A stretch of DNA of 33,118 nucleotides from Bacteroidales bacterium (GTDB lineage Bacteria; Bacteroidota; Bacteroidia; Bacteroidales; UBA12170): positions 1-33,118 of the forward strand of contig JAFGAK010000089.1 of NCBI GenBank assembly GCA_016933745.1. Reading direction: 5' to 3'. The number at the start of each line of letters is the position of its first letter. Position 1 is the first letter of the stretch. This document shows, one piece after another, positions 1-33,118 of this stretch. Position numbers and translations under genes: made by a program. The notes beneath the pieces were generated by a model. That model was given only the letters and a program-made list of their open reading frames with translations, searched no databases and had not been told where the DNA came from.

Positions 1-108
1 CTTTTTATCGCCGTCAGTTTTCTTGAAATCTTCTCTAGGCGTCCATTTCTTTTTATCGCCGTCAGTTTTCTTGAAATCTTCTCTAGGAACCCACTTTTTA
101 TCGTCTTT
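1..108 (-). repeat. 48-bp tandem repeat encoding K-W-x-P-R-E-D-F-K-K-T-D-G-D-K-K in the methyltransferase C-terminal tail
   Basis: ctttttatcgccgtcagttttcttgaaatcttctctagg recurs with 48-bp spacing (1 and 49), followed by a diverged partial copy; continues off the window. Confidence 0.85.
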
Positions 109-1473
109 AAAACTTCTTCTAGGAGCCTTGGAATCTGTACGTTCGTATTTTTTTTCTTTTGAAGTTTCTTCTGATTCTTTAAAGGATTTTTTGCCTTTAT
201 TTTCTATTTCCCATTCTGTTTTTGTTCTTCCTTTGAACTTGGTTTGGTGACCATCTTTGTCCCAATCTTCTTTTTTACGGTAAGCAGGTTCTGTCGATTT
301 CTTATCGCCGTATTTATCTTTTATTTCGATGTTTTTTGCTTTTTTGCTTCCTTCATAAATATCAAAACGCTCGTATCTGCATTCCAAAGCGCCATTGTAA
401 AGTTCGAGTTTACGCGAAGCAGCAAGTCCAATTTGTTTCAAAGCAATGATATCGGAGCTAATAATCCAAGCAGAATAACCTTCGTATTTTTGCTTCAATG
501 TATCACCCATTTCTCGATATAGATCAACGATATCGCGTGTTTTAATGCGCTCTCCGTATGGTGGATTACAAATCATCATGCCTGGACCTTCGGGTGGATT
601 AAAATCATGCATGTCCATTTGGTAGAGTTTGATATCGTGTTGTAAATGAGCAGCTCGAATATTTTTTTCCGCAACAGCAATCATCCCTGCAGAAAGATCG
701 GTTCCAATAAGGTCGCTTTCAAAATCCACTTGTAAATCCAAACTGCTCCGCTTTACTTCTTCCCAAATTTCTTTATCAAAATCTTTCCAGGTTAAGAAAC
801 CAAAATAATCTCTGAAATTTGCCGGAGGAATATTCATAGCAATCATTGCTGCTTCGATAAGAAGCGTTCCTGAACCGCACATTGGATCGACAAAAGGACT
901 TTTCTTATCCCAGCCACTGAGTAAAATCATACCAGCAGCAAGTGCTTCGTTTAACGGAGCCATACCGGCTGTTTTTCGATAACCTCTTTTATGCAAAGAA
1001 ATACTCGAGCTGTCGAGCGAAACTGTACAAAGATCGTTTTGAATAAAAATACTAACTCTAAGTGTTGGTCGATCTGTATCTACATCAGGTCTTTTACCGA
1101 ATTTAAAAACGAATTGATCTGCAATGGCATCTTTAGTTTTTAGTGCAGCGTATTGCGAATGGTTGATTTTGGAGTTACTTAAGGTTGAATCCACAGCAAA
1201 AGTGCCATCCAAATCCATGTACAACGACCAATCGATGGATCGAATTCCTTTGTACAACTCGTTGTCGTCTGCAGCAGGAAACTCCGCAATTGGTTTTAAA
1301 ATCCGTAAAGTGGTTCGACACCAATAATTAGCTGTGTATAAATCTTTTAAATCACCGGTAAAAGAAACGGCTCGGTTTAAAATGGTAATATCGCTGAGGT
1401 TTAAATCGCGAAGTTCTTGAGCTAAAACTTCTTCTAATCCGGCAAAGGTTTTAGCAACGTATAAATCTTTCAA
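1..1473 (-). CDS. THUMP-domain class I SAM-dependent RNA methyltransferase (RlmL/YcbY-like), C-terminus truncated by window edge
   Basis: Own reverse-strand translation: LKDLYVAKTFAGLEEVLAQELRDLN...RPTLRVSIFIQNDLCTVSLDSSSISLHKRGYR...PFVDPMCGSGTLLIEAAMIAMN...MMICNPPYGERI... No ATG near the N-terminus in this frame; TTG at 1471-1473 is the probable start. The ORF runs off the left edge. Confidence 0.88.
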   Translation of the reverse strand, partial: MKDLYVAKTFAGLEEVLAQELRDLNLSDITILNRAVSFTGDLKDLYTANYWCRTTLRILKPIAEFPAADDNELYKGIRSIDWSLYMDLDGTFAVDSTLSNSKINHSQYAALKTKDAIADQFVFKFGKRPDVDTDRPTLRVSIFIQNDLCTVSLDSSSISLHKRGYRKTAGMAPLNEALAAGMILLSGWDKKSPFVDPMCGSGTLLIEAAMIAMNIPPANFRDYFGFLTWKDFDKEIWEEVKRSSLDLQVDFESDLIGTDLSAGMIAVAEKNIRAAHLQHDIKLYQMDMHDFNPPEGPGMMICNPPYGERIKTRDIVDLYREMGDTLKQKYEGYSAWIISSDIIALKQIGLAASRKLELYNGALECRYERFDIYEGSKKAKNIEIKDKYGDKKSTEPAYRKKEDWDKDGHQTKFKGRTKTEWEIENKGKKSFKESEETSKEKKYERTDSKAPRRSFKDDKKWVPREDFKKTDGDKKKWTPREDFKKTDGDKK

Positions 1474-1528
1474 ATTCCAATCATTTTGGTTTCTGCAAAG
1501 ATAGGCTTTTATCGTTGTTTATTTTCGA

Positions 1529-2464
1529 TTAAAACTTTTTTTGATAGATGTGACAATAGGGCGAGCCACCTTTGTTCTCATAGTAATTTTGGTGGTAGTC
1601 TTCGGCTTTCCAAAATGTATCGGCTTTGCTTAATTGAGTAGCAACTTTGTACCCTTTATTTTTTAAGATTTGAATCAATTTTTCTGCCGTTTCTTTTTGC
1701 TCTTCATTTGTATAAAATATTTCAGATCGATATTGGGTTCCAATATCAGGCCCTTGTCGGTTTAATTCACTTTGATCATGCGTTTCAAAGAATAAAATCG
1801 CCAAGTCTTCGTAACTGATTAATTTGGGGTCAAAAACAACTTTGGTCGTTTCGGCGTGACCGGTTTGTCCCGTACAAACTTGCTGATAGCTTGGCTTATC
1901 GCGATGCCCGCCCATATAGCCCACTTCTGTTGAAATTACACCTTGTTTCTTTTGAAAATGATATTGTGTTCCCCAAAAACATCCACTGGCAAAATAAGCT
2001 GTATGCAATTTTTTTTCAGATGGTAAAGTGATTGGAACAAAATTGAGCGAAATTGAATTTACGCAATGCCGAATATTTTTATCCGTAAAATGTTCTCCTT
2101 CAAAAACATGTCCTAAATGAGCCCCGCAATTGGCACAAACAATTTCTGTCCTTCTTCCATCAGCATCCAAATTTCGCTGAATTGCGCCTGGAATTTCATC
2201 GTCAAAACTTGGCCAACCGCAATGTGCATCAAATTTATCTTCCGATTTGTACAAGGGAGCACCACATCTTTTGCACGTGTAGTTTCCTTCTTCAGAATGC
2301 TCGTAAAAGGTTCCTGTAAAAGGCCTTTCAGTCCCTTTGTAAACAATTACGCGCTCTTCTTCTGCAGTTAATCGCTTATACGCAGGGTTATTTTGACTTT
2401 GAACTCCCATAATTATAAATAGAAATAAATAAGTTAAAAGATAAAGTGGATATTTCATATGCAA
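1529..2464 (-). CDS. msrBA: Bifunctional peptide methionine sulfoxide reductase MsrB-MsrA fusion with N-terminal signal peptide
   Basis: MsrB part: CxxC zinc motifs (CKRCG, CANCG), HCGWPSF, RHCVNSISLNF. MsrA part: ASGCFWGTQYHF, EVGYMGG, GHAETTKVVFDP. Hydrophobic N-terminus. Confidence 0.95.
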   Translation of the reverse strand: MHMKYPLYLLTYLFLFIIMGVQSQNNPAYKRLTAEEERVIVYKGTERPFTGTFYEHSEEGNYTCKRCGAPLYKSEDKFDAHCGWPSFDDEIPGAIQRNLDADGRRTEIVCANCGAHLGHVFEGEHFTDKNIRHCVNSISLNFVPITLPSEKKLHTAYFASGCFWGTQYHFQKKQGVISTEVGYMGGHRDKPSYQQVCTGQTGHAETTKVVFDPKLISYEDLAILFFETHDQSELNRQGPDIGTQYRSEIFYTNEEQKETAEKLIQILKNKGYKVATQLSKADTFWKAEDYHQNYYENKGGSPYCHIYQKKF

Positions 2465-2602
2465 ATAAAATCAAATTGCGGCTTAGCTCAATCGCATAAA
2501 AATTAAAAAGCTGTTAAAAAAAATAAAAACTTGATATCGATTCAGATTTATTGTAATATTGTGATATCAAAATAATATCATATTAATTTAATATATTTAA
2601 TC

Positions 2603-3457
2603 ATGAAAGAAGAAAAAGCATTTATACCTTCATATGGATATTGGATGGTAATGGTTGTTTTAGCGTTGATTTTAGTTCCAATACTTTTGGTTGTTGCCAC
2701 GCACAATCCCATGTTTGTGATATTGATTGCTCTTGGTATTTTCTTGGCCTTGGGTTTTTTTATTGTCAATCCAAACGAGTCGATGGTGATGATTTTATTT
2801 GGTTCTTACAAAGGAACTGTTCGTGGAAACGGATTTTTTTGGGCAAATCCATTTTTCACTAAAAAGAAAATTTCTTTACGTGCCCGAAATATCGATATGT
2901 CAGCTATCAAAGTAAACGATCATGTTGGAAATCCGATTATGATTGGGATTGTTTTGGTATGGAGAGTACACAATACTTTTAAAGCAGCTTTTGATGTGGA
3001 TGATTTTGTGCATTTTGTTGAAATTCAATCCGATGCAGCTATTCGGCAGTTGGCAGGAGATTATCCTTATGATAATTTTGATGATGCCGGAGCGGATATT
3101 ACTTTACGATCAGGTGGAGAAATTGTCAATCATAAATTAGAAGAAGCTTTAATTGAGCGTTTAGAGATTGCAGGAATTGAGGTGATGGAAGCTCGGATTT
3201 CACATTTGGCTTATGCTCAAGAAATTGCACAAGCTATGTTAAAACGTCAACAAGCTACCGCGATTGTTGCTGCTCGTTTTAAGATTGTTGAAGGAGCTGT
3301 AAGTATGGTAAAAATGGCTTTGGATCAATTAAAATCGGAAGATATCATTGATATGGATGAAGAAAAGAAAGCCGCAATGGTTAGTAATTTGTTGGTTGTT
3401 TTGTGCAGCGATAAAGATGCTTCACCAATCGTAAACACAGGAACACTCAACCATTGA
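2603..3457 (+). CDS. SPFH/Band 7 domain membrane protein
   Basis: Two N-terminal hydrophobic segments, FIVNPNESMVMILFGSYKGTVRGNGFFWANPF, then a typical SPFH domain and helical tail (HLAYAQEIAQAMLKRQQATAIVAAR). Confidence 0.9.
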   Translation: MKEEKAFIPSYGYWMVMVVLALILVPILLVVATHNPMFVILIALGIFLALGFFIVNPNESMVMILFGSYKGTVRGNGFFWANPFFTKKKISLRARNIDMSAIKVNDHVGNPIMIGIVLVWRVHNTFKAAFDVDDFVHFVEIQSDAAIRQLAGDYPYDNFDDAGADITLRSGGEIVNHKLEEALIERLEIAGIEVMEARISHLAYAQEIAQAMLKRQQATAIVAARFKIVEGAVSMVKMALDQLKSEDIIDMDEEKKAAMVSNLLVVLCSDKDASPIVNTGTLNH

Positions 3458-3483
3458 TAAATTAAAAGCTTAGGAAAATTAAT

Positions 3484-3654
3484 ATGTCTAACGAAAAAGC
3501 CATAGAAAAGAAAAAAGCTTTTGCATTGCGACTTCAGTCTAAAACCATGGCCGCCTTGGAGAAATGGGCCGAAGATGAATTTAGAAGTGTGAATGGCCAG
3601 ATCGAATGGATATTGACCGAAGCATTAAAAAAGGAAGGACGCAATCCCAAATAA
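3484..3654 (+). CDS. Small Arc/ribbon-helix-helix-like DNA-binding protein (56 aa)
   Basis: Own translation: MSNEKAIEKKKAFALRLQSKTMAALEKWAEDEFRSVNGQIEWILTEALKKEGRNPK. The pattern AFALRLQ...ALEKWAEDEFRSVNGQIEWIL resembles Arc-like RHH proteins. 26 bp downstream of the SPFH gene; below the ORF track length cutoff. Confidence 0.8.
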   Translation: MSNEKAIEKKKAFALRLQSKTMAALEKWAEDEFRSVNGQIEWILTEALKKEGRNPK

Positions 3655-3655
3655 A

Positions 3656-3693
3656 AAAAGAAGCCGTTTAGATTTCGAAACGGCTTCTTTTTT
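3656..3693. terminator. Rho-independent, probably bidirectional terminator between convergent genes
   Basis: AAGAAGCCGTTT-agatttcg-AAACGGCTTCTT with flanking A-run and T-run. Confidence 0.85.
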
Positions 3694-3710
3694 GTTACAA
3701 ACGAATGCTA

Positions 3711-5414
3711 TTATTGTATACTGAATTTCGTTACTTGTCGCTTGTGATCGCCTTTGATTTCGATAAAATAAACTCCTTTACTGAGTTGTTGCAAATTTAA
3801 ATTGTACTGGTAATTAACCTGAATATTTTCTTGAAAAACATTTTGTCCGAGCATATTGCTAACACTGATATCGAAATTTTCGCCTGCCGCATTTTCTGTA
3901 AATCGTAAGAAGAATTGACCATCAGAAGGGTTTGGAAAAAGTGTGAATAAATTATCTTGAATGCTTGTTGGAGTTTCGATTCCAACTGGATTGCCAGACA
4001 GTGTTATTGCTCCGGTATTATCAGGATCTAGCCAAGGTTTAAGTTGTGTATTTGTAGTAGTTCCATTTTTATCCCAATGAAAATTAAATTTTCCGTAATA
4101 ATCGGGTTGTGTTAAGGCGGAGCACGAAGCCCATCCTCCAGTTAAAGTTCCAATTAAAAAGCCATCTTGTGAATAAATAGGCGATCCTGAAGAGCCTCCT
4201 TCTGTAACGCCATGTCCGCTAACTGTTGCCGCCCAAGTTACTTCCCACGATCCGCCAGCAGCACCAATCAATCCGCCACTCATGTAAGTTGCTGAAGATA
4301 AAGGAGTAGTGTAGGTAGATATTTTTTTAATATCGCCTTGCGGATGATGGATCGTTACACCATTTGTACTTCCATTACCAGATCTGTCCCAACCCATAAA
4401 ATAGGCATTGTATTCTACCGGTATGTTTTGATTCAAAAGAACCAAATAAAAGTCGGAGCCTAGAATTCCTGCATTTGAACTTGCTGCAATTTTAGAGCAG
4501 CCGGTCATCGTTCTTGGAATTGGTTCCACAGTTGGAGTTGTACAAGTAGCTGATTGGTAATTGAAATAAAAAATCCACTGACTTAAATCCGTTGTATTTG
4601 AATCGATCCCGCAATGGTCGGCAGTTAATATATAAGGTGTTCGATTTCTTCTTACATTATTTATAACACTTCCTGTACACCAATAGGAAGAGCTTCCTTC
4701 TTTGATTAAAAGGCGTACTACAGAGTTAGTTTGTTTCTCATAGTCGGCTCCTTCCGGGCATTTTACATTTACTTCGCAAGCTCCAGAACCTCTAAATCCA
4801 TAAGCGTTTTTTAAGTCGCTTATTCCTCGATATGCATGTAAAACCTCAGAAACGGTAAAGCGACCAATACCTGCGACATGTGCTGGCTCGTTATATTCGA
4901 TAATTAAACGATCGCCAAAAATAAGTTCCGTTGCGAACAAACCATTTTCCGGATTGTTTGCATCCGTAAAAGAGCCAATCAATTGTTCTTTATCGGGGTT
5001 GTAGATAAAAAGCTTTGCACCTCTAGGTAAATGAAAATCAGAAAAATACAAGCCAATGGCAAGTGCATTTGGCGAACTTATTTCTGCTTTCCAAATGAGA
5101 TTTCCATCTTGATCCTTTGTTCTTTGTCCGAAATCAAGATCAGATAATTTTGCTTCCAGTGGTAATATTTTCCCAAATTCGTAGGCCGTACACAGTTTTC
5201 CAACAGGCTCATTTTTAGTTAAAGAAAATGGAATTTTTGGTGAATAAACAGGGAGGTCGTTGCCTTGAATTTCACGATCAAAAGAGGCCGGAGTACCTCC
5301 ACTACTAATTTGTGCGTGGGTAGATAAGGCTAAAATTAAAAAGATAAAGACCAAGGATTGACCAAAAATAATTTTCGAAAATCGTTTGATTGTTTGGAAT
5401 GAGTTCTTTTTCAT
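3711..5414 (-). CDS. Secreted trypsin-like/lysyl-endopeptidase-like serine protease with T9SS type A sorting domain
   Basis: Signal peptide; triad motifs ILTADHCG, SDFYLVLL, GGSSGSPIY; C-terminal LFPNPSDGQFFLRF...LQQLSKGVYFIEIKGDHKRQVTKFSIQ. Confidence 0.88.
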   Translation of the reverse strand: MKKNSFQTIKRFSKIIFGQSLVFIFLILALSTHAQISSGGTPASFDREIQGNDLPVYSPKIPFSLTKNEPVGKLCTAYEFGKILPLEAKLSDLDFGQRTKDQDGNLIWKAEISSPNALAIGLYFSDFHLPRGAKLFIYNPDKEQLIGSFTDANNPENGLFATELIFGDRLIIEYNEPAHVAGIGRFTVSEVLHAYRGISDLKNAYGFRGSGACEVNVKCPEGADYEKQTNSVVRLLIKEGSSSYWCTGSVINNVRRNRTPYILTADHCGIDSNTTDLSQWIFYFNYQSATCTTPTVEPIPRTMTGCSKIAASSNAGILGSDFYLVLLNQNIPVEYNAYFMGWDRSGNGSTNGVTIHHPQGDIKKISTYTTPLSSATYMSGGLIGAAGGSWEVTWAATVSGHGVTEGGSSGSPIYSQDGFLIGTLTGGWASCSALTQPDYYGKFNFHWDKNGTTTNTQLKPWLDPDNTGAITLSGNPVGIETPTSIQDNLFTLFPNPSDGQFFLRFTENAAGENFDISVSNMLGQNVFQENIQVNYQYNLNLQQLSKGVYFIEIKGDHKRQVTKFSIQ

Positions 5415-5445
5415 AGTTAGGAAATTTAAGCAAATCTACTAAAAT

Positions 5446-6417
5446 CTATTTAAGTTTAATTTGATACAGTTCAGATTTTCCGTTGTCATTATCGCTCAAG
5501 GTATAAAATTCAGTTTCTGAGTTTGTTTTAGGTAGTAAACAAAGCGACTCCATCTTGGAAGTGACTAGTTCTGATTGGTTCATTATTGGCCAAAATGTCA
5601 ATTTCCCGGGAGTATGATTTTTTAACTTGATTTTTCCAATAAAACTTCCAAGTATTTCTCCATCTTGATACACATCAGGAGTGCTTTCTACGGAGAGTGT
5701 TATAAAAATAGCATCTTCCGATTTAGAATAATATGCTCCGGAAAATCCGCTTTGCGATTTGTTTATTAGAGGTAAGTCGTAAACGTACGATGTAAAAGCC
5801 GGAAGAGAGGAATTATGGTTCGAAAGATAATCAAGAAACTCCTTTTTCTCTAATCGATACACACGATTATTTCCACAAATATTGCCTCGATGAAAGAAAT
5901 AAATATAAGCACCGTCATTAGCCAAGCCTTCAATATTGATGCTTTTCCCTATTGGAAAATCGCCATGAAGATAAAAATCGTGGTATAAATTATGCAGTGA
6001 TTTCTTGGTGATGATCTGCTCAGAATTAGTCGAAAATAGAACTGCTGTATCTCTTGTAAATTCAGTACTTCCTGAACCGATTATCAGAATGGTGTCATTG
6101 AAAATATCCAATGCTTCAAAATCGGGTTTAACTCCTTTTTCGTATGAAAGTTGTCCAAAATTTGGGATATTGGATATCTTATATTTATTTACAATAATTG
6201 CTTCATTATTCAGTCGAAAAAGAAAGGGAGAATCATCACCAACCACCCAATAGCTTCCTTTTGCATATCCGATTCCCGAACCGCCTGAAATGGAATCGAG
6301 ATTTTGTTGCTTAACAATTTGAATATCTTCATTTTGAATGCTTTCACAGCTCAAAAAAAGTAAACTGAAGAGAGCATTTAGAACAAAATAGCGCGTTAAT
6401 TTAAAAAGTGAATTCAT
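5446..6417 (-). CDS. Predicted lipoprotein, unknown function (possible beta-propeller/SdiA-regulated-like)
   Basis: 323 aa ORF with lipobox-like LLFLSCES; repeated beta-rich segments. Confidence 0.6.
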   Translation of the reverse strand: MNSLFKLTRYFVLNALFSLLFLSCESIQNEDIQIVKQQNLDSISGGSGIGYAKGSYWVVGDDSPFLFRLNNEAIIVNKYKISNIPNFGQLSYEKGVKPDFEALDIFNDTILIIGSGSTEFTRDTAVLFSTNSEQIITKKSLHNLYHDFYLHGDFPIGKSINIEGLANDGAYIYFFHRGNICGNNRVYRLEKKEFLDYLSNHNSSLPAFTSYVYDLPLINKSQSGFSGAYYSKSEDAIFITLSVESTPDVYQDGEILGSFIGKIKLKNHTPGKLTFWPIMNQSELVTSKMESLCLLPKTNSETEFYTLSDNDNGKSELYQIKLK

Positions 6418-6427
6418 GGATATTCGT

Positions 6428-6874
6428 TTAGTTCATAAGCATTTTCTTGGGTATTTTTAAGCGTAGTTCTTTTTTTTGGTAATTGATTACTGCGTGATAC
6501 GTTTTCAAAATATCTCCTCCAATTACACCATCGATGGGCCTCAAACCAAAAATACTAAAAGATTGATTTATATGCTTCATATCAATGATTACGGTCTCGA
6601 AATTCCTTAATTTAAACGTTCCGATCTCAAATTGTTCCAAATTTAGAATCTGACTCTTCATTTCGTTGGTTCCCAATCCGGTAGATAGTTGTTCATTATC
6701 GCTTAATTCCGGATTTTCAACATATTGATGAATTATGTTTGCATCAAAAACACTTCTGGATGCTCCCGTGTCAATCAATAGATTGCAGTCGATATTATTT
6801 ATCTTGCCAGGAGTAATTAGATGGAAGCCATCCGACTCGATGGAAACAAATTCTAAAGGAATTATACAAAGCAT
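6428..6874 (-). CDS. Retropepsin-like aspartic protease (single domain, 148 aa)
   Basis: NCLLIDTGASRSVFD active-site motif and C-terminal FGLRPIDGVIGGDILKTYHAVINYQKKELRL. Confidence 0.8.
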   Translation of the reverse strand: MLCIIPLEFVSIESDGFHLITPGKINNIDCNLLIDTGASRSVFDANIIHQYVENPELSDNEQLSTGLGTNEMKSQILNLEQFEIGTFKLRNFETVIIDMKHINQSFSIFGLRPIDGVIGGDILKTYHAVINYQKKELRLKIPKKMLMN

Positions 6875-7043
6875 GCTCTAAATTTAATTGAACTGCGAAT
6901 TTCTTAAAAAAAGCGCAATAATGAAAAATCTTATAATTTCTTGAGATAAATCTTGGAAAAAAGTCATTTGAATCGACAAATTCACGTTCAAATCAAACCA
7001 TTCAAGTTTTTTTTAGGCAAAATCGTGGAAACAAAAAAAAATA

Positions 7044-7074
7044 TTTGGTAAATCTAAAGATTGTTCTACATTTG
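7044..7074 (+). promoter_or_regulatory. Bacteroidetes-type promoter (-33 TTTG / 19 nt / -7 TACATTTG) for the aromatic operon leader
   Basis: TTTG at 7044-7047, 19-nt spacer, TACATTTG at 7067-7074, matching the known TTTG-N~19-TAnnTTTG consensus. Confidence 0.8.
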
Positions 7075-7081
7075 CAAGCGA

Positions 7082-7135
7082 ATGATGACAATTTATACAT
7101 ACAGCTATTTTTATTTTTGGTATTCGAAACCATAG
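7082..7135 (+). CDS. Aromatic leader peptide 1, MMTIYTYSYFYFWYSKP (attenuator)
   Basis: Direct translation; 5 Tyr, 2 Phe and 1 Trp in 17 codons; just downstream of the promoter; upstream of a terminator hairpin and the aromatic biosynthesis operon. Confidence 0.82.
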   Translation: MMTIYTYSYFYFWYSKP

Positions 7136-7136
7136 A

Positions 7137-7178
7137 GGGATTGCTTGTATATAACGATAAAGTACATAAAAGAGTCCC
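7137..7178 (+). promoter_or_regulatory. Candidate antiterminator hairpin 1
   Basis: GGGAUUGCUU (7137-7146, immediately after the leader 1 stop) can pair with AAGAGUCCC (7170-7178), the 5' arm of terminator 1, with one bulged G and one G-U pair. Confidence 0.65.
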
Positions 7179-7203
7179 GAAGTAATTTGGGACTCTTTTT
7201 TTT
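7168..7203 (+). terminator. Attenuator terminator 1
   Basis: AAAAGAGTCCCGAA-GTAA-TTTGGGACTCTTTT followed by T-run; 14-bp stem (one G-U) with a GNRA-type loop. Confidence 0.9.
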
Positions 7204-7214
7204 GAAATAATAGG

Positions 7215-7268
7215 ATGGCAAATAAATATTGGTTTTTTTATTGGACTTATTATTATCTGTTTTACTAG
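7215..7268 (+). CDS. Aromatic leader peptide 2, MANKYWFFYWTYYYLFY (attenuator)
   Basis: Direct translation; 6 Tyr, 3 Phe and 2 Trp in 17 codons; between terminators 1 and 2. Confidence 0.82.
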   Translation: MANKYWFFYWTYYYLFY

Positions 7269-7310
7269 CAGAATGGATGCATATTGGTTAAACCCTTGCT
7301 GAAGTTCTGT
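7268..7310 (+). promoter_or_regulatory. Candidate antiterminator hairpin 2
   Basis: GCAGAAU (7268-7274, overlapping or adjacent to the leader 2 stop) can pair with GUUCUGU (7304-7310), the 5' arm of terminator 2. Confidence 0.5.
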
Positions 7311-7330
7311 GTACGCAGAGCTTTTTTTTT
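7302..7330 (+). terminator. Attenuator terminator 2
   Basis: AAGTTCTG-tgtacg-CAGAGCTT (one G-U) followed by a run of T; directly upstream of the aminotransferase gene. Confidence 0.78.
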
Positions 7331-7338
7331 GAATTTAG

Positions 7339-8517
7339 ATGAATGATAAAGTGATGAAAATAGTTAAAATACAACCCGCAAATAGAGTTAAAGTAGTGGA
7401 TGAATATTATTTCTCCGTTAAGCTTGCCGAAATACGAAAATTAAATGCCGCCGGTGTTTCTATCATCAATTTGGGAATAGGAAATCCGGATTTAGCTCCT
7501 TCCGAAAACACCATAAACGGATTAAAAGAGGCGGTTGAAAATCCTTCTAATCATGGATATCAGAGTTATACAGGAATTCCTGAATTACGAGAAGCATTTG
7601 CGTCTTTTTATAAAGATCGCTATAAGGTGAGCCTAAATTCGGATAGCGAAATTTTGCCTCTCTTAGGTTCCAAAGAAGGAATCATGCATATTTCCCTCGC
7701 TTTTTTGAATGTTGGCGACGAAGTTTTAGTCCCAAATCCAGCTTATCCGGCATACAAAGCGGTTGCATCGCTCTGCGAAGCAAAATCGGTTAGCTACGAT
7801 TTAAGCGAAGAAAACGATTGGTTTCCTGATTTTGAGGCTCTAGAAAAAAGCGATCTATCCAAAGTAAAAATGATGTGGGTTAATTACCCAAATATGCCAA
7901 CAGGAAAGCTAGCAACCAAGCAATTATTTGAGCAGTTAATTGCCTTTGGCAAAAAACATGGAATCTTAATTGTAAATGATAATCCGTATAGTTTAATCAG
8001 TGCGGGAGAGCCAATTAGTATTTTATCTATTGATGGAGCAAAAGAAGTAGCTATTGAGCTCAACTCCTTGAGTAAATCACATAATATGGCCGGTTGGCGT
8101 GTTGGAATGATTGGAGGAAGTGCTGAATTTATTCATGCTATTTTAAGAGTAAAATCAAACATGGATTCTGGCATGTTTAAACCCATTCAATTAGCTGCAG
8201 CTGAGGCATTGAAAAACCCAAACGATTGGTATACAAGTCAGTTAAAAATTTATGCCGACCGCAAAGCGATTGGACAACAGATCCTTTCAGAGTTGGATTG
8301 TACCTTCGATGAAGATTCTTCCGGTATGTTTATTTGGGCTAAAATCCCAGAATCAGCTGAATCGTCTCAAGTTTTCAGCGAAAATATCTTGAAAAACAAA
8401 CATGTTTTTATCACTCCCGGATTTATTTTTGGATCACAAGGCGAACGCTTTATCCGTCTTTCACTAGCAAACAGCAACCAACTACTAAACGAAGCTTTAA
8501 ACCGTATAAAAAACTAA
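7339..8517 (+). CDS. Pyridoxal-phosphate-dependent class I/II aminotransferase (aromatic operon)
   Basis: INLGIGNPDLAPS, YQSYTGIPELREAFASFY, NYPNMPTGKLA, SLSKSHNMAGWRVGM; 392 aa. Confidence 0.93.
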   Translation: MNDKVMKIVKIQPANRVKVVDEYYFSVKLAEIRKLNAAGVSIINLGIGNPDLAPSENTINGLKEAVENPSNHGYQSYTGIPELREAFASFYKDRYKVSLNSDSEILPLLGSKEGIMHISLAFLNVGDEVLVPNPAYPAYKAVASLCEAKSVSYDLSEENDWFPDFEALEKSDLSKVKMMWVNYPNMPTGKLATKQLFEQLIAFGKKHGILIVNDNPYSLISAGEPISILSIDGAKEVAIELNSLSKSHNMAGWRVGMIGGSAEFIHAILRVKSNMDSGMFKPIQLAAAEALKNPNDWYTSQLKIYADRKAIGQQILSELDCTFDEDSSGMFIWAKIPESAESSQVFSENILKNKHVFITPGFIFGSQGERFIRLSLANSNQLLNEALNRIKN

Positions 8518-8520
8518 AAA

Positions 8521-9369
8521 ATGAAAGTATTTATTATTGGATTGGGAATGATTGGAGGTTCTTTGGCCAAAACCTTGCGCAACAGCAATTTTGCTGATGA
8601 AATTCTGGGTTTTGATAAAGCTACAGAGAATACAGCCTTTTGTCTCGAAAACAACTTAATTGATAGATCAGTCTCTATTGTGGAAGGAGCAAAAGAGGCT
8701 GATATCATACTATTAGCTACTCCCGTTGACAGCATTATGGAATTGATACCTCAATTATTGGATCAATTGGAAGAACAAGTTGTAATAGATATGGGATCGA
8801 CCAAGAAAGAGATTTCGAAGCTTGCAGCAACACATCCAAAAGGTTGCAATTTCGTAGCAGCTCATCCGATGGCAGGCATCGAAAATTCAGGGCCAACAGC
8901 CGCTTTGGAGCAGTTGTTTACAGATAAAGTAGCCATCATCTGTAATCCTGAAAATAACGCACGAATGCCATTAAATCTGGCTAAACTCTTCTTTAAATCG
9001 TTAAAAATGAAGCTGATATTTATGGATGCTGAAGAGCACGATCGAGATTTAGCCTATTTATCACATTTATCACATATTTTATCTTTTTCCTTGGCTTTAA
9101 CAGCTTATAATGTGGAAGATAAAGAAAGGAATATTTTCAATCTAGCAGGCGGTGGATTTGCCTCTACCGTTCGATTGGCTGGAAGCTCAGCTGCGATGTG
9201 GAACCCTGTTTTTCTTCAAAATAAAACCAATATGCTTGAAGCTCTCGAACTCTATATTTCAAACCTGAATTTGTTTAGAGAACATATCAAAAACGAAAAT
9301 AAAGAAGGATTAAATCAATTAATGAATAAATCGAACGCAATCTATAAAATCATAAATCAATCGATATGA
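8521..9369 (+). CDS. tyrA: Prephenate dehydrogenase
   Basis: MKVFIIGLGMIGGSLAKTLR Rossmann motif; AAHPMAGIENSGP; LSHILSFSLAL; operon context. Confidence 0.92.
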   Translation: MKVFIIGLGMIGGSLAKTLRNSNFADEILGFDKATENTAFCLENNLIDRSVSIVEGAKEADIILLATPVDSIMELIPQLLDQLEEQVVIDMGSTKKEISKLAATHPKGCNFVAAHPMAGIENSGPTAALEQLFTDKVAIICNPENNARMPLNLAKLFFKSLKMKLIFMDAEEHDRDLAYLSHLSHILSFSLALTAYNVEDKERNIFNLAGGGFASTVRLAGSSAAMWNPVFLQNKTNMLEALELYISNLNLFREHIKNENKEGLNQLMNKSNAIYKIINQSI

Positions 9370-10460
9370 AAACAAAACTAGACTTACTACCTGTTAACGA
9401 ATGGGGAATTAAATACCATGGCAGACCACTTTTAATGTCGGGGCCTTGCAGTGCAGAAACGGAAGAGCAAGTATTACAAACTGCACAAGCACTGGCTGAT
9501 AGCGGAGTATCTGTATTTAGAGCCGGAATTTGGAAACCACGCACTAGACCAAATAGTTTCGAAGGAGTGGGAGCCGAGGGATTAAAATGGTTGAGCAAAG
9601 TGAAGAAAGAAACCGGTTTAAAAGTAGCTACTGAAGTTGCAAATGCAAAACATACTTACGAGGCGCTCAAACACAATGTGGATGTGCTCTGGATTGGCGC
9701 AAGAACAACCGTGAATCCTTTTGCTGTTCAAGAAATTGCCGATGCATTGGAAGGAGTTGATATTCCTGTATTTATCAAAAATCCGATTAATCCGGATATT
9801 GAGTTATGGATTGGCGCATTGGAACGTATCAATAAAGCTGGAATCACCAAGCTTGGCGCGATTCATAGAGGATTTAGCAGTTATGGCGATGCTGCTTTTC
9901 GGAATGCACCAAATTGGCAAATTCCCATCGAACTTAAAAGACGTTTTCCTGAGCTAATCTTAGTCAATGATCCAAGTCATATTGGTGGTAAAAGAGAACT
10001 TTTAAGAGAAATTTCGCAAAAAGCAATGGATTTGGATTTTGATGGATTGATGATTGAAGTACATCCAAATCCGGATGAAGCTTGGAGCGATGCTAAGCAA
10101 CAAATTACTCCCGATGTATTCAAAGAATTAGTTGCTTCTTTAAAAATCAGAACCAAAGGAAGTGGACAGGAAGAGCAATCGCGTTTATGCGAATTGCGTA
10201 AAAAAATTGACCATTTCGACGATGAATTAATGGATATTATCGAAGCTAGAATGAAAGTAGCCGAAGAAATTGGGGAGTTCAAACGCGAAAATAATATTGT
10301 TGTTTTGCAAAATAGTCGTTGGAATGAAATCCTAGAGCAAAGCATTGCTGTTGGACAATCCAAAGGTCTCAGTTCAGATTTGATAACACGGATTTTCAAA
10401 GCCATTCACCAAGAAAGTATCAACAAACAAACTGAAATTATTAATCGCGTTTTAGTCTAA
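9366..10460 (+). CDS. Bifunctional 3-deoxy-7-phosphoheptulonate synthase / chorismate mutase
   Basis: N-terminal LLMSGPCSAETEEQV...FRAGIWKPRTRPNSFEGVG...IHRGFSS...DPSHIGGKRELL; C-terminal chorismate mutase LCELRKKIDHFDDELMDIIEARMKVAEEIGEFKRENN. Overlaps the tyrA stop by ATGA. Confidence 0.94.
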   Translation: MKTKLDLLPVNEWGIKYHGRPLLMSGPCSAETEEQVLQTAQALADSGVSVFRAGIWKPRTRPNSFEGVGAEGLKWLSKVKKETGLKVATEVANAKHTYEALKHNVDVLWIGARTTVNPFAVQEIADALEGVDIPVFIKNPINPDIELWIGALERINKAGITKLGAIHRGFSSYGDAAFRNAPNWQIPIELKRRFPELILVNDPSHIGGKRELLREISQKAMDLDFDGLMIEVHPNPDEAWSDAKQQITPDVFKELVASLKIRTKGSGQEEQSRLCELRKKIDHFDDELMDIIEARMKVAEEIGEFKRENNIVVLQNSRWNEILEQSIAVGQSKGLSSDLITRIFKAIHQESINKQTEIINRVLV

Positions 10461-10463
10461 ATC

Positions 10464-11720
10464 ATGATTGCAAAAGTTTATCCGGCAACAATCAATGGCT
10501 CCCTGCAAGCACCAGCTTCAAAAAGCATGCTTCAGCGAGCCATTGCGGCTGCATTTCTGAGTAAATCTAAAATTCAAATTTCAGGCTATACGCCAAGTGC
10601 AGATGCAGATGCTGCTTTGGCATTGATCGAAAAACTAGGGTCAAAAGTAAATAGAAATCAAGATCTCATCGAGATTAATTCGGGTGATTTTATTGACCCG
10701 CAACAGCAATTAACGATTGGCGAATCGGGCTTGGGAATTCGACTTTTTTCTCCAATTTTAGCGACTTTCAAAATCAAATTTCGAATTGAAGCCGAAGGAA
10801 CGCTAAGAAAAAGACCGCTTCGTTTGATCGAAGATGTTTTGAGTAAAAACGGCGTTTCGTGTTCTACGAATCAAGGATTTGCGCCAATTGAGATTATTGG
10901 CCCGCTCAAAGGTGGAACTATTTCGTTGGATGCAAGTGAAGGTTCTCAGTTTTTAAGTGGATTATTGATGGCATTGCCTATTAGCCATGTTGATAGCACC
11001 ATTCAGGTTCGTAACTTAAAAAGTAAGCCTTATATCGATATGACCATGCAGTTATTAACCGATTTTGGTGTAAACGTGCAGCATACAGAATACAAAACAT
11101 TTTCGATCAAAGGAAATCAAAACTATCGTGCTAAAAAGTACAAAGTGGAAGGCGATTGGAGTGGAGCAGCCTTTTTGTTAGTTGCAGGAGCAATTGCCGG
11201 AAAATTAACGCTTAAAAATATTCACCAAAATTCTTTGCAAGGCGATAAAAATTGTGTGAAAGTTTTGGAACAATCCGGTGCAATTGTTCTGCAAAAAGAA
11301 AAGGAAATTCGTGTGCAGAAACGAGTGTTGCATGCGTTTGAATACGACGCCACTGAAACGCCGGATTTATTTCCACCTTTAGCTGCATTGGCTGCATCTT
11401 GCGAAGGTGTGAGTATAATCTCAGGTGTAAACCGACTGGAACATAAAGAAAGTAATCGGGCAGAAGCAATTCGGAGTGTTTTAGAAAAGCTTGGTATCAA
11501 AGTGAAAATTGTGGACGATGAAATGCATATTCATGGCGGTAAAGTAAAAGGTGCTGTTGTTTCATCTTTTCACGATCATCGAATAGCAATGATGGCAGCA
11601 GTGATGGCGTTAAATTCAGAAAGCGAAATAGAAATTACGGACGCAGAAAGTATAAATAAATCCTATCCTGGATTTTACGAAGATCTTCAGAAATTAGGTG
11701 TTCCGATTCAGTTTTCTTAA
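10464..11720 (+). CDS. aroA: 3-phosphoshikimate 1-carboxyvinyltransferase (EPSP synthase)
   Basis: GSLQAPASKSMLQRAIAAA, GESGLGIRLFSPI, EGSQFLSGLLMALP, HDHRIAMMAAVMAL. Confidence 0.94.
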   Translation: MIAKVYPATINGSLQAPASKSMLQRAIAAAFLSKSKIQISGYTPSADADAALALIEKLGSKVNRNQDLIEINSGDFIDPQQQLTIGESGLGIRLFSPILATFKIKFRIEAEGTLRKRPLRLIEDVLSKNGVSCSTNQGFAPIEIIGPLKGGTISLDASEGSQFLSGLLMALPISHVDSTIQVRNLKSKPYIDMTMQLLTDFGVNVQHTEYKTFSIKGNQNYRAKKYKVEGDWSGAAFLLVAGAIAGKLTLKNIHQNSLQGDKNCVKVLEQSGAIVLQKEKEIRVQKRVLHAFEYDATETPDLFPPLAALAASCEGVSIISGVNRLEHKESNRAEAIRSVLEKLGIKVKIVDDEMHIHGGKVKGAVVSSFHDHRIAMMAAVMALNSESEIEITDAESINKSYPGFYEDLQKLGVPIQFS

Positions 11721-14593
11721 TTTTCCGGACATTTAGAAAGTACATCTCGAAGAAACTCGGCGGTGAATCCTTTTCCACTTTCGCACACTTCTTCAGGAGT
11801 TCCTGTGGCAATGATTTTCCCTCCTCCTGCACCACCTTCCGGGCCTAAATCGATGAGATGATCAGCCATTTTGATCACTTCCATATTGTGCTCAATCACA
11901 ATAATCGTATTGCCTTTTTGCATCAATTTGTTTAGAACATCTAACAGCACTTTCACATCTTCAAAATGCAAACCCGTCGTGGGTTCGTCTAAAATGTAAA
12001 GCGTGTTTCCGGTCGATTTTTTTGAAAGTTCAGAAGCGAGTTTTACGCGTTGTGCTTCTCCTCCCGATAAAGTAGTTGATTGTTGTCCAAGCGTAATGTA
12101 TCCGAGTCCAACTTCTTTTAAAGTTTTGAGTTTCCGAGCAATGAATGGAATATTTTCAAAAAAATCAACGGCATGATCGATCGTCATATTTAGCACATCG
12201 TTGATCGATTTTCCTTTGTATCTGACTTCGAGTGTTTCGCGGTTATAGCGTTTTCCTTGACAATCTTCGCACTCGACCATCACATCTGGCAAGAAGTTCA
12301 TTTCCACTACTTTAACACCTCCTCCTTTGCAAGTCTCGCACCTGCCGCCTTTTACATTGAAACTAAATCTTCCGCTTTCATAACCTCGTATTTTAGCTTC
12401 GGGTAATTCCGTGAAAAGTTTCCTGATTTCGTCGAAAACTTTGGTATAAGTAGCCGGGTTTGATCGTGGTGTTCTTCCAATTGGAGATTGATCAATTTCG
12501 ATGATTTTATCGATGTGTTTTAATCCGATAATTTCTTTGTATGGTAAGGGTTTTTTAACACCTTGATAAAAATACTGATTCAAAATGGGATACAAAGTTC
12601 CATTAATCAAACTTGATTTTCCACTTCCTGAAACACCTGTAATGCAAATAAATTTACCTAAAGGAATTCGTAAAGTCACATTTTTCAAGTTATTTCCAGT
12701 TGCTCCCGAGAGTATAATTTCTTGACCATTTCCTTCTCTTCTAGTGGAAGGTATTTTAATTGCTTTCCTGCCGCTTATATATTGGCAGGTTAAACTGTCG
12801 CACGTTTTCATGTCAGAAGGATTTCCTTGTGCCACAATTTTACCTCCATGCAAGCCTGCTCCCGGCCCAATATCTAAGACTTCGTCGGCGGCTAAAATCA
12901 TGTCCTGATCGTGTTCCACCACAATAACTGAATTTCCTATATCGCGTAAGCGAAGTAAAGAATTGATTAAGCGTTGATTATCACGCTGATGAAGTCCAAT
13001 ACTCGGTTCATCCAAAATATATAAAACACCAATTAGCTGCGATCCAATTTGTGTTGCAAGGCGAATTCGTTGCGATTCTCCTCCGGAAAGACTTTTGCTG
13101 GCGCGATCAAGACTCAAATAATTGAGTCCAACATCCAGTAAAAAGCCCAAACGATTTTTTATTTCACGGATAATTTCTTTACTGATTGTAGCGCTTTTTT
13201 CATCGTCTTTAAAATCTAGATTCTCAAACCAATGATGTAAACTTACTAAATCGAGTTTTGCTAAATCGGAAATTGATTTGCCTTGAATTCTAAAATGAAG
13301 CGCTTCTTTTTTAAGCCGATTTCCTTCGCAAACGGAACAAGGTTTAAAGTTCATGAAACTTGATGCCCATCGTTTAATACTGTTCGAAGTCGTATTTTCG
13401 TCCTGATTTTGAATGAAATTAATAATGCCTTCGAAGTTGAGTGAATATTCAGACGTAACACCCAAATATTCTTTTTTAACACGAATTGTTTCGCTCGAAC
13501 CATACAAAATGGTTTGAATTGCTTCTTCTGGCAAATCCTTTATTGGAGTATCTAATGTGAAACCAAATTTTTCGCTTATGGCGTGCAATTGATTAAATAT
13601 CCAATTGTTTTTATACGCTCCAATAGGAGCAATTCCGCCTTTTTTTATGCTGGAATTTTTATTTGGGAAAATTTTATCAATATCTATTTCTGATACCGTT
13701 CCTAATCCATTGCAACTCGGACAAGCACCATAGGGCGAATTGAACGAAAACGTATTGGGTTCAGGCAAAGTATAAGCAATCCCCGAAGTTGGACACATTA
13801 ATTGTTTGCTAAAAAATTGTGTTTTATTCTTTTCGATATCTAAAACACTTAAACTTCCTTTGCCATGTTTTAGTGCAACTTCGATCGATTTTGATAAACG
13901 TTCTTTGTATCTTTCATCTACTTTAAGTTTATCGATAACAATCTCAATATCATGCACTTTATATCGATCAAGTTGAAGTCCTCTAAAAACATCTTCTACT
14001 TTGCCATCAATGCGAGCAGATAAAAAACCAAGACGAACGATTTGATCAAACAATTCGCGATAGTGTCCTTTCCGACCACTTACCGCCGGAGCCAAAAGAA
14101 GTATTTTTTTTTCAGTATAATTCGTTAAAATTAAATCCAAAATTTGCTTTTCGGTGTATTGAACCATTGGTTCTTGCGTAACATAGGAGTAGGCTTTTGC
14201 AACTCTTGCATAGAGTAAGCGCAGAAAATCATAGATTTCGGTAACCGTGCCAACGGTTGAACGTGGGTTTTTATTGGTTGTTTTTTGTTCAATTGCAATG
14301 ACCGGACTCAAACCTTTGATTTCATCCACATCTGGGCGTTCCAAATTACCTATAAATTGTCGAGCATAGGCAGAGAAAGTTTCGAGGTACCTTCTTTGGC
14401 CTTCTGCATAAATGGTATCAAATGCCAAAGATGATTTACCGCTACCACTAAGGCCTGTAATAACAACCAATTTATTACGCGGGATTTTCACATCCATGTT
14501 TTGAAGATTGTGAACTCTAGCTCCGTAGATTTCAATAAAGTCTTCTTGCGTAATGATTTCCTGCTCTATTTCAGCTGCTTTTTCTTGGCCCAT
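11717..14593 (-). CDS. uvrA: Excinuclease ABC subunit A
   Basis: Duplicate ABC ATPase motifs GLSGSGKSSLAFDT and GVSGSGKSSLINGT, LSGGESQRIRLATQIGS, LSGGEAQRVKLASEL, Zn-finger CETCKGGG...CEDCQGKRYN. Confidence 0.98.
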   Translation of the reverse strand: MGQEKAAEIEQEIITQEDFIEIYGARVHNLQNMDVKIPRNKLVVITGLSGSGKSSLAFDTIYAEGQRRYLETFSAYARQFIGNLERPDVDEIKGLSPVIAIEQKTTNKNPRSTVGTVTEIYDFLRLLYARVAKAYSYVTQEPMVQYTEKQILDLILTNYTEKKILLLAPAVSGRKGHYRELFDQIVRLGFLSARIDGKVEDVFRGLQLDRYKVHDIEIVIDKLKVDERYKERLSKSIEVALKHGKGSLSVLDIEKNKTQFFSKQLMCPTSGIAYTLPEPNTFSFNSPYGACPSCNGLGTVSEIDIDKIFPNKNSSIKKGGIAPIGAYKNNWIFNQLHAISEKFGFTLDTPIKDLPEEAIQTILYGSSETIRVKKEYLGVTSEYSLNFEGIINFIQNQDENTTSNSIKRWASSFMNFKPCSVCEGNRLKKEALHFRIQGKSISDLAKLDLVSLHHWFENLDFKDDEKSATISKEIIREIKNRLGFLLDVGLNYLSLDRASKSLSGGESQRIRLATQIGSQLIGVLYILDEPSIGLHQRDNQRLINSLLRLRDIGNSVIVVEHDQDMILAADEVLDIGPGAGLHGGKIVAQGNPSDMKTCDSLTCQYISGRKAIKIPSTRREGNGQEIILSGATGNNLKNVTLRIPLGKFICITGVSGSGKSSLINGTLYPILNQYFYQGVKKPLPYKEIIGLKHIDKIIEIDQSPIGRTPRSNPATYTKVFDEIRKLFTELPEAKIRGYESGRFSFNVKGGRCETCKGGGVKVVEMNFLPDVMVECEDCQGKRYNRETLEVRYKGKSINDVLNMTIDHAVDFFENIPFIARKLKTLKEVGLGYITLGQQSTTLSGGEAQRVKLASELSKKSTGNTLYILDEPTTGLHFEDVKVLLDVLNKLMQKGNTIIVIEHNMEVIKMADHLIDLGPEGGAGGGKIIATGTPEEVCESGKGFTAEFLRDVLSKCPEN

Positions 14594-14740
14594 TTAGTCA
14601 TCAAAAATTAATTTGCAAAAGTGCGAAAAATTTAGCTGATAAAGAGGAGTGATTTTAAAAGAAAAATGGTTTTTTCAGAATGGCGACAGATTTTTTTCTG
14701 ATTGATAAACCAATCATTCCCATTTTAAAAACAGAAAATT

Positions 14741-15673
14741 TCATCTTGTTGGTAACCAAATGCGGTAATCACGACCTGATTTATTGGCTAAAAAAGCTTG
14801 CCTGATCCACGGGTTGTAAATCTTAAATTCTTTGTAGGTCATTTGATATTTTTTAGCAAATTCAGGAATATCTTTAATTGCAGAGTCGATAACGATACTT
14901 TTCAATTGATAAGGTTGATACAAATCTTCCGGTTGAAGATAAAAACCAAACCGATCAGGGTTTTGCAGTAGCGCTTTGATAGCTAAAATCCGATACACGT
15001 AACGTCCGGTTTCTTCGCCAAAGATCATATCAAAATAATTGTCTTCTTTTTGGCGATCTATTTCAACTGATATTCTATTCATACCTGCGTTGTACGATGC
15101 AGCTACCAATGTCCAACTTCCATATTTATCGTAGGCTGATTTTAAGTATTTACAGGCGGCTTCGGTGGCTAATTCAACATCGTAGCGCTGATCGATATCG
15201 TCATTTACTTCCAGCCCGTATTCTCTTCCGGTCAATTTCATTATCTGCCAAAATCCTGTGGCGCCAGCAGGCGAAACCACATTACTTAATCCGCTTTCTG
15301 CAACAGCTAAATATTTAAAATCGTCAGGGATTTGGTTCTTTTTTAAAATGGGTTCGATGACAGGAAACCATCGATTCGCATTTTTAATCAGAAAAATAGA
15401 AGAGGAATGAAAATAAGTATTTACAGTCATTTCTTTTTCGAATGCTTCTTTTACATAGAACCGATCAAGTGGAATGACTTCATCTGCAAAAGAAACATCC
15501 TCAGGTATTTGCACCGCAAAAACTTTGGTGTTTTCTTGAAATGCAGCTGCATATTGTTCTCTAGAAACGTTGTTTTTAATACCAAAACCTGCAACAATAA
15601 ATAGGCTCAAAAGTAATAATGCAGTTCCGATAAAAGATAATTTTTTCATGGTTAAGTAGGATTTGTTCTTCAT
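14741..15673 (-). CDS. Membrane-anchored lytic transglycosylase (SLT domain)
   Basis: FKYLAVAESGLSNVVSPAGATGFWQIMKLTGREYGLEVNDDIDQRYD...AASYNAGMNRI; start at 15673 (MKNKSYLTMKKLSF) overlaps the rfbC stop as TAATG. Start at 15649 also possible. Confidence 0.88.
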   Translation of the reverse strand: MKNKSYLTMKKLSFIGTALLLLSLFIVAGFGIKNNVSREQYAAAFQENTKVFAVQIPEDVSFADEVIPLDRFYVKEAFEKEMTVNTYFHSSSIFLIKNANRWFPVIEPILKKNQIPDDFKYLAVAESGLSNVVSPAGATGFWQIMKLTGREYGLEVNDDIDQRYDVELATEAACKYLKSAYDKYGSWTLVAASYNAGMNRISVEIDRQKEDNYFDMIFGEETGRYVYRILAIKALLQNPDRFGFYLQPEDLYQPYQLKSIVIDSAIKDIPEFAKKYQMTYKEFKIYNPWIRQAFLANKSGRDYRIWLPTR

Positions 15674-16218
15674 TAATAAGGACTTATAAAATCTTTGAAT
15701 AAAGGTGCAATCGTATCCTTTTCCGATAAGATAGGAGTCACTGCTTGTCCCCAATCGATGTTGATATCAGGATCGTTCCAAAGAATACTTCCTTCGGATT
15801 CTTTGTTGTAAACATTGGTGCACTTATAGAAAAACACCGTATTATCTTCAAGAGTTAAAAACCCGTGAGCAAATCCGGGCGGAACCCAATACATAAACTT
15901 ATTGTCTCCTGATAGTTCTATGGATTCCCATTGTCCGTAAGTAGGTGATGATTTTCTTAAATCAACAGCAACATCCAAGACAGCACCTTTCATAACTCGA
16001 ACTAATTTTCCTTGTGTATAAGGTGGTTTCTGAAAATGAAGTCCACGCAAAACGCCTTTCATCGATTTTGATTCATTGTCTTGCACAAAATTTTGGTCGA
16101 TGCCTTTGGCAAGAAAACGTTCTTTGTTGTAAGATTCAAAAAAATAACCACGTGCATCGCTATACACGCTGGGTTTTATGATTAATAAATCTTGGATTTT
16201 TGTAGTGATGATTTCCAT
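15673..16218 (-). CDS. rfbC: dTDP-4-dehydrorhamnose 3,5-epimerase
   Basis: DARGYFFESYNKERF, FVQDNESKSMKGVLRGLHFQKPPYTQGKLVRVMKGAVLDVAVDLRKSSPTYG, WVPPGFAHGFLTLED. Confidence 0.97.
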   Translation of the reverse strand: MEIITTKIQDLLIIKPSVYSDARGYFFESYNKERFLAKGIDQNFVQDNESKSMKGVLRGLHFQKPPYTQGKLVRVMKGAVLDVAVDLRKSSPTYGQWESIELSGDNKFMYWVPPGFAHGFLTLEDNTVFFYKCTNVYNKESEGSILWNDPDINIDWGQAVTPILSEKDTIAPLFKDFISPY

Positions 16219-16461
16219 AATTGTTCCTTTCTTTAAGATATTAAAGATCCGAAAAAAAAGTGTTCTTTATTGAAAGTTTCAGAATATTTATCCAATAGAT
16301 ATTGTTAATAGCTCCGCGCTTTTTTGAGATTGTTCATCTCATTTTCAATGCGCTATATTTAGCAAGTCGATAGAATAACCATTGCAAAAACATCTTGATG
16401 AAAATCAAGAATAAAGATAAGAAAATTTAAAAAAAAGAGCGTTGTTCAATGGATAAATAGC

Positions 16462-17784
16462 TTATTCTTCATCAGAATCTATCGTGTTCTTGAGTAGACT
16501 ATTCAATACCAAAAAGCCAATTATTCCGGAAACTACGGAGCCGATAATGATTCCAATTTTAGCTGAATTCATGAAAATATCATTATCAGCAAAAGCTAAA
16601 CTACCGATGAATAAAGACATGGTAAATCCAACTCCCGACAAAATGGCTACGCCCACAATATGTTTAAAATTGGTTTGCTTGGGAATAGATGCAATTTTTA
16701 ATTTGATACCTAAAAAGGAAAAGAGCGATACTCCAACGGTTTTTCCTATAAACAATGCGATTGCCAAATTCACGGCAAGAGAATAGTCTACCGCCATTTC
16801 TCCCGAAAAACTGATCCCTGCATTCGCCAGCGCAAAAATCGGCATGATCAGGTAAGCGACCCATTGATGCAATCGATGTTCGAGCTGTTGCAAAGGAGAT
16901 TGCACTTTACTTGTCCAGTCTTCGAGATGATCGATATCTTCAATTTGTTTTTTAGTAAGTACAGGTAAAGGGTTGGTATTAATCGATTTTGTTAATCTGT
17001 TTATCAGTTCTTTCAGTTTTTCGGCATAGGTGAATTCATCAATACGTTGACGAATGGGAACCGCAAAGGCAAGTAAAATGCCTGCAATTGTAGGATGAAT
17101 TCCGGATTTCAGGAACAGGACCCAAATGACTATTCCAAAAAGCAGCAAAAGAATTTTACTATGCATTTTCAGGTAAGATAAAAGATAGAGAATGGCTAAT
17201 AGTATTCCGGCATACAATAGCAAATCCCACGAAATTGTACCAGTGTAAAACAGGGCAATGACTAATACCGCTCCAAGATCATCGATAATTGCAAAAGCGG
17301 TTAAGAATATTTTTAAACTGATAGGAACTCTGTTTCCAAGCAATTTTAAAATAGCTAGGGTAAAGGCGATATCGGTTGCCATGGAGATCCCCCAGCCATT
17401 GATTGTTTCAGGATTGTTATTTAAAAGCAGATACAACGAAAGAGGTACAAGCATTCCGCCAATAGCTGCGAAAATAGGTAATGAAGATTTTTTAAGTGAA
17501 TTTAACTCGCCAATCAGAATTTCTCGTTTAATTTCCAATCCAATTAGGAAAAAGAAAATAGCCATTAACCCATCATTAATCCATAGAATCAATGGCTTAA
17601 TTAAGCTGAAATTATCTGATTTAATTCCAATTTCGTATTGCCAAATGGAGTTGTAAAAATCGCGCAAAGGCGAGTTAGAAAGTATCAATGCGAGTGCCAT
17701 TGCAAAAAACAATAAAATACCGCTAAAACTTTCGGCTTTAATAAATTTTTGCATTGGACTTAAAAAATCTTTGTTTTTTATCAT
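16462..17784 (-). CDS. nhaA: Na+/H+ antiporter NhaA
   Basis: INDGLMAIFFFLIGLEIKREILIGEL, WGISMATDIAFTLAILKLLG, AFAIIDDLGAVLVIALFYT, PIFALANAGI. Confidence 0.97.
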   Translation of the reverse strand: MIKNKDFLSPMQKFIKAESFSGILLFFAMALALILSNSPLRDFYNSIWQYEIGIKSDNFSLIKPLILWINDGLMAIFFFLIGLEIKREILIGELNSLKKSSLPIFAAIGGMLVPLSLYLLLNNNPETINGWGISMATDIAFTLAILKLLGNRVPISLKIFLTAFAIIDDLGAVLVIALFYTGTISWDLLLYAGILLAILYLLSYLKMHSKILLLLFGIVIWVLFLKSGIHPTIAGILLAFAVPIRQRIDEFTYAEKLKELINRLTKSINTNPLPVLTKKQIEDIDHLEDWTSKVQSPLQQLEHRLHQWVAYLIMPIFALANAGISFSGEMAVDYSLAVNLAIALFIGKTVGVSLFSFLGIKLKIASIPKQTNFKHIVGVAILSGVGFTMSLFIGSLAFADNDIFMNSAKIGIIIGSVVSGIIGFLVLNSLLKNTIDSDEE

Positions 17785-17828
17785 GTTTTAAACTGCTGTT
17801 AATTAACTACTTTGTTTGGTTTTAAATT

Positions 17829-19949
17829 TTAGTTATAGAAAGGGGTAATTCCCATATTGTAAAATACAAACGACCAAATATCGGTGTACTCATCAATCAT
17901 TTTTTCGGTTGATTTTCCTGCTCCGTGCCCAGCTTTGGTTTCAATCCGAATGAGAATTGGAGCATCGCCCGCTTGTTTCGATTGCATTTCAGCTGCAAAT
18001 TTAAAACTATGTGCCGGAACAACGCGGTCGTCGTGATCGGCCGTTGTGATTAGAGTTGCTGGATATTTGGTGGCAGCATGCACATTGTGTAAAGGAGAAT
18101 ATTTATACAAATTTTGGAATTGAATGGAATCTGCCGAAGTGCCATAATCAGGCGCCCAATAATATCCAATCGTAAAATTATGGTAGCGCAACATATCCAT
18201 AACGCCTACTGCAGGAAGAGCAACTTTATATAAATCCGGACGTTGAGTCATACAAGCGCCAACAAGCAATCCACCATTAGAGCCCCCTTCGATTGCAAGT
18301 TTATCAGTACTGGTATATTTATTTTTGATAAGATATTCTGCTGCTGCGATGAAATCATCAAAAACGTTTTGCTTTTTTAATTGTGTTCCGGCTTGGTGCC
18401 AATCTTCGCCATATTCTCCACCACCTCTAAGATTTGGAACAGCATAGATTCCGCCATTTTCTAAGAAAACGAGATTGGCTGCACTGAACCAAGGGGTTAG
18501 ACTGATATTGAAACCTCCGTAGCCATACAAGAGCGTTGGGTTGCTTCCGTCTAATACCAAATCTTTTTTATAGGTTATGAACATGGGAACTTGTGTGCCA
18601 TCTTTACTTGTGTAAAAAATTTGTTCAGTTTTGTAATCTTTAAAATCGAAATTTATTTCGGCATCTCTAAAAATTTCGCTTTGGTTTGTTTCGATATTGT
18701 ATTTGAATATTAGATTTGGATAAGTAAAAGAAGTAAAACTATAAAATGCAATAGAACTTTCTTTGCTACCCACAAAATCACTTGCACTTCCTAAGGTTGG
18801 AAAATCTATTTGATTGAGTTGTTCTCCATATAGGTTAAACACAAAAGCTTGGGAAGCTGCATCGTGCATGTAATTAGCTACAATCTTTCCACCGATAATC
18901 GATACACTATTAAGGACATCATCAGCCTCGGCTAAAATTTCTCTTTGAGCTTGGTTTTTATCCTGACTATTTAAAGCGAAAAGTTTGTTCTTTGGTGCTT
19001 CTTTATTGGTCATCACAAACAGTGTGCTGCCCACATTATCAATTATATAAGTTTGGAAATCATAAGATTCTTCAATTGGAATAAAAGCCGCTTCTTTATC
19101 GTTTGCTTTTTTATAATACAATGAATTTCCGCGTGTATTTGGAGTGCTTCCCATTAAAACAATAAAACTTTCGTCTTCGGTGGTTGCTACTGTCCACATA
19201 TATAAAGGATTTTCGGGGTCTTCATAAATTAATTCGTCTTGATCCTGATTAGTTCCAATTACGTGGTAAAATACTTGATTGTTTTTATTAACGCCTTTCA
19301 ATTCATCGCCTTCTTCCGGAGCGTTAAACCGACTATAAAAAAAACCATTTCCTAACCACGACATTCCAGAGAACTTAATCCACTCCAAATGATCGTTTAG
19401 TTTTTGGCCCATTTCTACATCTATAACAAAAATTTCTCGCCAGTCAGAGCCTCCCGAAGAAACACTGTAGGCTGCATATTTTCCATCCTTCGAAAAGGTT
19501 AATCCGCTCAAAGCAACTGTTCCGTCTTCGGATAAGGTATTTGGATCTAAGAAAACTCTTGGTTCACCATCTAAAGCATCCATTTGATAAACAACCGCTT
19601 GTTGCTGTAATCCGTCATTTTTTGAGAAGTACCAGTAATTTCCGCGTTGGTAAGGTAATCCGTATTTTGGATAATCCCATATTTCTTTAAGTCGGTTTTT
19701 AATGCCATCTCTAAATGGGATTTTATCTAAATAACCAAATGTTAGCTCGTTTTGAGCATTTACCCATGCTTCTGTTTCCGCTGAATTGTCATCTTCTAAC
19801 CAGCGGTAAGGATCGGTTACCTCTGTCCCAAAATAAGTATCAACAACATCTCCTTTCATAGTTACCGGGTAATTGGGTCGCTCATTTTTCTGATCGCATG
19901 AAACAGATATTAAGCCGATCAAAACGGAATACAACATAAATTTTTTCAT
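17829..19949 (-). CDS. Prolyl oligopeptidase family serine peptidase (lipoprotein)
   Basis: YPVTMKGDVVDTYFGTEVTDPYRWLEDDNS, GGSNGGLLVGACMTQRPDL, DHDDRVVPAHSFKFAAEMQ, KAGHGAGKS; probable start MKKFMLYSVLIGLISVSC at 19949 because the longer track ORF overlaps divergent ispH. Confidence 0.94.
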   Translation of the reverse strand: MKKFMLYSVLIGLISVSCDQKNERPNYPVTMKGDVVDTYFGTEVTDPYRWLEDDNSAETEAWVNAQNELTFGYLDKIPFRDGIKNRLKEIWDYPKYGLPYQRGNYWYFSKNDGLQQQAVVYQMDALDGEPRVFLDPNTLSEDGTVALSGLTFSKDGKYAAYSVSSGGSDWREIFVIDVEMGQKLNDHLEWIKFSGMSWLGNGFFYSRFNAPEEGDELKGVNKNNQVFYHVIGTNQDQDELIYEDPENPLYMWTVATTEDESFIVLMGSTPNTRGNSLYYKKANDKEAAFIPIEESYDFQTYIIDNVGSTLFVMTNKEAPKNKLFALNSQDKNQAQREILAEADDVLNSVSIIGGKIVANYMHDAASQAFVFNLYGEQLNQIDFPTLGSASDFVGSKESSIAFYSFTSFTYPNLIFKYNIETNQSEIFRDAEINFDFKDYKTEQIFYTSKDGTQVPMFITYKKDLVLDGSNPTLLYGYGGFNISLTPWFSAANLVFLENGGIYAVPNLRGGGEYGEDWHQAGTQLKKQNVFDDFIAAAEYLIKNKYTSTDKLAIEGGSNGGLLVGACMTQRPDLYKVALPAVGVMDMLRYHNFTIGYYWAPDYGTSADSIQFQNLYKYSPLHNVHAATKYPATLITTADHDDRVVPAHSFKFAAEMQSKQAGDAPILIRIETKAGHGAGKSTEKMIDEYTDIWSFVFYNMGITPFYN

Positions 19950-20036
19950 AGGTTTTAAGTTTATTTTTAGACGAAAATTCATTCTAGAAAATTTCCTTAA
20001 AAATAACAAAAATAATATCAAAAAAAGGAACTTAAC

Positions 20037-20066
20037 TTGTTTACATATTGTTTTCAGATATATTTG
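20037..20066 (+). promoter_or_regulatory. Bacteroidetes-type promoter for ispH
   Basis: TTG at 20037-20039, 19-nt spacer, TATATTTG at 20059-20066. Confidence 0.75.
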
Positions 20067-20081
20067 TAATTTTAGGAGCAA

Positions 20082-20969
20082 ATGAGCGTAATAATTTCGA
20101 TCGATCCGGGTGCCGGACCTTGTTTTGGTGTGCAAAGAGCTATTCATTTGGCTGAAGGTTTGTTAAGTAAAACAAATCCTTTAGCTTGTTTAGGAGACTT
20201 AATTCACAACGAACAGGAGCTTAATAGATTAAAAGAGAAGGGTTTGAAGGTTGTTTCGCATTGTCAGATTGTTGAGCAAAGTGGGAGCGATTTATTAGTC
20301 AGAGCCCATGGCGAACCTCCTTCAACTTATCGAATAGCGGAAGCTCATCAAGTAAATTTGGTAGATGCTACTTGTCCGATTGTGAAACAATTACAAGAAA
20401 AAATAAAAGAAGCAAGTGAGCGAATGGAAATTGAAAACGGGCAAGTCTTGCTTTTTGGAGATTTAAATCACGCCGAAGTGGCAGGACTGAAAGGATACAG
20501 CAAAGGACGATTTTCGATAATCAGGTCGGTGGAAGACTTGGAAAATATTCGAGTGGATCGGCCAAGCGTTTTCTTTTCACAAACTACCAAATACACATCC
20601 GAGTATCATAAAATAGTGGAGGTATTCAAAGAGATTCGAGCCAAAGAAAATGCCAACCATTATTTCTTAGAAGTCGTCGATTCACAATGTCATTTTGTGG
20701 CCAAACGCGACAAGCAACTGATTGAGTTCTTAAAAGAGAATGAAGTGCTGATTTTTGTGAGTGGAAGCAATAGTTCCAACGGGAATTATCTCTATAAGGT
20801 GGCAAAAAGACATTTAGAGCGGGCATATTTTATTTCAACTCCAACAGAAATCAATTTGAATTGGATTCGGGGAGCAAAGTCCATTGGTATTTCTGGTGCA
20901 ACCTCAACGCCTTATTGGCAATTGGAACTCACTAAAAGCAGAATAAAAGAATTAATTGAGCAAGATTAA
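20082..20969 (+). CDS. ispH: 4-hydroxy-3-methylbut-2-enyl diphosphate reductase
   Basis: GPCFGVQRAIHLAE, CLGDLIHNEQELNRLKEKGL, LVRAHGEPPSTY, DATCPIVKQLQ, NHAEVAGLKGY, FSQTTKY, VSGSNSSNGNYL, GISGATSTPYW. Confidence 0.93.
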   Translation: MSVIISIDPGAGPCFGVQRAIHLAEGLLSKTNPLACLGDLIHNEQELNRLKEKGLKVVSHCQIVEQSGSDLLVRAHGEPPSTYRIAEAHQVNLVDATCPIVKQLQEKIKEASERMEIENGQVLLFGDLNHAEVAGLKGYSKGRFSIIRSVEDLENIRVDRPSVFFSQTTKYTSEYHKIVEVFKEIRAKENANHYFLEVVDSQCHFVAKRDKQLIEFLKENEVLIFVSGSNSSNGNYLYKVAKRHLERAYFISTPTEINLNWIRGAKSIGISGATSTPYWQLELTKSRIKELIEQD

Positions 20970-20983
20970 TCCTCTATTTCTAC

Positions 20984-21013
20984 TTGGCATGCTTGCTAAA
21001 TTTACTATCTTTG
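20984..21013 (+). promoter_or_regulatory. Bacteroidetes-type promoter for recF
   Basis: TTG at 20984-20986, 19-nt spacer, TATCTTTG at 21006-21013. Confidence 0.75.
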
Positions 21014-21035
21014 ATTCGTACTATTCTCTTAATAA

Positions 21036-22157
21036 ATGTATCTTAAACAGCTCAAATTCAATAATTTTAAGAATTATGAAGAAGCGGAAATCCAGCTATC
21101 TCCTAAAATAAATTGTTTTATAGGCAAAAATGGAGCTGGAAAAACCAATGTGTTGGATGCGATTTATTATTTGTCTTTTTGCAAAAGTTATTTCAATCCG
21201 ATTGATTCTCAAAATATTAAACATGAAATGGATTATTTTGCCATTCATGGCGATTATGTCCGGAGAAATAATGCGCACGATGCTGTTCATTGCTTGCTCA
21301 AACGCAATCAAAATAAACACTTTAAACTCAACGAAAAAAAATACGATCGTTTAGCAGATCATATTGGTTTGTTTCCCTTGGTTATGATTTCTCCTTACGA
21401 CCGGGATTTGATAAACAATGGAAGCGAAGTCCGCCGAAAATACATGGATGGAGTGATTGCTCAGTTTGATCGGAATTATTTGAATGATTTGCTTGATTAT
21501 AGCAAAGCTCTTAGTCAGCGTAATGCCTTGCTGAAACATTTTGGCGAAAAGCATTATTTTGATGAAGTTGCTCTCGAAATTTGGGATGTGAAATTAATTA
21601 AACTTGGTCATGCAATAGTTGCCAAAAGGAAACAATTTGTGACTGACTTTATTCCAATTTTCCAAGAGTATTTTACCATGATAAGTGGTGGGAACGAATC
21701 CGTTGAACTAATTTATCAGTCATCGCTTTGCGATCATACAATGGCTGCATTGTTAAAAGAGCATTTGCAACACGATCGGGCGCTCAGATACACTTCGGTG
21801 GGAGCTCATAAAGATGATCTGGATTTTTTGATCGATGGTTTTCCAATAAAAAAATACGGTTCTCAAGGACAACAAAAATCTTTTGTAATTGCGATCAAGT
21901 TGGCTCAATTCCAAATGATGCGAAATCTCAAAGAGTATAAACCAATTTTGCTTTTGGATGATATTTTTGATAAGCTGGATAACCAACGAGTTGAACAATT
22001 GATTGGATTGGTAAGCGAAGAAAATTTCGGACAAGTTTTTATTACGGATACGCAGATTGAGCGAATTGAACAGCTTTTTAAAGCAACTGAAATGGATCAC
22101 CGCTTGTTTGAAGTGATAAATGGTACGATTAAAGAAATCGGAAATGGCAGGATTTAG
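21036..22157 (+). CDS. recF: DNA replication/repair protein RecF
   Basis: MYLKQLKFNNFKNYEEAEIQLSPKINCFIGKNGAGKTNVLDAIYYLSFCKSYF; YGSQGQQKSFVIAIKLAQ; ILLLDDIFDKLD. Confidence 0.97.
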   Translation: MYLKQLKFNNFKNYEEAEIQLSPKINCFIGKNGAGKTNVLDAIYYLSFCKSYFNPIDSQNIKHEMDYFAIHGDYVRRNNAHDAVHCLLKRNQNKHFKLNEKKYDRLADHIGLFPLVMISPYDRDLINNGSEVRRKYMDGVIAQFDRNYLNDLLDYSKALSQRNALLKHFGEKHYFDEVALEIWDVKLIKLGHAIVAKRKQFVTDFIPIFQEYFTMISGGNESVELIYQSSLCDHTMAALLKEHLQHDRALRYTSVGAHKDDLDFLIDGFPIKKYGSQGQQKSFVIAIKLAQFQMMRNLKEYKPILLLDDIFDKLDNQRVEQLIGLVSEENFGQVFITDTQIERIEQLFKATEMDHRLFEVINGTIKEIGNGRI

Positions 22158-22443
22158 TAATACTAACGAAAAAAAAATAGAACAAGTATTTTATGAATTG
22201 CTTCGATTTTATGGCATTTCTCGCAAATACGACGAACATCGATTGAAAGGTGAATGGGGAAATGTGGTTGGAATGAATGTTGCTCAACAAACTCAATCGT
22301 TACACATCGATAAAGAAGTTTTATACGTAAAACTGCATTCGGCTTCGCTCAGGCACGAATTAAGCTTTACTAAAAGCGGATTGATTCTCGCTTTGAATAA
22401 TGCAGTTGGCAAAAAACTTATTCATGATATCGTCTTTAGGTAA
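22144..22443 (+). CDS. DUF721/DciA-like protein
   Basis: About 99 aa; KGEWGNVVGMNVAQQTQSLHIDKEVLYVKLHSASLRHELSFTKSGLILALNNAVGK; overlaps the 3' end of recF. Confidence 0.82.
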   Translation: MAGFSNTNEKKIEQVFYELLRFYGISRKYDEHRLKGEWGNVVGMNVAQQTQSLHIDKEVLYVKLHSASLRHELSFTKSGLILALNNAVGKKLIHDIVFR

Positions 22444-22585
22444 ATCCCATTTTAAGTAAAGTACTTTATTAACAAAAGTTTCACAATGTGTCTCATTTCA
22501 GGAGCTCCTATCTACCTATTTTTGTATTCTTAATTGATAGGTTTAGATCTTGTTTCTCAATCCTGAAAATCAATTGAATATTTCG

Positions 22586-23173
22586 ATGAAAGAAATGTGG
22601 AATGTCAGATATGCTCAAGAATTCTATGTTTATGGCGAAGAACCAAATAAGTTTTTTCGCGATAAACTAGATCAACTTCCTGTTGGAAAGCTGTTATTGC
22701 CCGCTGAGGGAGAAGGCAGAAATGCCGTTTATGCCGCTTCTAAAGGTTGGGATGTTGTTGCTTTTGATAGTTCGATCGAAGCAATTAAAAAAGCCAAAGG
22801 CTTGGCGTTCAAAAACAAAGTTGAAATTGATTACCGACTAGCTACTTTTGAAGAAATTGAATTGGAATTAAATTCCTTTGATGCAATTGCTTTTATTTTT
22901 GCACATAACATGCCCCGAAAAGAAAATCATCAAAAGATGCTTCGTTTTTTAAAATCTGGAGCTGCTGTAATTCTTGAAGGATTTTCTAAAAATCAACTGA
23001 ATTATTCAAGTGGGGGACCTCGCAATTTAAATTTGCTGTTTAGTTCCGAAGAATTAAAATCTGATTTCGGAAGTTTAAGTACGATGGAATTGCAAGAACT
23101 CATGGTTGATCTTAACGAAGGAAGCGACCATCGAGGAATGGCATCTGTGATTCGTTTGCTGGGCGTAAAATAA
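22586..23173 (+). CDS. Class I SAM-dependent methyltransferase (TehB-like)
   Basis: MWNVRYAQEFYVYGEEPNKF, LLLPAEGEGRNAVYAASKGWDVVAFDSS; the track start at 22550 is TTG, ATG at 22586 is preferred. Confidence 0.85.
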   Translation: MKEMWNVRYAQEFYVYGEEPNKFFRDKLDQLPVGKLLLPAEGEGRNAVYAASKGWDVVAFDSSIEAIKKAKGLAFKNKVEIDYRLATFEEIELELNSFDAIAFIFAHNMPRKENHQKMLRFLKSGAAVILEGFSKNQLNYSSGGPRNLNLLFSSEELKSDFGSLSTMELQELMVDLNEGSDHRGMASVIRLLGVK

Positions 23174-23385
23174 AATTTGTTTGCTGTTTATTCTTTTGTC
23201 GAATTTGCTCGGTTTGATATTTTATGCTCTTATTTTCAGTATATTATCAAATTCACTTTTAAGACAAAATCACAAAACAGGGTAGAATGTTCACACTTAC
23301 AAACTGAGCGTTTACTATTAAAGAATGTCACTTGCCGTCTCAAACGCCTTAAGGTACTTTCGTCATTGAATTAAATCCACAAAAA

Positions 23386-26300
23386 ATGAAACGGTTCATC
23401 CTTCAAACCATTTTATTGTTTGTAACTTTGAGTTTATTTGCTCAGGAACATCGACTAGCAATTCTTGATTTTACGGACCGAAATGGCGAAATCAATAAAG
23501 AAAACTTAGCCAGTGCATCGCATATGGCTGAAGTTGCCGGAATGCCTTTTTCTATTACTATAAATGTTGAAGAAGCAGTCAATTTTCCTTTTATACTCAT
23601 CACTTCTTCGTTAAGAGAGGAGACAACATCAGAAAACGAAATTACCTTATTACATAATTATGTTCGCGATGGCGGAATCCTAATTGCTCCTTTCATTAAA
23701 AGCGAGCTTTATTTTGATTTGTTTGGAATTAGTTACAGTAAATACGAATCGAATCGATATCTGTTGACATGGGATTTGGAAACAGCATCTCCAGAGTTAA
23801 AATGGATCAACGATGCAAACGAAATAGAACTTCCATTGGCAGATACAGCGTATTACAAATCCATCTATACAAGAGGATATACCACAAGTGTAAGTCAGGC
23901 TCTAGCGCACTTTGAAGACGAAGCTGCCGCCATTACTGTAAATAATTTTGGAGCAGGAAAAGCCTATGCTCTGGGATTTGAACTTCGTGATTTGGTCATG
24001 CGCAATCTATTGAACAAAGATTACAATGCCAATCGAATGTATTCGAATGGTTTTGAGCCTACTACAGATGTAATTCTGCTTTTTTTAAGAGCAATTTATA
24101 CGGAAAATCAACCTGTGGCTATTTATAAACATACTTCTCCCAAAAATTCAACATCTGCTTTGCTTATTACGCACGATGTGGATAGTCAAACAGGTGTCGA
24201 TTCGATGTATTATTTTTCTGAATGGGAAGCTAGGAATAATATACAAGCACATTATTTCATTACTACACGCTATTTTTCCGATGGTTTGATGGGCGATTTT
24301 TACGATGAAGCTGGCTACGGAAAAATGAAGCAATTATTGCTCGATGGTCATCAAATTGGAAGTCATTCGGTTGGTCATTTCCCTGATTTTGCAAACCGCA
24401 CACTTTTTCCACAAACAACTATTGGGAATACCAAAGAAAGCTATCAACCAAGTAACCACGATGGAGTTACTTCTGGTGGAAGCTTAACTGCTGAACTCGA
24501 AGTTTCTAGAGATTTATTAAATGCTGATATTGGCGCACATGTGCGTTCATTCAGAGCCGGACATTTGGCTTTTAATTTGCGTTTAATCAATGAAATGGAT
24601 GTTTTGGGTTATTCGTTTAACTCGACGAACAGTGCGAACGATGTTTTAACAAATTTCCCTTATCAGCAACGAACTAATTCTGCTTTTAGCGGCGTTCCTA
24701 GTGCTGTTTATGAAATCCCGATGACTATGTCGGATGCTTCTAAATCGATCAAACTGACCGAAGAAACGATTGATGAGGTGGTTGAAAATTGGTTAGGCAT
24801 TTTAGAGAAAAACAACGATAACAATGCGCCAACTGTTTTATTGATTCATCCAAATAGGGGTTGGAAATTACAAACATTGGAGAATTTAATGGCTTTAAAA
24901 CCAAGTTCGGTTATTCCTTTTGAATTTGATGCTTTTGGCGATTTTTGGCTTGAGAGAAAAGCGCTCGATTTTAATTATACATTTCACCAAGATACACTTC
25001 AAATTGATTTAGTTTCCGAACATGCGGTGAGCGAAAACCAAAGTTTAATCATTACAGGTGGAAAGGCAATTGCCCATATTTTAGTGTATAATCAAGCTGG
25101 TGAAAAACTCGAATTTCAATCTTTTGATTGGAATGAAAATGATCTTTTAATTAGTTCTTTCCAAACAGAGGATGATACAGATCCTGAAATCGTTAAAGAT
25201 TTACATAGCTTAGCAATTTGGGATATTTGCGATTTGCTTGGCGAAACAGATAAAGAAAATCTGGTAAGTGCCACTCATATGGCTGATGTCGCCGGAATTC
25301 CTTATTCTGTTACTACGTCTTTGGATGAAGCAATGACCATGGATTTTGTTTTGATTACCTCGCAAATTGAAGTGGAAACACTTTCGATTGACCAAATTAA
25401 TCAATTGAAAGATTATGTGGCCAATGGCGGAATTTTAATGGCTCCGTTTATCAAGAATACTTTGCTTTTCGATTTGTTTGGTATTGCTTCTACCAAGTTG
25501 GATAAATACAGATACACGCTAAGCTGGGTTGATAATCCACAATTTTTTGAATTGAAGTGGATGGACGATCCGATGGAAAAAACGATTCCTTTGGCCGATG
25601 CAGATTATTATCGTTCGATTTATACAAGAGGATATACTTTGGCATCTGCACAAGCTTTGGCTTATTTTGAAGATGAAAAAGTAGCCGTTTGTAAAAATAC
25701 ATACGGAAATGGAGCTGCTTATGCTTTTGGTGTGGAATGGAAAGATGTAGTGCTTCGGAATCTGTTGAATAAAGATTACGATTCACAGCGTACCTATTCC
25801 AATGGATTTGAGCCTGCAACAGATGCTTTCTTGCTTGCACTTCGTGCGATATTTACAGGAAACCAAGCGGTTTCGGTTTATAAACATACTTCACCGGGAG
25901 AGTCAACAGCTACTCTTTTGATTACACACGATGTAGATAGTAGAACGATTATTGATACCATGCATTATTTTTCGAATTGGGAATTCTTGCAAGAATTAAG
26001 TGCGCATTATTTTGTTACTACGCACTATTTCAAAGATACTTACATGAGTGCCTATTACGAAGAATCTAAATTTGATAAAATTAAAGAGTTGATCGAAAGA
26101 AATCATACGGTTGGAAGCCATTCTGTTGGTCATTTCCCCGATTTCTCCAAAACATCTGTTTTCCCAACAGGTGAGCCAGGTAATACCAAAGAAAATTACA
26201 ATCCGTATTACAATGGTTCGTATACCGAGGGAGGAACAGTCTATGGTGAAGTAGAAGTTTCGCGTGATTTACTAAACAACGATATCCATGCGAATGTACG

Positions 26301-27225
26301 CTCATACAGATCCGGCGCAATGGCTTTCAATACGCATTTGGCCAATGTGCTCGAAGACATGGATTATAGCTTTAATTCGTCTGAAAGTGCGAATAATGTT
26401 TTAACCAATTTCCCATTCTATCAGCGTACAAATAAATCTTTTAGCGGAACTCCTTTAAAATTACTGGAAATCCCAATGACTTTAACGGATGTATCGAGCC
26501 ATCTTAAATTAGAATCCACAAATATCGACGAAGTAGTGGCAGCTTGGATTGATGTGATCGAGAAGAACAATCGCAATAATGCACCTAGTGTATTACTGAT
26601 TTCACCTAACAGAGGCTGGAAATTAGAAGCTTTGCAAAAATTACTTCTAGGGATTCCTGAAGGTGTAATTACCTATAATTTTGAAGATTATGGCGATTAT
26701 TGGTTAGATAGGAATGCTCTAGATTTTGATTATTACATCGATCATGGAATATTAAATGTAGAAGTAAACTCAGGTGTTTTAGCTCAGGATTTAAGTTTTG
26801 TGGTTGAAAACGGATCCATGCTAAATCAGATAAAAGTAAAAGATTCCGATGGTATGGATGTTGCCTTCCATGTTAAAAATTGGAATACAAACGACTTGCT
26901 TATTACTTTTGGCGAAAATAATTTACGCGAAAAGCATTCAGCAAAGATTGATGTCCCTCAATTGATTGAAGAATCGAAGTTTAACTTGTTCCCAAATCCG
27001 ACACAATCCTTTGTAAACTTGCTGTTTGATGTGGAAGCAAAAGCAGCATATCGTGTTTGGATAACGGATATCAATGGGCGTGTTCTTTTCGAATTTGAAG
27101 GAATTGCAAACGAAGGCGCTACCATGCATCGTTTGGATTTATCTGGATATAAAGCTGGAATGTACTTGGTTAATCTGCAATCGGATTCAGCATCGGAAAC
27201 TAAGAAATTGTTTGTAACCGAATGA
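23386..27225 (+). CDS. Secreted protein with two tandem polysaccharide-deacetylase-like modules and T9SS sorting domain
   Basis: Signal peptide; LLITHDVDS and GSHSVGHFPDF motifs occur twice; internal duplication with about 585-aa period; C-terminal FNLFPNPTQSFVNL...SGYKAGMYLVNLQSDSASETKKLFVTE. Confidence 0.85.
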   Translation: MKRFILQTILLFVTLSLFAQEHRLAILDFTDRNGEINKENLASASHMAEVAGMPFSITINVEEAVNFPFILITSSLREETTSENEITLLHNYVRDGGILIAPFIKSELYFDLFGISYSKYESNRYLLTWDLETASPELKWINDANEIELPLADTAYYKSIYTRGYTTSVSQALAHFEDEAAAITVNNFGAGKAYALGFELRDLVMRNLLNKDYNANRMYSNGFEPTTDVILLFLRAIYTENQPVAIYKHTSPKNSTSALLITHDVDSQTGVDSMYYFSEWEARNNIQAHYFITTRYFSDGLMGDFYDEAGYGKMKQLLLDGHQIGSHSVGHFPDFANRTLFPQTTIGNTKESYQPSNHDGVTSGGSLTAELEVSRDLLNADIGAHVRSFRAGHLAFNLRLINEMDVLGYSFNSTNSANDVLTNFPYQQRTNSAFSGVPSAVYEIPMTMSDASKSIKLTEETIDEVVENWLGILEKNNDNNAPTVLLIHPNRGWKLQTLENLMALKPSSVIPFEFDAFGDFWLERKALDFNYTFHQDTLQIDLVSEHAVSENQSLIITGGKAIAHILVYNQAGEKLEFQSFDWNENDLLISSFQTEDDTDPEIVKDLHSLAIWDICDLLGETDKENLVSATHMADVAGIPYSVTTSLDEAMTMDFVLITSQIEVETLSIDQINQLKDYVANGGILMAPFIKNTLLFDLFGIASTKLDKYRYTLSWVDNPQFFELKWMDDPMEKTIPLADADYYRSIYTRGYTLASAQALAYFEDEKVAVCKNTYGNGAAYAFGVEWKDVVLRNLLNKDYDSQRTYSNGFEPATDAFLLALRAIFTGNQAVSVYKHTSPGESTATLLITHDVDSRTIIDTMHYFSNWEFLQELSAHYFVTTHYFKDTYMSAYYEESKFDKIKELIERNHTVGSHSVGHFPDFSKTSVFPTGEPGNTKENYNPYYNGSYTEGGTVYGEVEVSRDLLNNDIHANVRSYRSGAMAFNTHLANVLEDMDYSFNSSESANNVLTNFPFYQRTNKSFSGTPLKLLEIPMTLTDVSSHLKLESTNIDEVVAAWIDVIEKNNRNNAPSVLLISPNRGWKLEALQKLLLGIPEGVITYNFEDYGDYWLDRNALDFDYYIDHGILNVEVNSGVLAQDLSFVVENGSMLNQIKVKDSDGMDVAFHVKNWNTNDLLITFGENNLREKHSAKIDVPQLIEESKFNLFPNPTQSFVNLLFDVEAKAAYRVWITDINGRVLFEFEGIANEGATMHRLDLSGYKAGMYLVNLQSDSASETKKLFVTE
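23446..26925 (+). repeat. Intragenic tandem duplication (unit about 1755 bp, copies starting near 23446 and 25201)
   Basis: Collinear homologous protein segments, e.g. YYKSIYTRGYTTSVSQALAHFEDE / YYRSIYTRGYTLASAQALAYFEDE and RNLLNKDYNANRMYSNGFEPTTD / RNLLNKDYDSQRTYSNGFEPATD. Confidence 0.92.
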
Positions 27226-27248
27226 TTTTAATAGTTCCATTCTTCAAT

Positions 27249-27938
27249 TTAAAGCGCGTATTTTAAAGAGATTCCAAATACGTTCGAATCAATTGCATCA
27301 AGCACGTTGAATTCGTTTTCGAATAAATAAAATAGTCGAAGATCTGTTTTTGAAGTGAGATAGATATCGCTTCCAACTTGAGCTCTGCTTTGGTAGTTGA
27401 GTGGATTAAATTCTTCCAAGGAAGTAAATAATTCGAATTTAGCAAAAGGAGTGAAGCGCGTTCCGAAAATAGAATATGAAAGTTTAAGACTATTGCGCGA
27501 AACCAGATTTTTTGAATAGAAAGAAGCATTTTCTAATCGATCGGCAAAACCATATTGCAACTTACTTTCTAATTTGATGTTCAGGTCTTTTATTTTTTTG
27601 GAATAGTTTAATTCAAAGCTAGTTCTACTGCGATTGATTAAATTGTTTTCATCGTTTTGCTGAAACCAATAACGATACGTAAGCTGAATGGAAAAGGCTT
27701 TGTTGAATTTAAAGTTTAGTGCAGGTTCAAGGAGGAATTTATCGAAATAAGCTAGATTATTTTCTAAACGATATTCCACACCAATACTCGCTTCCAAACG
27801 ATTATTCAGCTTTTTCTCCAACGACAAACCAGTCCATAAACGACTATCAATGGATTGTCCGATGCCATTCAAATTCAAGAATAGAATCGTAAGAAAAAGA
27901 AGAAAGCGGAATTTAGTTTTCGTCGCTGTTTGGATCAT
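27249..27938 (-). CDS. DUF2490-family outer-membrane-like protein
   Basis: Signal peptide; SRLWTGLSLEKKLNNRLEASIGVEYRLENNLAYFDKFLLEPALNFKFNKAFSIQLTYRYWF; alternating beta-strand pattern. Confidence 0.75.
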   Translation of the reverse strand: MIQTATKTKFRFLLFLTILFLNLNGIGQSIDSRLWTGLSLEKKLNNRLEASIGVEYRLENNLAYFDKFLLEPALNFKFNKAFSIQLTYRYWFQQNDENNLINRSRTSFELNYSKKIKDLNIKLESKLQYGFADRLENASFYSKNLVSRNSLKLSYSIFGTRFTPFAKFELFTSLEEFNPLNYQSRAQVGSDIYLTSKTDLRLFYLFENEFNVLDAIDSNVFGISLKYAL

Positions 27939-28566
27939 AATCGTCGGCCAGATTTATTTTGTTCTCGGGTTCGTAATAATAAATCACAATGCGTGCAGTA
28001 TCTTTCAAGAAATCAATTTTTCCAATTTGTAGTTTGTTGATTTTTAGTCCGGTTCGTGTTTCAATATCGGCAATAAGCTCTTTTCGTTTTTCCGGCTTGA
28101 TCAATTCAATCTTTTCGTATTCGATGTCTTTCCTAGATTCATGTTTCAAATGCCAAGTTTTTTCGAGTAAATACGTAAAACCTAGAAGCGCTAAATTGGC
28201 AAAAAGAAGTTCTGCATAACTAATTTTATTGGTGGCCAATGCATTGATAACAGAAATTCCGATAACCAAAAATAAGTAAGTCATTTCGCGAATTGGAATT
28301 TGCTGCGTTCGATAGCGCAAAATGCCGAAAATAGCAAACAATCCAAGCGCAAAACCTAATTTAAGTTCAACATTTGCAAGCAGATAACTCAACATAAACA
28401 CGACGGAAGCAATAAGAATATACGTAAAAAAATAATCTTTTCTTCGCGTTGCATTGTAATACAAAATGCGAGCAATTAAGAAAATGAAAAGACTGTTGAA
28501 GAGAAATCGGATAACGAGTTCCCAAAAGTCTTGTGTATCGATTAGTTCGGTTCCCAAAAAGTACAT
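27913..28566 (-). CDS. DUF4956-family membrane protein
   Basis: Multi-TM N-terminus, LGFALGLFAIFGILRYRTQQIPIREMTYLFLVIGISVINAL. Confidence 0.85.
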   Translation of the reverse strand: MYFLGTELIDTQDFWELVIRFLFNSLFIFLIARILYYNATRRKDYFFTYILIASVVFMLSYLLANVELKLGFALGLFAIFGILRYRTQQIPIREMTYLFLVIGISVINALATNKISYAELLFANLALLGFTYLLEKTWHLKHESRKDIEYEKIELIKPEKRKELIADIETRTGLKINKLQIGKIDFLKDTARIVIYYYEPENKINLADDYDPNSDEN

Positions 28567-28578
28567 TTTGTATCGTGT

Positions 28579-29355
28579 TTAGTTTATAATTTGCTGTTTT
28601 TTTAATTGCTGAATACGTGTTTTGAATCGATTATTTTTCAAAGTACGGTCCAACATCGAAAGCCCAATGGCATATTTGCTAAATCCCATTGGGAAAACGG
28701 AATTTTCTTTTAACAAAAGTGCGAGTTTTCTATTTTTCTCCTTTTGGTTTCTTTTTGTTTCCAAAATACACAGATGACTGTGATTTTGTGTTACATTCTC
28801 CCGTTGATTTGTAAAAGAAAGATTGAAATCGATGGTTAATCTTTCAGGTATCTGTTTGTTAATCAGTGTAATTCTAGAGAACGAGTTGGAAACACTTGCT
28901 TCTAATTCGTTTAGCTCAAAAGGTGAGTATTTAGGGATAAATTGAGCAGTAAGCTCCTGATCAGCATATTCCAGATGAACACCTTGAAGTCTTTTTTTCG
29001 AAGTAATTCCTTTATTATTTTTAATTTTTACTTCGGTGAAAAATTCATCCGAATTTAAATAATGTCGCGTTCTGATTTTATATCTTTTTCTCCAACCGTT
29101 GTGATGTTGAAAATACATATCGAGCGCCTTTGTGTCGTAATAAATGGTGCGGTAGTTTTGAATGCCACTTTCTTTGATAAACAAAATAAAATAATCATCT
29201 TGCAGGGTTTCTAAAATTGGAGCCAACTTCGAAATCGGGAGCACATATTTGGTGTCTCTCCGCTTTAGAAAACTAACTTTGTCCATGGTCTCCAATGAGA
29301 TTGGTTGAAAAGAGTTTACCAGAGGAAGAATTTTATTATCGAAGTTCGTACTCAT
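28579..29355 (-). CDS. VTC-domain (polyphosphate polymerase-like) protein
   Basis: VSFLKRRDTKYVLPISKLAPIL, NYRTIYYDTKALDMYFQHHNGWRKRYKIRTRHYLNSDEFFTEVKIKNNKGITSKKRL, KYAIGLSML; preferred start MSTNFDNK at 29355. Confidence 0.87.
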   Translation of the reverse strand: MSTNFDNKILPLVNSFQPISLETMDKVSFLKRRDTKYVLPISKLAPILETLQDDYFILFIKESGIQNYRTIYYDTKALDMYFQHHNGWRKRYKIRTRHYLNSDEFFTEVKIKNNKGITSKKRLQGVHLEYADQELTAQFIPKYSPFELNELEASVSNSFSRITLINKQIPERLTIDFNLSFTNQRENVTQNHSHLCILETKRNQKEKNRKLALLLKENSVFPMGFSKYAIGLSMLDRTLKNNRFKTRIQQLKKQQIIN

Positions 29356-29734
29356 AGGTTTTTTTCTTGTATAGTCGCCCTTCAGAATCAAAGAATTCTC
29401 TGCTTATTTTTAGATTGTTTTGGTATTGGGTTACTTCTTTCTTTTCGATTTTTCCTTTGCTATTTAAAAACAACTCTTCGATCAAATTTCCATTTTCATC
29501 GTAGATGTATTTTTCCCATACAACGGCATTTCCTTTTGCGTCAAACTCTTTTAGTTCAATTAGTTGTCCCAATGTATCGTACGATTTTTCTTCAATCAAA
29601 ACGTTTTCTTCAGCCCCTTTACTAAATTTTTGCTCAAAAGTTTGAACCCTTTTGATAGTCGCTAAATTTGTTTTTTGTCCATAACCTGTTATCGCGATAG
29701 CTATAAATTGGAGAACTAGCAAATAGTTTTTCAT
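29336..29734 (-). CDS. Small secreted protein with YD/MORN-like short repeats
   Basis: Signal peptide; YDTLGQLIELKEFDAKGNAVVWEKYIYDENGNLIEELFLNSKGKIEKKE. Confidence 0.65.
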   Translation of the reverse strand: MKNYLLVLQFIAIAITGYGQKTNLATIKRVQTFEQKFSKGAEENVLIEEKSYDTLGQLIELKEFDAKGNAVVWEKYIYDENGNLIEELFLNSKGKIEKKEVTQYQNNLKISREFFDSEGRLYKKKTYEYELR

Positions 29735-29748
29735 ATCGTTGGATTTAA

Positions 29749-30492
29749 TTAAAGTTGCTCAATGTAAATATCACCCAAATCGATTGCTTCAAACTCCGAA
29801 GTAATTTGGACTTCTTTTGTAATGACGATATCTGCCGTATTGCCTTGCACATCTTCAGAATATAAAAAGATGCGATAATTGCCTTTAATCAAATTTTGGA
29901 AAGCAAAAGTTCCATCAAAACTTGTTTCTATTTTATCGTCATGATACAGATGATTTCCGTAAGTTAAATAAATGTCATGATCTTGAGCTAAGGAAGTGTC
30001 TTTAACAATTAAGTTGGGGTAGTTGGAGCTATTGTAATAATTGATAAGATACACACGTCCTTTTATTTTTGCACTTCCTTTGTCGTACTCGATGCTTATT
30101 TTCTTGATTAGTTCGCCTAAGTCCAATTGTTCGTTTTTAGCCAAATCAACATCTATTAGAAGTTCGATATCATTTTGATAAGCTGAGTTTGGATCTTGTG
30201 TATAGAAATAGATTTTATAGTTTCCCGGGAAAAGTTGTTCAAAAGCAAACTTTCCTTCGTAATTGGTAACTACCTTATCATTTACCGTTTCGTGATTGTC
30301 GAAAATGATAAATACATCTTCATCCATCGCCTTTTTTTCATCGATAAGCAAACTAAAATCATCGTTGTACACTTGTTCTACAATGGTGCCTGAAATGCTT
30401 GCTCTGCCTCCGTAACCTTCTGTTTTTGTGCAGCTAAAGGTAAATAAAACAATAAATAAAATTGGACTAAATAATCGAAGGTATAATTTCAT
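29749..30492 (-). CDS. Lipoprotein with two carboxypeptidase-regulatory-like (Cna-B-type) domains
   Basis: Lipobox-like TFSCTKTEG; two related modules ...YEGKFAFEQLFPGNYKIYFYTQD... and ...FDGTFAFQNLIKGNYRIFLYSED... Confidence 0.7.
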   Translation of the reverse strand: MKLYLRLFSPILFIVLFTFSCTKTEGYGGRASISGTIVEQVYNDDFSLLIDEKKAMDEDVFIIFDNHETVNDKVVTNYEGKFAFEQLFPGNYKIYFYTQDPNSAYQNDIELLIDVDLAKNEQLDLGELIKKISIEYDKGSAKIKGRVYLINYYNSSNYPNLIVKDTSLAQDHDIYLTYGNHLYHDDKIETSFDGTFAFQNLIKGNYRIFLYSEDVQGNTADIVITKEVQITSEFEAIDLGDIYIEQL

Positions 30493-30793
30493 TCTTTCTT
30501 AATCTATAAATTTCAAAACAAAAGTACATAAAAACACGTTGCTAGCTCTGTCTTGATAGCAAAGCTTTCCAATTCTGTTTAGATGTTATTAAAATAATTC
30601 AATGTTTTTCGAATATTTTCTGTTCATAGTCTAGTTAACTACTATTTAGCACTTTAATAGGTATTGTTAATGAAATAACTTAACTTTGGTAGATTCTTTG
30701 AAAGAAAGAAAAGGACAGTGAGTCCCATATAAAGTGTAATTGTGTTTGTGGGGGATAGTTAAGAACAAATAAATACTTTTAATTAATAAACAC

Positions 30794-32494
30794 ATGCTAA
30801 TGAAAACAAATGAATTATTAGACTCTATTTCAGCGCAAATTGATTCGACTCTAAGTATTGAGATGCGAATACTCGATCGGAAAATGCCTGTTAACGCACG
30901 CGAAGTGCAAAATGCCATTGATATTGTAAAAAAACTACAAAAAGTGTACGACTCAGAAAAAGAGGTTGATAACTTTTTGAAGGAGCAAATGGAATGGCTT
31001 CAGGATGGCGAAGAATTCTTTAAAGACCCCAATGCCTTACCCAATTTGCTTCTACAAGAAATGGAAGATTATGCAACTTTGGAATTAGGCAACGGTATTT
31101 TCCCATCGAATGATGAAGAACTTGAATATTGGAAATACTTATTTGGATTTCTAAAAGATTGCAAACCCACTGATTCCGACGTTCAAGATTCCATAACAGA
31201 ATACACTGAATTTATGAGTTATTACGACGGAAATATGGCTGTCGAATTTGTTGAAAATGAAATCTTCGATCATATTTACACAAAACTTGGTAAAGACGGA
31301 AGTAAATCACCCGCGAATAAAACCGAGTTGATGCAAGCAATGTTATTGGCTATTGACCCAGAGGATTTTAAAGGTTTAACTACAGAAACATTAGAGAAAT
31401 TAAAGCTTCAACAAGAAGGTTTTGATTATTTGATGGAAAAATTAGAAATTACTCAAGATGATTTAGATGAATATTTAGCACAACGCAAAAAACAAATTGG
31501 TATTGACATGGAAGAAAATGAAACAAATTACGGTCCGAATGAACAGGCTTATGCATTTGTAAATCAGATGTATGAAAGCATGTCGTACGTAGACAAAGAA
31601 GGCAATCGTTATGCAACTTCGCTCGAAGAAGCTGATTTAGCCGAATCGCTCATTGATAAAGCTGAAAAAGCAGTAGGAGATTCCTCCGATAAGGAGTTGA
31701 AAGAAATCATTGCTGCTAATCGGGCGCATATTAAAGAAGCACGTACACGCTCTTTTACAGGTGCTTGGTGGTTGATTATTTGCGCAGGTATTGTGGTTGG
31801 GTTTAATTTCTATCGCTCCTTCGAAACAATTGGAATGCGCATCAATGAAGCTACGGCAATCAATATCATCAATTCCCAAAAAACATCTTTAGAGAATACA
31901 ATTGCTACCTATGAGCAGAAAGCAGAATTAACTAAAGACGAAGAGAAGTATCTTGATAAAACAAAAGAAAGTCTGGAAGAATACCGCGATATGACTCCCG
32001 AAGATTATGTTTCTGATTATAAGTCGCGTAAAATTCGTTCCGGTTTATCCGGCTTGTTAGGCGCTTTGATCGGTTTAGGATGGATTGCTCTTTATATTTA
32101 TGGTTCCAGGCCTTATGGCTATATGCAATTTAAACGCAAAAGAGAATACGAAATTATTAAAAAAGCCACCGGTTGGGGTGCAAAAATTGTTAGTGGAATT
32201 TTAGGCGTTTTTTGGTCAATTCCTATTACAACCTACGTAACTAAATATACCGATGGATCCGAAGATCGAGATTCAGATGCTTTAATGGTATTAGGTTTGC
32301 AAATAGGTGTTACTTTGGTAATTGTGATTACTATTATTTATTTAGCTTACGCAATCATGCCATTTATCGCCGTATTTGCTTACATTCGGAATTATCCTGA
32401 AGCTCCAGGAGCAAAACAATTCAACGACTTGTTTAGAAATGGAAAAGGATTTGTTGCGAATTATATCGACAAATTAAAGAAGAAAGCTATGTAA
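30794..32494 (+). CDS. Multi-spanning membrane protein of unknown function (566 aa)
   Basis: Soluble acidic helical N-terminal half, then several hydrophobic segments (WWLIICAGIVVGFNF, SGLLGALIGLGWIALYIYG, ALMVLGLQIGVTLVIVITIIYLAYAIMPFIAVFAYI). Start may be 30800. Confidence 0.8.
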   Translation: MLMKTNELLDSISAQIDSTLSIEMRILDRKMPVNAREVQNAIDIVKKLQKVYDSEKEVDNFLKEQMEWLQDGEEFFKDPNALPNLLLQEMEDYATLELGNGIFPSNDEELEYWKYLFGFLKDCKPTDSDVQDSITEYTEFMSYYDGNMAVEFVENEIFDHIYTKLGKDGSKSPANKTELMQAMLLAIDPEDFKGLTTETLEKLKLQQEGFDYLMEKLEITQDDLDEYLAQRKKQIGIDMEENETNYGPNEQAYAFVNQMYESMSYVDKEGNRYATSLEEADLAESLIDKAEKAVGDSSDKELKEIIAANRAHIKEARTRSFTGAWWLIICAGIVVGFNFYRSFETIGMRINEATAINIINSQKTSLENTIATYEQKAELTKDEEKYLDKTKESLEEYRDMTPEDYVSDYKSRKIRSGLSGLLGALIGLGWIALYIYGSRPYGYMQFKRKREYEIIKKATGWGAKIVSGILGVFWSIPITTYVTKYTDGSEDRDSDALMVLGLQIGVTLVIVITIIYLAYAIMPFIAVFAYIRNYPEAPGAKQFNDLFRNGKGFVANYIDKLKKKAM

Positions 32495-32517
32495 TTCCTC
32501 ATAGTTCGTTAGCTTGA

Positions 32518-32557
32518 AAAACGGTTATTTCACGGTTGGTGAATAACCGTTTTTTTT
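32518..32557 (+). terminator. Rho-independent terminator after the 566-aa ORF
   Basis: AACGGTTATTTCAC-ggttg-GTGAATAACCGTT followed by T-run (one bulge). Confidence 0.85.
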
Positions 32558-32656
32558 ATCCGGTTAATCGATCAGATAATTTGTACATTAGTTTCTTTTT
32601 TATAACCTTACAACTCTTTTTTAAAAGCAAATCTTAAATTAACACTTTAGTTAAGT

Positions 32657-32884
32657 ATGACTCAAGTTCAGAAGAATAACCCTTTACACGGAATCAAATT
32701 GCAAGAAATAGTAGAGTATTTAATTGAAAAATATGGCTGGGAAGAATTGGGAAAACGAATACCAATTCGATGTTTTACAAATGATCCATCTCTGCAATCT
32801 TCATTAAAATTCCTCCGAAAAACACCTTGGGCAAGAACAAAAGTAGAAGAGTTGTATTTGAAATCTTTGGACGTACTTTCATAG
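32657..32884 (+). CDS. VF530/DUF2132 family protein
   Basis: NNPLHGIKLQEIVEYLIEKYGWEELGKRIPIRCFTNDPSLQSSLKFLRKTPWARTKVEELYL. Confidence 0.9.
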   Translation: MTQVQKNNPLHGIKLQEIVEYLIEKYGWEELGKRIPIRCFTNDPSLQSSLKFLRKTPWARTKVEELYLKSLDVLS

Positions 32885-32949
32885 ATCATATCTTTTCAAT
32901 CTAATTTCGTCGATATTAATTTTTTTCTTTTCCGTTTAAAGAAAATGTA

Positions 32950-32957
32950 TACTTTTG
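32950..32957 (+). promoter_or_regulatory. -7-type promoter element (TACTTTTG)
   Basis: Matches TAnnTTTG; -33 region is only T-rich (TTT at the expected distance). Confidence 0.45.
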
Positions 32958-32964
32958 CATTTCT

Positions 32965-33078
32965 ATGCAAGAAAATCGTATATATAGTCATTATTGTGAA
33001 TTGAGTTTACCTAAAAATCGATTTATTTCCTCAAAAGGAAATAGATCATATAGACGATTGAGACGCCTTTGGGCGTAA
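32965..33078 (+). CDS. Candidate short leader/small ORF (37 aa, Arg-rich C-terminus)
   Basis: Own translation: MQENRIYSHYCELSLPKNRFISSKGNRSYRRLRRLWA; ATG 8 nt after a -7 box; ends in an ACGCC-TTTG-GGCGT hairpin. Confidence 0.35.
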   Translation: MQENRIYSHYCELSLPKNRFISSKGNRSYRRLRRLWA

Positions 33079-33118
33079 ATTAAATTCTGCTGAGCTACGC
33101 GCACAGCAATCATTCCGA

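Follow-up and report, generated by a model that had tools for sequence, protein, structure and literature searches.

The aromatic operon and its two leader modules

The stretch of Bacteroidales DNA analysed here (33,118 nt, hereafter the window) carries, according to a profile search, the adjoining genes aminotransferase-tyrA-DAHPS/CM-aroA. Directly 5' of them lie two modules in series, each consisting of a short ORF rich in aromatic codons, an antiterminator strand and an intrinsic terminator. The features are the following.

7042..7047, + strand: -33 promoter element (TATTTG), 19 nt 5' of the -7 box; consensus as given in PMC7366714
7067..7074, + strand: -7 promoter element TACATTTG (TAnnTTTG), ending 7 nt 5' of the leader 1 ATG
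7082..7135, + strand: leader peptide 1, MMTIYTYSYFYFWYSKP, 8/17 aromatic (Y5 F2 W1); from sequence, conserved in seven loci of the genus
7137..7146, + strand: antiterminator strand 1 (GGGATT-G-CTT), pairing with 7170-7178 when nascent RNA is folded with the ribosome stalled
7168-7199, T-run to 7203, + strand: intrinsic terminator 1, from its fold; the antiterminator pairs with its 5' arm, 7170-7178
7215..7268, + strand: leader peptide 2, MANKYWFFYWTYYYLFY, 11/17 aromatic (Y6 F3 W2); from sequence and conservation in the genus
7268..7274, + strand: antiterminator strand 2 (GCAGAAT), pairing with 7304-7310 in the stalled-ribosome fold
7301-7324, T-run to 7330, + strand: intrinsic terminator 2, from its fold; pairs kept in the genus
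7339..8517, + strand: class I/II aminotransferase, which opens the operon (PF00155, E 7.3e-63)
8521..9369, + strand: prephenate dehydrogenase, tyrA (PF02153 and PF20463)
9366..10460, + strand: DAHP synthase / chorismate mutase type II fusion (PF00793 and PF01817)
10464..11720, + strand: EPSP synthase, aroA (PF00275, E 8.7e-90)

Leader 1 starts at ATG 7082 (alternatively 7085) and ends with the TAG stop at 7133-7135; with a ribosome placed at this stop, terminator 1 folds at -20.9 kcal/mol. Antiterminator strand 2 begins 11 nt 3' of the YYY run of leader 2, as counted by eye. A preliminary description of this DNA had already given the two-module layout, and its coordinates, peptides, aromatic counts and placement of a strand directly after each stop were all correct. 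The neighbouring gene 5' of the leaders, an aspartyl protease (PF13650), is divergent, so that terminators 1 and 2 cannot be the ends of that gene. Within leader 1, the segment TGGT...ACCATAG (7118-7135) could fold into a small hairpin that joins the Trp codon to the codons at the end of the ORF. Its pairing is preserved across the genus, mostly by G-C/G-U exchange, and it is a possible candidate for a pause hairpin.

Conservation was inspected in the seven loci of the genus that have this operon, the window included (L001, L005, L006, L007, L008, L010 and L031). Both modules were present in 7/7. The aminotransferases of the other loci are 69-75% identical to that of the window, yet ORFs, terminators and strands were all preserved. 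Most substitutions in the leaders exchanged one of Tyr, Phe and Trp for another, and the YYYL of leader 2 was invariant. Pair cells were kept at 97% and 99% for terminators 1 and 2, and at 86% and 94% for antiterminators 1 and 2. Nearly all changes at paired positions were one-sided, mostly G-U exchanges; two-sided covariation, when sought within the genus, was found for one pair only. The preliminary description had expected short ORFs and hairpins to be conserved in close relatives, as they indeed are. It had also suggested looking in an alignment for conserved aromatic runs together with compensatory changes: the runs are conserved, and within the genus compensatory changes are nearly absent.

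A recent tandem duplication was considered as the source of the window's pair and found unsupported, modules 1 and 2 being no more alike than shuffles in the seven loci. Either the doubling is therefore old, or the modules are of separate origin. Two further genomes of the genus, L023 and L026, have a different type of operon that starts with a prephenate dehydratase-like (pheA) gene, named by sequence and place rather than by profile search, and these also have two leaders.

Leader modules across Bacteroidota

Loci were drawn from three sets: 61 relatives, 80 named genome contigs and, across Bacteroidota, 398 genomes. Modules were detected as an aromatic leader followed by a terminator. The detector was designed after seeing the window, and the chance level was judged at identical settings on reverse strands and Markov shuffles of the orthologous loci. 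Among 184 distinct Bacteroidota loci with an orthologous aminotransferase, 142 had such a combination, for a total of 159 modules, while the detector found none on the reverse strands and none in the shuffles. The modules usually lie about 1 kb farther upstream, before a pheA-like gene. No module reached the threshold in the remaining 42 of the 184 loci (L013, L016, L134, L168 and L174, for instance). In Flectobacillus (L087, L093, L104), leaders with a YYYY run fall just below the threshold of the detector.

Two modules were present in 17 loci, with L027 as an eighteenth at a slightly lower threshold. On the aminotransferase tree, which was built quickly and has some branches that are only modestly supported, the double and single states require at least nine changes. 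Doubling of the predicted modules is recurrent in Bacteroidota, and the single form is the norm. Among culturable relatives, Odoribacter sp. Z80 (L102) has a double and Marinilabilia salmonicolor (L059) a single module. In three loci (L053, L056, L083) the two modules are clearly alike, which suggests that these pairs come from recent duplication.

Promoter elements were then used to ask whether the two modules share a transcript. A simple sigma-70 promoter scan was set aside as uninformative for Bacteroidota. The TAnnTTTG box was found within 90 nt of 92 of the 142 first or single leaders, versus 9 on the reverse strand. Within 60 nt 5' of the second leaders it occurred in 0/17 doubles, and no promoter was found between the modules; a separate promoter for module 2 was rejected on this count. 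The distance from first terminator to second leader was 2-34 nt in 16/17 doubles, the exception being L010, where leader 2, read at its longest, overlaps the first terminator. Given the missing boxes and the short spacing, one polymerase should meet both gates.

In the genus, the TTG of the -33 element is kept at the same position in most members, and the end of the -7 box is 7-8 nt from the leader 1 ATG in 7/7 loci. Were the box centred at -7, transcription would start about 2-6 nt before this ATG, a position which implies that the leader 1 mRNA is near-leaderless. Leaders this short are uncommon among Bacteroidota: leaderless transcripts amount to 5.5% in F. psychrophilum (PMC9723704), and 5' leaders shorter than 10 nt to 3.7% in B. 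thetaiotaomicron (PMC7366714). Outside the genus, some first leaders begin 4-7 nt after a TAnnTTTG box (L145, L170, L173, L178, L186, L190 and others), which suggests near-leaderless leader peptides in several lineages beyond that of the window.

Other amino acid operons of the relatives have leaders of their own. Leaders with His runs, followed by terminators, precede hisG in 14/17 loci (L193-L208), and L194 has two such modules in series (911-977 and 1058-1142). Several loci with chorismate-binding (trpE-like) genes have Trp-run leaders; the set is mixed, as it also contains shorter genes that belong to other pathways. In three of them, two serial Trp-run leaders, each with a terminator, precede the trpE-like gene (L214:569-789, L216:592-811, L218:593-811). 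The his and trp doubles have the same residue in both leaders. Leaders rich in Ile, Leu and Val were found at 10/12 ilvD loci. The reverse-strand control of the his, trp and ilv loci gave one chance Trp match and one chance Ile/Leu/Val match. The window's own genome has a single module of this kind on contig C19 (L244:1260-1326), an Ile/Leu-rich leader, MKIAQITNLIINIINMLILRM, and a terminator just before ilvD.

Position and folding of the antiterminator strand

Helices between the region around the leader end and the 5' arm of the terminator were evaluated module by module, the best one being scored against shuffles with a cut-off of p<0.05. A significant helix was obtained for 114/159 modules. 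In these, the strand starts 10 nt past the last aromatic codon (IQR 8-11, sd 2.7, versus a null sd of 22.7), and 95% of the starts fall at 6-15 nt, versus 14% in the null. Its position relative to the stop codon is widely variable (sd 11.4), because the leader ORF ends 5' of the strand in some modules and continues across it in others. It is thus the aromatic run, and not the stop codon, that fixes where the predicted antiterminator strand lies. This is as expected if a stalled ribosome frees the strand and an advancing one covers it. Strands scored 17.9 against their own terminator arm and 12.2 against the arms of other modules. Taken singly, helices 1 and 2 of the window were not significant (p about 0.3 each), and the argument is therefore made from the relatives and the phylum set.

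In folds of the nascent RNA that extended as far as the terminator loop, the arm was sequestered with a mean probability of 0.78 for a ribosome stalled in the aromatic run, and of 0.12 for one at the stop. A ribosome at the stop leaves a shorter length of RNA free to pair, and the comparison was therefore controlled with shuffled strands. With these, sequestration in the stalled state was 0.46, and 97/159 modules exceeded all ten of their shuffles, where 14 were expected. Without a ribosome, the arm was still mostly paired with the strand (0.59). A 1:2 protector hairpin was not found consistently, pairing of strand with leader reaching 0.5 or more in only 46/159 modules (in the window, 0.47 for module 1 and 0.08 for module 2). 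Since the protector is not general, transcription is predicted to continue past a leader that is left untranslated, which would differ from E. coli trp. With the full hairpin available, the terminator was the best fold of the window in every state tried, stalled included. Antitermination would therefore depend on the order of synthesis, as in other attenuators.

Proposed mechanism and comparison with known systems

Two ribosome-mediated attenuators, placed in series on one mRNA, very probably control the aromatic operon. The preliminary description had proposed this arrangement, which gains support from the conserved aromatic runs and terminators, the fixed distance of the strand, and the lack of a promoter between the modules. 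From sequence we infer stalling, termination in the cell and a response to starvation, as follows. A ribosome would begin leader 1 almost at the 5' end of the mRNA. When charged Tyr, Phe and Trp tRNAs are plentiful, it would reach the stop and cover the strand past the aromatic codons; the terminator would then form and transcription would end. A ribosome stalled in the aromatic run would leave the strand free to sequester the 5' arm of the terminator, letting the polymerase pass. Past this first gate, the polymerase would reach module 2, where a second ribosome would make the same test ahead of the genes. With one signal acting at two gates, the basal level would be lower and the response steeper, and a multiplicative action of both modules is plausible.

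Both leaders are rich in Tyr and Phe with some Trp, and they probably read the same signal. Alternatively, the modules could answer different signals (Trp and Tyr versus Tyr and Phe, for example), the operon integrating separate shortages in the way of Salmonella mgtCBR. The compositions of the leaders do differ somewhat: one Trp is kept in leader 1 in 7/7 loci of the genus, whereas leader 2 proper is without Trp in L010 and L031, and sensing of Trp would be sensible for an operon that supplies the common aromatic pathway (aroA, DAHPS). This reading is nevertheless unlikely, as Tyr and Phe dominate both leaders in nearly all doubles, and the his and trp doubles of relatives repeat one residue. 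Less probable still is that a single module is active and the other a decaying relic, left over from a duplication or from the lone attenuator of an ancestor. Single modules do prevail in the phylum and antiterminator 1 is the less well kept of the two in the genus (86%), but ORFs, terminators and strands of both modules persist in all seven loci despite the divergence of the aminotransferases.

The remaining explanations dispense with the leader peptides. The terminators could be acted on by another sensor, such as a T-box, a riboswitch or an RNA-binding protein, which also commonly places terminators before biosynthetic operons, and the aromatic ORFs would then be incidental. We consider this very improbable: neither the window nor any of 20 relatives matched an Rfam family at gathering score, the T-box covariance model was likewise unmatched, and the aromatic runs are conserved with the antiterminator strand anchored to them. 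Finally, short ORFs could arise by chance in an AT-rich leader where TTT and TAT codons are frequent, with terminators that merely insulate the operon, and the p of about 0.3 for a single-locus antiterminator would agree with this. Such an origin is contradicted by the 142/184 loci with modules, against 0 on reverse strands and shuffles, and by leaders conserved through substitutions mostly among Tyr, Phe and Trp, so that its probability is close to nil.

Beyond serial attenuation at this operon, Bacteroidota as a whole may have a design of their own, a broader proposal for which we see the balance as even. It would consist of a three-part switch without protector, in which the advance of the ribosome alone permits termination, and of repeatedly stacked same-signal modules, some with near-leaderless first leaders, that set the gain of amino acid operons. 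The roughly 160 modules yield a quantitative rule, with the antiterminator starting some 10 nt beyond the final regulatory codon. Natural pairs of single and double loci allow measurement of the effect of stacking attenuators on one signal, and the tandem leaders offer a test of transcription-translation coupling in these bacteria.

Bacteroidota, a dominant phylum in the gut as well as in many soils and waters, have an unusual sigma factor and rely little on Shine-Dalgarno sequences. To our knowledge, little is known of their amino acid regulation. A comparison of proteobacterial attenuators by Vitreschak and co-workers in 2004 reportedly included a few candidates from Bacteroidetes/Chlorobi. 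A 2010 survey stated that leader-peptide systems were known only in Proteobacteria and Actinobacteria before its own case from Firmicutes. Within the phylum, leader-peptide attenuation was suspected before amino acid operons of Flavobacterium psychrophilum (PMC9723704), and in Bacteroides thetaiotaomicron long 5' UTRs were reported to contain sORFs (PMC7366714). Both papers thus concern leader peptides before amino acid biosynthesis operons, as here; their main texts give the matter one sentence each, without tandem modules, geometry or a phylum-wide set. Same-signal tandem modules recurring in one phylum were not found in the open-licence papers searched. Leader-peptide attenuation is already known, and the same-signal tandem modules look new.

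Two serial terminators, as in the window, are present in the rimP-leader of Gammaproteobacteria, but they are not described as a pair of leader-peptide modules (PMC2965389). Closer in layout is Salmonella mgtCBR, called a singular example of tandem attenuators, where two short serial ORFs on one leader mRNA each have their own attenuation (PMC3641672). Two serial ORFs on one transcript are likewise indicated in the window by the predicted ORFs, the terminators and the 0/17 promoter boxes. The ORFs of mgtCBR read ATP and proline and act additively (PMC3641672), whereas the two leaders of the window are rich in the same aromatic residues and are followed by separate terminators.

Attenuators of the trp, phe and his kind have a leader ORF rich in cognate codons and an intrinsic terminator between leader and gene, both of which are present in the window. 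Their third element, an antiterminator that depends on ribosome position and excludes the terminator, was found across the phylum set and was not significant in the window alone. The Phe_leader family (RF01859) scored below gathering in a 306-base search (26.4 of 55 bits, E 0.017) and was not matched in 20 relatives. Like pheA (pheL) of E. coli and Salmonella, the window has a leader rich in the product, an antiterminator/terminator switch and a terminator before aromatic genes. It differs from pheA in its mixed Tyr/Phe/Trp leaders, its two serial modules and the lack of a general 1:2 protector, as well as in a first leader that would be near-leaderless, in a phylum with little Shine-Dalgarno use. 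As the 1:2 protector belongs to the trp/his subtype and not to every attenuator, the system of the window works like ribosome-mediated attenuation of the phe/trp/his kind by mechanism, with a difference in design.

Follow-up and report, generated by a model that had tools for sequence, protein, structure and literature searches.

The window, that is, the whole stretch of 33,118 nucleotides from an uncultured Bacteroidales bacterium that was analyzed here, carries an aromatic amino acid operon on the plus strand. The gene order aminotransferase-tyrA-DAHPS/CM-aroA, proposed by an earlier reading made from the sequence alone (hereafter the sequence-only reading), was borne out by matches to domain and family profiles. 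The operon contains no pheA; the pheA of the same genome is located on a separate contig (L144, G000:C240). The trpE and hisG genes, sought as controls for trp and his leaders, were not found in this assembly, which is 76% complete. The window also encodes two large proteins that have a type IX secretion sorting domain (TIGR04183) at the C terminus, at 3711–5414 on the minus strand and at 23386–27225 on the plus strand. The features of the operon and of the region preceding it are as follows.

7044–7074, plus strand: Bacteroidota-type promoter, with −33 TTTG at 7044–7047 and −7 TACATTTG at 7067–7074 (consensus TAnnTTTG)
7082–7135, plus strand: leader ORF 1, MMTIYTYSYFYFWYSKP, 17 codons, 8/17 aromatic, stop TAG at 7133–7135
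7137–7142, plus strand: strand 2 of the module 1 antiterminator, GGGAUU, immediately following the stop, pairing with AGUCCC at 7173–7178
7168–7203, plus strand: intrinsic terminator 1, strand 3 AAAAGAGUCCCGAA, loop GUAA, strand 4 UUUGGGACUCUUUU, T-run
7215–7268, plus strand: leader ORF 2, MANKYWFFYWTYYYLFY, 17 codons, 11/17 aromatic, stop TAG at 7266–7268
7269–7274, plus strand: strand 2 of the module 2 antiterminator, CAGAAU, immediately following the stop, pairing with GUUCUG at 7304–7309
7301–7330, plus strand: intrinsic terminator 2, strand 3 GAAGUUCUGU, loop GUAC, strand 4 GCAGAGCUUU, T-run
7339–8517, plus strand: aat, aminotransferase class I/II, first structural gene (PF00155)
8521–9369, plus strand: tyrA, prephenate dehydrogenase (PF02153, PF20463; NF006307 above cut-off)
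9366–10460, plus strand: DAHP synthase/chorismate mutase (PF00793, PF01817)
10464–11720, plus strand: aroA, EPSP synthase (PF00275; TIGR01356 above cut-off)

Two complete modules, each with a leader ORF rich in aromatic codons, a candidate antiterminator strand, and a terminator, had been claimed to stand in series before the operon. Both were present at that place, and the two leader ORFs had exactly the translations given by the sequence-only reading. Leader 1 starts with an ATG at 7082, followed by a second ATG at 7085, and contains one Trp codon, and leader 2 contains two; Tyr, Phe, and Trp codons are mixed in both. The rho-independent terminators claimed for both modules were also recovered by computation as stems with T-runs: terminator 1 has a 14-bp stem at 7168–7199 (−19.2 kcal/mol) with a T-run to 7203, and terminator 2, weaker by predicted energy, has a 10-bp stem at 7301–7324 (−10.7 kcal/mol) with a T-run to approximately 7330. 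The overall fold of module 2 was no more stable than that of shuffled sequences (z −0.09). We ruled out terminator 1 as the end of the upstream gene because that gene lies on the opposite strand.

The corresponding upstream stretch was read in 219 distinct loci, and in 210 of these it is not truncated by the end of a contig. The operon of most relatives begins with pheA, which the leader then precedes. An aromatic leader ORF preceded the operon in 204 of the 210 Bacteroidota loci, and a leader with a terminator satisfied a strict rule in 183. The 27 loci that failed this rule were mostly leaders with bulged or otherwise missed terminators, as in Bacteroides fragilis (L221), and 21 of them hold a leader ORF. 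Examples come from B. fragilis, Parabacteroides, Dysgonomonas, Paludibacter, and Flavobacterium, as well as Tenacibaculum, Algibacter, Aquimarina, Flectobacillus, and Pseudarcicella. The presence of the leader in nearly all loci marks the single module as a feature of this operon across the whole phylum. Double modules were found in 42 loci from approximately 39 organisms; 36 were called automatically, and six (L010, L033, L049, L060, L089, and L094) were added by reading, with L049 counted as a double even though only its first terminator, not its first leader ORF, was seen. The doubles span at least 16 families of Bacteroidales, plus Phaeodactylibacter outside the order; the latter double belongs to a cultured species, Phaeodactylibacter xiamenensis (L216). 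Parsimony required at least eight changes between the single and double states on the aminotransferase (aat) tree and at least 11 on the pheA tree. These counts cannot separate gain from loss, and the double form is inferred to have arisen or vanished repeatedly. Some doubles look like tandem duplicates (Smith–Waterman score of 50 for L064/L159, against a mean of 17.8 between loci), and others are not recognizable as such by sequence.

The promoter consensus TAnnTTTG precedes leader 1 in 151 of 183 loci, whereas approximately 0.14 occurrences are expected per 170 nt. It was absent between the modules in all 36 automatically called doubles, which rules out a separate promoter of this type for module 2. 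Since the consensus occurs only before module 1, the two modules are most likely co-transcribed, as inferred from promoter placement, and would be passed in order on one transcript. One study (PMC9723704) places the Bacteroidota promoter box at −12 to −5 relative to the transcript start. The distance from the box to leader 1 is 7 to 8 nt in the genus (7067–7084 in the window, and L003–L008), and its median over all loci is 24 nt. Given these positions, transcription very probably begins near 7079, approximately 3 nt before leader 1, and the predicted 5′ UTR in the genus is only 3 to 4 nt, which would make leader 1 nearly leaderless. Translation of leader 2 would need internal initiation.

We then compared leader codons with operon content. 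The mean Tyr/(Tyr+Phe) ratio of the leaders was 0.43 when pheA is in the operon and 0.67 when it is not (p = 8e-17, uncorrected for relatedness); with relatedness controlled on the tree, four independent pairs changed in the expected direction and none against it (4:0, p = 0.125). The operon of the window, without pheA, has Tyr-rich leaders. The separate pheA of this genome (L144) has its own short leader ORF, MNNDRLISRFFLFSMHFC, with four Phe codons and no Tyr or Trp codon, and a terminator, AGAAGTCCCGG-CAAA-TCGGGACTTTT, stands directly before the gene. In three Cytophagia-type operons without an upstream pheA (L180, L184, and L187, from Flectobacillus, Pseudarcicella, and Siphonobacter), the leaders have runs of Tyr and almost no Phe, for example, MNLTINTYRTYYYYYGTPA. 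Such a match between codons and product is what a starvation sensor would need and is hard to account for in any other way. The Tyr-rich leaders, together with the Phe-only leader on the separate pheA, argue for Tyr as the main inferred signal in this genus, with Phe and Trp being secondary.

The codon data also bear on the possibility that the two modules sense different signals, for example, Tyr at one and Trp/Phe at the other, and form an AND gate as in the mgtCBR leader. The two attenuators of mgtCBR do respond to different signals (PMC3641672), and the window leaders differ in their number of Trp codons, one against two. However, Tyr, Phe, and Trp are mixed in both of these leaders, and across the 36 doubles, the Tyr share was equal in the first and second modules (0.53 and 0.51, p = 0.61). 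On codon make-up alone, a different specificity of the two leaders is not favored across the doubles, and we consider an AND gate at this locus unlikely.

It is also conceivable that only one module works and that the other is an intact-looking relic of duplication or drift. The tandem-duplicate appearance of L064/L159 suggests that copies arise and could decay, and module 2 of the window has both the weaker terminator and the weaker antiterminator duplex. Conservation within the genus speaks against this. The window and six genomes with an orthologous operon (69–75% aminotransferase identity) form a set of seven loci, and the sequence-only reading would have been refuted if the short ORFs and hairpins were not conserved among such close relatives. 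Both ORFs are open and both terminators are kept in all seven at 67 to 88% DNA identity, with the stems 97 to 99% paired (96.9% of cells for terminator 1 and 98.6% for terminator 2). Leader 1 has 17 codons and no indels in any of the seven members, and the aromatic core of leader 2 around YYYL is conserved within the genus. The same reading had called for compensatory changes in both kinds of stem, and this held only in part. In module 1, G004 has AGGAUU as strand 2 and AGUCCU as strand 3, a replacement of G-C by A-U in which both strands changed, and G007 has GGGGAAA as strand 2 and AGUUCC as strand 3, in which GGAA can pair with UUCC; these paired changes in the antiterminator are few events. 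The pair changes in the terminators were mostly one-sided G-U/A-U exchanges and did not exceed those obtained by shuffling. Two further loci grouped in the same genus, L044 and L048 (G003 and G009), have an aminotransferase of a different lineage (50–52% identity); their operon includes pheA and comes with a different pair of modules, which may point to operon replacement within the genus.

A candidate antiterminator right after each stop had likewise been claimed, and one is present in each module of the window. The extended duplex of module 1 was −10.5 kcal/mol, with 3 of 60 shuffles as good, and the duplex of module 2 was −7.3 kcal/mol, with 5 of 60 as good; CAGAAU (7269–7274) has a second pairing partner in UCUG, close to where leader 2 ends. 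These values are acceptable but taken alone not decisive, and module 2 is weak. Among the genus mates, the antiterminator of module 2 reached −11.9 to −12.7 kcal/mol in G005, G007, and G010 (0 to 1 of 60 shuffles as good) and was no better than chance in L003, L004, and L006 (12 to 39 of 60).

Pairing was assessed over 221 modules, using the segment that separates the aromatic core from the terminator against the terminator's 5′ arm. A comparison of aromatic content among reading frames was set aside as evidence because the ORFs had been chosen for aromatic codons. The mean strand-2 duplex was −13.3 kcal/mol, compared with −7.0 kcal/mol for shuffled stretches and −8.6 kcal/mol when partners were swapped among loci, and 82% of the modules fell within the best 5% of their shuffles. 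In the doubles, pairing within the same module (−12.1 kcal/mol) was stronger than pairing across modules (−7.7 kcal/mol, p = 1.5e-11), and 67% of first modules and 75% of second modules were in the best 5%. The p-values of these pairing tests are only nominal because related loci are not independent. The advantage of same-module over swapped and cross-module pairing indicates that each module has its own matched switch. Since doubles occur repeatedly, in at least 16 families, and their antiterminators are module-specific at both positions, it is quite improbable that either module is a nonfunctional remnant.

In 182 strong cases, strand 2 started inside the ORF tail (117) or within 15 nt past the stop (65) and never beyond, which is the region that a ribosome positioned on the stop codon would occupy. 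An aromatic ORF whose stop lies at or close to strand 2 is the hallmark of ribosome sensing. This arrangement weighs against a T-box riboswitch or a protein-bound antiterminator, even though such devices control terminators of aromatic genes in other phyla. An Rfam scan of the whole window gave no family at the gathering score, and a permissive scan of the region gave Phe_leader (RF01859) at only 26.4 bits, far below the cut-off of 55; neither the Bacteroid-trp motif (RF01692), in the curated-cut-off or the permissive scan, nor the T-box covariance model, in the window or the permissive region scan, was matched. Rfam therefore gives no support for membership in the T-box, Bacteroid-trp, or Phe_leader families, and we regard direct tRNA or protein control as very improbable here. 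Finally, AT-rich DNA can by chance yield Phe/Tyr-rich ORFs and T-runs, and the region is 70% A+T, but none of 3000 dinucleotide-preserving shuffles of 7044–7338 gave even one module (an ORF core with at least eight aromatics per 16 codons plus a terminator; 92 of 3000 gave an aromatic ORF without a terminator), and this result, together with the conservation in all seven genus members and the phylum-wide presence, refutes chance to near certainty.

We consider it highly likely, in the absence of transcript, 3′-end, or ribosome data, that the region contains two ribosome-mediated transcription attenuators in series. The attenuator mechanism put forward by the sequence-only reading thus gains support from conservation in the genus, from the occurrence of modules throughout the phylum, and from the module-specific complementarity between strands 2 and 3. 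In the proposed mechanism, a ribosome would trail the polymerase on leader 1. With ample charged tRNA for Tyr (and Phe and Trp), the ribosome would reach the stop codon and cover strand 2, the terminator arms would pair, and transcription would stop at about 7203. If aromatic tRNA is scarce, the ribosome would stall in the aromatic codons, and strand 2, left uncovered, would pair with the terminator's 5′ arm, letting the polymerase pass. The same test would be repeated at leader 2 and terminator 2 before the polymerase enters aat. Ribosome stalling, termination, and readthrough are all inferred, and coupling of transcription and translation in Bacteroidota is assumed. The arrangement suggests a two-step gate that senses a shortage of aromatic amino acids. 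By inference, without expression data, passing two gates in succession would leave less basal expression than a single gate and make the response steeper, as in the multiplicative sharpening first envisaged. A signal made up equally of Tyr, Phe, and Trp starvation, as in that proposal, is likewise only inferred.

Ribosome-mediated attenuation is classical in the trp and pheA operons of Proteobacteria (trpL and pheL; Rfam RF00513 and RF01859). As in trpL and pheL, a short ORF rich in codons for the product precedes an amino acid biosynthesis operon here, and a strand-2/3 antiterminator is the alternative to a strand-3/4 terminator. Unlike trpL and pheL, two complete modules stand in series in a different phylum, strand 2 lies directly after the stop or in the ORF tail, and no Rfam model matches at its cut-off. 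The Salmonella mgtCBR leader has tandem attenuators, mgtM and mgtP, that sense ATP and proline, act additively, and control virulence and Mg transport genes, an arrangement that its authors call a singular example (PMC3641672). The present region resembles it in having two successive leader ORFs, most likely on one transcript, that each come with a separate alternative structure; here, however, both are aromatic-codon sensors with their own intrinsic terminators on a biosynthetic operon, and the double arrangement is found repeatedly, in many families. Tandem T-boxes and tandem riboswitches are also serial RNA switches ahead of one operon, but they sense by direct binding of tRNA or ligand (PMC7583486, PMC5912903), whereas sensing by ribosome stalling on codons is proposed here.

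Within Bacteroidota, leader-peptide control of amino acid operons has already been suspected, judging from the accessible parts of the sources: the Bacteroid-trp motif (RF01692) is a case of suspected leader-peptide type attenuation (PMC2864571), and clues to leader peptides were noted upstream of amino acid operons in Flavobacterium psychrophilum (PMC9723704). Those parts of the two papers describe no tandem modules and no pheA/aat/tyrA/aroF leader. Short ORFs reminiscent of leader peptides have also been reported in Bacteroides thetaiotaomicron (PMC7366714). In the literature covered, which excluded subscription papers and supplementary tables, we found neither same-class attenuators in series on an amino acid operon nor a description of the phylum-wide aromatic leader. 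The single leader may already be known, because subscription papers, including the comparative work on attenuation that Lopatovskaya and colleagues published in 2010 (cited in PMC4833913), were outside this coverage. The principle is known; what is new, within the literature covered, is two same-class attenuators in series on an amino acid operon, recurring across the phylum. We lean toward the view that Bacteroidota repeatedly evolved two-step attenuation of the same specificity, a steep, low-leak gate with leader codons matching the end product of the operon.

The finding implies close coupling of transcription and translation in Bacteroidota. These bacteria are known for their limited use of Shine–Dalgarno sequences. 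It also implies that the codon make-up of the leaders changes in evolution along with the gene content of the operon, and it provides an annotation rule for small ORFs that are widely missed in bacteria of the gut, the sea, and soil. The operon occurs with one attenuator in some organisms and with two in others, with a minimum of 11 state changes, and so offers a natural comparative series, in which the benefit of a second gate of the same kind to the cell becomes testable.

Follow-up and report, generated by a model that had tools for sequence, protein, structure and literature searches.

A predicted ribosome-mediated attenuator, the first of two units in series, upstream of an aromatic amino-acid operon in a Bacteroidales genome

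Organization of the locus

The window, by which we mean the whole 33,118-nucleotide stretch of DNA analysed here, comes from a Bacteroidales MAG with a genome completeness of 76%. Its forward strand carries an operon that begins with a class I/II aminotransferase gene (7339–8517) and continues with genes for prephenate dehydrogenase (tyrA; 8521–9369), a DAHP synthase/chorismate mutase fusion (9366–10460) and EPSP synthase (aroA; 10464–11720). The end of aroA overlaps that of the convergent uvrA gene by 4 bp (11717–11720). The gene upstream lies on the opposite strand and points away from the operon, and the gap between them holds two short frames rich in aromatic codons, each followed by a hairpin and a U-run. 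The operon encodes enzymes of tyrosine synthesis and of the common pathway, which matches the codons that the leader would sense.

Leader peptide 1 and its promoter

Leader peptide 1 (MMTIYTYSYFYFWYSKP and stop; forward strand, 7082–7135) contains five Tyr, two Phe and one Trp codons and is kept in seven members of the genus. The Tyr codons begin at 7094, 7100, 7106, 7112 and 7121, the Phe codons at 7109 and 7115 and the Trp codon at 7118; after Tyr 7121 there follow only Ser, Lys and Pro codons and the stop codon TAG (7133–7135). All seven genus members share the Trp codon TGG (7118–7120), which may reflect the presence of common-pathway genes in the operon.

A promoter of the Bacteroidota primary-sigma type was recognized from its sequence on the forward strand. 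A −33 TTTG element (7044–7047) lies 19 nt before a −7 element of the form TAnnTTTG (TACATTTG; 7067–7074), and the arrangement TTTG-N19-TACATTTG (7044–7074) matches the Bacteroidota consensus (PMC7366714). Scans for sigma-70 promoters are ill-suited to this phylum. As the −7 element is only 7 nt upstream of the ATG, the leader 1 transcript is predicted to be near-leaderless. The corresponding distance is 8 nt in six close relatives and 16–35 nt in most of the other units described below; an exact TAnnTTTG occurs at most 70 nt away in 74 of the 105 units from the phylum (background, 3.6%). In B. thetaiotaomicron 5′ UTRs shorter than 10 nt make up only about 3.7%, and a near-leaderless start of leader 1 would be unusual if the mapped start agrees.

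Structure of attenuator 1

The initial annotation of this DNA proposed a terminator that pairing between 7137–7146 and 7170–7178 would destroy, and all of its coordinates for attenuator 1 are correct. Terminator 1 (7168–7181 with 7186–7199) comprises 14 bp, including one G·U pair, with a GUAA loop and a U-run at 7196–7203; the energy of the evaluated structure is −19.7 kcal/mol. Its 5′ arm is region 3 (7168–7181) and its 3′ arm, running into the U-run, is region 4 (7186–7203); across the genus 96.9% of cells are paired in this structure. A generic terminator scan missed terminator 1. In the antiterminator GGGAUUGCUU (7137–7146) pairs with AAGAGUCCC (7170–7178) through 9 bp, with G7143 bulged. 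Its energy is −8.1 as drawn and −9.6 when folded locally (z = −2.8, equalled by three of 200 shuffles), the duplex gives −10.5 (p = 0.02 against dinucleotide-shuffled spacers) and the whole attenuator 1 RNA folds better than 200 of 200 shuffles (z = −4.7).

A short TGGT/ACCA pairing (7118–7121/7129–7132) had been put forward as a possible pause hairpin. The pairing exists, but alone it is worth only −2.4, and it forms the apex of a larger hairpin that the annotation had overlooked. In this 1:2 hairpin (7094–7121/7129–7151; total energy −11.0) residues 7094–7099 pair with 7146–7151, 7103–7105 with 7143–7145 and 7107–7112 with 7136–7141. Region 1 (7094–7121) coincides with the control codons and would act as a protector or pause element by pairing with region 2 (7136–7151), which includes the 5′ arm of the antiterminator. 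With TGGT/ACCA as merely the tip of this hairpin, the design is that of a classical 1:2/2:3/3:4 attenuator. When compared with shuffles, the 1:2 hairpin gives p = 0.11 for the window alone and Stouffer z values of −4.7 for the genus and −17.6 for the phylum.

In folding of the growing RNA, the 1:2 hairpin is present by nt 7154, the antiterminator is the minimum-energy fold at 7178–7187 (−11.5 to −12.7 kcal/mol) and terminator 1 takes over from 7190, once its 3′ arm emerges. The antiterminator is therefore competitive, as the proposed switch demands. Completed terminator 1 (−19.7) has so large an advantage in stability over the antiterminator (−8 to −10) that the switch has to work kinetically. 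In RNA that carries no ribosome and has not yet gained the 3′ arm, the antiterminator prevails at equilibrium too (P = 0.91), so that termination on an untranslated RNA would depend on the 1:2 hairpin forming first.

Within the genus only 0–1 pairs per structure have changed on both sides, too few compensatory changes for covariation to establish either the antiterminator or the 1:2 hairpin. Two candidates were left out of this count. The change to AGGAUU/AGUCCU (for GGGAUU/AGUCCC) in L006 is alignment-dependent, MAFFT having misplaced this sequence in region 2, and that in L008 can be read as either G·U or A-U.

Ribosome footprint model

We modelled the ribosome as a footprint barred from pairing, extending from 18 nt behind to 8–14 nt ahead of the first base of the A-site codon, and took as the readout the probability that upstream sequence captures the terminator 5′ arm as soon as this arm has been made. 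The annotation held that a ribosome stalled at the aromatic codons leaves 7137–7146 largely free and that one at the stop codon covers this segment. The computed capture probability is about 0.99 at every aromatic codon (within codons 5–14) and drops to about 0.2 when the ribosome is at codon 17 or the stop (0.12–0.38 over all model settings), in agreement with both parts of the proposal. The switch point falls at codon 15, 16 or 17 as set by the assumed leading edge. All seven genus members switch just past their control codons with leading edges of +8 to +14; an aromatic 15th codon makes L003 and L006 borderline once the leading edge reaches +13, and L005 still shows a capture of 0.49 with the ribosome at the stop. 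Such switching suggests a spacer role for the two to three codons that separate the last control codon from the stop, namely to bring the ribosome over region 2.

Attenuator 2

Attenuator 2 (7215–7324, forward strand) is a second complete unit in series that has to be passed before the genes are reached. It consists of leader peptide 2 (MANKYWFFYWTYYYLFY and stop; 7215–7268), an antiterminator 5′ arm from about 7269 and a terminator stem at 7301–7324. The end of leader 2, YYYLFY, is kept in five of the seven genus genomes. In the footprint model unit 2 of the window shows no switch-off at the stop (P = 0.96), unlike those of L003 and L007. A distance of 12 nt separates the conserved Tyr-Tyr-Tyr run from the antiterminator in all seven genomes and the position of the stop moves; this spacing was read by eye once the rule described below was known, and it serves as an illustration and not as a test.

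Comparison with other Bacteroidota

Leader and terminator units precede the orthologous operon in Bacteroidales, Saprospiraceae, Cytophagales and at other loci. The scan looked for an aromatic-rich frame followed by a terminator, and 108 of its hits were chosen according to where they lay and how they were oriented; a terminator was obtained for 105 units at 86 loci, of which 81 units were left after the removal of near-duplicates. The loci were drawn by aminotransferase similarity, so that the sample may be uneven, and loci with no detected unit were left aside; we therefore claim no phylum-wide frequency.

The pairing of region 2 with its own terminator arm was compared with dinucleotide shuffles in the 81 non-redundant units. 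It is significant (p < 0.05) in 72% of them, with a median z of −3.1 and a Stouffer z of −26.7, a figure that treats the loci as independent, which is true only in part. Pairing with the unit's own arm (−12.1 kcal/mol) is better than that with the arms of other loci (−7.8 kcal/mol; Wilcoxon p = 3e-14), which indicates that both sides change together and constitutes evidence at the level of the phylum. Unit 1 of the window passes the pairing test (p = 0.02) and is not among the strongest units.

In the significant units the distance from the antiterminator to the stop spans −42 to +4 nt, and that from the last clustered aromatic codon to the antiterminator lies between 8.6 and 13.4 nt (10th–90th percentile). 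In 79% of the 81 units, versus 17% of shuffles, the first paired nucleotide of the antiterminator follows the last aromatic codon at a distance of 9–15 nt, a band that was picked after the distribution had been seen and that was used identically on the shuffles. A ribosome with a codon in its A site should reach about 10 nt beyond that codon. The annotation related the antiterminator to the stop codon, and in the window 7137–7146 does start 1 nt after the stop, but this is no general rule, as the stop floats; across these units, the conserved spacing runs from the last control codon instead.

Split pheA and codon content of the leaders

In the clade of the window pheA lies outside the operon (on G000:C240 in the genome of the window). 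The region upstream of the split gene was read in six genomes; a separate leader with terminator is present in five of them, and L123 showed none. In the genome of the window this pheA attenuator (L125; G000:C240, about 1146–1270) has the leader MNNDRLISRFFLFSMHFC, with Phe and no Tyr. Its terminator is AAGTCCCGGCAAATCGGGACTT, and the post-stop sequence CCGAGACTT is able to pair with the terminator 5′ arm.

The five split-pheA leaders contain 25 Phe and three Tyr codons, compared with 37 Phe, 72 Tyr and 15 Trp codons in the window-type leaders of seven genomes (Fisher p = 1e-7 for Phe:Tyr, a value made optimistic by close relatedness). In the sister clade, L009 and L010, pheA is still in the operon behind the leaders and the count is 17 Phe to 16 Tyr; the remaining Bacteroidota units mix the two (370 Phe and 282 Tyr in 68 units). 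On these codon counts, the direction of the Phe:Tyr shift is that which codon-specific sensing would predict. The split of pheA provides a natural test of such sensing, with each part standing behind a leader enriched in codons for the corresponding amino acid.

Relation to known systems

In a search of Rfam release 15 no family attained its threshold within the window, and 20 related loci gave only one tRNA. Sub-threshold matches in the window include clear chance hits. One of the sub-threshold matches, the model of the E. coli pheA leader (RF01859, Phe_leader), aligns end to end at 7089–7202 with 26.4 bits, far short of the gathering score of 55 bits; BjrC68, a chance family, outranked it by E-value in that search and the match was rejected. 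The E. coli pheA leader and the window have in common an aromatic-codon leader, alternative hairpins and a terminator before an aromatic gene, but the window leader is Tyr-led, lies beside its promoter, is one of two in series and belongs to another phylum. The E. coli trp attenuator also uses 1:2, 2:3 and 3:4 logic with its control codons in region 1, as in the window, although the sensed codons and the operon differ and the window leader has no Shine–Dalgarno lead.

Bacteroid-trp RNA (RF01692), which presumably acts through a leader peptide, had no match in the window or in the 20 related loci. It is a predicted cis-regulatory RNA of Bacteroidetes (PMC2864571), and its name points to trp genes. 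The Salmonella mgtCBR leader (PMC3641672) resembles the window in having two short frames in one leader region and transcription attenuation; the window differs in having two complete leader–antiterminator–terminator units in series with aromatic codons in both. The uORFC-13-1 motif before the DAHP synthase gene aroF of Acholeplasma is a predicted Phe-sensing leader frame with a terminator (PMC8632094); it is known only from Acholeplasma and environmental DNA and is likened to the window by description. A 2010 survey (PMC2965389) described leader peptide systems as demonstrated until then in Proteobacteria and Actinobacteria alone, and itself added Firmicutes. A literature search found no paper describing the element of the window, and an earlier prediction of Bacteroidota cases is possible. 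In our view the mechanism is a known one, ribosome-mediated attenuation, and the predicted element is absent from Rfam, sometimes tandem and here apparently near-leaderless.

Proposed mechanism and alternative explanations

The most consistent interpretation of these data, to which we assign a probability of about 0.9, is that attenuator 1 works by classical ribosome-mediated transcription attenuation, responding to charged tRNA-Tyr and, to a lesser extent, to tRNA-Phe and tRNA-Trp; the analysis supports the initial annotation in this interpretation. The sequence anatomy, conservation, thermodynamic competence, spacing rule and codon specialization were computed. A leader frame rich in product codons and an intrinsic terminator precede the first gene, the antiterminator is exclusive with the terminator and exceeds chance, the 1:2 hairpin extends over the control codons and, in computation only, a stall at these codons frees the antiterminator and arrival at the stop blocks it.

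We infer that transcription in vivo starts a few nucleotides before the leader ATG and that a ribosome loads immediately and translates the leader in step with the polymerase, such coupling being assumed for Bacteroidota. Where Tyr, Phe or Trp is scarce, the ribosome would stall within codons 5–14 and occupy region 1, its leading edge halting just short of region 2, which could then pair with the terminator 5′ arm and allow readthrough. With abundant amino acids the ribosome would translate the remaining non-aromatic codons, reach the stop and cover region 2, leading to termination. If the leader were untranslated, the 1:2 hairpin would form first and termination would also be favoured. Polymerases that pass attenuator 1 would meet a second, similar unit before the genes.

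A plain intrinsic terminator, marking an upstream transcript end or a short RNA, might lie beside a chance frame with no ribosome control at all. The AT-rich region makes Phe and Tyr codons cheap, and chance short frames near hairpins do occur occasionally, as a few off-target hits in the unit scan illustrate. However, the neighbouring gene on the upstream side lies on the opposite strand, 86 loci have a frame, terminator and antiterminator in this position, the spacing and pairing exceed those of shuffles and the leader codons track the downstream genes, all of which leaves this explanation very improbable. A terminator with a competing upstream fold would also fit direct sensing of the free amino acid or of tRNA by a riboswitch or by a TRAP- or T-box-like, protein-binding attenuator, to which the frame would be incidental. 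We give this no greater credence, as the frame is conserved, the antiterminator is positioned by its distance to the aromatic codons and, save for one tRNA, no Rfam family exceeds threshold in the window or the 20 related loci.

It is less improbable, though still unlikely, that ribosome-mediated attenuation is real but that the response is governed by attenuator 2, the unit closest to the genes, with attenuator 1 in reserve. One unit was detected in 67 of the 86 loci, and so a single unit can suffice; yet the genus keeps both, terminator 1 is stronger than terminator 2 (−19.2 versus −10.7) and unit 1 switches more cleanly in the footprint model of the window.

Beyond the ribosome-mediated reading of attenuator 1, we propose tentatively, and at somewhat less than even odds, that these elements form an uncatalogued Bacteroidota-wide class of aromatic attenuators with a ribosome ruler and near-leaderless loading, in which two serial units multiply control in this genus. 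The ruler, which is part of the same tentative proposal, would be the ribosome itself: while it pauses at the last control codon, its leading edge would mark where the antiterminator begins, wherever the stop lies. If the ribosome-mediated reading is correct, the aromatic operon of much of Bacteroidota is governed by the control logic of E. coli trp and pheA, and working transcription–translation coupling is implied there; near-leaderless and serial control would require that coupling to be tight, in a phylum without Shine–Dalgarno mRNAs. The spacing rule would offer a simple way to find more such attenuators. Outside the genus, tandem aromatic attenuators were seen at ten loci (L034, L036, L037, L063, L066, L070, L089, L093, L095 and L112).

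Follow-up and report, generated by a model that had tools for sequence, protein, structure and literature searches.

The window analyzed here, a stretch of 33,118 nucleotides, is contig C49 of a metagenome genome (G000; 2.4 Mb, 76% complete) from an uncultured member of the Bacteroidales. At positions 7339 to 11720 it carries a tyrosine-pathway operon in the order aminotransferase, tyrA, DAHP synthase/chorismate mutase, and aroA, directly downstream of the second of two successive modules, each with a short open reading frame (ORF) rich in aromatic codons, a candidate antiterminator, and an intrinsic terminator (Table 1). The neighboring gene upstream of module 1 (6428 to 6874) lies on the strand opposite to the leaders; terminator 1 therefore cannot serve that gene and has the leader alone to end. 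The start assigned to the aminotransferase at 7339 may be too early (7339 to 7356), as the homology of its relatives starts at a Met residue at 7354 (MKIVKIQPANR).

Table 1. Features of the leader region and the operon in the window (leader peptides end at a stop codon)
Feature	Position	Strand	Basis
Predicted Bacteroidota-type promoter, TTTG-N19-TACATTTG; predicted transcription start about 7079	7044-7074	+	
Leader peptide 1, MTIYTYSYFYFWYSKP (alternative start 7082); predicted 5'UTR about 3 nt	7085-7135	+	Aromatic ORF in 7/7 congeners
Module 1 hairpin 1:2 (7108-7123 with 7127-7140)	7108-7140	+	RNAalifold consensus, 7 species
Module 1 candidate antiterminator strand 2, AGGGAUUGCUUG, pairs with 7169-7179	7136-7147	+	Duplex in all 7 species
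Terminator 1 (AAAAGAGTCCCGAA-GTAA-TTTGGGACTCTTTT plus U-run)	7168-7203	+	Sequence, RNAalifold consensus
Leader peptide 2, MANKYWFFYWTYYYLFY; control codons probably Tyr 7248-7256	7215-7268	+	ORF, conservation
Module 2 hairpin 1:2 (7256-7261 with 7267-7272)	7256-7272	+	RNAalifold consensus, 2 pairs changed on both sides
Module 2 candidate antiterminator strand 2 (GCAGAAU plus inner GCA)	7268-7281	+	Duplex, conservation
Module 2 candidate antiterminator strand 3 (UGC plus GUUCUGU), doubles as 5' arm of terminator 2	7297-7310	+	
Terminator 2 and its U-run	7301-7330	+	Sequence, RNAalifold consensus
Class I aminotransferase (aspC-like), operon gene no. 1	7339-8517	+	Homology
Prephenate dehydrogenase (tyrA)	8521-9369	+	NF006307 above cutoff
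DAHP synthase/chorismate mutase	9366-10460	+	Both domains matched, scores below curated cutoffs
aroA (EPSP synthase)	10464-11720	+	TIGR01356 above cutoff

Promoter and module 1

In all seven species compared, a -7 box of the form TAnnTTTG precedes the first start codon of leader 1 by 7 to 8 nt (7067 to 7087 in the window), and TTTG or TTG occurred 18 to 19 nt upstream of this box in all six species with sequence at that position. In Flavobacterium psychrophilum, the TAnnTTTG box occupies positions -12 to -5 relative to the start (PMC9723704), a spacing that would set the start in the window at about 7079 and leave a 5'UTR of about 3 nt. The mRNA of leader 1 is accordingly short at its 5' end in prediction, almost leaderless. 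The distance from box to leader was 17 to 32 nt in most other Bacteroidota leaders. Two Cytophagales loci (L097 and L109) showed only 4 nt between box and start, and their leaders are Tyr-only, ending in YYYYYGQ.

In none of the seven species did the 70 nt ahead of leader 2 contain a TAnnTTTG box. Given that a recognizable promoter was found ahead of leader 1 only, the two gates probably act in series. RNA polymerase would have to read through terminator 1 before entering module 2, so that the two gates would be expected to multiply, as in AND logic.

In module 1, the strand GGGAUUGC is able to pair with AAAGAGUCCC. The codons of leader 1 are a mixture of Tyr, Phe, and Trp, with a Trp codon in 7/7 species; leader 2, for its part, carries a Tyr triplet. 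Tryptophan auxotrophy was considered in relation to the Trp codon of leader 1; trpB was present in G000 and G006, and no clear trpE was found in either of these two genomes.

Leader 2 and the pairings of module 2

The original prediction had placed at this site an extremely aromatic leader peptide with its own antiterminator and terminator, and the ORF (ATG at 7215), its stop codon (TAG, 7266 to 7268), the aromatic count (11 of 17 residues: six Tyr, three Phe, and two Trp), the antiterminator, and the terminator were all located exactly there. The aromatic richness of leader 2 is well beyond chance. In dinucleotide-preserving shuffles (20,000 per stretch), an ORF of 8 to 35 codons with at least 11 aromatic residues and an aromatic content of at least 60% arose once in shuffles of the intergenic region (6876 to 7338), and an equally aromatic ORF arose in 0 of 20,000 shuffles of positions 7204 to 7300 alone. 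Throughout the window, on both strands, the only other ORFs of 8 to 35 codons with at least 7 aromatic residues and at least 40% aromatic content were leader 1 and an unrelated minus-strand ORF with a TTG start at 20444.

The RNAalifold consensus of module 2 comprised hairpin 1:2 and terminator 3:4 (arms 7301 to 7310 and 7315 to 7324; U9 at 7322 to 7330). As an alternative, GCAGAAU (7268 to 7274) could form 7 bp with GUUCUGU (7304 to 7310). The core of this 2:3 helix (CAGRAY with GUUCUG) showed standard pairs in 42 of 42 cells across the seven species, versus 31 to 43% when the helix was slid by 1 to 3 columns. Strand 3 of the core is invariant, and hence its support consists of compatible one-sided changes, with no double changes. 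An inner helix of 2 to 4 bp lengthens the 2:3 pairing and is kept in G004 (L006) through changes on both strands. The summed 2:3 duplex energies were -68.5 for module 1 (shuffled, -31.9; sd, 5.9) and -87.9 for module 2 (shuffled strand 2, -41.5; sd, 5.6), that is, 6 to 8 sd below the shuffles.

The Tyr codons UAU UAU UAY of leader 2 were invariant in 7/7 species, and the gap from the third of them to the start of strand 2 was exactly 12 nt in every case, with different intervening bases. The stop codon lay between -6 and +6 nt relative to the start of strand 2, and the Trp and Phe codons varied by species, Trp being absent from L007 and L008. Since the Tyr triplet is fixed at 12 nt and the Trp and Phe codons vary, Tyr was taken as the probable main signal of gate 2. 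The proposal of an aromatic leader stood (7 to 11 aromatic residues kept), with the addition that the conserved control codons are the Tyr triplet and not aromatic codons in general.

The front edge of a ribosome extends about 12 to 13 nt past the start of its A-site codon. A ribosome awaiting Tyr-tRNA at the triplet would cover strand 1 and free strand 2, and one at the stop codon of leader 2 would cover strand 2. As expected of an attenuator, a short ORF with end-product control codons was present and conserved in 7/7 species, the antiterminator and the intrinsic terminator are mutually exclusive, and the predicted geometry places the control codons so that a stalled ribosome would free strand 2 and a finished one would mask it. 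The invariant Tyr triplet and its placement are in keeping with ribosome-mediated attenuation of the trp type, with Tyr codons in control. Even with the ribosome stalled, the terminator was still the most stable predicted fold for the window and three relatives; the switch would then have to be kinetic, the 2:3 pairing forming before strand 4 is made.

Conservation and recurrence in Bacteroidota

A search of 148 relatives for the aminotransferase delimited a clade of seven genomes at 69 to 100% identity to the protein of the window (69 to 75% in the congeneric operons; 75% in G001). Leaders 1 and 2 and terminators 1 and 2 were found in 7/7 of these genomes; in G010, for example, the leaders are MTTYTFSYFYYWFRTP and MVNFEFYYGFYYYLD, each followed by a stop codon. 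Leader peptide sequence drifts outside the aromatic positions and the aromatic frame is kept, with 7 to 11 aromatic residues in the frame of leader 2 and 1 to 5 in the other two frames among the seven species. A disrupted leader 2 beside retained terminators, a pattern that would speak against a leader, was found in none of them, leader 2 being kept in 7/7. Together with the fully paired 2:3 cells and the duplex energies below those of shuffles, this supported a second attenuator with its own leader, antiterminator, and terminator in all seven congeners.

A recent duplication of the modules had been judged improbable from the outset, and our data agree. Homology of modules 1 and 2 was considered but could not be demonstrated, their similarity in the window being no greater than that of shuffles (p 0.11); in some relatives a weak, T-rich likeness was seen. 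As no similarity above shuffles was found in the window and both modules predate the split of the seven species, recent duplication is unlikely. These observations do not separate an independent origin from an old duplication.

The element is real and conserved, and its layout is not unique to the window genome. Among 126 regions upstream of pheA or aspC from Bacteroidales, Flavobacteriales, Cytophagales, and Saprospirales, aromatic leader-plus-terminator units were single in 88, tandem in 19, and absent by the same rule in 19. Units of any kind were thus found in 107 regions, compared with 1 of 1,260 shuffled controls, which yielded a single unit and no tandem. Single units are common ahead of the pheA/aspC/tyrA operon across Bacteroidota, and tandem units occur in several lineages. 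Mapped on a 107-row tree of the aminotransferase, the tandem state required 9 changes, 5 of them forced by well-supported branches, which indicates repeated gain or loss of tandem units.

In the genus of the window, pheA is a separate gene, preceded by a Phe-rich leader in five of the six genomes checked; no such leader was recognized in the sixth, G004. In the window genome (L038; G000:C240:1146-1263), the lone pheA follows a Phe-rich leader, MNNDRLISRFFLFSMHFC and a stop codon, with a terminator, the usual arrangement being a pheA-aspC-tyrA operon. Where trpE was found in the genus, its leaders were Trp-rich: a single WWW leader, MSNTWWWLFNTQ, in G004 (L149) and, in G003 (L150), two Trp leaders in tandem, MNINNWWLLDL and MTNTAKFWWHNSGTRT, along with two terminators. 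Ahead of ilvD in the window genome (L171; contig C19, -265 to -1 from the ilvD start) lie two Ile/Leu-rich leaders, MTINLNIANIIINILWMSNR and MKIAQITNLIINIINMLILRM, with a terminator each, and the ilvD operon of G006 (L173) has the same two-leader layout. Thus, leader codon content follows the pathway (Phe for pheA, Trp for trpE, and Ile/Leu for ilvD), and, with tandem leaders at ilvD and trpE too, doubling is not confined to one operon.

In Cytophagales and some Bacteroidales loci (L089, L096, L097, L105, L109, and L074), the aspC operon lacks pheA and the leader is almost purely Tyr, e.g., MTINTYRTYYYYYGTPA; leaders of operons led by pheA are mixed Phe/Tyr. The counts point to an association between Tyr-rich leaders and the absence of pheA from the aspC operon (raw Mann-Whitney p 5e-12, with 14 of 22 points from one genus). 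A phylogeny-aware comparison, in which 2 to 3 of 6 independent pairs agreed and none opposed, was not significant (p 0.25), and the association was not retained. Also rejected, as an ancestral state of the genus, were the tandem units of G003 and G009, in which pheA is still the first gene, their aminotransferases falling on a long separate branch. These two loci (L033 and L034) bear the same genus label as the window, but their genomes measure 5.1 to 5.2 Mb and their aminotransferase is distant, making the label or the descent of the gene questionable.

Proposed two-gate attenuation and its alternatives

Taken together, positions 7215 to 7330 very probably constitute the second of two serial ribosome-mediated transcription attenuators ahead of the aminotransferase-tyrA-DAHP synthase/chorismate mutase-aroA operon. 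RNA polymerase would start at about 7079. With charged aromatic tRNAs plentiful, the ribosome on leader 1 would reach the stop codon and mask strand 2, allowing terminator 1 to form. If it stalled on Tyr, Phe, or Trp codons, strand 2 (GGGAUU...) would pair with strand 3 and the polymerase would enter module 2. There, a second ribosome would translate leader 2: at the stop codon it would mask CAGAAU, leading to terminator 2, and stalled on the triple Tyr it would cover strand 1 (CUG), leaving CAGAAU, 12 nt downstream, available for pairing with GUUCUG, and the operon would be transcribed. If no ribosome were present, hairpins 1:2 and 3:4 would form and transcription would end. Full expression would require both gates to be open, and the cell would probably read amino-acid shortage twice before synthesizing the enzymes. 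The ORFs, the terminators, the conserved alternative pairings and geometry, and the lack of a recognizable promoter between the modules can be read from the sequence; ribosome stalling, antitermination, transcription-translation coupling, Tyr as the main signal of gate 2, and the multiplication of the two gates are what we infer.

A variant of this reading, in which the two gates are redundant, both sensing general aromatic shortage and the doubling only lowering basal expression and widening the range, comes close to an even prospect: both leaders contain Tyr and Phe codons, and tandem leaders elsewhere in the phylum resemble each other in composition. Against redundancy, the invariant Tyr triplet, always 12 nt from strand 2, is confined to module 2, and leader 1 alone carries a Trp codon in every one of the seven species. 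A joint reading, tentative and rather doubtful as a whole, would make the locus a cis-acting two-input AND gate, gate 1 responding to aromatic amino acids in general, including Trp, and gate 2 to Tyr, within a series-tandem form of attenuation that Bacteroidota would have reached repeatedly and that the genus would use for several pathways (the Tyr operon; ilvD in G000 and G006; trpE in G003).

Parallel modules on two transcripts, with leader 2 under its own promoter, appear improbable; an alternative-sigma promoter overlapping module 1 would escape a consensus scan, but the TAnnTTTG box conserved ahead of leader 1 in 7/7 species has no counterpart in the 70 nt before leader 2. Alternative hairpins by themselves do not name the sensor, which might be a tRNA (T-box), a small molecule, or an RNA-binding protein instead of leader translation. 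Against this, an Rfam scan of the window returned no family at the gathering threshold, the T-box covariance model gave no match in it up to E 10, and leader codons follow the pathway, leaving such a sensor very improbable. Least credible is that the short ORFs are genes for small hydrophobic peptides with a function of their own, followed by ordinary terminators. The terminators are indeed strong and conserved, but the peptides drift except at aromatic positions, terminator 1 has only the leader to end, and the alternative pairings, which would compete with terminator formation, are conserved.

Ribosome-mediated attenuation is a textbook mechanism, and its series arrangement in Bacteroidota is conserved and recurring. 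The same operon exists in natural one-gate and two-gate versions across the phylum, and the gain from doubling, be it dynamic range or logic, and transcription-translation coupling in Bacteroidota become directly testable. Vitreschak et al. reportedly also listed attenuators in Bacteroidetes in 2004. Like Escherichia coli trpL, pheL, and pheM and the Phe_leader family (RF01859), the modules combine an ORF with end-product codons, 1:2, 2:3, and 3:4 pairings, an intrinsic terminator, and a biosynthetic operon. Unlike trpL, pheL, and pheM, they form two complete serial units with probable Tyr control codons and a nearly leaderless leader 1, and show no sequence relation to them. RF01859 was the best Rfam match, in module 1 only and at 26.4 bits, below the cutoff of 55; Bacteroid-trp (RF01692) gave no match in the window at the gathering threshold or at E 10.

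Within the phylum, Guerin 2021 (PMC9723704) proposed leader-peptide attenuation for Flavobacterium amino-acid operons and described a structured, conserved 5' element without an Rfam family ahead of pheA in Flavobacteriaceae, and Bacteroid-trp (Weinberg 2010, PMC2864571) is a cis-regulatory RNA of Bacteroidetes. The present modules share with these elements the phylum and the attenuation proposed for amino-acid operons; tandem units and Tyr control codons go unmentioned in the main passages of the two descriptions. Leader-peptide attenuation in Bacteroidota had thus been suggested previously, and the series tandem appears to be new: no description of series-tandem amino-acid leader peptides was found in the literature searched, mostly outside subscription journals.

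The tandem attenuators of Salmonella mgtCBR, presented as a singular case (Lee and Groisman 2012, PMC3641672), likewise place two short ORFs and two attenuators on one leader RNA. That operon is non-biosynthetic and its sensors differ, mgtM sensing ATP and mgtP proline with additive effects (PMC3641672), whereas in the present operon the two leaders are rich in aromatic residues and have a U-tract terminator apiece, which should make their effects multiplicative. Tandem riboswitches such as Bacillus clausii metE, as cited in PMC3641672, also align two sensors and two terminators in series on one leader; there the RNA binds its ligand directly, whereas here translation is the proposed sensor.
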